Positions 1 through 48,708 of a stretch of 48,708 bases of DNA are shown here, piece after piece. Positions within the stretch are counted from its first letter, which is position 1; each line of letters starts with the position of its first letter. Both the position numbers and the translations under genes were made by a program. The notes beneath the pieces were generated by a model. That model ran no database searches. It worked only from the letters and a program-made list of their open reading frames with translations, and had not been told where the DNA came from. Location of the stretch: the NCBI GenBank assembly GCA_017744495.1, contig JAGIBE010000011.1, forward strand, positions 1-48,708, given 5' to 3'. Source of the stretch: Caulobacter sp. Lineage in GTDB: Bacteria; Pseudomonadota; Alphaproteobacteria; Caulobacterales; Caulobacteraceae.

Positions 1-222
1 GCCATTCGCTACGCCGGGTTCCGTGATCTTGAATCCAATCAGGTCTGGATTGCCTTTGCCAACTACGTCGGTGGCGACGAGGAACCCGGCTCAGACGAGT
101 TGATCTCTCCTCAGAGCATGCTGGAGCATTTTCTCAGTGAATTGCCGACGCACCCGAACGAATGGAAGCCGACAATCTCAGACGCGATCGCCCTGTTTAT
201 CGAGAGAAATCCGGATCGCTGA
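1..222 (+). CDS. C-terminal end of an unrecognised protein (partial)
   Basis: The window opens inside a reading frame that runs for 73 codons to a TGA stop at 220-222. The visible part is acidic and rich in aromatic residues and ends in IERNPDR. The base composition is less GC-rich than most of the window, with many A/T third positions, which may point to acquired DNA. No domain is recognised and the start lies outside the window. It could be a small immunity-type or hypothetical protein, but nothing seen here decides that. Confidence 0.55.
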   Translation, partial: AIRYAGFRDLESNQVWIAFANYVGGDEEPGSDELISPQSMLEHFLSELPTHPNEWKPTISDAIALFIERNPDR

Positions 223-843
223 TCCTATCGCAAGCCAAGTTCCGCCATCCACCCTTCGCAGACATGCAGAGTGTCCGCTAGGGAGCCGCTGGGAACGTCT
301 ATCCTCAGCGTTCACGAAACAAACACCAGCGAAATCAATGCCCTAAATTTTCTCGACCAAACTTATCCTCACCCTCCAAGGCCGCCGCATAATCAAAGCC
401 ATCCCGTCGCTGGGAGAGGGCGCTTGGATCCGGCCCGATGCGTGCGGCGGGTGCGATCGAGCGGGGCCCTTCGGAGGTACGTGAGCACGGCCGGCGGGGC
501 TTAATCAGAGGGCGGGGGACGTAAGCCCGCCCATCGGCGGTCCGTCGGAGGATCGTCGCCCGTCCGAGGGTTCGCTCCGGTCCTTCAGGTTCACTCCCGC
601 CTCTGGTTCAAGCGGTGCACAGCCAAGAGAAGGAACAGACCGGATGGGGTGAAGGGCGGAAAAGGCCCGCGCGCCCCGGCTTGCGGAAGCAACGATCGCG
701 CGGGGCGTCCTGGCTTCGTCGAAACGGTACCTGTTTTTCCATTGCTCCGGGCGCGGCCCGGCGCCCCCGCGCCTCTCCGCCTCGCCCGCGCGCCGTTTGG
801 CCCGCGGCGGTGAAACCGTGCGTCACCAGCAAGGAGGCCTTCG
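223..843. other. Gene-poor intergenic region of about 620 bp
   Basis: No convincing gene was found. Several frames stay open because of the high GC content, but they lack family resemblance and good ribosome sites. Part of the stretch around 300-400 is AT-richer than its surroundings. I looked for tRNA T-arms, the SRP RNA core and RNase P signatures and saw none. A structured small RNA cannot be excluded by eye. The end of the stretch holds the strong ribosome-binding site of the next gene. Confidence 0.5.
831..837 (+). promoter_or_regulatory. Strong ribosome-binding site deciding a TTG start
   Basis: AAGGAGG lies six bases upstream of TTG at 844. It is an almost ideal Shine-Dalgarno sequence and is the main reason to accept the TTG start of the hypothetical gene that follows. 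Confidence 0.7.
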
Positions 844-1275
844 TTGATCCTGTCCCATCGTCGCAACCCGGCCAGTATCCGCCCTCATCGGTTGCGTGGG
901 CCGCTTCCCCCGCCGCCTGAGCCGACGCCTGCCGAGCGTCGCGCCGCCGAGCGGGCCGCCCGCGAGGCTGAACTGGCCGTTCGAGCCCAAGAGAGAGGTC
1001 TCAGGCGAAGGATACGCCTGGCCCTTGAGCGCCAACGGGCGGCGTATCGTCGCCGGCGCGGCTGCCCGCCCGACTACCATTGGAATTACGTGCAGGCGCT
1101 GCGGGAACAGGGCCGCTGGTGCGGCGACGAGGATCCCGACTGGAGCCTGCCCTCCTGGATGGAGGCGGGCTATGACCCGATGGACGACCGGGCCTATTGG
1201 CTGGCTCGGATCAGCGAGGCGGACGGGGCCGGGGACGCCGCCGGGAACAGGGCGCGGCCTGACGGCATTGCTTAG
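844..1275 (+). CDS. Hypothetical basic, Arg/Ala-rich protein
   Basis: A 143-residue protein that I do not recognise. It starts with TTG behind a strong AAGGAGG site. Residues about 25-70 are very rich in Arg, Ala and Glu and look like a long charged helix, possibly coiled coil. The C-terminal half has several Trp and Tyr residues and acidic clusters (DEDPDW, YDPMDD). There is no signal peptide or membrane segment. The stop is two bases before the ATG of the next gene, a small membrane protein, so the two are probably one transcription unit. The function is unknown. Confidence 0.55.
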   Translation: MILSHRRNPASIRPHRLRGPLPPPPEPTPAERRAAERAAREAELAVRAQERGLRRRIRLALERQRAAYRRRRGCPPDYHWNYVQALREQGRWCGDEDPDWSLPSWMEAGYDPMDDRAYWLARISEADGAGDAAGNRARPDGIA

Positions 1276-1277
1276 CC

Positions 1278-1664
1278 ATGCTGGCGCTCCTCCTCGACCT
1301 CTGCAACATCCTCGGCGGCTTCCTGCTGGCCATCGGCTTACTGGCGCTGATCCCGAACGCCGGCGACAACCTCGTGCGGTTCGCCGAGCGGCTGGCGCCG
1401 TTCCGCTGGATCGTCGGGGTGGCGGCCCTGGTCTGCGGCGGCTTCTTCCTGATCGTCCACCTGGTCAGCGGGCCGCGCGTCTTCCACTTCGAGATCGTCG
1501 GGATCGCGGTCGGGGTCCTGCTGCTGTGGGACCGCCTGCGGGTCGGAAGGCTGGCCAACCGCGACCTGCCGGCCAGCGGGGCGCAGGGACCGGGCCTAGT
1601 GCTGGCGGTGTTCGGGATCATCGCCATGATCGTGGGCCTGCAGGGGCTGTTCACCCCCGACTGA
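1278..1664 (+). CDS. Small multi-pass membrane protein, function unknown
   Basis: A 128-residue hydrophobic protein with about four predicted membrane segments: residues 2-25, 43-64, 72-88 and 106-124. Short charged loops separate them, with an Arg-rich loop around LRVGRLANR. No catalytic or binding motif was seen. It starts two bases after the stop of the preceding hypothetical gene, which suggests translational coupling. The role is unknown. Confidence 0.65.
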   Translation: MLALLLDLCNILGGFLLAIGLLALIPNAGDNLVRFAERLAPFRWIVGVAALVCGGFFLIVHLVSGPRVFHFEIVGIAVGVLLLWDRLRVGRLANRDLPASGAQGPGLVLAVFGIIAMIVGLQGLFTPD

Positions 1665-1769
1665 TCTCGATCGACTGTCTCAATCGGCCGTTAAGACGGT
1701 GGGCGCAGAGTTTTCCACAACCCGCCGGCTTTAGGCCAAAGGGCGGGGCGGAGACCAGGGAAGACCGTC

Positions 1770-2186
1770 ATGTCCTCGACCGTGACATCCAGCTTTCGCC
1801 GCGGCCACGATCATTTCGAGCCGCAGGACACCGATCCCCAGACCCAGCGCCGCCTGCGCGGCCAGCTGGAGCAGATCGACTATACGGCCTTCGCCTCCAA
1901 CACAGCGGTGATCTCGCAGGTCGTCGGCAAGAGCGACTCCGGCAAGTTCCAGCGCCTGGCGGTGGCCGCGGCCATGGCCCGGGCCCGATGGGTGGCCGAG
2001 GCCGTGGCCATGACCGAAGGGGGCGGCGCGATCACCCCGGAGCAGACGGCCCGCCTGGCCGCCCTGCGCGCCGCCTACGAGGAGCTGGCCGAGGTCTACG
2101 AGGCCATGCGGCGCATGGTCGAGCGCGGCTACCTGACCTACAGCAACCCGATGGTCACCGAGGGCGGGAACGTCGTCACGCGATAG
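1770..2186 (+). CDS. Hypothetical cytoplasmic helical protein
   Basis: A 138-residue protein with no family that I recognise. The start ATG follows an AGGGAAG ribosome site at a suitable distance. The sequence looks mostly helical and Ala/Arg-rich. Residues about 50-125 could form two long helices (ARLAALRAAYEELAEVYEAM). The C-terminus has a short polar tail, YSNPMVTEGGNVVTR. There is no signal peptide, membrane segment or metal motif. It is separated from its neighbours by about 100 bp on each side and may be transcribed alone. Confidence 0.6.
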   Translation: MSSTVTSSFRRGHDHFEPQDTDPQTQRRLRGQLEQIDYTAFASNTAVISQVVGKSDSGKFQRLAVAAAMARARWVAEAVAMTEGGGAITPEQTARLAALRAAYEELAEVYEAMRRMVERGYLTYSNPMVTEGGNVVTR

Positions 2187-2263
2187 TGATCTTAAAATGC
2201 GCGCATAAGTTTCATTCCGCATTAACGTGCCGCCGCTCATCTCCGAGCCGGAGGCATTTCCCC

Positions 2264-3193
2264 ATGTCGGCCTATCCCATCGCCATCTACGGCAGCGGTC
2301 TGTTCCAGGACGGCTATCCCACGCCGCCGGTGTCCTACACCGAACAGGCGGCCCAGCTGAACGCCGGGATTACCACGGTCATTCTGTGGTCGATCCACAT
2401 CCACCCGGGCGGCGACCTCTATCTGAACGACACCCTGTTCGTCAGCGGCGGCGAAATCAAATACGCCACCGACGGCACGAGCGGCGTCAATCCGGACTTT
2501 CCGGAGCTGGTTAAGGCGCTGCTGGGCGGCGGCGGCAGCGTCAAGGACCTGATCGTTTCGGTCGGCGCCTGGGGCACCACCAGCGACTTCACGGCCTGGC
2601 TGAACGCCCGCGACCAGGTGAAGACCAATCTGGGCGCCCTGGTCGCGGCCTTCGGCGTGACGGGCGTGGATTTCGACTATGAGTCCGAGGACGGCTACAC
2701 CGCCGAAGACCAGGCGATGATCGTGACCCTGACGCTGGATGTCGGCGCGCTGGGCCTGTACGCCACCTATTGTCCGTACACGGATATGGACTTCTGGACG
2801 GGTTGCCTGACCGACGTCTACGCTCAGAACGACCAGGTCCAGATCGTCAAATGGATGAACCTGCAGTGCTATGCGGGCGGGGGCGGCAACTCGCCGACCG
2901 ACTGGGCCCAGGCCGTCCAGTCGGCGGGCGCCACGGGCGTGACCGATCCCTACGCCTTCATCGTGCCGGGCTTCGCGGTGCTGGGCGCCGACGGCTTCGG
3001 GCCCGACGAGATGCAGCAGACCTTCGCGGGCTTCGCCGGGACGGGGATCACCGGCGGCTTCCTGTGGAACAGCAGCGGGATCTGGTCGACCGAGTCCTCG
3101 GGCGGCGGCCAGCCCACGCCAGCCGACTACGCCGACGCGATCAGCGCTGGCCTGGGCGCGACGGCCAAGCCGCGCGAGCCAGTTGGGGCCTGA
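2264..3193 (+). CDS. Glycoside hydrolase family 18 (chitinase-like) protein
   Basis: A 309-residue protein with the TIM-barrel features of family GH18, which cleaves beta-1,4-linked N-acetylglucosamine polymers or related glycans by substrate-assisted catalysis. The family motif DxDxE is present at D136, D138 and E140 (GVDFDYES); E140 is the expected acid/base. Further barrel strands are visible at LIVSVGAWG and MNLQCYAGG, and the C-terminal strand GGFLWNSSG. The start at ATG 2264 is chosen because homology begins there; the frame stays open far upstream but carries nothing recognisable. No signal peptide is seen, which is odd for a chitinase and suggests a cytoplasmic role, a non-classical export route or a chitinase-like binding protein. 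Confidence 0.8.
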   Translation: MSAYPIAIYGSGLFQDGYPTPPVSYTEQAAQLNAGITTVILWSIHIHPGGDLYLNDTLFVSGGEIKYATDGTSGVNPDFPELVKALLGGGGSVKDLIVSVGAWGTTSDFTAWLNARDQVKTNLGALVAAFGVTGVDFDYESEDGYTAEDQAMIVTLTLDVGALGLYATYCPYTDMDFWTGCLTDVYAQNDQVQIVKWMNLQCYAGGGGNSPTDWAQAVQSAGATGVTDPYAFIVPGFAVLGADGFGPDEMQQTFAGFAGTGITGGFLWNSSGIWSTESSGGGQPTPADYADAISAGLGATAKPREPVGA

Positions 3194-3200
3194 TCCGAAG

Positions 3201-3229
3201 CGGAGCGCCGACCAATCGTCGGCGCTCCG
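3201..3229. terminator. Perfect 12-bp stem between convergent genes
   Basis: CGGAGCGCCGAC and its exact complement (3218-3229) flank a five-base loop. The hairpin lies between the stop of the GH18 gene and the stop of msrB, which converge on it, so it may terminate both. It has no clear T-tract on either side. Confidence 0.65.
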
Positions 3230-3241
3230 TCAGGGGGATCG

Positions 3242-3724
3242 TCAGGCGGTGATCTTGTCGCCGCGATGCAGCGGGTCGGGCAGGGGATCGCCGGCCTTCA
3301 CGAACTGCAGCGACACCGAATTGATGCAGTAGCGCAGCCGGGTCGGAGCCGGGCCGTCCGGGAAGACGTGGCCCTGGTGGCTGTCGCAGCGGGCGCAGCG
3401 GGTCTCGATGCGGAGCATGCCGTACGAGGTGTCGCGCACCTCCTTGACGTGTTCCTCGTCGAACGGGGCGTAGAAGCTGGGCCAGCCGGTGCCGCTCTCG
3501 AACTTGGTGCGGTATTCGAACAGCGGCAGGCCGCACTCGCGGCAGCAATAGACGCCGGGGCTCTTCTCGCCCAGCAGGCCGCCGCAGAACGGGGCCTCGG
3601 TGCCGTGATGCAGCAGGACGCGGGCCTCCTCGGCCGTCAGGTCGGCCTCGAGGCGCAGGCGCTCGGGCTCGGTCGGCGGGGTCAGATCAAAGCCGGTTGT
3701 GGAAACGTGAGCTGTGTCGGTCAT
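3242..3724 (-). CDS. msrB: Peptide-methionine (R)-S-oxide reductase MsrB
   Basis: A 160-residue enzyme that reduces methionine-R-sulfoxide in proteins back to methionine in the cytoplasm, using thioredoxin. The MsrB signature is complete. The catalytic cysteine is C133 in RYCINS. The zinc-binding pairs are C61/C64 and C110/C113, and the GWPSF substrate motif is at about 80-84. The frame is open upstream, but ATG 3722-3724 gives the length and N-terminus normal for the family. The gene is convergent with the GH18 gene and divergent from the DJ-1/PfpI gene, so it is probably transcribed alone. It fits an oxidative-damage repair role. Confidence 0.95.
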   Translation of the reverse strand: MTDTAHVSTTGFDLTPPTEPERLRLEADLTAEEARVLLHHGTEAPFCGGLLGEKSPGVYCCRECGLPLFEYRTKFESGTGWPSFYAPFDEEHVKEVRDTSYGMLRIETRCARCDSHQGHVFPDGPAPTRLRYCINSVSLQFVKAGDPLPDPLHRGDKITA

Positions 3725-3848
3725 GACCGGCAATATGGGGGCGCGGGGCCTTTTCGGATAGGGGGAGGCGTCGTGCTGACAAAGGCGGGCGAGCGGGCGC
3801 ATAAGGCTGTCGGCCGCGTTGAAGGCCGAGCGTTGAAAGGACCCCGCC

Positions 3849-4424
3849 ATGACCGTCGCCGTCGCTTTCCTACAACCGGGCTGGGCCGATTGGGAGGCCG
3901 GGGCCGTGCTGTCCTATCTGCGCGAATATTGCGGGGTGCAGATCGAGATCGCCACGCCCGACGGCGAGCCCCAGACCTCGATCGGCGGGGTGCTGGCGGC
4001 GTCTGATTACAAGTTCACCGATCCGGTGCTGTCGGACGCCGACGTCTTCCTGCTGATCGGTTCGGACGCGTGGCCGGACTATCGCGACGCGGCCTTCGAC
4101 AGCCTGCTGCGCCAAGCCCATGCCGACGGCAAGATCGTGGGCGCCATCTGCGGCGCGACCGTCGCCGTCGCACGGGCCGGCCTGCTGGCGGGCAAGGCCC
4201 ATACCTCGAACGGCGCTGAATGGCTGGCCGGCCATGCGCCGGACTACGCGGGGATCGAGGCCTATGTCGACACGCCCAAGGCGGTGACCGACGGCAGGCT
4301 GGTCACGGCGTCGGGCCTGGCGCCGGTGACCTTCAGCGCGGCGGTCGGCCGGCTGGTCGCCCCGGAGATGGGCGCCAAGCACGACGAGTACCTGGCGCTG
4401 TTCGCGCGGGAATTCGCGGGCTAA
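3849..4424 (+). CDS. DJ-1/PfpI family protein (glutamine amidotransferase-like)
   Basis: A 191-residue protein of the DJ-1/PfpI superfamily, which includes cysteine-dependent hydrolases, chaperones, isonitrile hydratases and glyoxalases. The nucleophile-elbow cysteine is C101 in GAICGATVAVARAG. The early acidic residue expected near E17 in WEAGAVL is also present. The N-terminal beta strand VAVAFLQPG and the IGSDAWPDY loop fit type-1 glutamine amidotransferase-like members of YdeA/YoaZ type. There is no signal peptide. The exact reaction cannot be read from the sequence. It lies divergent from msrB, so a stress role is plausible but inferred. Confidence 0.8.
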   Translation: MTVAVAFLQPGWADWEAGAVLSYLREYCGVQIEIATPDGEPQTSIGGVLAASDYKFTDPVLSDADVFLLIGSDAWPDYRDAAFDSLLRQAHADGKIVGAICGATVAVARAGLLAGKAHTSNGAEWLAGHAPDYAGIEAYVDTPKAVTDGRLVTASGLAPVTFSAAVGRLVAPEMGAKHDEYLALFAREFAG

Positions 4425-4464
4425 GCCAGGGACGTGCCAGAGAGCATATCCTCAATCGTGGGCT

Positions 4465-4968
4465 CTATTTCAGCGCCGCCGCCGCCACCCGCGCCACCTG
4501 GCCGTCCTGGGCGCCGGAGCCGCCCGAGACGCCGATGGCGCCGGCGATCTTGCCGTCGACGATCAGCAATTCGCCGCCGTCGATGGCCAGGGCGCCGGTG
4601 AAGATCGCGTTCAGAGTGCCGCCCTTGACCGCTTCCTGGAAGTACGAGGTCGGGCGGCGGAAGTTGGCGCTGGTCTCGGCCTTGCGGCGGGCCACGTCGA
4701 TCGAGCCGTACTGGGCGCCGTCCATCTTCTCGGTGAACACCAAGGCCCCGCTGGGCTCGACCACGGTGATGACCATCGACCAGCCCTGTTTGCGGGCCTC
4801 GGCCTCGGCGGCCGCCGCCGCGACCTTGGCCTCGGCCAGAGTGACCGAGCGGCCGTACGGCGGGGCGGGCGGCGGCGCGTTGGAAGCGGGCGCGGCGGTC
4901 TGGGCCAGGGCGGAACCCGCCGTCAGGGCGGCGGCCAGCGTCAGCGCGGCGAGGGCGGGGCGGAGCAT
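4465..4968 (-). CDS. Secreted GlcG/HbpS-family (heme-binding-like) protein
   Basis: A 167-residue protein with a signal peptide (MLRPALAALTLAAALTAGSALA) followed by a Pro-rich linker and a GlcG/HbpS fold from about residue 40 to the end. Family marks are LAEAKVAAAAAEAEARKQGW, the strand VVEPSGALVFTEKMDGA and the C-terminal GKIAGAIGVSGGSGAQDGQVA. Some members bind heme or sense redox stress, while others are linked to glycolate genes. The start at 4966-4968 is supported by a GAGAGGA ribosome site and by the signal peptide; a longer open frame upstream is not credible. Periplasmic location is inferred. It is divergent from pccA. Confidence 0.8.
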   Translation of the reverse strand: MLRPALAALTLAAALTAGSALAQTAAPASNAPPPAPPYGRSVTLAEAKVAAAAAEAEARKQGWSMVITVVEPSGALVFTEKMDGAQYGSIDVARRKAETSANFRRPTSYFQEAVKGGTLNAIFTGALAIDGGELLIVDGKIAGAIGVSGGSGAQDGQVARVAAAALK

Positions 4969-5188
4969 CGACGGTTTCCTCTCAAGGTCGCGCGATCTCA
5001 CATCCGGGCGCTTCGCGTGGGCGAGGCGGGGCCGTCGGCCGATCGTCGCTGATCGTTTCGGTTCCAGCATGGAAACCGGTGTCATGGACAATGTCACGCT
5101 GCGGCGCCGTTGCAAACCTCCGGCGGCCTGTTAGTCCCTGTCCAAAGAGACAAAGTCCGACGGGACGAACCGCGTAGGGATGGGCCGA

Positions 5189-7186
5189 ATGTTCAAGAAG
5201 CTGTTGATCGCCAACCGTGGGGAGATCGCGGTTCGGGTGATCAAGACATGCCGTCGGCTGGGGATTGCGACGGTTGTGGTCTATTCGGACGCGGACGCCG
5301 ACAGCCTGGCGGTGGAGATGGCCGATGAGGCGGTGCACATCGGTCCGGCCCCGGCGGCGCAGTCGTATCTCGTGGCCGACAAGATCATCGCCGCCTGCAA
5401 GGAGACCGGAGCCGAGGCCGTTCATCCGGGGTTCGGCTTCCTGTCGGAGAACGCCGGCTTCGCCCAGCGCTGCGCCGACGAGGGGATCGTGTTCATCGGC
5501 CCCAACCCCGGGGCCATCTCGGCCATGGGCGACAAGATCGAAAGCAAGAAGTTCGCGCAAGGCGCGGGGGTGTCCTGCGTGCCGGGCCATATCGGCGAGA
5601 TCGACGACACCGCCCATGCGGTCAGGATCGCCGATCAGGTCGGATACCCCGTGATGATCAAGGCCTCGGCCGGGGGCGGGGGCAAGGGCATCCGGGTGGC
5701 CTGGAGCCGCCAGGACGTGGAGGAAGGCTTTCCGGCCGTGCGGGCCGAGGCCAAATCGAGCTTCGGCGACGATCGCATCTTCATCGAGAAGTTCATCGAA
5801 AGCCCGCGCCACATCGAGATCCAGGTGCTGGGCGACAAGCACGGCCATGTGGTGCATCTGTTCGAGCGCGAATGCTCGATCCAGCGCCGCAACCAGAAGG
5901 TCATCGAGGAAGCGCCCAGCCCCTTGCTGGACGAAGCCACGCGGCAAGCCATGGGGGCCCAGGCCGTGGCGCTTGCCAAGGCGGTGAACTACGACTCTGC
6001 CGGCACGGTGGAGTTCGTGGCCGGCCAGGACAAGAGCTTCTACTTCCTGGAGATGAACACCCGCCTGCAGGTCGAGCACCCGGTCACCGAGCTGATCACG
6101 GGCTTGGATCTGGTCGAGCAGATGATCCGCAGCGCCTGGGGCGAAAAACTGGCGTTCGAACAGAAGGACCTTGCGATCAACGGCTGGGCGATCGAGAGCC
6201 GCATCTACGCCGAGGACCCCTACCGCAAGTTCCTGCCCAGCATCGGGCGGCTGGTGCGCTACGACCCTCCGGAGGAGGGACAGCGGGAATACTACAAGGT
6301 GCGCAACGACGCCGGGGTGCGCGAGGGCGACGAGATCTCGATGTACTACGACCCGATGATCTCCAAGCTGTGCACCTGGGCGCCTTCGCGCCTGGAGGCG
6401 GTCGACGGCATGGGTCGGGCCCTGGAGGACTTCCACATCGAGGGCCCCTCCCACAACATCCCGTTCCTGGCCGCGGTGATGGACCAGGACCGGTTCCGCT
6501 CGGGCAAGATCTCGACCAACTACATCAAGGACGAGTTCGCCGAAGGCTTCAAAGGGACGGACCCCACCCCGGCCCAGGTCGACATCCTGACCGCCGTGGG
6601 GGCGGCCATGCAGCGGGTGCAGGCGGCTAGGGCCCGGTCCAGCGACACCGGCCTTCTCAACCCGCCGCGCACGCAGTGGGTGGCCGTGGTCGGCCAGGCC
6701 AAGCGGCGCATCAGTCTGCAAGGCGAGGGGACGACCCTGACCGTCACCCTGCTGGACGAAGACCGCGCCATCACCCTGGAGACCCTGGACTGGCGGCCGG
6801 GCAAGCCGGTGTTCAAGGGCCTGCTCGACGGCAAGCCCTTTACCGTCCAGGTCGCCCCGGCCCCGGAGGGCTTCACCATCCGCCACCGGGCCGCCAAGGC
6901 CAAGGTGCTGATCCTCACCCCGCGCAGCGCCGAGCTGCACGACAAGCTGCCCGAAAAGCAGGCCGCCGACACCTCCAAGCTGGTGCTCTCGCCGATGCCG
7001 GGCCTGGTGGTCAGCATGGACGTCGCCCAGGGCCAGCAGGTTCGCGAGGGCGAGATCGTCTGCGTGCTGGAAGCCATGAAGATGCAGAACATCATCCGCG
7101 CCGAGCGCGACGGCGTGGTCAAGGCCGTCAACGCCAAGGCCGGCGACCCCGTCGCCGCCGATGAGATCCTGGTCGAGTTCGGGTAG
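5189..7186 (+). CDS. pccA: Propionyl-CoA carboxylase alpha subunit (biotin carboxylase plus biotin carrier)
   Basis: A 665-residue protein that carboxylates biotin with ATP and bicarbonate and carries it to the carboxyltransferase (beta) subunit, making methylmalonyl-CoA from propionyl-CoA. The N-terminal biotin-carboxylase domain (about 1-450) begins FKKLLIANRGEIAVRV. It has the ATP-grasp glycine loop KASAGGGGKGI and the catalytic region EMNTRLQVEHPVTE. The C-terminal biotinyl domain has EAMKM with biotinylated K631. ATG 5189 is chosen because AGGGA at 5176-5180 is correctly spaced for it; an in-frame ATG at 5180 is too close. The beta subunit and methylmalonyl-CoA mutase are not in this window. 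Methylcrotonyl-CoA carboxylase alpha is the main alternative. Confidence 0.88.
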   Translation: MFKKLLIANRGEIAVRVIKTCRRLGIATVVVYSDADADSLAVEMADEAVHIGPAPAAQSYLVADKIIAACKETGAEAVHPGFGFLSENAGFAQRCADEGIVFIGPNPGAISAMGDKIESKKFAQGAGVSCVPGHIGEIDDTAHAVRIADQVGYPVMIKASAGGGGKGIRVAWSRQDVEEGFPAVRAEAKSSFGDDRIFIEKFIESPRHIEIQVLGDKHGHVVHLFERECSIQRRNQKVIEEAPSPLLDEATRQAMGAQAVALAKAVNYDSAGTVEFVAGQDKSFYFLEMNTRLQVEHPVTELITGLDLVEQMIRSAWGEKLAFEQKDLAINGWAIESRIYAEDPYRKFLPSIGRLVRYDPPEEGQREYYKVRNDAGVREGDEISMYYDPMISKLCTWAPSRLEAVDGMGRALEDFHIEGPSHNIPFLAAVMDQDRFRSGKISTNYIKDEFAEGFKGTDPTPAQVDILTAVGAAMQRVQAARARSSDTGLLNPPRTQWVAVVGQAKRRISLQGEGTTLTVTLLDEDRAITLETLDWRPGKPVFKGLLDGKPFTVQVAPAPEGFTIRHRAAKAKVLILTPRSAELHDKLPEKQAADTSKLVLSPMPGLVVSMDVAQGQQVREGEIVCVLEAMKMQNIIRAERDGVVKAVNAKAGDPVAADEILVEFG

Positions 7187-7208
7187 GCGAAGAGCAGGGA
7201 GTCCCGAG

Positions 7209-7652
7209 ATGATCGCCCGCTCCGACTATGTCGGCCCCATCACCAAGTCGGCCGAGGCGATGTTCGCCCGCGCCGAGCGTCTGGCGATCTCCAAGGCGTC
7301 CAAGCCGATGCGCAGGTCCGCCCGCCGGCCGAAGTCGCCGACCCGACAGGCTCTGGAGGCTCTAGGCGTGAGCCCGGCGGTATTGCGGGGCTGGGAAGGG
7401 GCGGGGATCGTCGAACTGCCCCGGATCGGCGGCCGCCGAGTGATCGATCAAGAAAGTATCGACTGCATCACCGTGATCATGGCGCTGCGGCGGGCCGGCT
7501 TCACGATCCGCGAGATCAGCTGGATTTCCGACACCCTGCCGCCGTCCGCCGCGGCGATGAAGCAGGCCCTCCAGGCTCGCCTGGATCAGGTCCAGACCGC
7601 CCGCGACGTCTCGATCGCCCGAGTCCTGGTTGCCGGCCGCGTCGCGGCCTGA
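7209..7652 (+). CDS. MerR-like helix-turn-helix transcriptional regulator
   Basis: A 147-residue protein with a MerR-type winged-helix region at about 45-100. A first helix (RQALEALGVSPAVLRGWE) is followed by a wing (IVELPRIGGRRVIDQESID) and the helix ITVIMALRRAGFTIREISWI. The C-terminal part is a long helix that would form the dimer coiled coil. There is no cysteine-rich metal site. The Lys/Arg-rich N-terminal 40 residues are unusual. It starts 22 bases after pccA with an AGGGAG site and is probably co-transcribed, so it may regulate propionyl-CoA metabolism, which is inference. A GC hairpin overlaps its stop codon around 7634-7648. Confidence 0.75.
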   Translation: MIARSDYVGPITKSAEAMFARAERLAISKASKPMRRSARRPKSPTRQALEALGVSPAVLRGWEGAGIVELPRIGGRRVIDQESIDCITVIMALRRAGFTIREISWISDTLPPSAAAMKQALQARLDQVQTARDVSIARVLVAGRVAA

Positions 7653-7887
7653 TCCCTTCTCCAGGCAGTTGCACAGCGGCCAGTCCGGCCCCGGTCCCCC
7701 TCTCGACCAAGTCAAGGACAGCCCGAAGGGGAGTAGAGGTACGATCGCCTCGCGGAAACGACATGCCGTGGATTCCGGCGGACCGACCGGGACGGTTCCG
7801 GAGGCTGCTAAGGTCTTGGCCCTATAGACTTAAGGTTGTTAATTTCGAAGGCTGCCGCCGTTCGTTCAGAGTGGTAGGACCGTCCGT
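7653..7887. other. Intergenic stretch without a recognisable gene
   Basis: I see no gene here. A short AT-rich patch (about 7815-7850, including a CTATAGACTTAAGG segment) could be a promoter for the truncated secreted-protein fragment that follows, but the match is not strong enough to call. Confidence 0.4.
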
Positions 7888-8212
7888 ATGGCCCCCCGTC
7901 ATGATCACCAGCGGACGGGGCGGGGCCTTTCCGCGAGGCGGGCTGCCATGTCGTCGGGCGCGTCGGCCTTGGCGCTGAGCCTCGTCGGCGGTTTCTGGTC
8001 CCTGGCTTCGAGCCCGGTCCAGGCGCAAGTGTCGGCGGCGACCTGCGCGCCGACCCGGACCCCCACGCCGACGGGCCAGACCCGGGCGGATGGGGCGACG
8101 GTGACCGTCGCCGGCGGCGCCTATACGACGTCGGCCGCCTCCACCCCGACCTTCCTGGCGATGGGGGGCGGCGCAACACAATCGTCGAAGGTCCCGGCGG
8201 ATCGCAGCCAGA
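7888..8212 (+). pseudogene. Truncated autotransporter/adhesin-like 5' fragment
   Basis: The frame encodes a basic N-terminus, a good signal peptide (MSSGASALALSLVGGFWSLASSPVQAQ) and about 60 residues of Thr/Ala/Gly-rich passenger-like sequence (DGATVTVAGGAYTTSAASTPTFLA). This pattern is typical of the start of large Gly/Thr-rich autotransporters. The resemblance stops at about 8180. The frame then runs antisense into the 3' end of dctD and ends at 8301 with unrelated basic sequence. I read this as the remnant of a large surface-protein gene whose body was deleted. It could also be a short secreted protein of unknown function. Confidence 0.35.
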
Positions 8213-9562
8213 TCAGTGGGCTGCGTTCTTCCGCCGGAAGCGGGCCAGGTCCAAGCCATGTCGCTCGACCTTGTCGTAGAAGGTCTTACGCGGGATTTTG
8301 AGGAGTTCGAGGGCGGTGCGGACGTCGCCTTCGCAGGTGGCCAGTGTCTCCTCCATCAGATGCGCCTCGTAGGCCGCGATCCGCTGGGGCAGGGGCTGTA
8401 AGGTTCGCGGAGCGGTGTCGGCCGTGGTCGTCAGCCCAAGGGCGACCCGTTGCGCGTAATGGCTCAGCTCGCGCACGTTCCCCGGCCAGTCATGGTTCAG
8501 CAGTTGCCAGCGTACGGCGTCGTCGACGGCGGGCGGCGCGCCGCCCAGCCGCTCGCTGGCTCGCGCCAGGAAATGGGCGAACAGCAGCGGCACGTCCTCG
8601 CGGCGCTCCCTCAGGGGCGGAATGCGGATCCGAACGACGTCGAGGCGGTGAAACAGGTCCTGACGGAACGCGCCGCTGGTCACGGCGTCGAGCAGGGCCG
8701 GTTTGGCGGCCGCGACGACGCGAATGTCCAGGGTGTGGACGCGGTTGGAGCCGAGCGGCACGACCTCCCGCTCCTCCAACACGCGCAGGAACTTGCCCTG
8801 GGCGTCGGGCGCCAAGGTCTCGATCTCGTCGAGAAACAGGGTGCCGCGATCGGCCTGCTGGATGCGACCGACTCTTTGGCGCATCGCGCCGTTGAAGGCG
8901 CCCAGCTCATGCCCGAACAATTCGCTCTCCAGGGTCGAGGCCGGCAGGGCGGCGCAGTCGACGGCGACGAATTCGCGGTCGCGCCGCCGCCCCCAGTTGT
9001 GCAGGGCCCTGGCCGCCAGTTCCTTGCCGACCCCGGTCTCGCCCTCCAGCAGGACGTCGACATCGGCGCTGGCCAGTTGGCGCAGGGTCGATCGCAGTCG
9101 CTCCATGACCTGGGTTTGGCCGATCAGCGGCCAATCGGATTGGGCCGCCTCGGCTTGGGTCCGCAGATAGCGGTTCTCCAGCACCAACCGGCGTTTCTCG
9201 AGCGCACGGCGCACGCTGCTGACCAGGCGTTCAGGGGCGTAGGGCTTGGGCAGGAAGTCGTAGACTCCGTCGTGCATGGCCTCCACCGCCTCGGCGACGT
9301 CGGCGTGGCCGGTGATCAGGATCACCGGCAAGTCGGCGTCCTGGTCCTTCAGCCGTCGGAACAGCTGGCGACCGTCCATGTTGGGCATGCGGATGTCGCT
9401 GATCACCACGCCCGGAAAGCCGTCGGGCAGGGCGGCGAGGGCGGTTTCGGCCGAGGCGAACGCCAGCACGTCCAGCCCCGCCAACTGCAAGGTCTGGACA
9501 TTGGCCCCGCGCAGGGCGTCGTCGTCGTCGATGAAAAAGACCTGGTTGACGGAAATCTGCAT
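8213..9562 (-). CDS. dctD: Sigma-54-dependent C4-dicarboxylate response regulator DctD
   Basis: A 449-residue NtrC-type activator that, when phosphorylated by DctB, drives sigma-54 transcription of dctA. The receiver domain (about 8-120) has the acidic pocket D12-D14, phospho-acceptor D56 (ISDIRMP) and K106 (LPKPY). The AAA+ domain has Walker A GETGVGKE at 174-181 and Walker B TLFLDEIE at 241-248. The C-terminal Fis-type helix-turn-helix is TALELLKIPRKTFYDKVERHG. The sigma-54 contact loop reads GAFNGA (221-226) where nearly all family members have GAFTGA, and the DNA codon AAC is clear. The start ATG directly follows the TAG of dctB, so the pair is one operon. Confidence 0.9.
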   Translation of the reverse strand: MQISVNQVFFIDDDDALRGANVQTLQLAGLDVLAFASAETALAALPDGFPGVVISDIRMPNMDGRQLFRRLKDQDADLPVILITGHADVAEAVEAMHDGVYDFLPKPYAPERLVSSVRRALEKRRLVLENRYLRTQAEAAQSDWPLIGQTQVMERLRSTLRQLASADVDVLLEGETGVGKELAARALHNWGRRRDREFVAVDCAALPASTLESELFGHELGAFNGAMRQRVGRIQQADRGTLFLDEIETLAPDAQGKFLRVLEEREVVPLGSNRVHTLDIRVVAAAKPALLDAVTSGAFRQDLFHRLDVVRIRIPPLRERREDVPLLFAHFLARASERLGGAPPAVDDAVRWQLLNHDWPGNVRELSHYAQRVALGLTTTADTAPRTLQPLPQRIAAYEAHLMEETLATCEGDVRTALELLKIPRKTFYDKVERHGLDLARFRRKNAAH

Positions 9563-11407
9563 CTAACGCGCCTTGGGCAATGAAATGACGAACCGCGCCC
9601 CAGTCTGAGCCGGCTCCAGGGCCAGTTCGCCGCCGAACTCGGCGACGATGTCGCGGCTGATGACCAGGCCCAGGCCCAGTCCCCGCGGCTTGGTGGTGGC
9701 GAACGGCGTGAACAGGGTCTTGGCCGCCTGCGGCGCCAGGCCTGGACCGTTGTCGGCGATGGCGATCCGGATTTGCGAGCGACGCGAAGTCACCTGGATG
9801 GCGATTTCCGGATCGGTGGTCCAGTCCAAGGCCTCCAAGGCCTCCAAGGCGTTCTGCAGCAGATTGACCAGCACCTGCTCCAACCGGAAACGCTCGGCCA
9901 TGACGAGGGCCTCTTCGTCGGCTTCGCGGCGAACGACGCGAACGCTTGTCTGGCGCAGCCGAGGGCCGACCAGCAGCAGGGCGCCGTCGATCGCTTCGCG
10001 CACGGCGACCGGCCCGGCCGGCGCGCTGGTCTTGCGGGCGAAGGCGCGCAGTTCGTCGGTGATCAGGCCGATGCGGTCGGTGAGGCCCGCGATCAGGCCC
10101 AGATTGTTCCTGGCCGTGTCGGAGTCGGCGCGATCCAGGAAGATCAACGCATTGTCGGCATAGGCGCGGATCGCGGCGACCGGCTGGTTGATCTCGTGCG
10201 CCACCCCGGCGGCGATCTGGCCGAGCGTCGCCAGTTTGTTGGACTGCACCAGTTCGTCACGCATCAGGTGGACGTGGGCCTCGGCCCGTCGCCGCTCTTC
10301 CATCTCGATGGTCAGGCGACGGTTGGATTTGCGCAGCTCCGCGGTGCGCTCCTCGACCCGAGCCTCCAGTTCGGCGCGAGCGGCCTCCTGGCGGGCGGTG
10401 CGGAGGCTCGCCTGACTCCGCCAGCGCAGTAGCGCTCCGGCTAGACCGCAGACAGTCAGGCCGACCAGCAGGGCCACGGCGCGCGCGCCGGCCACCGCGC
10501 CGCTGAGGATCGAGCCGGTGGGCGTCAGGGTGAAGACCGTCCAGCCGGACGCGCCAAGGTCGGCGCTAGCCGCCATGTAGCGGGCGGGCGGCTGGCCGGG
10601 CAGGGCGGTCGTCGTCAGGCGCGGCGGTCGCGCCCCGCCCACCGCGGGGCGCGTGTCGAGCAGGGTGAAGGGAGCCTCGCCGAACCGATGCTCGGCCCGC
10701 AGGCGCTGCTGCTCGGTCTGGGGCAGCGGGGCGAGAGTTGAAAACCGCCATTGCGGGATCGAGGTGACCAGGATCACGCCGCGCGGGTCGGCGGCGAAGG
10801 CCGGCTCGGCCGCCGACCAATCGGCCTCCAGCGCTTCGAACTCGACCTTCACCACGACGACGCCCAGCATGCCGTCCGGGCCGTCGATCCTGCGCGACAT
10901 GAACAGGCCGGGCCGACGGCTGACCGTGCCCAGGGCGAACAGTTCGGCGACGCCGGCTGATTTGGCGTCGCGGAAATACGGTCGGAAGCTGTAGTCGGAA
11001 CCCACGAAGCTGGTGGGCTCGCGCCAATTGCTGGCGGCGATGGTCATGCCCTTGGCGTTCAGCACATAGATCACGGCGGCGCGGGTCCCGCCGCTGAGGG
11101 TTTCCAGTTTGCGGTTCAGTGCGTCGATCCCCCGCGCATCCGCCGCCCGCAGGACCTGGGCGACGTCCGGATCCTGGGCCAGGACGAAGGGCAGGGACCG
11201 GTGCTTGGCCAGCTCGCTGCGCAGCACCGCCGCGTGCAGGGCGGCCGAGGCCTGGGCCTGGCGGGCCAGCTCGGCGGTCGCGCGACGCTCGGCGACCTCG
11301 CCGGCGCCCCACAGGGCCACCCCGAGCACGACGATGCAGACGCCGAAGAATGCGGCCCAGCGACGAACGATCGGGCGGGTCGGATTCGGCATGGGAGGGC
11401 TGTTCAT
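9563..11407 (-). CDS. dctB: C4-dicarboxylate sensor histidine kinase DctB
   Basis: A 614-residue membrane kinase that senses C4-dicarboxylates in the periplasm and phosphorylates DctD. It has an N-terminal membrane helix (WAAFFGVCIVVLGVALWGA), then a double-Cache-type periplasmic domain. A second membrane segment (AVALLVGLTVCGLAGALL) and a coiled-coil linker (ARAELEARVEERTAELRKSN) follow. The phospho-histidine is in VAHEINQPVAAIRAYADNA. The ATPase domain has NLLQNALEAL and DNGPGL. I start at ATG 11405-11407. A longer frame could start at GTG 11441-11443, but that codon falls inside a palindromic regulatory site. It is adjacent to dctD and divergent from dctA. Confidence 0.88.
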   Translation of the reverse strand: MNSPPMPNPTRPIVRRWAAFFGVCIVVLGVALWGAGEVAERRATAELARQAQASAALHAAVLRSELAKHRSLPFVLAQDPDVAQVLRAADARGIDALNRKLETLSGGTRAAVIYVLNAKGMTIAASNWREPTSFVGSDYSFRPYFRDAKSAGVAELFALGTVSRRPGLFMSRRIDGPDGMLGVVVVKVEFEALEADWSAAEPAFAADPRGVILVTSIPQWRFSTLAPLPQTEQQRLRAEHRFGEAPFTLLDTRPAVGGARPPRLTTTALPGQPPARYMAASADLGASGWTVFTLTPTGSILSGAVAGARAVALLVGLTVCGLAGALLRWRSQASLRTARQEAARAELEARVEERTAELRKSNRRLTIEMEERRRAEAHVHLMRDELVQSNKLATLGQIAAGVAHEINQPVAAIRAYADNALIFLDRADSDTARNNLGLIAGLTDRIGLITDELRAFARKTSAPAGPVAVREAIDGALLLVGPRLRQTSVRVVRREADEEALVMAERFRLEQVLVNLLQNALEALEALDWTTDPEIAIQVTSRRSQIRIAIADNGPGLAPQAAKTLFTPFATTKPRGLGLGLVISRDIVAEFGGELALEPAQTGARFVISLPKAR

Positions 11408-11426
11408 CGGCGGCGCTTCAGCAACA

Positions 11427-11472
11427 TGTGCGGTTTTTCGCACAAACCGCCAAATCCCGAGCGGAAATTCGC
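11427..11472. promoter_or_regulatory. Tandem palindromes upstream of dctA (probable DctD sites)
   Basis: TGTGCG-N6-CGCACA at 11427-11444 is a perfect interrupted palindrome. A second, weaker site GCG-N6-CGC lies at 11461-11472. Their centres are 31 bp apart, about three helical turns, so they lie on one face of the DNA. Tandem upstream activator sites of this layout are what DctD uses in rhizobia. I cannot verify the consensus here. A clean -24/-12 promoter downstream was not found. Confidence 0.5.
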
Positions 11473-11649
11473 CGTCCGTGGGGCTGCCACAATCAGGGTG
11501 TTTCCGAGAAACATAAATAAAAACAACCTATAAAAGCTTCAGCTTGGCGTGCTTGCGCCGCTTCTCCGCAACAAGGATCGTCTAACCAAGCGTCTTCGCA
11601 AAGGGACGCGGGATGGAAACGCGGCCGCACGGCCGGCCAAGAGGCGCCA

Positions 11650-12975
11650 GTGAAGACGATCACCCCGACCGCCCCCGCGCGGCCCAAGCCGTTTTATCGG
11701 CACCTGTACTTCCAGGTGTTGGTGGCGATCGTGGCGGGCGCGACCATCGGCCATTTCTGGCCCGGGCTGGGCGAGAGCCTCAAGCCGCTGGGCGACGGCT
11801 TCATCAAGCTGGTGAAGATGATCATCGCACCGGTGATCTTCTTGACCGTGGTGACCGGCATCGCCGGCATGCGCGACCTGGACAAGGTCGGCCGCGTGGC
11901 CCTGAAGGCCTTCATCTATTTCCTGGTGTTCTCGACCCTGGCCCTGATCGTCGGCATGATCGTCGCCAACGTCGTCCATCCGGGCGCGGGCATGAACATA
12001 GACCCGGCCACGCTCAACACGTCCAAGGTCGCGACGTACGAGGCCAAGGCCCACGATCAGACGATCGTCGGCTTCCTGCTGCACATCATCCCGGACACCG
12101 TGGTCAGCGCCTTCGCCGAGGGCGAGATCCTGCAGGTGTTGTTCTTCTCGATCCTGTTCGGCCTGTCGCTGGCCATGGTCGGTGATCGCGGCCAGCCAGT
12201 GCTGACCCTGCTGGAGTCGGTCGCCGAGGCCTTCTTCCGTCTCGTGCACGTGCTGATGAAGGCGGCTCCGATCGGGGCGTTCGGAGCCTTCGCCTTCACG
12301 ATCGGCAAGTACGGCATCGGTTCGATCGCCAACTTGGCCGCCTTGGTCGCGACCTTCTACCTGACCTCGCTGTTCTTTGTGGTGGTGGTCCTGGGCCTAG
12401 TGGCCAAGTTCAATGGCTTTTCGATCTTCCGCCTTATCCGCTACCTGAAGGCCGAGCTCCTGCTCGTGCTGGGCACCAGCTCGTCGGAAGCGGCGCTGCC
12501 CAGCCTGATCGAGAAGCTGGAGAAAGCCGGTTGCCCCAAGTCCGTCGTCGGGCTGGTCGTGCCGCTGGGCTATTCGTTCAATCTGGACGGAACCAACATC
12601 TACATGACCCTGGCGGCGCTGTTCATCGCCCAGGCCACCGGCGTGCACCTGTCGCTGGGCGACCAGGCGCTGCTGCTGGGCGTGGCCATGCTCAGCTCAA
12701 AGGGCGCGGCGGGCGTGACCGGCGCGGGCTTCATCACCCTGGCCGCCACCCTGTCGGTGGTGCCCTCAGTGCCGGTCGCCGGCATGGCTCTTATCCTCGG
12801 CGTGGACCGCTTCATGTCCGAATGCCGAGCGCTGACCAACTTCACGGGCAACGCCGTCGCCACCATCGTCGTCTCGCGCTGGGAGAAGGGGCTCGACGCC
12901 GCCCAACTGGAGGCGGCCCTCAATCCTGACCCAGCCGCGCCGGAAATCCTGGCGACCGGCGAGGCTCGGCCCTAG
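11650..12975 (+). CDS. dctA: C4-dicarboxylate/H+ or Na+ symporter DctA
   Basis: A 441-residue inner-membrane transporter of the DAACS family that imports succinate, fumarate and malate. It begins [24 protein letters not shown], as DctA proteins do. It carries the serine-rich hairpin motif [11 protein letters not shown], the substrate motif [38 protein letters not shown] and the C-terminal [25 protein letters not shown]. The start is GTG with a weak AAGAGG site, but the N-terminus matches the family. It is divergent from dctBD. The gap to the next gene, a TonB-dependent receptor, is only 44 bp with no hairpin, so co-transcription is plausible and unusual. Confidence 0.93.
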
Positions 12976-13019
12976 GCCGACCCTCAGAACCATCAAAATA
13001 AGAAAATCGGGGAGCTCAC

Positions 13020-16000
13020 ATGACCAACGCCAACATCCGCCAAAGGCTTATCTACGGGACCGCCTTCGCGGGCCTGCTGCTGGCCGGCGCCGCCCACGCC
13101 CAGCAGGCGCCCATCGACGACGTGACCAAGGTCGAGGAAGTCGTCGTGGTCGGCAGCCAGATCAAGGGCGCCAAGACCACGGCGGCCCTGCCGGTGACGG
13201 TGATGGACAACAGCCAGATCGCCGCCACCGGGGCGGTTTCGGGCGATGATCTGTTCCGCTCGATCCCGCAGATGGGCGACGTCTTCATCAATCCCAGCAA
13301 CAGCCCGCAGACCAGCAACTCCACGCGCGGCGACGTCAATTCGATCAACCTGCGCAGCCTGGGCGTGGGCAACACCCTGGTGCTGCTGAATGGCCGCCGT
13401 CTGGTCAACCATCCCACCAGCCAGTCGTCGGGCACCGTGCCTCTGCTGGGCTACAACGCCAACGCCATCCCGACCTCGAACCTGGAGCGGCTGGAAGTGC
13501 TGCGCGACGGCGCGGCCGCGATCTACGGCGCCGACGCGGTGGCCGGCGTGGTCAACACCGTGCTGCAGACCGACTTCGACGGCCTGACCATGGACGCCCA
13601 ATATGGCTGGGCCGAAGGCACGCACCGCAAGGAATACACCAGCAACATCTTCGCCGGCCGCAACTTCGCGGACGGACGCGGCAATGTCTCGATCAACGCC
13701 AATTTCACCGAGCGCACGGCCCAACGGCCCAGCGACCGGCCCTATACCGCGACCCAGGACCTGCGGCCGCTGTTCGACAACGATCCGCGTTACACGGACA
13801 GCTCCGCACCCGACAACCGCGGCAATCAAAACTCGTTCTCCAATATCACCGTGCTGAACGCCGGCGGCGTCGTCCGGCAAGGCACGACGGCCCTGACCAC
13901 GGCGGCGGGCGCCACCCACGTCCAGCCCAACACCATCGCGGGCTGCGCCGCCCAGCTGGGCAACGGCCTGTGCCTGGGCACGGGCAACCTCGCCACCGGC
14001 AGCACGGCCAATTTCCTGCGCTACAACGCGCCGCAGAACGACGCCACGACGATCGCGCCGAAGATCAGCCGCCAGAACGTCTTCCTCAATGGCCACTACG
14101 ACATCACCGACACCCTGACCGCCTACGGCGAGGTGGGGGTTTATCACGCCGAGTCCGAGGGGCTGACCACCCAAGGCACCAGCCTGGTGGCGATCGGCGT
14201 GCCGGCCAGCAACTACTACAACCCCTTCGGCATGGCGGTGTTCGCCGACGGCAGGGTCAATCCCAACCGCCTGCCGAACCTGACCAACGTCCCGGCGTCC
14301 GGCCGGGCGGTGACCTTCACCAACTACCGTTTCAATGACTTGGGACCGAACAAGGTCGAGGTCGAGAACTATCAGACCCGCTTCCTGGGCGGCCTGAAGG
14401 GCGAGGCGTTCGGCTGGAACTGGGACTCGGCGCTGCTGTATTCAAAGGCCGACGCCAAGGACGAGTCCGACGGCATCGACAGCGCCAAGCTCGCCGCCCA
14501 ACTGGCCCTGTCGACTCCCGACGCCTACAACCCCTTCAACGGCGGGTGCCTGGACGGGGAGGGCGGCCGGGACTGCACGCCCAGCTCCAAGGCCGCGACC
14601 GACGCCATCCGTTTCCGCCTCAAGCGCCACTCGACCACCACCCTGACCCTGGCCGATTTCAAGGTCTCCAAGCCCGACCTGCTGACCCTCTGGGCCGGTC
14701 CGGTCGGCGTGGCCGCCGGCGTCGAGTTCCGGCACGAGACCCAGCAGGACCGCCGCGACCCGCAGCTGGACGGCCGCACGCCCTTCACCGACCCGGTGAC
14801 CGGCGCGGTCAGCAACAGCAACGTGACCGGCGTCAACGACACGCCCAGCACCAAGGGCTCGCGCGATGTCGGCTCGGCGTTTGTCGAGTTCGCCCTGCCG
14901 CTGGTGTCGCCCGAGATGAACGTGCCGCTGGTGCGCGCCATCGACGTGCAGTTGGCCGGCCGGTTCGAGAACTACAGCGACTTCGGATCGGTGGCGAAGC
15001 CCAAGATCGCCTTCGCCTGGGACGTGGTCGACGGCGTTCGGGTGCGCGGTTCGTGGCAGCAGGGCTTCCGGGCCCCCAATCTGGAAACCACCAACCCGTT
15101 CAGCTATTCGCGGACCAACAACGTCACCGACTACTACCGCTGCGAGGCCGACCTGCGGGCCGGCCGCATCTCCACCTTCAGCGCCTGCAATCGTGGCGTC
15201 GGCATCCGGTTCACGACGGCCGGCAATCCCGACCTGAAAGCCGAGGAGAGCGAAAGCTACTCGGTGGGCTTGGTCCTCCAGCCCCGGTTCATCCCGGAAC
15301 GGTTTGGCGACGTCACGATCACCGTCGATCGCTGGCAGATCGAGCAGGACGGCATCGTCGGCACGCTGGGTTCGACCAACATCGCCATCCAGGATTACCT
15401 GGAACGCATGACCGGCTCGAGCAATCCCAACGTGATCCGCGCCGCGCCCAACGCCGACGACGTGGCCTTCTTCGCCGGCACCGGCCTGGCCCCGGTCGGC
15501 CAGATCACCGAGATTCGCGACCAGTTCAAGAACCTGCAGCCGCAGACGGTCAGCGGCGTCGATATCGGCGTGAACTGGGCGTTGCGCACCGAGGATTACG
15601 GTCGCTTCACGGTCAATATCGATGCGAGCTACATGGATAAGTTCTCGCAGGATCTCGCACCGCCCATTCAGGAGCTGTTCGACGCCCGCGCGGCCGGCAC
15701 GATCAACCCCGCCACGCCGCTGACCGATCCGGGCGATCTGCTGCGCAAGAACGGCAAGCCGGAATGGAAGGGCACGGGCACGCTGACCTGGCGCAAGGGC
15801 CCGGTCCAGATCGGCGGCTCGGTGCTGTACACCGGTTCGGTGCTGGACACCGATTTCCTGGCCGCCGACGGCACGCCCTGGACGGTCAAGTCGCTGACCA
15901 CGGCCAACCTCTACGTCCAGTACCGGATCGAGGACAAGAAGAGCCCGCTGGACGACACCCGCCTACGCGTCGGCGCGCGCAACATCTTCGACAAGGATCC

Positions 16001-16085
16001 GCCCCTGTCGTCGAGCGGCTATATCGGCTCGCTCTACAATCCTTACGCCCGCTACTGGTACTTCAACGTCAGCAAGTCGTTCTGA
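13020..16085 (+). CDS. TonB-dependent receptor (large, 1021 aa)
   Basis: An outer-membrane active transporter. A signal peptide (LIYGTAFAGLLLAGAAHAQ) is followed by a TonB box-like stretch (VEEVVVVGSQIKG). The plug domain (about 55-190) has the typical NSINLRSLGVGNTLVLLNGRRLV and IERLEVLRDGAAAIYGADAVAGVVN-like segments. A 22-strand barrel ends in the classic aromatic terminus WYFNVSKSF. The AGCTC-preceded GGGGAG ribosome site fits ATG 13020. It lies 44 bp behind dctA and ahead of a secreted alpha/beta hydrolase. The substrate cannot be read from the sequence; from context it may be a dicarboxylate ester, oligomer or chelate. Confidence 0.92.
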   Translation: MTNANIRQRLIYGTAFAGLLLAGAAHAQQAPIDDVTKVEEVVVVGSQIKGAKTTAALPVTVMDNSQIAATGAVSGDDLFRSIPQMGDVFINPSNSPQTSNSTRGDVNSINLRSLGVGNTLVLLNGRRLVNHPTSQSSGTVPLLGYNANAIPTSNLERLEVLRDGAAAIYGADAVAGVVNTVLQTDFDGLTMDAQYGWAEGTHRKEYTSNIFAGRNFADGRGNVSINANFTERTAQRPSDRPYTATQDLRPLFDNDPRYTDSSAPDNRGNQNSFSNITVLNAGGVVRQGTTALTTAAGATHVQPNTIAGCAAQLGNGLCLGTGNLATGSTANFLRYNAPQNDATTIAPKISRQNVFLNGHYDITDTLTAYGEVGVYHAESEGLTTQGTSLVAIGVPASNYYNPFGMAVFADGRVNPNRLPNLTNVPASGRAVTFTNYRFNDLGPNKVEVENYQTRFLGGLKGEAFGWNWDSALLYSKADAKDESDGIDSAKLAAQLALSTPDAYNPFNGGCLDGEGGRDCTPSSKAATDAIRFRLKRHSTTTLTLADFKVSKPDLLTLWAGPVGVAAGVEFRHETQQDRRDPQLDGRTPFTDPVTGAVSNSNVTGVNDTPSTKGSRDVGSAFVEFALPLVSPEMNVPLVRAIDVQLAGRFENYSDFGSVAKPKIAFAWDVVDGVRVRGSWQQGFRAPNLETTNPFSYSRTNNVTDYYRCEADLRAGRISTFSACNRGVGIRFTTAGNPDLKAEESESYSVGLVLQPRFIPERFGDVTITVDRWQIEQDGIVGTLGSTNIAIQDYLERMTGSSNPNVIRAAPNADDVAFFAGTGLAPVGQITEIRDQFKNLQPQTVSGVDIGVNWALRTEDYGRFTVNIDASYMDKFSQDLAPPIQELFDARAAGTINPATPLTDPGDLLRKNGKPEWKGTGTLTWRKGPVQIGGSVLYTGSVLDTDFLAADGTPWTVKSLTTANLYVQYRIEDKKSPLDDTRLRVGARNIFDKDPPLSSSGYIGSLYNPYARYWYFNVSKSF

Positions 16086-16101
16086 GGCCCTGACGTTCCT
16101 C

Positions 16102-16136
16102 TGGCCCCGGCGCTTCCTCCCTCCGCGCCGGGGCCA
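16102..16136 (+). terminator. 12-bp perfect stem after the TonB receptor gene
   Basis: TGGCCCCGGCGC pairs exactly with 16125-16136 across an 11-base pyrimidine loop. There is no T-run, so termination may be partial and the hydrolase downstream (ATG 16174) could still be read through. Confidence 0.55.
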
Positions 16137-16173
16137 CGCTTCCTGTTCGATCCGCTTTTCAAGAGACGCCGCC

Positions 16174-17538
16174 ATGGGTTCGCCGCTTCGCCGAGTTCTG
16201 ACCAGTCTGGCGGCCTTGGGGCTGACGGCGACAGGCGGTTGCGCGCACGCTCAGGGCCAGCCCCCAGCCCAAAACGCGACCCAGGCCGGAACTCAGGCAG
16301 CCAGGGATTGCCCCGACTTCCTGCCGGTCGAAACTCGCTGCTTCGCCGGCCAGGACGCCAACGGCGCCTATTATTGGATCGCCATCCCGAAGGCCTGGAA
16401 CGGTTCACTGGTCGTGCACACCCATGGCGGCCCGCGCCTCAAAGCGCCCAAGCCCGACGACGCCCTGGAGGATCTGGAGCGGTTCTCGGTGACCGTGAAG
16501 GAGGGCTTCGCTTGGGCCGGTTCGAACTATCGCCGCGCCGGCTACGGCGTTCGGAGCGCGGCCGAGGACAGCGACAACCTGCGCCAGATCTTCTGGGCGC
16601 AGTTCGGCCGCCCCAAGCGCACGATCCTGCACGGCCAGTCCTGGGGCGGCAATGTCGCGGCCAAGACGGCCGAGCTTTACGGGCAGGGGGCGGACGGCAG
16701 GCCCGTCTATGACGGCGTCATCCTGACCAGCGGCGTCCTCGGCGGCGGAACGCGGTCCTACGACTTCCGAGCCGACCTGAGGGCCGTCTACCAGTACTAC
16801 TGCCAGAACCATCCGCGGCCCGACGAGCCGACCTATCCGCTCTGGCAGGGCCAGCCTGTCGGCTCGACCCTGACCAATAAGCAACTTGATGAGCGTCTCG
16901 AGGCCTGCACCGGCGTCAACCTGCCCAAGACCCAGCGCACGCCGATCCAGCAGCGCAATCTCGACAATATCCTGGCGGTGACCCGCATTCCCGAGCGGAC
17001 GCTGGACAGCCACCTCTCTTGGGCGACCTTCACCTTCGCCGACATGGTCAATAAGCGCCTGGACGGCCACAATCCGTTCAGCAACGTCGGCGTCGTCTAT
17101 GCAGGCTCCGACGATGACGTCGCGCTCAACAAGGGCGTGGCGCGGTTCGCGGCCGATCCGGAGGGCGTGCGCCGCCTGGCCTTCGACGCTGATCTCAGCG
17201 GCAAGCTGACCGTCCCGACCTTGACGATGCACGCCATCGACGATCCCACCGCTTTCGTCGAGCTGGAGCAAGTGTTTCGCGACACCGCCGCCAAGGCGGG
17301 CGCGAGCGATCTCCTGGTCCAATCGTTCACCGACGAACACGAGCACAGCAAGCTGGCCACGCCGGAATACGCCGCGTTGCTGCGGGCGATGAGCGCCTGG
17401 ATCGAACAGGGCGAAAGGCCTTCGCCCGTTTCGCTGGCGGCCGGCTGTCTGCAGGCCGTGACGATCTACGGCGAGGCCTGCCACTTCCGCGTCGACTATA
17501 AGGTCCGGCCCCTCGCCGAGCGCAGCTATCCCCGCTGA
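16174..17538 (+). CDS. Secreted alpha/beta hydrolase
   Basis: A 454-residue hydrolase with an N-terminal signal peptide (VLTSLAALGLTATGGCAHAQ). The nucleophile elbow is GQSWGG, and the oxyanion strand is VVHTHGGPR. Likely acid and base residues are in HAIDDPTAFVE and DEHEHSKL. Paired cysteines (CPDF and ETRC near 45-60, YYCQ, EACTG, AGCLQ and EACHF) suggest disulfides and a periplasmic or outer-membrane location. It probably acts as an esterase or peptidase on material taken up by the upstream TonB receptor, but no substrate family is recognised with certainty. There is an 88-bp gap, with a hairpin, from the receptor. Tannase-like and tripeptidyl-type peptidases are alternatives. Confidence 0.8.
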   Translation: MGSPLRRVLTSLAALGLTATGGCAHAQGQPPAQNATQAGTQAARDCPDFLPVETRCFAGQDANGAYYWIAIPKAWNGSLVVHTHGGPRLKAPKPDDALEDLERFSVTVKEGFAWAGSNYRRAGYGVRSAAEDSDNLRQIFWAQFGRPKRTILHGQSWGGNVAAKTAELYGQGADGRPVYDGVILTSGVLGGGTRSYDFRADLRAVYQYYCQNHPRPDEPTYPLWQGQPVGSTLTNKQLDERLEACTGVNLPKTQRTPIQQRNLDNILAVTRIPERTLDSHLSWATFTFADMVNKRLDGHNPFSNVGVVYAGSDDDVALNKGVARFAADPEGVRRLAFDADLSGKLTVPTLTMHAIDDPTAFVELEQVFRDTAAKAGASDLLVQSFTDEHEHSKLATPEYAALLRAMSAWIEQGERPSPVSLAAGCLQAVTIYGEACHFRVDYKVRPLAERSYPR

Positions 17539-17565
17539 ACCGTCGGTTTATGGCGTACAGCCGTA

Positions 17566-17581
17566 AGCCGCGAGAGCGGCT
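17566..17581 (+). terminator. Short GNRA-looped hairpin after the hydrolase gene
   Basis: AGCCGC, loop GAGA, GCGGCT: a six-pair stem with a stable tetraloop, 28 bases after the stop. No T-tract follows, so it is only a possible terminator. Confidence 0.4.
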
Positions 17582-17851
17582 CCTGACTTCGATGGGCCGT
17601 GTCTATGGCCGCCATCCTGCATAAAAAATCATGGCGGGCGCCCCGCAATGTTGCACCCAGAGCCTCAAAGCTCGCCTTCCTTCCAGCGGGCGGTGGCGGC
17701 TATTGCGAATATTTCTAGTCTGACGAACTGTTGCGGTTGCGAAAACGTCGTGAGTTCGCTCGTATTTGATTCACACAACAAGAAAATGTCGGCCGGGAAG
17801 CCCCATAGAGGAGAAGCAAACGCGCACATAAAGCGCCAATAGGGGGTTTTA
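17582..17851 (+). other. AT-richer leader of the second TonB receptor
   Basis: About 270 bp without a credible gene and clearly AT-richer than its surroundings. It presumably holds the promoter and 5' leader of the TonB receptor at 17852, whose ribosome site is the GGGGG eight bases before the ATG. No clear -35/-10 pair or operator palindrome was seen. Confidence 0.45.
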
Positions 17852-20521
17852 ATGAATAATCGATCGCGAAATATTCTAGTCGCGGGGGTTTCGGCTCTTT
17901 CTATCTCCATGGCGTATACTGGTTTGGCCCACGCCGACGAGCTGCCCGTCAAGACGGCCGATCCGGCCGCGACCGAGGTCGAGACCGTCATCGTCCTCGG
18001 AACGCGCAGGACCGACCGATCAGTGGTGGATTCGCCATCTCCGATCGACGTCTTCGGCGGGGAGGAACTCAGCCGTCAGCCGGCCGCCGACATGCTGGAT
18101 GTGGTCAAGAACCTCGTCCCGTCGTTCTACGTCCCGCAGAACACAATTTCCGACGCCTCGACCTTCGTGCGCGCGCCGTCCTTGCGAGGCCTCGGCGCCG
18201 ACCAGGTTCTCGTGATGATCAACGGCAAGCGCTACAATCGCTCCGCGCTGGTCCAGGTGGTGACGGGCGGCGACACAGCCCTGTCTCTGGGCGCCCAGGC
18301 CGTCGATCTGTCGATGATCCCGTCGATTGCTATCAAGGATCTGCAGATCCTGCGCGACGGCGCGACCGCCCAATACGGTTCCGACGCCATCGGCGGCGTC
18401 ATCAACTACGGCATCCGCAACAATGACAGCGGCGTCGAGCTGCAGGCGCGGTACGGAAAGACTTATGCCGGCGATGGCCGGAGCTATCAGTTCGCCGCCA
18501 ACGTCGGCTTCAAGCTGTTCGACGCTGGATTCGTCAACCTGTCGGGCGAGTACTTCGACGACGGCCAGACGAGCCGCGGCGCCACTCGGCCCATCGCGGC
18601 CGTCTTCGCGGCGAACAACCCGACCCTCGCCCCGCAGTTGCCCAACTATCCCGGTCCGGCGCAGATCTGGGGCACGTCGCCCACGAACGGCTACAAGCTG
18701 TTCCTCAACTCGGCCTACGACGTCAGCGAAAACACCAGCATCTACCTGACGGCCAACCTGGGACATCGCGAAGCCGACCAGAGTTTCAACTATCGTTCAC
18801 CGATCTCAGCCCCGACGCCGCTTGTGGTGGACGACGGCACGGGTACGCCCGCCACGCGCTCGCCGGGTCGCAACGGCGCCTTCGCCCCGATCTACCTGAC
18901 GCCCTGTCCGACCGGCAACGCCACCTGTCCCACAGGCGGCTTCGTCAAGGACGGCAACATCTTCAACTTCACGTCGGTCTACCCCGCCGGCTTCACGCCG
19001 CGTTTCCAGGGCGTGGTCGAGCAGTTCTACGGGACCATGGGCGTCAAGGGGGAGGCCGACAGCGGTCTGACCTACGACCTGTCGGGAACCCTGGCGAAGA
19101 ACTCGCTCGACCTGGCGATGACGAAATCGCTCAACGCCTCCTTCGGGCCCCAGAGCCAGAAGGAGTTCAAGTTCGGTAAGCTGATCCAGCGCGAAACCAA
19201 CCTGAACCTCGACCTGACCTATCCGATCGAAGTCGGCTTCGCGAGCCCGGTCACCCTGTCGGGCGGCGCCGAATATCGCCATGAGGAATATGAGGCCACG
19301 GCCGGCGACCTGCAGTCCTACGCTGCGGGGCCCTACGCGGTTCAGCCGCTGTACGTGCAGGTTTCTCCCGGCGTCTATGCCCGCTCGCTGACCGCGGGCG
19401 GCGCGCCCGAAACCGCCTCCCAGTCGCCCGGCGCCAGCGGTTACGGCGGCACCAGCCCGGCGTCGGCCAAGACCTCGACCCAGAGCAACTATGGCGTCTA
19501 TCTCGGCGCGGAGACCGACGTCACCGAGGCCTTCACGGTCGGCGTCGCCGGACGCTATGAGGATTACGACACGTTCGGCGACACCGTCGTCGGCAAGGCG
19601 AACGCCCTCTACAAGCTGACGGACATGTTCTCGGTGCGCGGCACTGTCGGCACCGGGTTCCACGCCCCGTCTCCCGGGCAGAGCAATACGGAAATCCTGA
19701 CGACCGCCTTCGCCCCCGGCGGTGAGCAGGTCCAGACCGGCACCTATCCGGTGACCAGCGCCATCGCGCAGTATTTCGGCGCGAAGACCCTGACGCCCGA
19801 GAAGTCCACCAACTACGGCGTCGGGTTCATCTTCAGCCCGATCAGCAACTTCACCCTCACCGTCGACGGCTATCTGATCAAGGTGAAGGACCGCATCAGC
19901 ATCACGAGCACTTTCGATGTCACGGCGGCCGACATCGTCGCTCAGCCCGCGCTCGCCGCGGTCGGCGTCGGCGGCGCGGTGGCCTACTTCACCAATGGCT
20001 TCGACACCAAGACCAAGGGGATCGACGCCGTCGCCAGCTACAGCACCGATCTTCTGGACAACCCGCTGCTCCTCTCGCTCGCCTATAGCTACAACAAGAG
20101 CGAAGTCACCAAGTTCGACCCGGTGGCCATCGGGGCCGATCGGATCTACGACATCGAGCACATCACGCCCAAGCACCGCGCCAATGTCTCGGCGAGCTAC
20201 CAGGTCGGCGGCTTCTCGATCAACGCCCGCGGCAACTACTACAGCAGTTGGAGCACCGACCAGGACTATCCGGGCCAGACGTTCGGCGCGAAGGTCACGG
20301 CCGACCTCGACGTCAGCTACACTATCGCGGAAAAATATACGGTCACCGTCGGGGCCAACAATCTCTTCGACGAATATCCGGACAAGCTCGCCCCGACCAC
20401 GGCCAACCCGATCTATGCTCTGACCAACAGCACGGCCGACGGCCAGATCTATCCGCGCTCGGGCGGTCCCTTCGGCATGAACGGCGGCTTCTGGTACGCG
20501 CGCCTGAAAGTGAAATACTAG
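17852..20521 (+). CDS. TonB-dependent receptor (889 aa)
   Basis: An outer-membrane receptor with a signal peptide (ILVAGVSALSISMAYTGLAHA) and a TonB box (VETVIVLGTRRTD). The plug domain carries APSLRGLGADQVLVMINGKRYNRSALV and LQILRDGATAQYGSDAIGGVINY, and a beta barrel ends LKVKY. It is shorter than the 1021-residue receptor upstream and belongs to the broad TonB-dependent siderophore/vitamin/oligomer group. No anti-sigma-signalling (STN) domain is present, so it is not expected to signal to an ECF factor. It stands alone between a leader and an intrinsic terminator. The substrate is unknown. Confidence 0.92.
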   Translation: MNNRSRNILVAGVSALSISMAYTGLAHADELPVKTADPAATEVETVIVLGTRRTDRSVVDSPSPIDVFGGEELSRQPAADMLDVVKNLVPSFYVPQNTISDASTFVRAPSLRGLGADQVLVMINGKRYNRSALVQVVTGGDTALSLGAQAVDLSMIPSIAIKDLQILRDGATAQYGSDAIGGVINYGIRNNDSGVELQARYGKTYAGDGRSYQFAANVGFKLFDAGFVNLSGEYFDDGQTSRGATRPIAAVFAANNPTLAPQLPNYPGPAQIWGTSPTNGYKLFLNSAYDVSENTSIYLTANLGHREADQSFNYRSPISAPTPLVVDDGTGTPATRSPGRNGAFAPIYLTPCPTGNATCPTGGFVKDGNIFNFTSVYPAGFTPRFQGVVEQFYGTMGVKGEADSGLTYDLSGTLAKNSLDLAMTKSLNASFGPQSQKEFKFGKLIQRETNLNLDLTYPIEVGFASPVTLSGGAEYRHEEYEATAGDLQSYAAGPYAVQPLYVQVSPGVYARSLTAGGAPETASQSPGASGYGGTSPASAKTSTQSNYGVYLGAETDVTEAFTVGVAGRYEDYDTFGDTVVGKANALYKLTDMFSVRGTVGTGFHAPSPGQSNTEILTTAFAPGGEQVQTGTYPVTSAIAQYFGAKTLTPEKSTNYGVGFIFSPISNFTLTVDGYLIKVKDRISITSTFDVTAADIVAQPALAAVGVGGAVAYFTNGFDTKTKGIDAVASYSTDLLDNPLLLSLAYSYNKSEVTKFDPVAIGADRIYDIEHITPKHRANVSASYQVGGFSINARGNYYSSWSTDQDYPGQTFGAKVTADLDVSYTIAEKYTVTVGANNLFDEYPDKLAPTTANPIYALTNSTADGQIYPRSGGPFGMNGGFWYARLKVKY

Positions 20522-20574
20522 GCCTCTCGAACGATCGGGCATCGCCGGCCCCGCGGTGGGCGATGTCCGGCGCG

Positions 20575-20606
20575 AACGCCGTCTGGACGATTCCGGACGG
20601 CGTTTT
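20575..20606. terminator. Intrinsic terminator between convergent genes
   Basis: A long hairpin with stem 20575-20587 and 20592-20604, one G-T pair and loop CGAT, runs into TTTT at 20603-20606. It lies after the TonB receptor and before the convergent anti-sigma gene. A weaker hairpin (CATCGCC/GGCGATG, 20540-20565) precedes it. Confidence 0.7.
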
Positions 20607-20683
20607 CGCATGACGGGCGCCAAGCTCTTGCGAAGATTGGCTTGACCCTCGTCGGATAGGTGATGCTCGGAACAGATCGGCGC

Positions 20684-21424
20684 TTAACGCCAACCTTTCG
20701 CTCGCGCCGTCTCCTCGGCGTTCCTGTCGAGCGGCGCACCATCGATCATGTCGTCCGTGGCCGCTAAGACAGCCGCAGGGAGCTCCGCGCCCGCCGTGCG
20801 GTAGGTCGCGACCTGGGAGGTCATCGGGCTGGCCACACGCAGGCGCCAGGCGTCGGCGTGTCGACAGGCGAGACCCGCCACGCCTTCACGGCCGTTGGGT
20901 TGGAAGGTCCGGCAGTAGGTCCCCTCTTTGTCGCGGAAACTGAGACCGATGCGGATCGGCCCCGAGACGTCGGCCGCCGTCTGGCGGTCGAGCGCGCGAG
21001 CGAGGGCGCCGGTGGCGACCAGGGCCTGACTGTCGCCGCCGTCGAGGCCGACCGGTGACGGCTGCGCCAGGCGTCCGACCGCCAGTCCGACAACCAGGCA
21101 CGCGGCCAGGCCCGCCCAAGCGGGCAGGCGAAACGTCGGGCTCTGGGACCTCGGAGCGGCGGCGGGGCGCCGCCGATCAGCCAGACTCACCACCTCGCCC
21201 GAGGTCGGCGCGCCGTTGCGGATCGTCTCCAGCAGGCGCTCGGGCAAAGGCTCCTGAACGATCGGATCGTAATGACCGCGCAGCAAGGCCTTGAGATCCC
21301 CCTGCGCCTTCAGGCGAGCGGCGAGATCGATATCCTTGCGCGCGGCGCCCTCGACCAGGGCGCGGGTCGCGGGGTCGAGCTCGTCGTCCACATAGGCGGC
21401 CAGGATCCGGTCGTCGAAGGTCAC
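20684..21424 (-). CDS. Membrane anti-sigma factor
   Basis: A 246-residue protein. The N-terminal anti-sigma domain (DDRILAAYVDDELDPATRALVEGAARKDIDLAARL) belongs to the family that holds an ECF sigma factor inactive. One membrane helix follows at about 101-118 (AWAGLAACLVVGLAVG), then a periplasmic domain of about 125 residues with two cysteines (TYCRTFQPNG, GLACRHAD). The zinc-binding HxxxCxxC of ZAS-type anti-sigmas is not seen. Its ATG overlaps the TGA of the sigma gene (ATGA), so the two are translationally coupled. The periplasmic domain is the likely sensor; the signal is unknown. Confidence 0.85.
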   Translation of the reverse strand: MTFDDRILAAYVDDELDPATRALVEGAARKDIDLAARLKAQGDLKALLRGHYDPIVQEPLPERLLETIRNGAPTSGEVVSLADRRRPAAAPRSQSPTFRLPAWAGLAACLVVGLAVGRLAQPSPVGLDGGDSQALVATGALARALDRQTAADVSGPIRIGLSFRDKEGTYCRTFQPNGREGVAGLACRHADAWRLRVASPMTSQVATYRTAGAELPAAVLAATDDMIDGAPLDRNAEETARAKGWR

Positions 21425-21921
21425 GGGTGGGCTCCTTGATCGATAAGGGCTGTCTGCAGAGCCGCCCGGCCGCGCGAGAGGCGGCTAGTCACGGTGCCGA
21501 CGGGGGTCTCCAGCACGGCGGCGGCCTCGTCGTAGGACAGGCCCTCGATCAGCACGAGGGCGACGGCGACGCGCTGCTCGTCGGGCAGGGCGGTCATGGC
21601 GCGCTCGACGGCCGAGAGGCCCAGCCGCGCATCCAACGTGGCTGAAGCCGGGTCGGCCGCATGCTCGCCCAACTCGGGCGCGGCGGTGACCTTGCCCCAG
21701 CGGGTACGCCGGCGTGTTTCGTCGATCCAGGCGTTCTTCATGATCCGGAACATCCAGCTGTCGAGCCGCGTATCGGGACGCCACTGATCCCGCCGGACCA
21801 GGGCCCGCTCCAGCGTCAGCTGCGTGAGGTCGTCGGCGTCGGCCGGATCGCGGGCCAGGGCGCGCGCCATCCGCCGCAAGCGCGGGGCATGGGCGACGAG
21901 CTCTGATTGGAATGCGTCCAA
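21421..21921 (-). CDS. ECF-family RNA polymerase sigma factor
   Basis: A 166-residue sigma factor. Region 2 (RRMARALARDPADADDLTQLTLERAL and SWMFRIMKNAWIDETRRR) binds the -10 box. Region 4 (MTALPDEQRVAVALVLIEGLSYDEAAAVLETPVGTVTSRLSRGRAAL) binds the -35 box. Start TTG 21919-21921 is preferred. It has an AAGGCGA site upstream, and the predicted promoter -10 box at 21951-21954 would place the transcript start about 24 bases before it. A longer frame would begin inside the promoter palindrome. It forms an operon with the anti-sigma gene and is divergent from an S8 protease gene. Autoregulation is likely because its promoter shares a motif with the protease and Gly-rich genes. Confidence 0.88.
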   Translation of the reverse strand: MDAFQSELVAHAPRLRRMARALARDPADADDLTQLTLERALVRRDQWRPDTRLDSWMFRIMKNAWIDETRRRTRWGKVTAAPELGEHAADPASATLDARLGLSAVERAMTALPDEQRVAVALVLIEGLSYDEAAAVLETPVGTVTSRLSRGRAALQTALIDQGAHP

Positions 21922-21940
21922 GATTTCGCCTTCGTGTCCT

Positions 21941-21980
21941 TGTTGGATGGAACGATCCGGCCCGGACGTTCCATCCAACA
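21941..21980. promoter_or_regulatory. 40-bp near-perfect palindrome: bidirectional ECF promoter
   Basis: TGTTGGATGGAACG (21941-21954) and its exact complement (21967-21980) flank a centre that is itself TCCGG-C-CCGGA, with one unpaired A at 21955. On each strand the palindrome presents GATGGAAC-N13-CGTT: plus strand 21946-21970, minus strand 21951-21975. One copy points to the S8 protease, the other to the sigma/anti-sigma operon. A related copy precedes the Gly-rich gene at 23307. Confidence 0.65.
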
Positions 21981-22046
21981 CGAGCCAAACTAATTTATAG
22001 ATCCCGGCCGAGACAAAGCTTGGCTGAGGACATGTCAAGGAAGCGT

Positions 22047-23282
22047 ATGAACGGGCGATGGATCCTCGCGGCGATGAGCGCCTTGGCGCTGGGCGCGACG
22101 GCGTCGGCGCAGATCGCGCCGGGGCTGCCCGCCACGCCTGGCTTGCGCGATCCGCTCGCGCCTGTCGGCGACCTGGTGCGCGAGCCTCTGGAGCAGGCTC
22201 TTGGCGCTGTCCGCGCGCTGGATGTCGCCGACCTGCGACTGGAGCGCCTGACCACCCTAGTGCGGGCCAATCCCCGCGTTCTGGACCTCGACGATCGCGG
22301 GCAGGCGGTGGTGCGCGGCGAGATCCTCGCGATGGCGCCGAGCGAGGAGGCCTTGGCGCGCCTGAAGACGGCGGGCTTCTCGATCGCCCGTGAAGAAGAC
22401 GCCGACGCTCTGGGGCTGCGCATGGTCACGTTGCGTCCGCCGAGCGGCCTCAATATCCGCGCCGCCGTGCGGAAGGCGCGCGAGATCGATCCGGCCGGCG
22501 ACTACGACTTCAACCACCTCTATGCCGGGGCGGACGCAGGCGCCGCGGCCGCGGCCGCCGCCAGCTCGTCACACGCGCTGCCGGCCGGCCGCGTGGGCCT
22601 GCTGGACGGCGGCGTCGATCGGGGTCACATGGCCTTCAGGGGCGTGGAGATCGAACAACGCGGCTTCGCGCCGGGCGGCGGCCGCCCCAGCCGCCACGGC
22701 ACGGCGGTGGCGTCGCTGCTGGTCGGCCGCGGCTTCGGCGGGCTTGGTGCGGGGTCGCGACTCTATGCGGCCGATGTCTACGGAACAGGCCCGACCGGAG
22801 GCTCGGCGGCGGCGATCGTCGGGGCGCTGAACTGGATGGCCGAGGCCAAGGCGCCGGTGGTCAATATCAGCCTTGTCGGTCCGGACAACGCCACCCTGCG
22901 CGCGGCCGTAAAGGCCCTGCAGTCGCGAGGTTGCCTCGTGGTGGCGGCGGTCGGCAACGACGGCCCGGCGGCGCCGTCGCTCTACCCCGCCTCGTACGCC
23001 GGCGTGGTCGCCGTTACGGGCGTCGACGCCAAGGGACGCCTTCTGCCTGAAGCGGGCAAGGCCAGCCATGTCGACTTCGCGGCGCTCGGCTCCGGCGTGA
23101 AGGTCGCCACCCCAGGCGGGGGCACGGCCAGCGTGCGCGGCACGTCCTACGCCGCCCCCGTGGTCGCCGCGCATCTGGCGGCTCGAGCCGACATCGCCGC
23201 CCTGGCTGCTCTGGCCAGGGATCTCGGCGCGCCGGGACCAGATCCGGTGTTCGGCAAGGGTTTCGTGGGTTCGGTGCAGTAG
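22047..23282 (+). CDS. Secreted subtilisin-like (S8) serine protease
   Basis: A 411-residue protease with signal peptide RWILAAMSALALGATASAQ. The catalytic triad is visible: D186 (GLLDGGVD), H216 (RHGTAVASLLVG) and S366 (GTSYAAPVVAAHLAA). The oxyanion residue is N303 (AVGNDGP). Residues about 25-155 form an uncharacterised N-terminal region that may be a prodomain. ATG 22047 is chosen because AAGGAAG (22037-22043) precedes it; ATG 22032 has a poorly spaced site. Transcription probably starts from the bidirectional ECF promoter about 75 bp upstream. It probably acts in the periplasm or outside the cell; the target is unknown. Confidence 0.88.
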   Translation: MNGRWILAAMSALALGATASAQIAPGLPATPGLRDPLAPVGDLVREPLEQALGAVRALDVADLRLERLTTLVRANPRVLDLDDRGQAVVRGEILAMAPSEEALARLKTAGFSIAREEDADALGLRMVTLRPPSGLNIRAAVRKAREIDPAGDYDFNHLYAGADAGAAAAAAASSSHALPAGRVGLLDGGVDRGHMAFRGVEIEQRGFAPGGGRPSRHGTAVASLLVGRGFGGLGAGSRLYAADVYGTGPTGGSAAAIVGALNWMAEAKAPVVNISLVGPDNATLRAAVKALQSRGCLVVAAVGNDGPAAPSLYPASYAGVVAVTGVDAKGRLLPEAGKASHVDFAALGSGVKVATPGGGTASVRGTSYAAPVVAAHLAARADIAALAALARDLGAPGPDPVFGKGFVGSVQ

Positions 23283-23306
23283 TCTCGAAAAATTTTGGGC
23301 CGTTGG

Positions 23307-23331
23307 GATGGATCGTCACGGACCCGTCGTT
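23307..23331 (+). promoter_or_regulatory. Third copy of the ECF promoter motif
   Basis: GATGGATC-N13-CGTT has the same boxes and the same spacing as the two promoters in the palindrome at 21941. The spacer also shares GTC and TCGTT edges with the minus-strand copy. It lies 52 bp before the ATG of the Gly-rich secreted protein, so that gene probably belongs to the same regulon. Confidence 0.6.
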
Positions 23332-23382
23332 GGACCGGGTGGAAGCGCCGATGCGGCGCGGCAAGCCTCGAAGGATACGACG

Positions 23383-24141
23383 ATGTTCAAGCCCACCCTT
23401 TTCCTGACCACCGCCGCCCTGGTCGGCGCCCTGACTGTCGCGCCGGCCCAAGCGCAGCTTCTGGGCGGCGGACTCGGTGGCGGCGGTGCGGGCGGCCTGA
23501 CCGGCGGATTGGGCGGCCTTGCCGGTTCGGGCAGCGGTACGCTCGGCGGTTCGGGTCAGTTCGGCGCGCCCGACCTGGGCGGTTCCATCTCGCGGGGTCG
23601 CGGCGCCGGCGACGGCGTGCGCGACCGCGCGACGGGCGCTGGCCGCACCGCGGCCGACACGGCCGGCCGCGCCAGCGGGAAGGCCCGCAAGGCGGCCAGC
23701 TCGGCCAATCTGGACGCGACCGGCGCCTTGACGGGGACGGGCTCGATCACCGGCGCAGGCGCTTCGGGCCAAGGCTCGGGCGACGCTTCGGCCAGTGGCG
23801 GCCTGGGCCTGCCGGATACGAGCGGGATCGCCAGCGGCGCGAGCTCAAGGGCTTCCAGCATCGCTTCGGCGACTCGTGATCGCGCTACTCAGACGACCAG
23901 CCGAGCGAAGGGCGCGGCGGCGGGCGCGGGCGACACGGTCCGTTCGGCCAGCCTGAACGGTTCGGGCAGCGGTTCGGCGTCGGCCTCGAAGCATGGCGCC
24001 TCGGCCTCGGCCGGTGGTTCGGGCGGGGGTCTCCTGTCGTCCGGCTCGGCCAATGGCGGCGGCTCGCTGGCCCTGTCGGCCGATCGCAACGGCGCCAATG
24101 CCTCGACCTCGGCCAACGGGGCCGCCTCGCGCGGCAACTAG
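23383..24141 (+). CDS. Secreted Gly/Ser/Ala-rich low-complexity protein
   Basis: A 252-residue protein with a signal peptide (MFKPTLFLTTAALVGALTVAPAQA) and a mature part that is almost entirely Gly, Ser, Ala and Thr with scattered Arg and Lys. It has no cysteines and no recognised domain. Repeated GGLGGL, SGSGSAS and SASAGGSGGG stretches suggest an unstructured or fibrous secreted polypeptide. ATG 23383 has AAGGA seven bases upstream. It lies 100 bp behind the S8 protease gene and has its own copy of the ECF motif. Basic sites such as DRATGAGR, RASGKARKAAS and RDRATQTTSR could be protease targets, which is inference. A coding sequence biased only by GC content is a minor alternative. Confidence 0.7.
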   Translation: MFKPTLFLTTAALVGALTVAPAQAQLLGGGLGGGGAGGLTGGLGGLAGSGSGTLGGSGQFGAPDLGGSISRGRGAGDGVRDRATGAGRTAADTAGRASGKARKAASSANLDATGALTGTGSITGAGASGQGSGDASASGGLGLPDTSGIASGASSRASSIASATRDRATQTTSRAKGAAAGAGDTVRSASLNGSGSGSASASKHGASASAGGSGGGLLSSGSANGGGSLALSADRNGANASTSANGAASRGN

Positions 24142-24246
24142 GCTTCCGGCGGCGCGCGCTCCGGGCGAGGGGAACCGCGCCGCCACCCCCGCCACCCCCG
24201 CCGCGCCGCCCTGGCGCCTTGTCGGGCGGCGTGTCGGCCGAATTAA

Positions 24247-24261
24247 TCCTCCTTAGGAGGA
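24247..24261 (-). repeat. Shine-Dalgarno-like palindrome over the trehalase stop codon
   Basis: TCCTCC-TTA-GGAGGA: a perfect six-pair stem whose loop and edge include the TAA stop of the trehalase gene (24253-24255, minus strand). It could be a weak terminator, but no T-run follows. Confidence 0.3.
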
Positions 24262-25842
24262 GGGATACAGCTCCAGCAGCGCACGCGTCACGCCATTGGT
24301 CCAGCCGAAGCCGTCCTGCAGCGGATACTCGCCGCCGCCGCCGGCCTTGGCCTCCTCGACGTCGTACTTCTCCAGCATCTTGCCGCTAGCCTGGTACTCG
24401 CGGGCGACAGTGGCCAGCCAGCGCACACTGATCGTTTTGGCCAAGTCGTCCTCGCCGTATCGCCGCAAGCCCGAGACGGCCACCCACTGCAGCGGGGCCC
24501 AGCCGTTGGGGGTATCCCACTGTTGACCGGTCGAGACCGTGGTGGTGCGCAAGCCGCCTGGCGCCAGCAGCAGGGCGCGGGTCGTGGCGGCCACGGCCTT
24601 GGCCTGGGCCGGGCTCGCCGTCCCGACGAAGAGCGGATAGAGGGTCGCGGCGCTGGGGTGGTCCAGTCGCGTCCGTTCGCGCCACTGATAGTCCAGGTAG
24701 AGCCCGCGCGGAGCATCCCAGAGATAGGCGTCAATCGCCTCCCGGCGAGCCTTGGCGCGGCCGCTGAATTCGGCGACGCAGGGAGCGTCCGCCAAGTCGG
24801 CGCAACCCTGGCTGATGGCCGTCTCCAGGCCGAACAGCAGGGCGTTGAGGTCTACCGGGATAATCGAGGTGGTCTGGATGGACTTCAGGCTCCTTCCGTC
24901 GGCCATCCAGCGCGAGCTGAAGTCCCAGCCGCTCTCCGCGCCCGAGCGCAGGTCGCGGAAGACGTCGCCGGCCGGACGGCTGGTGACCTCGCGGGCGGTC
25001 AGCACGTCCTCGCGATAGGACTCGTCGCGCGGCGTGGTCCGGTCGTCGGCGTAGCGGTTTAGAACCGAGCCGTCGGGCAGGGTGACCACGCGGCGATGCG
25101 CCTGGCCTGGCTTGAGGGTCTTTTCGCCGTCCATCCAGAAGGCGTGCTCGCGGCGCATCTGGTCGACGCGCGCCTTGAACCGCGCCTTGTCGGTCTTGTC
25201 CGTGAGCCCGACCATCGCGAAGTAGAACGGCGGCTGCGAACGGCTGAGATAGTAGGTGCGCGTGCCGTTGGGGATGTGGCCGTAGCGGTTGATCAGCCCT
25301 CCGAAGTCATCGACCATGTTCTCGACGGCGTCCTGGCGGCCGTCGGCGGCCAGGCCCAGCATCGTGAAATAGCTGTCCCAGTAATACATCTCGCGAAAGC
25401 GGCCGCCCGGCACCACGAAGGGCTTGTCCAGGGGAAGTGCGCTATCGCCGTCGACGGCCTTGACCGGCGCGCGCGTCAGCACCGGCCACAGGGCGGCGAT
25501 GTGGGCTTTCAGCGTGCTGCGGTCCTTCGACGGCGGCGGCGCGGCCGGGTTTTGCGGCAAGTCGAAATTGGCCCGCACGAAGCGCTTCAGCTCGGCGTCG
25601 GTGAAGGCGGCGTGGACGCGGTAGGCGGCCAGGATCTCGGCGGGCGGGCGCTTGGGCCTGGCGTCGACGAAGGTCTTGCCGTCCGGGAACAGCTTGCGCA
25701 TCTGCACCTGGTGGAACAGCTCGGCATAGGTGTCGGCAGGGGAGGCGACCTCGCTGGCATTGGTGGGAGCGGTCTGGGCGAAGACCGGCGCGGCGAGGGT
25801 GAACCAGGCGACGGCGGCGATTAGGACGTGGCGAGGGTTCAC
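24253..25842 (-). CDS. treA: Periplasmic alpha,alpha-trehalase (GH37)
   Basis: A 529-residue enzyme that splits trehalose into two glucose molecules in the periplasm. It has a signal peptide (VLIAAVAWFTLAAPVFAQ). Both GH37 signatures are present: PGGRFREMYYWDSYF and QWDTPNGWAP. The catalytic Asp is in the GWDFSSRW region, and the base Glu is in the GGGGEYPLQDGFGWTNG region. The start is GTG with GGAGGA five bases upstream. The length is normal for bacterial TreA. It lies downstream of an STN-domain TonB receptor on the same strand, with an intrinsic terminator between them, so it probably has its own promoter or relies on read-through. Confidence 0.93.
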   Translation of the reverse strand: MNPRHVLIAAVAWFTLAAPVFAQTAPTNASEVASPADTYAELFHQVQMRKLFPDGKTFVDARPKRPPAEILAAYRVHAAFTDAELKRFVRANFDLPQNPAAPPPSKDRSTLKAHIAALWPVLTRAPVKAVDGDSALPLDKPFVVPGGRFREMYYWDSYFTMLGLAADGRQDAVENMVDDFGGLINRYGHIPNGTRTYYLSRSQPPFYFAMVGLTDKTDKARFKARVDQMRREHAFWMDGEKTLKPGQAHRRVVTLPDGSVLNRYADDRTTPRDESYREDVLTAREVTSRPAGDVFRDLRSGAESGWDFSSRWMADGRSLKSIQTTSIIPVDLNALLFGLETAISQGCADLADAPCVAEFSGRAKARREAIDAYLWDAPRGLYLDYQWRERTRLDHPSAATLYPLFVGTASPAQAKAVAATTRALLLAPGGLRTTTVSTGQQWDTPNGWAPLQWVAVSGLRRYGEDDLAKTISVRWLATVAREYQASGKMLEKYDVEEAKAGGGGEYPLQDGFGWTNGVTRALLELYPSS

Positions 25843-25882
25843 GGCGTTCCTCCGAAGACAGACAGCCCAAGCTTCAAACGGG

Positions 25883-25918
25883 AAAACGCGGATCGGGTCC
25901 GAGGAGACCCGACCCGCG
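25883..25918 (-). terminator. Intrinsic terminator of the STN TonB receptor
   Basis: On the minus strand a GC-rich hairpin (25918 to 25887, 11 to 12 pairs with one mismatch) is followed at once by TTTT (25886-25883). It lies between the receptor stop and the trehalase start. Confidence 0.72.
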
Positions 25919-25996
25919 GCAGGAGAGTTGCTGGGGGAGCAACCCGTCCGCGGCTCCGACTGGGGGCGGCGCTGCGGCTCTGATCGGGAGAACCGG

Positions 25997-28564
25997 TCAG
26001 AAGTTGTAGCCGACGCTGAACTTGAAGCTTCGGCCCAGGATCGGACGGGCGTTCGCGCCGCTGGTCGAGCGAGGGTCGCCCTCGGTCAGGCCGTGGCTGT
26101 CGGTCAGGTTGTCGGCCGAGACCTGGACGGTGAAGTCGGCGACGTCGAAGATCGCGCCCAGGTCGACCTTGGTGTAGCCCTTTAGCACCTGGGTGTTGGC
26201 GTTGTCGGCGTAGCGGTCGTCCACGGCGCTGACCGTGCCGTAGAAGGTCGATTCCACCGAGCCTAGGGTCACGTCGTAGCTGGGGGTGAAACGGATCATC
26301 CAGTCGGGCTGACGCTGGGCGCTGTTGCCCTTGTTGGCCGGGATCGACGACTTGACGATCTCGGTCTTCTGGAAGGTGCCGTTCAGGGCCAGGGACAGGC
26401 CGAAGTCCGAGCGCCAGCGGCCATCCAGCTCCAGGCCGTGGGCCTTGTTGCTGTTGCTCTCCTGGACGCCGCCGACATCGGCGAACTTGGCGCCCTCGAA
26501 CTTGTTGGCGAAGCCGGTGGCGTAGAGCTCGAACGGGCCGCTGCGCAGCTTGTAGCCCAGCTCGTACTGGTCGACCGACAGGGTGTCGGTCAGGCCTTCG
26601 CGGAAGTTGTCGAAGCTGGGGAACTTGTAGCCGCGCGAATAGCGGCCGAACACGCCCGACACGCTGTTGATGTCGTAGTTCACCCCGACGGTGTAGCTGG
26701 TCTTGCTGTTGCTGTAGTCGGTGGTGCGCAGGGCCAGGCCGTCAGGAAACCCGGGACCGTCATCGACCACATAGTCTGTCTGGAAGCGCTCGCGGCGCAC
26801 GCCCAGATCGATGCGCAGCGGATCGATCACCTGCCAGGAGTCGGCCAGGTAGAAGGCGTCCACGCGCCCGTCTCCGGCCGAGGTCAGGCCGAACTTGAAG
26901 CAGCTGGACGTGCTGCCCGCCGCGGCCAGGTCGGCGCAGGTGACCGGGGCGGCCAGATAGTCGCCGTTGGCCTTGACCTGCATCGGCTCGACATTGCCCA
27001 GAGTCCAGAAGTCGTCGGACTTGAAGCTGGACGCGTAATAGCCGGCCGACAGCTGATGGGTTCCCAGGGTCTTGGCGATCGACAGGTCGTTGGTCAGCGC
27101 CTTGATCTTCTTCTCGACGATCCAGGCGCCCCAGTTCTGCACGTAGTCGGTCGAGGCCAGGGCGCCGCCGCCGCGGGTCCTGATCGCGCCGGGCACGACT
27201 GTATTGAGGGAGGCCACCGTGATCGCCGCGCCGTCCGGCACCAGGCCATAGGTGTTGGCGTCACCGTCAGTCAGGCTGAAGCGGTCGCGCACCTGCCAGC
27301 CGTCGCCGAACTCGTGCTCGAAACTGCCGCCGGCCACATAACCCTTGAAGCCCCGGCCGTCGGCCAGATCAAAATTGCGGGTCGCGCCGGCGGCGTTGAC
27401 CTGCAGGGTGTGGAAGCGGCTGGCCTCGCCGATCTGGGTGTAGGTCCCCTTGTCGACGCCGGGCACGTTGATCGCGAACGGCAGGTACCAGGCGCCGTGG
27501 TCGTCGGTGTAGCGGGCGTAGAGATTGATCTTCCCGCGTTCCATCCGCTTGGTGATGTTGACCGTGAACTGCTGGCCGACCTCGCTGTCGAACTGGGTGT
27601 CACGCACGCCCGGCGAGGTGGTCGCGTAGCCGCCAACCATGAAATAAAGGTCGTCGGCCAGCTTGCCGCTGACCAGGCCGTCGACGCGGCGGAGGTCGTA
27701 GTCGGAGGTGGACAGCTTGATCAGTCCGTGGGTCTCCTCGCCGCCTTCCTTGAGCTGGAAGTTCGTCGTCAAGCCGGGCTGGCCGTTGGAGAAGATCGGG
27801 TTGGGGCCGCCACGCAGGGCTTCCATCCGCGAGATGGTCTCGTCCACCCGGAAGATCGAGCTGTTCTCCAGGAACGAGAGGGTGGAGGGCGGATAGATCG
27901 GCGCGCCCTGCAGCTGGATCGTCAGGAACTCGGCGTCGCCGGTGGCGGGGAAGCCGCGGACGAAGACGTTGGCGCCGGCCACGCCGCCAGAGGTCTCGAC
28001 CCATACGCCGGGCACCAGGGTCAGCAGCTCGGCGGTGCTCTTGGGCGAGGCCTTGGTGATGTCGTCGGCGTTGACAGTGGTGACCGCGAAGCTGGCGGCC
28101 AGCTTGTCGATGCCCTTGCCGCCGGGCGTGCCGACCACGATCAGTTCATCGACCTGGGCGGGCGTCTCCGGATCGGGCTCGGCCGCCGTCGCCGGCGCGG
28201 CGGCCGTCTGGGCGCTGGTGGCGACCAGGAGGGTCTTGGCGCGGATGGCGTAGACCCCGCTGGCGGTGGCCTGTGCGCTCAGACCCGTGCCGTTCAGCAG
28301 ACGCTTGAGACCGGCCTCGGCGGTGTAGGCGCCGGTGAGAGCCGGGGCGCGCTTGCCACGCACGCTCGCCTCGTCGAAGGCCAGCTGCTGGCCGGACGCC
28401 TGGCCGAAGGCGCGCAGGGCGCTGCTCAGATCCTGGGCGGGGATGTCGAAGCTGTAGGTGATCCGCTGCTGCTGGGCGTGCACCGCGACGGGCGCGGTCA
28501 GGAGCATCAAGGCCGCGGCCGCGGTGGAGCTCCAAGCCAGACGGCGGTCGAACGTTCTGCGCAT
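25997..28564 (-). CDS. TonB-dependent receptor with STN signalling domain
   Basis: An 855-residue outer-membrane transducer. After a signal peptide (AAALMLLTAPVAVHAQ) comes an STN (secretin/TonB short N-terminal) domain at about 35-105 (FDIPAQDLSSALRAFGQASGQQLAFDEASV). This is the part that talks to FecR-type anti-sigma factors. An Ala/Pro linker, a TonB box-like VDELIVVGTPGG, the plug and a barrel ending FKFSVGYNF follow. ATG 28562-28564 has a strong AGGGAGG site. It lies 57 bp behind fecR and fecI, so this is a classic cell-surface signalling unit. The trehalase downstream hints at a trehalose-related or glycan substrate, but FecA-like iron transport is the usual role of such sets. Confidence 0.93.
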   Translation of the reverse strand: MRRTFDRRLAWSSTAAAALMLLTAPVAVHAQQQRITYSFDIPAQDLSSALRAFGQASGQQLAFDEASVRGKRAPALTGAYTAEAGLKRLLNGTGLSAQATASGVYAIRAKTLLVATSAQTAAAPATAAEPDPETPAQVDELIVVGTPGGKGIDKLAASFAVTTVNADDITKASPKSTAELLTLVPGVWVETSGGVAGANVFVRGFPATGDAEFLTIQLQGAPIYPPSTLSFLENSSIFRVDETISRMEALRGGPNPIFSNGQPGLTTNFQLKEGGEETHGLIKLSTSDYDLRRVDGLVSGKLADDLYFMVGGYATTSPGVRDTQFDSEVGQQFTVNITKRMERGKINLYARYTDDHGAWYLPFAINVPGVDKGTYTQIGEASRFHTLQVNAAGATRNFDLADGRGFKGYVAGGSFEHEFGDGWQVRDRFSLTDGDANTYGLVPDGAAITVASLNTVVPGAIRTRGGGALASTDYVQNWGAWIVEKKIKALTNDLSIAKTLGTHQLSAGYYASSFKSDDFWTLGNVEPMQVKANGDYLAAPVTCADLAAAGSTSSCFKFGLTSAGDGRVDAFYLADSWQVIDPLRIDLGVRRERFQTDYVVDDGPGFPDGLALRTTDYSNSKTSYTVGVNYDINSVSGVFGRYSRGYKFPSFDNFREGLTDTLSVDQYELGYKLRSGPFELYATGFANKFEGAKFADVGGVQESNSNKAHGLELDGRWRSDFGLSLALNGTFQKTEIVKSSIPANKGNSAQRQPDWMIRFTPSYDVTLGSVESTFYGTVSAVDDRYADNANTQVLKGYTKVDLGAIFDVADFTVQVSADNLTDSHGLTEGDPRSTSGANARPILGRSFKFSVGYNF

Positions 28565-28621
28565 TGTCTTCCCTCCCTTATGCGCCAACGTTGATTGCGG
28601 CGCTTTGGAAAGTGAGACGCC

Positions 28622-29701
28622 TCAGCTCGTCGAAGACACACCGGTCGGCGCCGAATTTTTTTGGCCGCGGTCGATCTTCAGCACGGTCACGCCATTGGCC
28701 GCAACCGCGTGGACGGGCAGCACGGCGGTCACCCCGTCGACGAAGGCTCCGGTGTCGCCCGAGGTGAACACGCCGCTGATCCGCAGCTGGGCCACGCCCG
28801 GGTCGCCGATCTTCAGCTTGTCGCGGGCGTAACGGTTCACCCGCTCGACGGCCAGGTCCATGGGCTCGTCCTGGAACACCAGCTGACCGCTTTCCCAAGC
28901 CTTGGCGCGCACCGGGTCCAGCTGGGCCACGACCGTGGCGCTGGTCATGGTGGAGCTGATCAGTTCCTTTCCAGGCGTCAGCAGCCGGTCGGCCGGCGCG
29001 CCGTCAATCTTGACCGGCACGGCGGCGTCGGCGCGGCCGGTCTTGTCGTCCAGCACCGCCACGTGGCCCTCGTAGAGGACCACCCGCATCTGGCCGGTCA
29101 GGCGCTCGACACTGAACACCGTGCCGGTGGCCACCACCAGCTTGTCGCCCGCCGCCACCGAGAACGGTCGCAGCGGGTCCTTGGCCACCGAGAACTTGGC
29201 CCGGCCGCTGTCCAGCCAAAGTCGACGGCGGCCACTCTCGTACTTCACCTTCAGCACCGTGGCGCTGTCGAGCGAGGCGCGCGAGCCGTCGGCCAGCTCC
29301 ACGATCCGACGCTCGCCCTCGCTGGTGCGGTAGACGTCGGGCAGGCTGGCCTTCCAGGCGATCCCGCCGACGACGGCCGCCACCAGGCAGGCGGCCAGAC
29401 CCGTCCACATCGCCGGGCGGCGATAGGGGCGGGCCCATCGCCCGCGCTGGGCTCGGCGCAGGTCTTCCAGGGCCTCGCCGCGTAGGGCGATCAGGCCGGG
29501 ACTGGCGGCTTGCTCCTCGACGGCGCGCCAGGCGGAGACCGCGTCGTCAAGCAGGCCGCGATGGGCTTCGTCGGCCTCGAACCAGGCCCGCAACTCTTCC
29601 TGCTCGGTCAGGCTCAGGTCGTCGTCGGCCAGGCGGATGCACCACAGGGCGGCCTGCTCGCGGGCGACGTCCAGCCGCTTTTCGAAGGACGAGAGGGTCA
29701 T
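28622..29701 (-). CDS. FecR-family anti-sigma/sigma regulator
   Basis: A 359-residue inner-membrane protein. The N-terminal cytoplasmic domain (EQAALWCIRLADDDLSLTEQEELRAWFEADEAHRGLL) binds the FecI sigma factor. One membrane helix follows at about 98-115 (MWTGLAACLVAAVVGGIAW). The periplasmic FecR domain (about 125-230) has RTSEGERRIVELADGSRASLDSATVLKV and the C-terminal STN-like region that contacts the receptor. Its ATG overlaps the TGA of the sigma gene. It transmits the occupied state of the TonB receptor encoded downstream to the sigma factor. Confidence 0.92.
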   Translation of the reverse strand: MTLSSFEKRLDVAREQAALWCIRLADDDLSLTEQEELRAWFEADEAHRGLLDDAVSAWRAVEEQAASPGLIALRGEALEDLRRAQRGRWARPYRRPAMWTGLAACLVAAVVGGIAWKASLPDVYRTSEGERRIVELADGSRASLDSATVLKVKYESGRRRLWLDSGRAKFSVAKDPLRPFSVAAGDKLVVATGTVFSVERLTGQMRVVLYEGHVAVLDDKTGRADAAVPVKIDGAPADRLLTPGKELISSTMTSATVVAQLDPVRAKAWESGQLVFQDEPMDLAVERVNRYARDKLKIGDPGVAQLRISGVFTSGDTGAFVDGVTAVLPVHAVAANGVTVLKIDRGQKNSAPTGVSSTS

Positions 29702-30246
29702 TCGCCGGCCCTCACGCGTCGTGTCAGATGGGTCATGGCCTTGAGGATGTGCTTTTGCACCGCGCTGACGGAGACGCCATAAAGCGCGGCGAGCTCGGAC
29801 TGTTTCATGCCTTCCAGGCGGAACAGAAGAAAGATGGCGCGGGTGCGATCGGGCAGTTCGCGCAGGGCGTCGGAGACCGCGCCCAGACTTTCGCGACCCA
29901 GCAAGACCCGGGCGGGGTCGAGGGGTTCCAGGTCACCGCCCCCGGCGCCGACCCCGGCGTGCACGCTGGCCCGGTAGCTGGCGCGGACCTTCTCGCGTCG
30001 GCTTCGGTCGCGCAGCAGGTTGGCGGCCATCTGGAATATGTAGGCGTCGGCGTTGTCCGGACTGCCCTGGGCCGTCGCCAGCTTGGCGAACAGCTCCTGG
30101 GTCATGTCCTCCGCGTCGCTATGGCTGGCGGCGCGACGCATGAAGAACGCCATCAGCGCCGGCCGATAGCGCCGGTCTAGTCCATTGAGATCTGGTTCGA
30201 TGGCTGGTCGCACGATTTCGCCCGATGGGCGCGAGCCCAGGTTCAA
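29698..30246 (-). CDS. FecI-like ECF sigma factor
   Basis: A 182-residue iron-starvation-type ECF sigma factor. Region 2 is SDAEDMTQELFAKLA and DAYIFQMAANLLRDRSRRE. Region 4 is LRELPDRTRAIFLLFRLEGMKQSELAALYGVSVSAVQKHILKAMTHL. It is followed by FecR with an ATGA overlap. The first 20 residues are not conserved-looking, so ATG at about residue 32 in region 2 is a weak alternative start. It should direct transcription of the STN TonB receptor downstream. Confidence 0.92.
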   Translation of the reverse strand: MNLGSRPSGEIVRPAIEPDLNGLDRRYRPALMAFFMRRAASHSDAEDMTQELFAKLATAQGSPDNADAYIFQMAANLLRDRSRREKVRASYRASVHAGVGAGGGDLEPLDPARVLLGRESLGAVSDALRELPDRTRAIFLLFRLEGMKQSELAALYGVSVSAVQKHILKAMTHLTRRVRAGE

Positions 30247-30475
30247 GGTTTTGTCTCACCGTGCATGACGCACCACAACGATCAACCCACAGCGCATCGT
30301 GGCGATTTTTCCATGACAGGTGACCGTACGGAGCGCGCCGACACGGATTTGAGCGGTAGGAGCACGCTGACCGTCACGCCGACGTTCCAGCGCGCTGAAT
30401 GGCAGTCGCCGGAGATCAGCCAAGGGCGGCTTTGCGTGGAACGGACTTATGAACGACGGTTCCTTGCGGCGCGGT

Positions 30476-30501
30476 GTCGCCACGGACAAGGCCGTGGCGA
30501 C
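30476..30501 (-). terminator. 10-bp stem after the GH9 gene
   Basis: GTCGCCACGG (30476-30485) pairs exactly with 30492-30501 across a six-base loop. It lies 13 bases beyond the GH9 stop on the minus strand. No T-tract. The rest of 30247-30475 holds no recognisable gene and presumably carries the fecI promoter. Confidence 0.5.
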
Positions 30502-30513
30502 CCGTCGCTGTTC

Positions 30514-33003
30514 CTAGCGGGAGTCTTCGGCGGCGGCGATCGCCGCCTTGGCCGCGAGGATATAGGCCGTGGTGGTGCTGACCGTGTATTCGCTTTCGAA
30601 CCACAGGAACGGCCAATCGGTCATCATCTCCGGGAAGTCCGGCTTGATGACCAGCACGCCCGGGGCCATCCCGCCGGCGATGAAGCCGTAGTCGGCGCGG
30701 TTGTGGCCGTAGCCGTTCAGCTTCGAGCGCGTGCCGACGGTCGAGACCAGCGACAGGTTATTGGCCGGATGCCGGCCCAGCATGTAGTCCAGCGCATGCA
30801 GCGTATATTCCGGACCGATCAGGTCCGGGAACGCCTTGTGCATCAGGTACATGTTGGCGCCGAAGCCGGCGACCTCGCCCGACCCCGCCCATGAGCCCAT
30901 GCCGACCGGAACGCCGAACGGGTTGCCCGCCAGCTCCTTGTCGACCCGCGGCTTGACGGCGGCGACGAGCGTCCTGATCCGGGCCTTGTAGTCCGCATCC
31001 ATGTAGGGGAGGGCGCGCACGGCCACGCCGCCGATGCGATCGAAGTTGGCTTCGATGGCCGGCGTCAGGGCGCGCAGGCGCGCAGTATAGACCGGATCGC
31101 CCTTGGTCGTGATCACCAGCTCCACCGTCGCGGCGACCTTGGCCAGGTCGAGGAACTTGGCCATGAAGCCGCTGTCGTCGCGGCCGTCGCTGCCGTTGGC
31201 GGCCTGGCCTTCGCGCGCCGCCCACAGCGCCTTGGCGGCCGTCAGGGCCTCGGCCGACATCGCCGGATCGAAATCCTTGAGCGCGCGGCTGGCCGCCGCC
31301 AGGCTTCCGGCCACCATCAGATCATTCGCCGGATAGGCGGTGGTGAACGCCCATCGGTCGTCAGGCGCGCCCGAGCGATCGCCTTTGGTCTCGTTCGGGC
31401 CGAGCGCGGCGTCGTAGACTTTGCCGTCGGTCTGCGAACCGGCGTCGCCCAGATGCGCGTACTGTCGAAGTTTCGGGTCGATGATGCCGACGATCGAATG
31501 CCCGAAGACCTTGTATTGCGCGAGCAGCTGCAGCGTGCCGTGGCGGACCTGCTGTAGCGCGTCGGGCGCGCCGTCCGGCTTGCGGATTTCCACCTCGCGC
31601 GCCTTCTCGTCGACGCTGGTTTCATCCCAGTCGAGGCCGAAGAGTTCGCGCGTCCAGACCAGATCGCGCACCACCTGGGCGTTTTGCGGCGTCTGGATGT
31701 CGTAGTCCCCGGCGTCCTGGAAGCCGCCGACCGCCAGCCCCGGAATGTGCTCGCCCGGCTTGAAGGGCGAGTCCAGGTTCGGCCCCATACGATAGCCGTC
31801 GAAGTGGACGTGGTTGGGCGGGGCCTGCACCGCGTCGTCCAGGTGCGAGGCGCGCTGCCACACGCGGTATTGTTCCCGCACGGTCATATGGTCCATCTGC
31901 ACGGGCAGATAGGTGTCGAGCGAAGGCTGCCAGATCCGCGCATAGGCGTCGGCCGCGATCGGGAAGGGATTGGTCGTCTGCCCGGCGTAGGAGACCGCGT
32001 AGACGCCCGGCTCGCGTACGCTGGAGAAGTCGAACGCGGCGTATTTGTAGCGCAGGAACTTGCCGCGCGGCTGGATCGGCGCGCTGAACACCGGCTTCTG
32101 GCCGCTGTCGGTGAGCTTGACCAGGGTGGCCTCGGCGGGCCCGTCGAAGGCAGGGTCCAGCTCGATCAGCGCCACCTTGCTCCGCTTCGGCGTGTAGCCG
32201 GCCTGGTTGAAGGAGATGACCGGATCGCGCCTCCAGCCCGGGATCACGTTGGGGCGCACATGCCATACGACCGCGTCGTCCTTGGCGCCGGCGGCGATCA
32301 GAGAGCGCACGACGAACCAGCCGTTCTGGGCGCGGTTGCGCGCGTCATACAAGGCGAGCGGCGTATTGGCGGTGATGGTGACGCGGGTCTTCGGGTCTTC
32401 CGGCGAGAGGGTCACGCTCTTCGCGCCGGACGCCATGGGCTGGGGATCGCCCGAACCGTCGGTCGCCATCGGCCCGTTGGGATTGCGCGGGAAGAGCCCC
32501 GGCTGGTCGCCCATCAGAAAGGTCTTGCCGAAGTAGGCCGTCGGCAGGAAATCCAGATTAAACCCGGCCTTGCCGACCAGTTCCGGCGGGAGGGGGGCGT
32601 CGAGATCGACCGCGATGCGGAAACCGCCGTCCTCGGGGGTCACCTTCACGCGATAGTTCAGTTTTTCCTTCGGATAGCTCGAGCGCACGATAATCTGGCC
32701 GGGCGTTTCGCCGAGCGTGCGCTCGCCGAACATCGGCACGGGATCCCATTGCTCGGGCGTCGGATTGAGCCGGACCTCGCCGTCGGTGGCGATCCGCTCG
32801 CCGTGCAGGACGATCTGGATGCCCGCGTTCTTCTCGTCGAAGAAGATCGGGCTGAAGTGGTTCTGTTCCACGATCACGCTCAGGCCCTGAGCCTCGAGCG
32901 TCTGATCCGGACTCAGCCGCAGGGCCTGCGCATGCGCGGCCGTGATCGGCAGCAATGAGCAGGCCGCCATCAACAGCGAGGCGGCGACGGTTCTTTGTAT
33001 CAT
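30514..33003 (-). CDS. Secreted glycoside hydrolase family 9 enzyme with N-terminal Ig-like domain
   Basis: An 829-residue enzyme of the endoglucanase/cellobiohydrolase family. A signal peptide (RTVAASLLMAACSLLPITAAHAQ) leads a long N-terminal beta-sandwich region (about 25-345). This ends in a CelD_N-type Ig-like domain (SFNQAGYTPKRSKVALIELDP). The GH9 (alpha/alpha)6 barrel (about 360-825) follows. GH9 marks are GGFQDAGDYDIQT with the catalytic Asp pair, MLGRHPANNLSLVSTVG, and FESEYTVSTTTAYILA with the likely acid Glu. ATG 33001-33003 has an AGGGAGGA site; a longer frame start is not needed. A LacI-type operator sits just before the ribosome site. It probably attacks beta-glucans in the periplasm or outside the cell. 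Confidence 0.9.
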   Translation of the reverse strand: MIQRTVAASLLMAACSLLPITAAHAQALRLSPDQTLEAQGLSVIVEQNHFSPIFFDEKNAGIQIVLHGERIATDGEVRLNPTPEQWDPVPMFGERTLGETPGQIIVRSSYPKEKLNYRVKVTPEDGGFRIAVDLDAPLPPELVGKAGFNLDFLPTAYFGKTFLMGDQPGLFPRNPNGPMATDGSGDPQPMASGAKSVTLSPEDPKTRVTITANTPLALYDARNRAQNGWFVVRSLIAAGAKDDAVVWHVRPNVIPGWRRDPVISFNQAGYTPKRSKVALIELDPAFDGPAEATLVKLTDSGQKPVFSAPIQPRGKFLRYKYAAFDFSSVREPGVYAVSYAGQTTNPFPIAADAYARIWQPSLDTYLPVQMDHMTVREQYRVWQRASHLDDAVQAPPNHVHFDGYRMGPNLDSPFKPGEHIPGLAVGGFQDAGDYDIQTPQNAQVVRDLVWTRELFGLDWDETSVDEKAREVEIRKPDGAPDALQQVRHGTLQLLAQYKVFGHSIVGIIDPKLRQYAHLGDAGSQTDGKVYDAALGPNETKGDRSGAPDDRWAFTTAYPANDLMVAGSLAAASRALKDFDPAMSAEALTAAKALWAAREGQAANGSDGRDDSGFMAKFLDLAKVAATVELVITTKGDPVYTARLRALTPAIEANFDRIGGVAVRALPYMDADYKARIRTLVAAVKPRVDKELAGNPFGVPVGMGSWAGSGEVAGFGANMYLMHKAFPDLIGPEYTLHALDYMLGRHPANNLSLVSTVGTRSKLNGYGHNRADYGFIAGGMAPGVLVIKPDFPEMMTDWPFLWFESEYTVSTTTAYILAAKAAIAAAEDSR

Positions 33004-33014
33004 GACATCCTCCC

Positions 33015-33030
33015 TTGGTACCGGTAACAA
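33015..33030. promoter_or_regulatory. LacI-type operator before the GH9 start
   Basis: TTGGTACC-GGTAACAA is a 16-bp palindrome with one mismatch and the central CCGG typical of LacI/GalR-family operators. It ends 11 bases before the GH9 start codon, beside the ribosome site, where a bound repressor would block transcription. No LacI gene lies in the window. Confidence 0.55.
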
Positions 33031-33232
33031 TTTTTATTCAGCGCCCAGCTCGCGAGGTTAGGTCGTCGATCTGGGGTGATGTCTTGGCCGGCGGCCGCCT
33101 TCGCCGCCAGCATTCAGCTTCGTTTCCCGCACCGCCGTAAAACGCGGATCGGCGCAGCGGAGCCCTAACTAGACTTCATTTTGTATGACAAATATTGGGT
33201 CGAGCGAGGGTGGTATTTTATACGTCAGCTTG

Positions 33233-33261
33233 ATTTATCGTCAGGCTGGCATCCACGGCAA
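33233..33261 (-). promoter_or_regulatory. Possible promoter for the GH9 gene
   Basis: TTGCCG-N17-ATAAAT on the minus strand lies in the AT-rich half of the 307-bp gap (33004-33310) that contains no gene. It is about 230 bp from the GH9 start. The match is fair but not decisive. Confidence 0.3.
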
Positions 33262-33310
33262 GCCACATTTGTCTGCTTATTAGCTTTCGCGACGCGCTAG
33301 GCCGCGTGCG

Positions 33311-34654
33311 TTAGAAGCGCACCTGGGCGAACAGCACGGCCAAATTCACCGGACGGCCGTCCAGCGCCCGCACCGCCGGTCCGGCCGCTTGATGGACCAA
33401 TTGGCCTTGGAGCTTGAGGTTGCGGTTCACCTGCCACACGCCGTCGAGCTGAACGGCGTCCCCAACCCCGCGTGAGCGGTCGCCGCCGGCGGGCGCCAGC
33501 GGAGTCATCGGCTGCAGATAGATCGCGTCCGCGCCGGTCCACCGTTGACGGACGGTATAGCTGACCTCGAGGCTGACATCCTTGCGCGGGGCCACGCCCA
33601 GGCTGGATCGCAGTGCCGCCAGATTGGCCCAGCTCGTCAGTCCGGTCTCGTTGAAATAGGCGCCCTTCGGGAACATCGGATTGAAGGTTCCGAGCTTGTC
33701 GTCGTTCGGATCCTTGTCGCCCGAGCCGAGGTCGAGGCGCAGGCCCAGTCGCGGAGCCCAACGCTGATCCAACGTATAACCACCGCCCGCAGAGGCGGCG
33801 AAGGCACGGATGCGGCGGCCGGCGAAATGTCCGCCCTGGGCCACGCCCTCGACCTCGTAGTCGACGGCGCCGGCGGCGGTTCCGGCCAGGCGCGCGCCCA
33901 AACTGACGCGGCGCTCGTCGCCCGTCACCTCGCCGAACCGCACGTCGTCCCGCTCCAGGCCGAGCGCGTAGACATCGAGCGTCTGGCGGGGCGAGAGCCG
34001 GGTCGAGGCGTAAAGGCCGTAGAGGCGCTGGCTCCGGCTATGGGCGTCGTCGAAGGCGCCGGGCGAAATGACGACCGGCCGCGCATAGAAGGCGTCCAGC
34101 TTCAGGCGGCCGTTGGCCCGGGTGACGCGCACGCCGTCGAAACTCTGACGGATGTTCGGCGACTCGCGCACGGCGATGAAGCGCTGGGTCGGATTGAACT
34201 GCAGCTCCTGACGGCCCAGGCGAACGCGCCAGCCGTCGGCGGGCGTGACATCGGCGAACAAGACCTGGGTGTCCAGTCCGTCCCGGTCGGTGGGCGAGGG
34301 CGCGTCACGCTTGCCGAAATCGCGGTGCAGGCCCAGCTCGCCATAGGCGCGCACCGCCGAGCCGAGGTGCAGGTCGCCGCTGAAGAGGAAGCGGCCGAGG
34401 GCGAAGGTGTCGGCCTTTTCGCCGTTGAGACCGAAGCGGGGAGCATCGATGGAATCGACCCTCAGACGGGCCTCGCCGCCGAGGGTCAGATAGGCGTCTT
34501 CGCCCAACGGGATATAGCGCAGCGGGTCTAGGCCGGTACGGTCGGCTACGTTCTGGAGATAGCTGTAATCCTCGTCCGAGCGCACCAGCTTGAAGGCGGG
34601 CGGTTCGGCGGGCTGAGCCGCGCTGGCCAGCAGGACGACCGCGGCGAGCATCAT
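33311..34654 (-). CDS. Alginate-export-family outer-membrane porin-like protein
   Basis: A 447-residue secreted protein with a short signal peptide (MMLAAVVLLASAAQPA) and an AlgE-type 18-strand beta-barrel domain. Marks are LRYIPLGEDAYLTLGGEARLRVDS, RVRLGRQELQFNPTQRFIAVRESPNIRQSFDGVRV and the aromatic C-terminus VLFAQVRF. In non-alginate producers such proteins act as channels for small solutes. Its ATG overlaps the TGA of the DUF1275 gene, so it is the last gene of a translationally coupled set. A longer open frame upstream only reflects high GC and overlaps the neighbour. It probably provides an outer-membrane route for the cluster's substrate or product. Confidence 0.85.
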   Translation of the reverse strand: MMLAAVVLLASAAQPAEPPAFKLVRSDEDYSYLQNVADRTGLDPLRYIPLGEDAYLTLGGEARLRVDSIDAPRFGLNGEKADTFALGRFLFSGDLHLGSAVRAYGELGLHRDFGKRDAPSPTDRDGLDTQVLFADVTPADGWRVRLGRQELQFNPTQRFIAVRESPNIRQSFDGVRVTRANGRLKLDAFYARPVVISPGAFDDAHSRSQRLYGLYASTRLSPRQTLDVYALGLERDDVRFGEVTGDERRVSLGARLAGTAAGAVDYEVEGVAQGGHFAGRRIRAFAASAGGGYTLDQRWAPRLGLRLDLGSGDKDPNDDKLGTFNPMFPKGAYFNETGLTSWANLAALRSSLGVAPRKDVSLEVSYTVRQRWTGADAIYLQPMTPLAPAGGDRSRGVGDAVQLDGVWQVNRNLKLQGQLVHQAAGPAVRALDGRPVNLAVLFAQVRF

Positions 34655-35349
34655 GACCGTTCTCCGCGCAGGGCATGGAGCACCGCCAGCAAGGCGACCA
34701 CGACAGCGGCCAGCGACAGGCTCCAGGCGCCGGCGATCAGCACGCCGAGCGCGCCGCCGACCGCACCGAACGCGAAGGCGAAGACCGGCGGCCAGGTCTT
34801 GAGAAGCCGCGCCTTCAAGGCCTCGTCCGGGCGGCCTTGAGCGATCACCAGATCCACGATGTCGATGGCCAACTGGGTGACGTTGCCGGTCATCATGGTG
34901 GTCGGCGCCAGGTGGGTGAAGACGACGCGGGCGCCGACGTTCTGCACCGCCATGGCGGCCACGCCGACGAGGCCGGCCAGCATCACGTCGGGCGCGTTGG
35001 GGCCGGCGGCGGGAAGGGCGTGGGCTGTCAGCAACATGAAGACCAGCAGCAGGAGCGCCTGCAGCGCCAGGACCAGAACCTCGCACGGTTGGCCCCGGGC
35101 GTCGCGCCAGCGGATCAGGGCGTAGGTCGCGGCGGCCGCGCCGATGAACACCGGCAGCGCCAGGAGCTTGGTCGCCAGTCCGCCGGCGTCTCCGGCCAGG
35201 CCGACGCCGAGCATAACGATGTTGCCGGTGGCGTGAGCGACGAACAGGCCGAACAGCAGCACGAAACCGATGACATCGACATAGCCGCCCACGAAGGCCA
35301 TGCCCATGCCGGTCACCCCGGCCAGGCGCACAGGACGCTGTGGGCTCAT
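34651..35349 (-). CDS. YoaK/DUF1275 family membrane protein
   Basis: A 232-residue inner-membrane protein with about six membrane helices. It carries the family features GMAFVGGYVDVIGFVLLFGLFVAHATGNIVMLG near the start and FTHLAPTTMMTGNVTQLAID in the middle. The family is widespread and its function is not established; transport has been suggested. The start at ATG 35347-35349 overlaps the TGA of the DoxX gene, and its own TGA overlaps the ATG of the porin gene. Confidence 0.88.
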   Translation of the reverse strand: MSPQRPVRLAGVTGMGMAFVGGYVDVIGFVLLFGLFVAHATGNIVMLGVGLAGDAGGLATKLLALPVFIGAAAATYALIRWRDARGQPCEVLVLALQALLLLVFMLLTAHALPAAGPNAPDVMLAGLVGVAAMAVQNVGARVVFTHLAPTTMMTGNVTQLAIDIVDLVIAQGRPDEALKARLLKTWPPVFAFAFGAVGGALGVLIAGAWSLSLAAVVVALLAVLHALRGERS

Positions 35350-35774
35350 GCGGCGTGCTCCCGGCGATCGAGCAGTGCCACCAGCACGAAGCCGCCGATC
35401 AGCCCGATGTGCTCGAAGAAGGCGTTCGTGGCCATGAACCGGTCGTGGCCGGCCGCCATCGTCCAGAAGGCGTTGGCCTTGAGGGCCGCCAGCAGGGTGA
35501 AGACGCCCAGCATGCCCGCGCCCAGCCACAGCCAGCGACGGGTCAGGATCAGCAGGGGACCGACGATCTCGACGGCGATGGTCAGAACCGCCCAGAAGGC
35601 GGGCGGGGTCATGCCGAAATGAGCCTGTTCGGCGACGGCGCCGGGGAAGTCGCTGGCCTTGACGAGAGCGCCGAGCAGATAGGCGCCGACCAGGGCCAGG
35701 CGCGCGATCGTGGCCGTCGGCGGCCAGGCAAGGACGGCCTCGACGAAGCGCGGGGTTTCTCGCGAGCGGATCAT
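35346..35774 (-). CDS. DoxX-family membrane protein
   Basis: A 142-residue protein with four membrane segments typical of DoxX-like proteins: IARLALVGAYLLGALVKA, AFWAVLTIAVEIVGPLLIL, LGAGMLGVFTLLAAL and IGLIGGFVLVALL. DoxX relatives are tied to thiosulfate/quinone oxidation or to detoxification complexes with oxidoreductases. The ATG follows the TAA of the amidohydrolase gene after one base, so the two are tightly coupled. Confidence 0.85.
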   Translation of the reverse strand: MIRSRETPRFVEAVLAWPPTATIARLALVGAYLLGALVKASDFPGAVAEQAHFGMTPPAFWAVLTIAVEIVGPLLILTRRWLWLGAGMLGVFTLLAALKANAFWTMAAGHDRFMATNAFFEHIGLIGGFVLVALLDRREHAA

Positions 35775-35775
35775 G

Positions 35776-37737
35776 TTACACCGCCCAGCAGCCGCAGCCC
35801 ATCACGCCCCAGAACGAGCGCGCGTCGGCGGTCGGCGCTTCGGCGCCCAGGGCGGCGGCGTGGTTATGGCCGTGGACATTGCAGCTGCTGGCGCAGCCGC
35901 AGGCGCTGGCGAGCGCTCGGGCGTGACCGCGCGAGCGATCCTGGTAGCCGCCGAACGTCCGCACCGGCGACCAGTCGGGCATGGGCGGCGGCAGGACCGG
36001 GGCCAGCTTGGTGAAGTCGCCTTCGCCATGGACGACCTTGCCGCCCAGCAGGGTCAGCACCGACGACAGGTGCGGGATTTCGTCCTCTGGCACGGTCAGG
36101 AAGTCGTCGCTGAGCACCACCAGGTCCGCCAGCTGGCCGATGGCGATCTGGCCCTTCTTGCCTTCCTCGTTCGAGAACCAGGTGTTGGCGGTCGTCCAGA
36201 GGCGCAGGGCTTCCTCGCGATCGACACGGTTGGCCGGCGGATAGAGGCGCGTGCCGCCCACCGTCTTGCCGGTCACCAGCCAGTTCAGCGAGACCCAGGG
36301 ATTGTAGCTGGCGACGCGCGTGGCGTCGGTGCCGGCGCCGACCGGAACCCCGGCCTTCAGCATCTTGCCGATCGGCGGCGTGGCCTCGGCGGCCTTGGCC
36401 CCATAGCGCTCCATGAAGTACTCGCCCTGATAGGCCATGCGGTGCTGCACGGCGATGCCGCCGCCCAGGGCCGCGATGCGGTCGATGTTACGCTCGCTGA
36501 TGGTCTCCGCGTGGTCGAAGAACCAATGCAGGCCGTCGAACGGCATGTCCCGGTTGACCTTCTCGTAGACGTCCAGCGCCCGCGAGATGGTCTCGTCATA
36601 GGTGGCGTGCAGCCGCCAGGGCCAGCGGTTCTCGACCAGGTGACGGATCACCGGCTCGAGGTCGGTCTCCATGTTGGCCGGCATTTCGGGCCGCTCGACG
36701 CGGAAGTCCTCGAAGTCGGCGGCGCTGTAGACCAGCATCTCGCCGGCGCCGTTGTGGCGGTACTTGTCGTCGCCCTGGCCCGGCTTGACCTGCTTGGACC
36801 AGCTCTGGAAGTCCGACAGCTCGGCCTTAGGCTTCTGGGTGAACAGGTTGTAGCTTATGCGCAGGGTCAGCTGGTCGTCGGCATGAAGCTTCTCGATGAT
36901 CTCGTAGTCGTCGGGATAGTTCTGGAAGCCGCCGCCGGCGTCGATCACGCCGGTCACGCCCAGGCGGTTCATCTCGCGCATGAAGTGGCGGGTCGAGTTC
37001 AGCTGGTATTCGGGCGGCAGCTTGGGGCCCTTGGCCAGGGTGGCGTAGAGGATCGTCGCGTTCGGCTGGGCCAGCAGCAGGCCCGTGGGCTCGCCCGAGG
37101 CGTCGCGCTGGATCTCGCCGCCCGGCGGGTTGGGCGTGTCCTTGGTGTAGCCGACCGCGCGCAGAGCGGCGCGGTTGAGCAGGGCGCGGTCATAGAGGTG
37201 GAGGATGAACACCGGCGTCTCCGGCGCGGCGGCGTTGATCTCGTCCAGGGTCGGCAGGCGCTTCTCGATGAACTGGTGCTCGGTGAAGCCGCCCACGACG
37301 CGCACCCACTGGGGCGGCGGGGTGTTGGCGGCCTGCTTCTTCAGCATGGCCATGGCGTCGGCCAGGGTCGGCACGCCGTCCCAGCGCAGCTCCATGTTGT
37401 AGTTCAGCCCGCCGCGGATGATGTGCATGTGGCTATCGATCAGGCCCGGAATCACCCGGCGGCCCTTCAGGTCGATGATCGTCGGGTTCGGGCCGGCGGC
37501 CTTGCGGACCTCGCCCTCCTCGCCGACGGCGGCGAACTTGCCGTCGCGGACCAGGGCGGAGTCGGCGCGCGGATTGGCGCGGTCGAGGGTGGTGAACTTG
37601 CCGTTGACGAGCAGCAGGTCGGCTTGAGGGGACATGGGGCCGGGCCTCCGGGACTGGGCGAATGCGGAGCTGGAGAGGAAGGCCGCGCCGAGCGCGACGG
37701 CCTGTCGACGATCGAGAGCGGGGTGATCGGCGGTCAT
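35776..37737 (-). CDS. Amidohydrolase family 3 (YtcJ-like) enzyme with Tat signal and Cys/His tail
   Basis: A 653-residue metal-dependent hydrolase. The N-terminus DRRQAVALGAAFLSSSAFAQ looks like a twin-arginine signal, so export of the folded, metal-loaded enzyme is likely. The amidohydrolase core has the metal motif LIDSHMHIIRGG. Further ligand regions are HATYDETIS, HWFFDHAETIS and the GAGTDATRVASYNPW loop. The last 45 residues are unusual: CGC, C, H-G-H-N-H and a final GCGCW, which looks like an added metal site. ATG 37735-37737 overlaps the XapX stop. Its substrate is unknown; YtcJ relatives act on N-acyl or cyclic amides. Confidence 0.88.
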   Translation of the reverse strand: MTADHPALDRRQAVALGAAFLSSSAFAQSRRPGPMSPQADLLLVNGKFTTLDRANPRADSALVRDGKFAAVGEEGEVRKAAGPNPTIIDLKGRRVIPGLIDSHMHIIRGGLNYNMELRWDGVPTLADAMAMLKKQAANTPPPQWVRVVGGFTEHQFIEKRLPTLDEINAAAPETPVFILHLYDRALLNRAALRAVGYTKDTPNPPGGEIQRDASGEPTGLLLAQPNATILYATLAKGPKLPPEYQLNSTRHFMREMNRLGVTGVIDAGGGFQNYPDDYEIIEKLHADDQLTLRISYNLFTQKPKAELSDFQSWSKQVKPGQGDDKYRHNGAGEMLVYSAADFEDFRVERPEMPANMETDLEPVIRHLVENRWPWRLHATYDETISRALDVYEKVNRDMPFDGLHWFFDHAETISERNIDRIAALGGGIAVQHRMAYQGEYFMERYGAKAAEATPPIGKMLKAGVPVGAGTDATRVASYNPWVSLNWLVTGKTVGGTRLYPPANRVDREEALRLWTTANTWFSNEEGKKGQIAIGQLADLVVLSDDFLTVPEDEIPHLSSVLTLLGGKVVHGEGDFTKLAPVLPPPMPDWSPVRTFGGYQDRSRGHARALASACGCASSCNVHGHNHAAALGAEAPTADARSFWGVMGCGCWAV

Positions 37738-38003
37738 GCCTGATCCCTCTTCGGATCGGGCCCATCGCCGGCGACGGCCTGAGGCCCCAACACCTGACCG
37801 GCGCATTCTGGGGCCTTCAGATAGGCCACGACCGGAGCCTTGGTCAGCAGGCGCTTAGCGATCGGCACGGCCTGCTCGCCCAGCAACATGCCGAGCAGCC
37901 CGAGGAGGGCGATGGCCGGCGGTGCGGGCGAGCGGACCCCGAGCAGGGAATAGATCACCCCGACCAGGAGGCCGACGCCGATGGACAGCAGATACGGTTT
38001 CAT
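37734..38003 (-). CDS. XapX-domain small membrane protein
   Basis: An 89-residue protein with two membrane segments in the XapX (DUF1427) pattern: PYLLSIGVGLLVGVIYSLLGVRSPAPPAIALLGLLGMLLGEQ. The function of the family is unknown; it is often encoded beside hydrolases. ATG 38001-38003 is chosen because GGAG lies seven bases upstream; two GTG codons just before it are possible. The TGA overlaps the ATG of the amidohydrolase gene. Confidence 0.8.
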   Translation of the reverse strand: MKPYLLSIGVGLLVGVIYSLLGVRSPAPPAIALLGLLGMLLGEQAVPIAKRLLTKAPVVAYLKAPECAGQVLGPQAVAGDGPDPKRDQA

Positions 38004-38026
38004 CACCACACTCCGGGAAGAGGGGT

Positions 38027-38050
38027 GGGCGAGGCGCCGACGCCTCGCCC
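38027..38050 (-). terminator. Perfect 10-bp hairpin inside the seven-gene cluster
   Basis: GGGCGAGGCG pairs exactly with CGCCTCGCCC across a four-base loop (UCGG on the transcript). It lies between the isochorismatase stop and the XapX start. There is no T-run, so it may reduce rather than stop read-through or may stabilise an mRNA end. Confidence 0.45.
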
Positions 38051-38057
38051 GTGAGGG

Positions 38058-38714
38058 TCAGTGGCCTTCCGATGCGCCGAACATCGACTTTGCGTAGATG
38101 ATGCCCAGACCGTAGGCCCCGCCGTAGGTCTTGGCGATGCCGGTGGTCAGCTCGTAGGTCTCTCCGCGAGCCCAGTCGCGCTGCATTTCCAGCAGGTATT
38201 GCAAAGAGGTGATCGGTTGAGCGCCGGCCTGAACCATGCGGGTCACGGCGCGTTCGTGGGCTTCGTTAGAGACGTCGCCGCAGGCGTCGGTGATCACGAA
38301 CACCTCGAAGCCCTGCTCTAGGGCCGAGAGGGCCGGGCCGACGATGCAGACCGAGGTCCACAGGCCGGCCAGCACGATGCGCTTCTTGCCGATGGCGTTG
38401 ACCTCGTCGATCACCGCCTGGTCTTCCCAGCTGTTCATCGAGGTGCGGTCCAGCAGGGTCTTGCCGGGGAAGGGCGCGGTGACTTCCGGGAACATCGGGC
38501 CCGAGAAGCTCTTCTCGGCGACCGTGGTCAGGATGGTCGAGGCGCCGAAGCCGGCGGCGGCGCTGGCCACCAGAGCGGCGTTGGTGCGCAGCAGGCTGGC
38601 GTCGATCGACTTGGTGGCGAAGGCCATCTGCGACTGGAAGTCGATCATTATCAGGGTGTGGTCGGTGGGCGTCAGGAGGCGAGCGCCGGGCATGGCCTTG
38701 GCTTGTAGGGTCAT
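38058..38714 (-). CDS. Isochorismatase-like (YcaC-type) cysteine hydrolase
   Basis: A 218-residue alpha/beta hydrolase of the isochorismatase superfamily. The catalytic Asp is in HTLIMIDFQSQMAF, a Lys is expected in the VAEKSFSGP region, and the cysteine nucleophile is in LAGLWTSVCIVGPAL. The closest look is to YcaC-type hydrolases, whose substrate is unknown. ATG 38712-38714 is preferred because AAGGA lies in range; an ATG four codons upstream is directly against its site. It follows the haloperoxidase-like gene after a 137-bp gap that holds a long inverted repeat. Confidence 0.87.
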   Translation of the reverse strand: MTLQAKAMPGARLLTPTDHTLIMIDFQSQMAFATKSIDASLLRTNAALVASAAAGFGASTILTTVAEKSFSGPMFPEVTAPFPGKTLLDRTSMNSWEDQAVIDEVNAIGKKRIVLAGLWTSVCIVGPALSALEQGFEVFVITDACGDVSNEAHERAVTRMVQAGAQPITSLQYLLEMQRDWARGETYELTTGIAKTYGGAYGLGIIYAKSMFGASEGH

Positions 38715-38806
38715 GGCTTGGTCCATCCTTTGAAAGGTTCGGCGAGCCGTTTCCGGCCGCCCGTCTTGTCCGATGAAGGTGAGCTTGGCCTGCATCGGCT
38801 GCGTCA

Positions 38807-38842
38807 GAAATGGAAATGATGGAAACCCATCATTTCCATTTC
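38807..38842. repeat. 16-bp perfect inverted repeat between two cluster genes
   Basis: GAAATGGAAATGATGG and its exact complement (38827-38842) flank a four-base loop. It lies 10 bases beyond the haloperoxidase-like stop and about 93 bases before the isochorismatase start. It is AT-richer than the surroundings. It may be a terminator, an mRNA stability hairpin or a regulator-binding site. Confidence 0.55.
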
Positions 38843-38851
38843 GATGCTTAT

Positions 38852-39838
38852 CTAAGCCTTGAAGAACGCCAGCAGGTCGGCGTTGATCGTCTCGGCCTCG
38901 GTGGTGGCCATGCCGTGCGGGAAGCCCGGATAGGTGATCAGCTTGCCGTGCTTGAGCAGCTTGATCGCTTGGCGCGCCGAAGCGTCGATCGGCACGACCT
39001 GGTCGTCCTCGCCATGCAGCACCAGGACGGGCACGTCGATCTTCTTGAGGTCTTCGGTGAAGTCGGTTTCCGAGAAGGCCGCCACGCAGTCGTACAGCGG
39101 CTTGACGCCGGCCTGCATGCCCTGGCGCCACCAGTTGTCGATCACGCCTTCCGAGACCTTCGCGCCCGGACGGTTGAAGCCGTAGAACGGACCGGCGGCC
39201 ACGTCGCGGAAGAACTGGGCGCGGTTGAAGGCCGTGCCGTTCCGGAATCCGTCGAAGACCTCGCGCGGCAGGCCGATCGGATTGGCCGGCGTCTTCAGCA
39301 TGATCGGCGTCACCGCCCCGACCAGCACGGCCTTGGCCACCCGGCCGGGCTTGGCGCGGGCGACATAGTGGGCGACCTCGCCGCCGCCGGTCGAGTGGCC
39401 GACGTGGAAGGCGTTCTTCAGGTCCAGGTGGTCGGCCAGGGCGATGATGTCGGCCGCGTAGGTGTCCATCTCGTTGCCGGTGTCGGTCTGGTCCGAACGG
39501 CCATGACCGCGCCGGTCGTGAGCGACGACGCGATAGCTCTTCAGCAGGAAGAACATCATCTGATTGTCCCAGTCGTCGGCCGACAGCGGCCAGCCGTGGT
39601 GGAACACGATCGGCTGGGCGTCCTTGGGGCCCCAGTCCTTGTAGAAGATCCGGACGCCGTCCTTGGTGGTGACGAAACCGCTGCTCATGTCGTGAGATCC
39701 TTTGGCTTGGTTGGAAGACGCCGGCTTGGCCGACGCCAGGGAGAGGGACGGCAGGGCCGCCAGGGTCGCCGCGCCTACGCCCGCGGCGAGGACGTGGCGG
39801 CGCGAGGCGGCCGCGCCGTTGCAATTGTGATCGGTCAC
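38852..39838 (-). CDS. Tat-exported alpha/beta hydrolase, cofactor-free haloperoxidase-like
   Basis: A 328-residue protein. The N-terminal about 45 residues carry a twin-arginine signal ([26 protein letters not shown]). The rest is a non-heme chloroperoxidase/esterase fold of the usual 275 residues. The nucleophile serine is in GHSTGGGE, the [10 protein letters not shown] oxyanion loop is present, the Asp is in HGEDDQVVP, and the His is in [11 protein letters not shown]. Such enzymes hydrolyse esters and, with peracid, can halogenate. Family members are normally cytoplasmic, so the Tat signal is notable. It is the first gene of the cluster and is divergent from the histidine kinase gene. Confidence 0.87.
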
Positions 39839-40074
39839 CTTTGAAGCCCCGAAGTCGTTTGAGTTCTTGGATGAAAGCGCGACACTGCGTTCAGGGACGG
39901 ACGGCGCGCGGAGGCGTGGCGGGTCCTGTCGGCGTTCGTTCTTGATTAGCGCGAAGGCTCGCCCGCCGGCGAAGGCGCGTAAATCTCGGGCGGGTTGTTC
40001 GCCGCTGACACGGATGGGGTGGGCTTGGCCGGGCGGGGCGGATAAGGAGGGCGCTTCGTCACCGAAGGACCCTC
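39839..40074. other. Divergent promoter region of kinase and hydrolase cluster
   Basis: About 236 bp between the divergent haloperoxidase-like and kinase starts. It has no gene and no strong palindrome. It must hold the promoters of both units; I could not pick out boxes with confidence. AAGGA lies five bases before the kinase ATG. Confidence 0.4.
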
Positions 40075-43000
40075 ATGGCGGCAGGCCTAACCCGGATCGG
40101 ATGCGCGGCCGCCCTGGTCTTCATGGTCCTGGCCGCTCCCGCCCTAGCCTTGGATCCTCAGCGCGCCATCGGCCAGTACAAGCACACGCGCTGGACGGTC
40201 GAGGACGGGGCACCCTGCAGCATAGAGGTCATCGCCCAGACGCCGGACGGCTATCTTTGGCTGGGCACGCCGCTGGGCCTCTATCGCTTTGAGGGCGAGA
40301 CGTTCGAGCCCCTGCGTCCGCCGCGCCCGAGCTACAGCATGAGCGATCGGGTCGTCAGTTTGATGGTCAGCCGCACCGGCGCCCTGTGGGTGGGTTATGA
40401 GGCGGGCGGCATCGCGGTCTGGGAGCACGGGCGCTTCCGTCTGATCTTCGATCCGAAGATCTTCCGTTTCGTCGTGATCCGCCTGGCCGAGGGGCGGGAC
40501 GGGAGCATCTGGGCGGCGACCTCCAATCCGAAGGCGCGCCTGGTCCGGCTGACGGGCGGCCACTGGCGCTCGGTCGATGACGTCACCGGCCTGCCGGCGG
40601 AAGACCTTTCGGACCTGATGGTGGCCCGGGACGGGACCGTGTGGGCGACAGCCGGCGGCGCGGTCTCCCGCTTGGCGCCGGGCGGCAAGCGGTTCACGGT
40701 CGTCCGCTCGGGGCTGGGCGAAGGCGTCGGCTTGGCCCAGGACGGGCAGGGGCGGATCTGGGCGGCTGATTCCCGTGGCTCTCGGGTTATCGACGGCTCA
40801 CCCGCGCCGGGCGGCGAGTACGCCTTGCCCAGCACCAGCCGACAGACGCGGATCGTCATCGACCGTGATCAGAACCTCTGGGGCGCGCAGCACCCCGACG
40901 GGCTGTTTCGCATCCGGACGGACAAGCCCTTCCAGCCGGAGAGCTTCTCGGCCGGCCAGGGTTTGAGTTCGGCCATGGCCTATGCTGTCTTCGAGGACCG
41001 CGAGGGCAGCCTCTGGGTGGCGACGGTGCGGGGGCTGGATCGTTTCCGGCCGGCCAGCGTGGTTCCCGAACCGCTGGTCCCGACCAGCTCTCCATACGGC
41101 TATGTCGTGTTCGCCGACGCTCGGGGCGTGGTCTATGTCAGTGACTCCACCACCCTCTACCGCGCCTTGCCCGGCCAGTCGCTGAAGCCGCTGATCCGGA
41201 ACATCGGCCATGCCACTATGATGTGCGGCGCCGGCGGCGGCGGAATCTGGGTGGGGCTGGGCGATCGGGCCGTCCGGGTCGAGGGCGACAAGGTCACGCC
41301 TCTACCCAAGCCGCCGTTCGACAACACCTACATGACGGCCTGCGCCCGCGACGGCCGGGGCGACCTGTGGGCGGCGGGGTTCATGGCAGGTCTGCTTCGA
41401 TACGACGGCAAGGCCTGGAGCGCTTCGCTGCCCAAGCCGCTCGGCCTGGCGATCACCGCGCTGGAGGCCGACTGGCGCGGCCGGATCGTCGCCGACGGTG
41501 GGCGGGGCGCGGTGCTGGTGGACGGCAAGTCCGTCAGGACGATCGCGACGCCGCCCAGGCCTGAGCGCGGCGGCACGATGCCGATGGCCGACGGTCCGCT
41601 CGGCGTTCTGGCCGGCAGCGACCGTGGCCTGACCCGCTTCCAGGACGATCGGACCCAGTTCATCTCGCGCGACCGGTTCCCGTTCCTGGGCCTCAGCCAC
41701 GGCCTGGCCCAGACCGATCGCGAGACCTGGCTGCTCGGCGCCAGCGGCCTTGTCAGGATTCAGAACGCCGATTTGGAGCGCGCCTTCGAGGACCCCAAGG
41801 CGGGCCTGCCGGCCCGCATCTTCGACTTGAAGGACGGCCTGCCAGGGCCCGCGTCCTACAAGTACCGCGCGGACCTGGCGGTAGGCGGTGATGGCCGGGT
41901 CTGGATCGCCACCAGCGCCGGCGTCGCCTGGCTCGATCCCGCGCGGCTGCCCGTCAACACGGTCCCGCCGCCGGTCACGATCCGGAGCGTGGGCGTCGAT
42001 GGCAAGAAGACCTCTGGGCCGACATCCCTCGTCCTGCCTCGGGGCGCGAAGGCGCTCGAGGTCAGCTATGCCGCCCTGAGCCTGGCCATCCCCGAGCGGG
42101 TGCGCTTTCGCTATCGCCTGGAAGGCGTCGACGCCGACTGGGTCGAGGCCGGATCGCGACGGCAGGCCTTCTACACGAACCTCAAGCCGGGCAAATACGT
42201 GTTCCGGGTCCGGGCGGCCAACAACGACGGCGTCTGGAATGAGCAAGGCGCGAGCGTCGCCCTCGACCTGCCGCCGACCCTGCTCCAGAGCCGGCTTTTC
42301 CGGCTGTTGTGCGTCGCCGTCGCGGCCGGGCTGCTGGTCGCCGCCTATCGGTGGCGGATGCGAGCGCTGGGCGAGCGGCTGCAGGCGGGCCTGCGCGAAC
42401 GGATGGCCGAGCGCGAGCGCATCGCCCGCGAACTGCACGACACTCTGCTGCAAGGCGTGCAGGGGCTGATCCTGAAGTTTCAGTCGGCGACCCGCCAGGT
42501 TCCGCCGGAGTTGCCGGCCCGTGACCAATTGGAGCGGGCCTTGGACCGCGCCGAGGACGTCGTGGTCGAGGCCCGCGACCGCGTGCGTAGCCTGCGAGCC
42601 GGCGCGGCCGGCGACCTCGTGGCCACCTTGGCCGAGGTCGTTGAGACCATGCGTTCGGCCAGCGCGGCGGAAACCGTCGTCACCGTCCACGGACGTAAGG
42701 CTGATCTGCATCCCCTGGTCGCCGACGAGATCGAACGGGTCGTGGTCGAGGCGTTGTTCAACGCCCATCGCCACGCTCGCGCCACGCGGATCGACCTGCT
42801 GGTGGCGTTCGAACCCAAGCGGCTGCGGGTCACCATCCAGGACGACGGTGTTGGCGTCGATCCTGAGGTTCTGGAGGCCGGCGGGCGCGACGGTCATTTC
42901 GGTCTGGCCGGCATGCGCGAGCGGGCCCGCAAGATTCACGGCGTCCTGACAATCCGCAGCGAGCCGGGGCAGGGGACTGGGATCGAACTAGTCGCGCCGG

Positions 43001-43083
43001 GCGGCGTGGCCTATGCGACGCCTCGGGCGCGCTTTTGGAGGCGGTTTTGGGTGGACGCGCAGAAGCAGGAGGCGGGGGCGTGA
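40075..43083 (+). CDS. Propeller-domain sensor histidine kinase (NarL/DesK type)
   Basis: A 1002-residue membrane sensor kinase. A signal peptide (AAALVFMVLAAPALA) leads a large periplasmic region of two-component regulator propeller repeats (repeated DGYLWLGTPLGLYR and DGSIWAATS motifs, about 25-640). A Y_Y_Y domain follows (RFRYRLEGVDADWVEAGSRRQAFYTNLKPGKYVFRVRAANNDG). The single membrane helix is at about 741-758. The HisKA_3 dimerisation helix has phospho-histidine H788 (ARELHDTLLQGVQGL). The ATPase domain has DDGVGVDPE and HFGLAGMRERA. Its TGA overlaps the GTG of the response regulator gene. It lies divergent from the seven-gene cluster, which it may control. Confidence 0.9.
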   Translation: MAAGLTRIGCAAALVFMVLAAPALALDPQRAIGQYKHTRWTVEDGAPCSIEVIAQTPDGYLWLGTPLGLYRFEGETFEPLRPPRPSYSMSDRVVSLMVSRTGALWVGYEAGGIAVWEHGRFRLIFDPKIFRFVVIRLAEGRDGSIWAATSNPKARLVRLTGGHWRSVDDVTGLPAEDLSDLMVARDGTVWATAGGAVSRLAPGGKRFTVVRSGLGEGVGLAQDGQGRIWAADSRGSRVIDGSPAPGGEYALPSTSRQTRIVIDRDQNLWGAQHPDGLFRIRTDKPFQPESFSAGQGLSSAMAYAVFEDREGSLWVATVRGLDRFRPASVVPEPLVPTSSPYGYVVFADARGVVYVSDSTTLYRALPGQSLKPLIRNIGHATMMCGAGGGGIWVGLGDRAVRVEGDKVTPLPKPPFDNTYMTACARDGRGDLWAAGFMAGLLRYDGKAWSASLPKPLGLAITALEADWRGRIVADGGRGAVLVDGKSVRTIATPPRPERGGTMPMADGPLGVLAGSDRGLTRFQDDRTQFISRDRFPFLGLSHGLAQTDRETWLLGASGLVRIQNADLERAFEDPKAGLPARIFDLKDGLPGPASYKYRADLAVGGDGRVWIATSAGVAWLDPARLPVNTVPPPVTIRSVGVDGKKTSGPTSLVLPRGAKALEVSYAALSLAIPERVRFRYRLEGVDADWVEAGSRRQAFYTNLKPGKYVFRVRAANNDGVWNEQGASVALDLPPTLLQSRLFRLLCVAVAAGLLVAAYRWRMRALGERLQAGLRERMAERERIARELHDTLLQGVQGLILKFQSATRQVPPELPARDQLERALDRAEDVVVEARDRVRSLRAGAAGDLVATLAEVVETMRSASAAETVVTVHGRKADLHPLVADEIERVVVEALFNAHRHARATRIDLLVAFEPKRLRVTIQDDGVGVDPEVLEAGGRDGHFGLAGMRERARKIHGVLTIRSEPGQGTGIELVAPGGVAYATPRARFWRRFWVDAQKQEAGA

Positions 43084-43712
43084 GCACCGGCGGCGAAGTC
43101 ACCTCGGTCCTGATCGTCGATGACCATCCGCTGCTGCGCGAGGGCGTGGCCGCCGTGCTGGAGGCCGAAGCCGACATCGCGGTCGTCGGGGAGGCTCGCG
43201 ACGGCGCCGAGGCCGTGGCGCTGTTCGGCCGCCTGCGTCCCGACATCGTGCTGATGGACCTGCAGATGCCCGGCATGGACGGCGTCGACGCCATCGGAGC
43301 GATCAAGGCCCAGGACCCGGAGGCGCGGATCATCGTCCTGACCACCTATGCCGGCGACGTGCGCGCTCTGCGCGCGCTGAAAGCCGGCGCCAGCGGCTAC
43401 CTGCTGAAGAGCGGTCTGCGGCGCGAGTTGATCGACACCATCCGCACCGTCCGTGGGGGACAGCGCTACCTGCATCCGGACGTGGCCCACGACATCGCCG
43501 TCAACGCCATCGGCGAGCCGCTCAGCGAGCGCGAGATCGACGTGATCAAATGCGTCGCCACGGGCCAGGCCAACAAGCAGATCGCCCGCGTCCTGTCGCT
43601 GTCCGAGGACACGGTGAAGGGGCACTTGCGCAGCATCTTCGCCAAGCTCGACGTCACCGATCGCACCCAAGCCGTGACGGTGGCGCACCGCCGCGGAATC
43701 ATTGCGCTCTAG
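43080..43712 (+). CDS. LuxR/NarL-type response regulator
   Basis: A 210-residue DNA-binding regulator and the partner of the kinase upstream. The receiver domain (about 8-125) has phospho-acceptor D60 (IVLMDLQMPG), the VDDHP acidic pocket and the conserved Lys in YLLKSG. The LuxR-type helix-turn-helix is at about 145-205 (LSEREIDVIKCVATGQANKQIARVLSLSEDTVKGHLRSIFAKLDV). Start GTG 43080 overlaps the kinase stop (GTGA) with AGGAGG at about 43067-43072. The genes it controls are not proven; the divergent cluster is the natural candidate. Confidence 0.93.
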   Translation: MSTGGEVTSVLIVDDHPLLREGVAAVLEAEADIAVVGEARDGAEAVALFGRLRPDIVLMDLQMPGMDGVDAIGAIKAQDPEARIIVLTTYAGDVRALRALKAGASGYLLKSGLRRELIDTIRTVRGGQRYLHPDVAHDIAVNAIGEPLSEREIDVIKCVATGQANKQIARVLSLSEDTVKGHLRSIFAKLDVTDRTQAVTVAHRRGIIAL

Positions 43713-43827
43713 GTCGTTCCTCCAAAGCGACGCCTGGATATCGAGCGCCAGAAGTCCCTGCCAAAGGCATTGCTGGACGTCTCGACTTGCGCGCGAACCT
43801 CTTCCCGAGGCGAGAGCCCGGTCATGG
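43713..43827. other. Short convergent gap, nothing recognisable
   Basis: Between the response regulator stop and the convergent SDR stop. I saw only a weak CCTC/GAGG hairpin and no gene. Confidence 0.35.
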
Positions 43828-44739
43828 TCAAAAACGGACGCCGGCCAGATCCTCCGACAGCGACCAAAGACGTTCGGCGACCATTTCGTCGCGCGCTTGC
43901 GGGGGTGTCTTGGCGCGGGCCGGATAGCCTCGCGTCTCTCCCATCCGGTCAGGGCCATAGTACTGGCCGCCCTCCGCTTGCGCGCTGGTGGCGGCGTAGA
44001 GAGTCGGCAGAGCGCCTTGCGCCACGGGTTGGAACAGGAAGGGCAGGCCCCGGCGAATGAAACGCTCCAGGCTGAACCTCGCCGGCGCGTTCAGCAGGAG
44101 ATCGGTGCGGGAGACGCCAGGATGGGCGGCGATGCTGTTGACGCCCCATCCAGACGTCGCGCTCCGGCGCTGGAGCTCCAGCGCGAACATCAGGCAGGCC
44201 AGCTTCGATTGCGAATAGGCCGCCATCGGCCGATAGCCGGATTGCGCATTGAGATCACCGAGATTGATCGCCCCATTCCGGGCCGCGATGCTGCTCAGAG
44301 TGACGACCCGCGGTGCGCGCCCCCGCTTCAGCAGCGGCATCAGACGCCCGGTCAGGGCGAAGTGTCCAAGATAGTTGACGCCCAGCTGCAGCTCGAACCC
44401 GTCCGCGGTGGTTCGTCGCGTGGGCGGCGTCATGACGCCCGCATTGTTGATCAAAAGATCCAGGCTCTGGCGTTGGCTCTGCAGCCGACTGCCGAACGCG
44501 GCCACCGAGGCAAGGCTGGCGAGATCCAAGGGTTCGAAGCGCACCTTGGCGAGCGGCGCGGCCTTGAGGATCGCCGACACGGCGGCCGCGCCCTTGTCGG
44601 GATTGCGTCCGGCGACGATCACCTCGGCGCCCGCCATCGCCAGCGCCAGGGCCGTCTCATAGCCGAGCCCGCTGGGCCCGGTCACCACGGCTGCGCGGCC
44701 GCCTTGATCCGGGATGTTCGCCGTCGTCCATCGCGCCAT
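43828..44739 (-). CDS. Short-chain dehydrogenase/reductase (SDR)
   Basis: A 303-residue NAD(P)-dependent oxidoreductase with the SDR marks: NNAG (LINNAGVMTPP), a catalytic serine near LSSIAARNG and YSQSK with the catalytic Tyr and Lys. The glycine-rich cofactor motif reads TGPSGLG, one residue shorter than the usual TGxxxGxG, and the DNA shows this clearly. It resembles the retinol dehydrogenase/WW-oxidoreductase-like SDR subgroup. It is divergent from an AraC-family regulator, a frequent arrangement in which the regulator controls the SDR. The substrate is unknown. Confidence 0.87.
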   Translation of the reverse strand: MARWTTANIPDQGGRAAVVTGPSGLGYETALALAMAGAEVIVAGRNPDKGAAAVSAILKAAPLAKVRFEPLDLASLASVAAFGSRLQSQRQSLDLLINNAGVMTPPTRRTTADGFELQLGVNYLGHFALTGRLMPLLKRGRAPRVVTLSSIAARNGAINLGDLNAQSGYRPMAAYSQSKLACLMFALELQRRSATSGWGVNSIAAHPGVSRTDLLLNAPARFSLERFIRRGLPFLFQPVAQGALPTLYAATSAQAEGGQYYGPDRMGETRGYPARAKTPPQARDEMVAERLWSLSEDLAGVRF

Positions 44740-44897
44740 GTTCGCCTCGTCTTTGAAACCGCCTCAGATATCGGCGCGAAAAGCACGGGGCGCGTGTCCG
44801 ATGCGCCGAGATTCTTGCCTGATTTTCCGCGGCTGGTTGTTGCGACGTCGTGGACGCGTTAGCTCTGAAGCCTGTTTTGAGCCGCGAGGAACGGAGT

Positions 44898-45797
44898 ATG
44901 ATCCACGATCTGACCGCCGCCATCTCGCAGGTGCTGGACGCTCATCGAATCGGCGGAGGCTACCTGGAGACGCCGGTGCCGGGTCTCACGATCATGCGCG
45001 CCTACGACGCCGTCATGCCCCAGCACATGACCTACAAGCCGTCGCTCTGCGTCATCGCGCAGGGCGCCAAGCAGGTCACCACGCCGGAACGGACGCTCAC
45101 CTATGGCGACATGCAGTCGCTCGTCGTGGCCATCGACATTCCCGTGCTCAGCCACATCGTCCGGGTGTCGCGCGACAAGCCCTATGTCGCCGCGACCCTG
45201 AACCTGAACGCCGAAATCCTGCTCGATGTGCTTACCCAGCTGGGCGATGTGCCCTCTCCGGAGGGACGGTCCGAGTTCGGCATGCTGGTCACGGATCTCG
45301 ACAGCCACATCACCGGCTCGCTGATCCGCCTTCTGGACCTCGTCAGTCGCCCTCAGGCCATCGGCGTGCTCTATCCGGCGATCATGCGCGAAGTGTCGTA
45401 CTGGTTGCTCACCGGCCCCGCCGGACGCGATCTGGCCCGCATGGTGGCGACGGGCGGGCAACCCCAGCGGATCGCCAAGGCGGTGCGGCACTTGAGGGAT
45501 AACTTCGACGCCGCCATCAAAATGGCGGAGCTGGCCGGCATCGCCGGGATGAGTACGTCATCCTTCCACCAGCATTTCAAAATCCTGACCTCGATGTCGC
45601 CCTTGCAGTATCAAAAGCAGCTTCGCCTGATGGAGGCCCGACGGTTGATGCTGGCGGAGGGCGAGAAGGCCAGCGTGGCGGGCTTCGCCGTCGGCTATGA
45701 AAGCGCCTCGCAGTTCAGCCGGGAATATGCCCGGATGTTCGGAGCGCCGCCGCATCGCGAAACGCGGCGGGCGCTCGGGGGCGACGCGTTCGCCTAG
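44898..45797 (+). CDS. AraC-family transcriptional regulator
   Basis: A 299-residue regulator with an N-terminal AraC-type cupin domain (about 10-175, YKPSLCVIAQGAKQV) and two C-terminal helix-turn-helix motifs (FDAAIKMAELAGIAGMSTSSFHQHFKILTSMSPLQYQKQLRL and LAEGEKASVAGFAVGYESASQFSREYARMFG). ATG 44898 has GAGGAACGGAG upstream. A GTG start 48 bases earlier lacks a ribosome site. It is divergent from the SDR gene and probably regulates it; the effector is unknown. Confidence 0.9.
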   Translation: MIHDLTAAISQVLDAHRIGGGYLETPVPGLTIMRAYDAVMPQHMTYKPSLCVIAQGAKQVTTPERTLTYGDMQSLVVAIDIPVLSHIVRVSRDKPYVAATLNLNAEILLDVLTQLGDVPSPEGRSEFGMLVTDLDSHITGSLIRLLDLVSRPQAIGVLYPAIMREVSYWLLTGPAGRDLARMVATGGQPQRIAKAVRHLRDNFDAAIKMAELAGIAGMSTSSFHQHFKILTSMSPLQYQKQLRLMEARRLMLAEGEKASVAGFAVGYESASQFSREYARMFGAPPHRETRRALGGDAFA

Positions 45798-46341
45798 GCG
45801 CTCCGCTCATACGCGCCGCGCGGTCGGTGTATTTGTCTGATGGATGGAGCGGCCACCATTTTGTGGGTCGTGTCGGTCAAACGCTCTGCTTGAGCGGACT
45901 CGAATGACGCCTCCTTTGGGATATTCGCGCAAATACAACGCAATAGGTACGATGTGCGCGATGGTCGCGCGCTCACCGGCGAATTGTCAGCACGCGTCGG
46001 CTGCTACCGGTGTCAGTGCGACTTCTCCCACATTTCGACAGAATTCTCATATTTGTATGAGGAATTAGCTTGCCAGAACGCGGCGATGCGATAGTCAGTT
46101 GACAACGCTGCCATACAGGGTTGGCGCGGCTCGTTCGGTCTCACGCCAAGGCCGTCCATGAGGGCGTGCCGAGAAGCCGCGCCGCTCGCCGGCATGCGTT
46201 GCAGGCGGATAGGGGAAACGGCGAGGCGGGATCGAATGATCTCAAGGCGTCGGCGTCCCAAAACAATAGCGGGACGCAAAGATCTCGCGCTGATGCGGCG
46301 ATCCCACGCCGTGCGGTTCAGGGATGGATTGGGAGGGCGAC
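45798..46341. other. Degraded-looking intergenic region with one hairpin
   Basis: About 540 bp with no credible gene, in part AT-richer than its neighbours (about 45830-46110). Short frames on both strands lack family features. A hairpin CTCATA-TTTG-TATGAG (46046-46061, extended by AATT on both sides with a bulge) could be a regulator site. A TTGACA at 46099 lacks a good -10. This may be the remnant of decayed genes. Confidence 0.4.
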
Positions 46342-46890
46342 GTGCGTCAACGGAAGAAGAACGCCAGGCACTGGTCAACGGCTGTTGAGACGATGGTCGC
46401 GATGGATCGCGACGCGACGGACGTTCCGACGACCAAGATGAGATTAATCGCCCCGCCTGCCGAGCATCTGGCCCCTTTTGATCGAGATCTCTTGAAAAGT
46501 CGCGAGGCCGGCGAGAACCCGGTGTTCTGCGAAGATCTGCGCTCGATGTGTCTGGGGCTTGAATGCGAGGCGGCGCGCCGGGCGGCCATGCGCCGATCGG
46601 GCGTGGACCTGGCGATCTTGCAACAATGCTTGGCCGATCTCGCGGCCGATCCTTCCAGCCTGGCCGCGCGCACCATTCAACGCGTGTTCCGGCTGACGAT
46701 CTGCACGGCCTTGGGTCGTTCGGCGGCGCGGTTGGCGTCGGGCCTGATCGGAGCGCAACGGCAGCTGGACGCCCGCTGGGAGCGGGAGACGATCGCGGCT
46801 CGGTCCGAGGCGATGCGACGCGTCTTCCTGGCCATCCGCGATGGCGACGAGGTCGCCGCCGCCGCGGCGATGCGCGGCGTGATCGGTTGA
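46342..46890 (+). CDS. Possible FCD-like helical protein without DNA-binding domain
   Basis: A 182-residue, mostly helical protein. Residues about 60-180 resemble the FCD ligand domain of FadR-type GntR regulators: LRSMCLGLECEAARRAAMRRSGVDLAILQQCL, then VFRLTICTALGRSAARLASGLI and a final AMRRVFLAIRDGDEVAAAAAMRGVI. The winged helix is missing, and histidines that usually bind metal in FCD are replaced (VFR for FH). I prefer GTG 46342 because GGGAGGG (46331-46337) precedes it; an ATG at 46324 is possible. It lies directly before a GH2 gene, so it may be a decayed or repurposed regulator. The family call is tentative. Confidence 0.5.
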   Translation: MRQRKKNARHWSTAVETMVAMDRDATDVPTTKMRLIAPPAEHLAPFDRDLLKSREAGENPVFCEDLRSMCLGLECEAARRAAMRRSGVDLAILQQCLADLAADPSSLAARTIQRVFRLTICTALGRSAARLASGLIGAQRQLDARWERETIAARSEAMRRVFLAIRDGDEVAAAAAMRGVIG

Positions 46891-46918
46891 AAACGCCGAG
46901 CGATCCAGGATGAAGGGC

Positions 46919-48708
46919 ATGAATCTGGGCCGTCGAGGCTTCCTGTTGACGAGCTCCGCGGCCGCCTTGGCCCTCGGGGGAGCTCCAGGCTTGGTCTGGG
47001 CCGACGGCGCGGTCGCCGCTCGGCCCGAACGCGTCTATCCCGCGCCGCGGCTCAAGGCGCCGGGACAGCGTCTGTCACTGGACCAGGGATGGCGCTTTCA
47101 TCTGGGCGACGTGCCGTTTCCGAAGGTCAAGGGACACGGCTGGTCCTACGCCAACGCCAAGGCCGGCGTCGCCCAAGGCGCCGCCTCGCCGGAATATGAC
47201 GACAGCGACTGGCGCGAGCTGGACCTTCCACACGACTGGGTGGTCGAGGGGCCATTCGACAAGGACGAGAACCTGTCCCAAGGCTATCGCCCCCGCGGCA
47301 AGGCCTGGTATCGGCGCGCCCTGCGGCTGGATCCCGCCGATCGCGGCAAGCATCTGTCGATCGAGTTCGGCGCCATCGCCACCCATGCGACGGTCTGGTT
47401 CAACGGCAGCGTCGTGGCGCACAACTGGAGCGGCTACAACGCCCTGCAGATCGACATCACCCCGTTCGCCCGCTACGGCGACGAGCTTAACAGCATCGCC
47501 GTGCGGGTCGACGCCGACGCCATGGAGGGCTGGTGGTACGAGGGCGGCGGCATCTATCGCCACGTCTGGCTGACCAAGCGCGCGGCCGTGCACATCGCCG
47601 ACGACGGCGTCCACGCCGATCCGCGGCGGGACGGGGAGGGGCGCTGGACCCTGCCGGTCGCCGTCACCCTGGGCAATATTGGGCCTCAGATCGAGCCGGT
47701 CGAGATCGAGGTCCAGCTGGCTGATCCGTGGGGCAAGGTGGTGGCCGAGGGCCGCGCCGCCGCCGAGGTCCCGTCGCTGGACCAGGCCGAAGCGCGTCTC
47801 GTCCTGGATGTCGCGGCGCCGCATCTGTGGTCCGTCGACGATCCGGCGCTCTATACGGTGCGCACCCGTGTCCGGCGCGGCGGCCAGGTCGTCGATGAGG
47901 CGATCACGTCAGCCGGCTTTAGAACCCTGCGGTTCGACGCCGCCCAGGGCTTCTTCCTCAACGATCGTCCGCTGAAGATCCAAGGGGTCTGTCTGCACCA
48001 GGACCATGCCGGCGTCGGCGTGGCGGTGCCCGACAGCCTGTGGGACTTCCGGCTGCGCCGCATCAAGGCGATGGGCGCCAACGCCGTGCGTTGCGCCCAC
48101 AACGCCCCGGCCCCGGAAATGCTCGAGGCGGCCGACCGGCTGGGGGTGCTGATCCTCGACGAGAACCGCAACTTCAATCCCAGCCCCGACTACATGCGGC
48201 AGCTGGAATGGCTGATCCGTCGCGACCGCAACCATCCCAGCATCTTCCTCTGGTCGGTGTTCAACGAAGAGCCGATGCAGGGCACCGAGGCGGGCTATCA
48301 GATGGTTCGGCGCATGGTCGCCGCCGTCAAGCGCCTGGACGGCAGCCGCCCGGTCACCGCCGCGATGAACTTCGGCATGTTCAATCCGATCAACGTCTCG
48401 CAGGCGGTCGATGTGGTCGGCTTCAACTACCAGCCCGACCAATACGACCGGTTCCACGCCGCGCATCCTGACCTGCCGCTGATGAGTTCGGAGGACACCT
48501 CGGCGTTCATGACTCGGGGCGAATGGTTCACCGACCGCGCGCGCAACATCCTGGCGGAGAACGACGAGGAACCCTCGTCCTGGGGCAACACCCACCGCAA
48601 GGCGTGGGAGGAGATCGCCAAGCGGCCGTTCGTGGCCGGGGCCTTCGTGTGGACGGGCATCGACTATCGCGGCGAGCCGACGCCCTTCGAGTGGCCGTCG
48701 GCCAGCTC
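46919..48708 (+). CDS. Exported glycoside hydrolase family 2 enzyme (beta-galactosidase-like), cut by the window end
   Basis: The frame runs off the window, giving about 596 residues. A twin-arginine-like signal (GRRGFLLTSSAAALALGG) leads the GH2 sugar-binding domain (WYRRALRLDPADRGKHLSIEFGAI, WFNGSVV, EGGGIYRHVWL). An Ig-like middle domain follows (about 215-330), then the TIM barrel (LKIQGVCLHQDHAGVGVAVPD). The acid/base Glu is in WSVFNEEP and the nucleophile Glu is in LMSSEDTSAF. ATG 46919 is preferred because AGGA lies eight bases upstream; ATG 46910 in the same frame is possible. It is likely a periplasmic or secreted beta-galactosidase or related enzyme on plant glycans. Confidence 0.88.
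   Translation, partial: MNLGRRGFLLTSSAAALALGGAPGLVWADGAVAARPERVYPAPRLKAPGQRLSLDQGWRFHLGDVPFPKVKGHGWSYANAKAGVAQGAASPEYDDSDWRELDLPHDWVVEGPFDKDENLSQGYRPRGKAWYRRALRLDPADRGKHLSIEFGAIATHATVWFNGSVVAHNWSGYNALQIDITPFARYGDELNSIAVRVDADAMEGWWYEGGGIYRHVWLTKRAAVHIADDGVHADPRRDGEGRWTLPVAVTLGNIGPQIEPVEIEVQLADPWGKVVAEGRAAAEVPSLDQAEARLVLDVAAPHLWSVDDPALYTVRTRVRRGGQVVDEAITSAGFRTLRFDAAQGFFLNDRPLKIQGVCLHQDHAGVGVAVPDSLWDFRLRRIKAMGANAVRCAHNAPAPEMLEAADRLGVLILDENRNFNPSPDYMRQLEWLIRRDRNHPSIFLWSVFNEEPMQGTEAGYQMVRRMVAAVKRLDGSRPVTAAMNFGMFNPINVSQAVDVVGFNYQPDQYDRFHAAHPDLPLMSSEDTSAFMTRGEWFTDRARNILAENDEEPSSWGNTHRKAWEEIAKRPFVAGAFVWTGIDYRGEPTPFEWPSAS

Follow-up and report, generated by a model that had tools for sequence, protein, structure and literature searches.

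A conserved palindrome as the predicted shared promoter of an ECF sigma factor operon and a divergent S8 protease gene

A family of loci, in which the operon of an ECF sigma factor lies back to back with a gene for an S8 (subtilisin-type) protease, bears on whether the overlap of two divergent promoters is selected or incidental. Bidirectional promoters consist of pseudo-symmetrical DNA and, according to the available sections of PMC12825309, have hardly been studied. At the five E. coli bidirectional promoters described in those sections basal transcription was too low for the two directions to compete, and activation of one direction could repress the other (PMC12825309). By analogy, an induced ECF regulon may be a case in which the activated direction represses its partner. 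The terms "ECF" and "alternative sigma" are absent from the text of PMC12825309.

The neighbourhood and the promoter class are already known in outline from the ECF26 group, as reported in the available sections of PMC6180224, on which this paragraph draws. The arrangement of rpoE6 divergent from a serine protease gene is widely conserved in ECF26. Overexpression of RpoE6 in Sinorhizobium (S.) meliloti raised 40 genes, with the most prominent targets near the sigma gene, and raised the divergent serine protease SMa0142. The mapped SMa0142 promoter reads GGAAT-N16-CGTT (spacing counted in this analysis) with the start 9 nt further on, and the ECF26 consensus is given as GGAATA for the -35 and GT for the -10 element. 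The mapped start of rpoE6 itself is associated with RpoD/RpoH-like motifs, although its authors favour autogenous control of the operon (PMC6180224).

The locus analyzed here lies in a stretch of 48,708 nt from Caulobacter sp. (hereafter the window) and its features are collected in Table 1. The sigma protein (query 21421-21930, 169 aa) matches Pfam Sigma70_r2 (E 3.4e-13) and Sigma70_r4_2 (E 5.9e-15); as is characteristic of ECF factors it has regions sigma2 and sigma4 only, region 3 being without a Pfam match. Its best NCBIfam model is NF009164 (136.7 against a cutoff of 185). In the ECF26 group the neighbouring anti-sigma factor is characterized by an N-terminal domain, a single membrane helix and a C-terminus in the periplasm. 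The anti-sigma protein of the locus matches the NCBIfam antisigma model NF052375 with E 3.3e-6 and 27.3 bits, below the cutoff of 100; it gave no match in a Pfam search and has one hydrophobic stretch as judged by eye. The protease matches Pfam Peptidase_S8 (E 6.3e-20) and has a signal-like N-terminus, and for the Gly-rich protein nothing matched in Pfam or NCBIfam. The locus is flanked on one side by a gene for a TonB-dependent receptor (Pfam, 17852-20521) and on the other, within 24253-28588, by a trehalase gene (Pfam E 5.5e-152) and an ORF at 25997-28588 that resembles by eye another TonB-dependent receptor.

Table 1 Genes and predicted promoter elements of the locus (positions of the window)
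Feature	Position	Strand	Remarks
Anti-sigma factor gene, 246 aa	20684..21424	-	start overlaps 3' end of sigma gene
ECF sigma factor gene	21421..21921	-	TTG start at 21921
40-bp palindrome, proposed shared bidirectional promoter	21941..21980		core 21945-21976 = GGATGGAACG-N12-CGTTCCATCC
Predicted protease-ward promoter	21945..21970	+	-35 GGATGGA 21945-21951, N15, -10 CGTT 21967-21970
Predicted sigma-ward promoter	21951..21976	-	-35 GGATGGA 21976-21970, N15, -10 CGTT 21954-21951
S8 (subtilisin-type) protease gene	22032..23282	+	ATG at 22032 or 22047
Predicted third promoter, not palindromic	23306..23331	+	-35 GGATGGA 23306-23312, N15, -10 CGTT 23328-23331
Gly-rich protein gene, 252 aa	23383..24141	+	N-terminus signal-like

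On comparative evidence we consider it highly probable that the ECF sigma factor, whose neighbourhood is ECF26-like, is autoregulated: from one bidirectional promoter it would transcribe both its own operon and the divergent S8 protease gene and, in addition, from a separate site the gene for the Gly-rich secreted protein. Released by its anti-sigma factor, the sigma factor would direct the holoenzyme to GGATGRA-N15-CGTT at three starts, and a recognition sequence is thereby proposed for an ECF factor. The starts of sigma/anti-sigma and of the protease would be superimposed head-over-tail on one 32-bp palindrome, in which the -35 of each strand would run into the -10 of the opposite strand; the third would be a plain one-way copy before the Gly-rich gene. 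Polymerase would sit on the palindrome in one orientation at a time, and initiations would therefore be split between more sigma/anti-sigma and more protease. The preliminary description concluded that the two directions cannot fire together; on a single DNA molecule this holds sterically, and the regulatory effect is putative. In a limited search of open-access literature we found no description of the inducing signal of this ECF factor.

The palindrome in the gap had been described before as 40 bp long and near-perfect; its coordinates and extent were confirmed, with 17 of 20 pairs matched. Among 5000 shuffles of the 125-nt gap none reached 17 pairs, the largest number being 16; in these and in the shuffles for site scores and offsets given below, base composition was kept, dinucleotides and phylogeny were not. 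By comparison with the mapped start of SMa0142 (PMC6180224, available sections), protease-ward transcription would be expected to start near 21979, and the sigma-ward start is expected near 21942, with a leader of about 21 nt. The two copies of the motif within the palindrome are not independent, since the CGTT of one arm is matched by its reverse complement, AACG, in the opposite arm. Of the three copies pointed out earlier, two are thus one palindrome read twice, and the window alone holds two independent sites. The identical spacing at three starts emphasized in the preliminary description is to that extent a tautology of the palindrome. The motif nevertheless behaves like a promoter element of the locus, and many relatives retain it at each of the three starts.

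Across the family, 299 genomes were searched for the sigma gene, and 254 of them matched at E 1e-20 or better; many of these matches are weak and we take them to be paralogues. The 90 stretches assembled comprised 76 fetched loci (chiefly the best-scoring family matches), 13 of 80 loci from a named collection and the window. The other 67 named loci were left out: L001, L002, L004, L005 and L009 were taken as already fetched, and the less similar L019-L080 were scanned for GGAWC-N13-CGTT only. Six stretches were dropped because S8 was not matched on the expected strand or sigma identity was below 45%, and three for an identical 130-nt gap, which left 81 distinct loci, 5 betaproteobacterial and 76 others (among the latter L017, labelled only Proteobacteria). 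A betaproteobacterial set (31 of 245 genomes matched) gave 30 loci; two of them, L187 and L188, duplicate L014 and L018 and were removed, so that 28 loci joined the five earlier ones to make 33. A set from the sphingomonad order (5 of 246 genomes matched) gave 4 loci, L217 being a repeat of L012. Sites were scored against the 11 positions of the yardstick GGATGAA-N15-CGTT in the sigma-ward direction (F), in the protease-ward direction (R) and before the Gly-rich gene (G). Many loci come from close relatives, and the counts of loci are not counts of independent events.

The layout is kept widely. A divergent S8 match is present in 81/81 loci by selection of the rows, an anti-sigma homologue follows the sigma gene in 78, and 64 also have a Gly-rich match after the protease gene. 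The codon aligned with the start codon of the sigma gene in the window is TTG in 59 of the 81. Both F and R scored at least 10/11 in 65/81 loci (0/1620 shuffled gaps), and F, R and G all did so in 52 of the 76 non-betaproteobacterial loci. In 67 of these 76 each strand carries a GGATGAA-like box, N15 and CGTT, interlocked with its counterpart in one 32-bp frame. A symmetric sequence with a promoter-like element on each strand, as is characteristic of bidirectional promoters, is thus found in the window and in most relatives. The exact form, GGA-N19-CGTT on both strands at offset 32, occurs in 64/76, and the further loci from the sphingomonad order are interlocked like the window at the same offset (4/4). 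Offset 32 was found in none of 15200 and none of 800 shuffles, and both sites at a different offset in 1 of 15200. When all spacers from 10 to 23 were allowed, the sigma-ward spacer was N15 in 73/81 gaps. The end of CGTT lies 10-20 nt upstream of the codon aligned with sigma query residue 1, which is three codons upstream of TTG, in 74/76 loci. The sequence upstream of the sigma gene is, in many loci, GGATGAAACG-N12-CGTTTCATCC or a near variant. Alignment of this gap in related strains, proposed in the preliminary description, thus shows both the palindrome and the third copy kept in most loci. The sites, their spacing, their conservation and their superposition are read directly from the sequence.

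The third copy of the motif ends 51 nt upstream of the Gly-rich gene and, on recounting, equals the minus-strand copy at 18/25 positions, in agreement with the earlier count. G was scored in 80 of the 81 loci, since in one the fetched stretch ended; it reached at least 10/11 in 65, 9 in 6 and less than 9 in 9, compared with 3 of 1600 shuffles at 10/11 or more. Downstream of the protease stop many relatives read GGGATGAA...CGTTGGAC or near it. In 64 loci an ORF lies behind the third promoter, and 56 of these ORFs have an AQLLGG-like motif in the N-terminus. The site travels with the Gly-rich gene. It is present in L129, where that gene is found about 1 kb past the S8 gene, and also at a second Gly-rich gene elsewhere in genome G074 (L222).

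If the palindrome consists of two superimposed promoters, its conservation can be compared with that of this one-way site. For 67 palindromes and 70 Gly sites, per-position information of the palindrome correlated at 0.56 with the one-way Gly promoter, and at 0.81 (sum) or 0.89 (maximum) with the Gly promoter combined with its reverse complement. Because both sets were aligned with the common yardstick, agreement at its own positions is favoured, and the positions outside it are therefore the most telling. The CG after GGATGAAA is such a case: it is loose in the Gly promoter (0.56 and 0.67) and invariant in the palindrome, where it belongs to the opposite -10.

A near-perfect palindrome within a divergent gap is the classical layout of an operator. 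The palindrome could accordingly be read as an operator at which a dimeric protein represses or activates both genes, with the promoters elsewhere, and 33 of the 67 interlocked loci do have GGATGAA in each arm. We regard this as very improbable, because the same half-sequence with CGTT recurs upstream of the Gly-rich gene as a one-way site, Betaproteobacteria shift the symmetry centre and leave the -35/-10 spacing unchanged, and the arms vary within a repertoire of -35 elements. In ten loci from the genus Caulobacter GGAAGAA forms the protease-ward arm and is found again in the distant Gly promoter, and the sigma-ward arm is GGATTAA, GGACTAA or GGATTGA. Such variation would be expected of sites read by a sigma factor, the ten loci being close relatives that represent few independent events.

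If the palindrome is a pair of promoters, the next question is which sigma factor reads it. GGAAC is the -35 of the ECF15 group, to which EcfG/SigT belongs, and the preliminary description compared the sites with GGAAC/CGTT boxes at an unusually short spacing. This proved to be an error of register. The conserved -35 is GGATGAA; this strain, like a small number of relatives, has the minority form GGATGGA. GGATG is separated from CGTT by 17 nt, an ordinary ECF spacing. The reading GGAAC-N13-CGTT arises from one variant base in this strain and is not the conserved unit. A promoter read by another ECF factor such as EcfG/SigT would explain the GGAAC...CGTT string of this strain, and in S. meliloti the targets of RpoE2 (ECF15), among which GGAAC -35 elements are listed in Table 1 of PMC6180224, overlap with those of RpoE6 (available sections of that paper). 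There is nonetheless very little chance that this is the case here: GGAAC is not conserved, relatives having mostly GGATGAA, some clades share a -35 variant among the promoters of the locus, and the sites are concentrated beside this sigma gene as described below. The locus thus resembles the EcfG/SigT system in the CGTT -10 box and in the GGAAC string of this strain, and differs from it in the conserved -35 and in having an anti-sigma gene of its own.

Of the 299 family genomes, 32 contain a single copy each of the exact consensus palindrome (N6-12 allowed), always with N12 and always beside this sigma gene, 4-11 nt before the codon aligned with query residue 1; the reversed control gave 0 matches. 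In a class-wide sample it was found in 3/385 genomes, two of them in the family, and the third match (L231, outside the family) is again surrounded by sigma, anti-sigma and divergent S8 genes. The one-way motif GGATGAA-N15-CGTTKG gave 40 matches in 34 of 61 locus-holding genomes, 36 of them at the locus, with 1 match of the reversed control. The 27 genomes without a match, the window's own genome among them, have other -35 forms or no such site. The preliminary proposal of recognition by the local sigma factor is fitted by this locus-bound occurrence and by the motif kept at three starts in 52/76 loci; recognition, autoregulation and the exclusion of one direction by the other are what we infer.

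Within the window GATGGAWC-N13-CGTT has 4 exact matches, the three sites of the locus and 46401-46425, compared with a mean of 0.43 in shuffled windows when one mismatch was allowed (0/100 reached 4). The genome scan proposed in the preliminary description returned these 4 matches and no further ones from the 4.3-Mb genome (assembly 85% complete), and 0 for the reversed pattern. GGATGRA-N15-CGTT likewise finds only the three sites at the locus in this genome. The small local regulon proposed at that time is likely. A wider one in this genome is not supported, GGATNRA-N15-CGTT giving 11 matches with 1 in the reversed control.

The fourth copy was rejected as a member of the regulon: the leading G is absent, its end lies 12 nt before the next ATG, and it probably arose by chance. 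The protein behind it was matched in 4/61 same-genus genomes, its own included, and no copy was found when the loci of the three relatives with such a match (L226, L227 and L228) were scanned on the coding strand. Within 46401-46890 the copy lies just upstream of ATG 46438 of a regulator-like ORF. What precedes the match in L226 and L228 looks by eye like a coding helix-turn-helix region, and the ORF at 46438 may be without an N-terminal domain present in relatives.

Three of the four off-locus matches of GGATGAA-N15-CGTTKG are in G074 and one in G292. Those in G074 precede the Gly-rich protein already mentioned, an RTX-type-repeat-like ORF and a sugar-kinase-like ORF (labels by eye), the last being taken as chance; the G074 sites (L222, L223) hint at a wider secreted-protein regulon in that species. 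Two loci have one more GGATGAA-N15-CGTTGG site, located downstream of the anti-sigma gene (L155:5304 and L158:5305), with no ORF of at least 80 aa starting within 300 nt on the same strand.

The overlap takes another form in Betaproteobacteria, where the promoters are not interlocked and overlap at the -35, as AACG...GGGATTTTATTCCC...CGTT. Offset 12 is found in 30/33 betaproteobacterial loci (0/6600 shuffles), and the sigma-ward site is kept in 33/33; the exact protease-ward site was not found in L202, L206 and L213. Among the 76 other loci, nine are not interlocked, five of one genus and four others, and in most of them shuffles match the protease-ward strand as well as the best site does. 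The five from one genus have non-overlapping best matches, with a protease-ward score of only 8, within the shuffle range. In L148, L149, L154, L160 and L161 an A/T run on the protease-ward side is followed by a conserved TGCAGCAA, about 15 nt upstream of CGTT; this element is unlike the sigma-ward site, and the protease possibly has a different promoter there. The pair of sigma and protease genes would thus usually share promoter DNA, in one of two ways, and need not do so.

Selection could have maintained this sharing, offset 32 in Alphaproteobacteria and offset 12 in Betaproteobacteria being two geometries of one exclusive switch, a tentative reading that we hold to be quite possible and somewhat short of probable. 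Each binding event of polymerase would then choose sigma/anti-sigma or protease. The overlap may instead be a by-product of a short gap, without a regulatory role, exclusion being physically true and never limiting; this too is possible, though on the doubtful side. The gap is short, 85-170 nt separating the sigma start from the first aligned residue of S8 in 67/81 loci, and the five E. coli promoters showed no interference at basal activity (PMC12825309, available sections). The first ATG of a long ORF, taken as the S8 start, is wrong for several loci. Short gaps can hold separate promoters, however, as in the five loci of one genus with a protease-ward score of only 8, and the interlock is fixed to the base in 64/76 loci, with Betaproteobacteria overlapping otherwise. 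With an overlap fixed to the base across many species, two geometries and a few loci without it, the family offers a clean test of whether exclusion matters.

Compared with the E. coli bidirectional promoters, the palindrome has the same symmetry; binding of RNA polymerase either way and divergent transcripts are reported there (PMC12825309, available sections), and are predicted here from sequence alone. It differs in combining an ECF -35/-10 pair and the mirror image of that pair in one interlocked site, in the retention of this site across many species, and in having the sigma gene itself among the products. The RpoE6 system is similar in the sigma/anti-sigma operon divergent from a serine protease gene, here and in relatives, in a CGTT protease promoter raised by the sigma factor there, and in the sites that cluster at the sigma gene here. 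It is different in the -35 (GGATGRA with N17 here, GGAAT with N16 for SMa0142), in the number of targets (three sites found here, 40 genes raised by RpoE6), in the RpoD/RpoH-like motifs at the mapped rpoE6 start and in symmetry, the mapped SMa0142 sequence given in the available sections of PMC6180224 being by eye not such a palindrome. An interlocked ECF palindrome, its conservation and the second geometry were not found in a limited search of open-access literature.

A GGAATA-like -35 also occurs in the sample: GGAATAA is seen in L171, L173, L175, L017 and several Betaproteobacteria, compared with GGATGRA/CGTT here. In L171, L173 and L175 the sigma-ward promoter reads GGAATAA-N15-CGTT without a palindrome. 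The divergent ORF of these three loci has 595-628 aa with a first part that is Asp/Gly-rich by eye, about 930-990 nt lie between sigma and the beginning of the S8 match, and the ORF seems to be an S8 protease with a long N-terminal extension.
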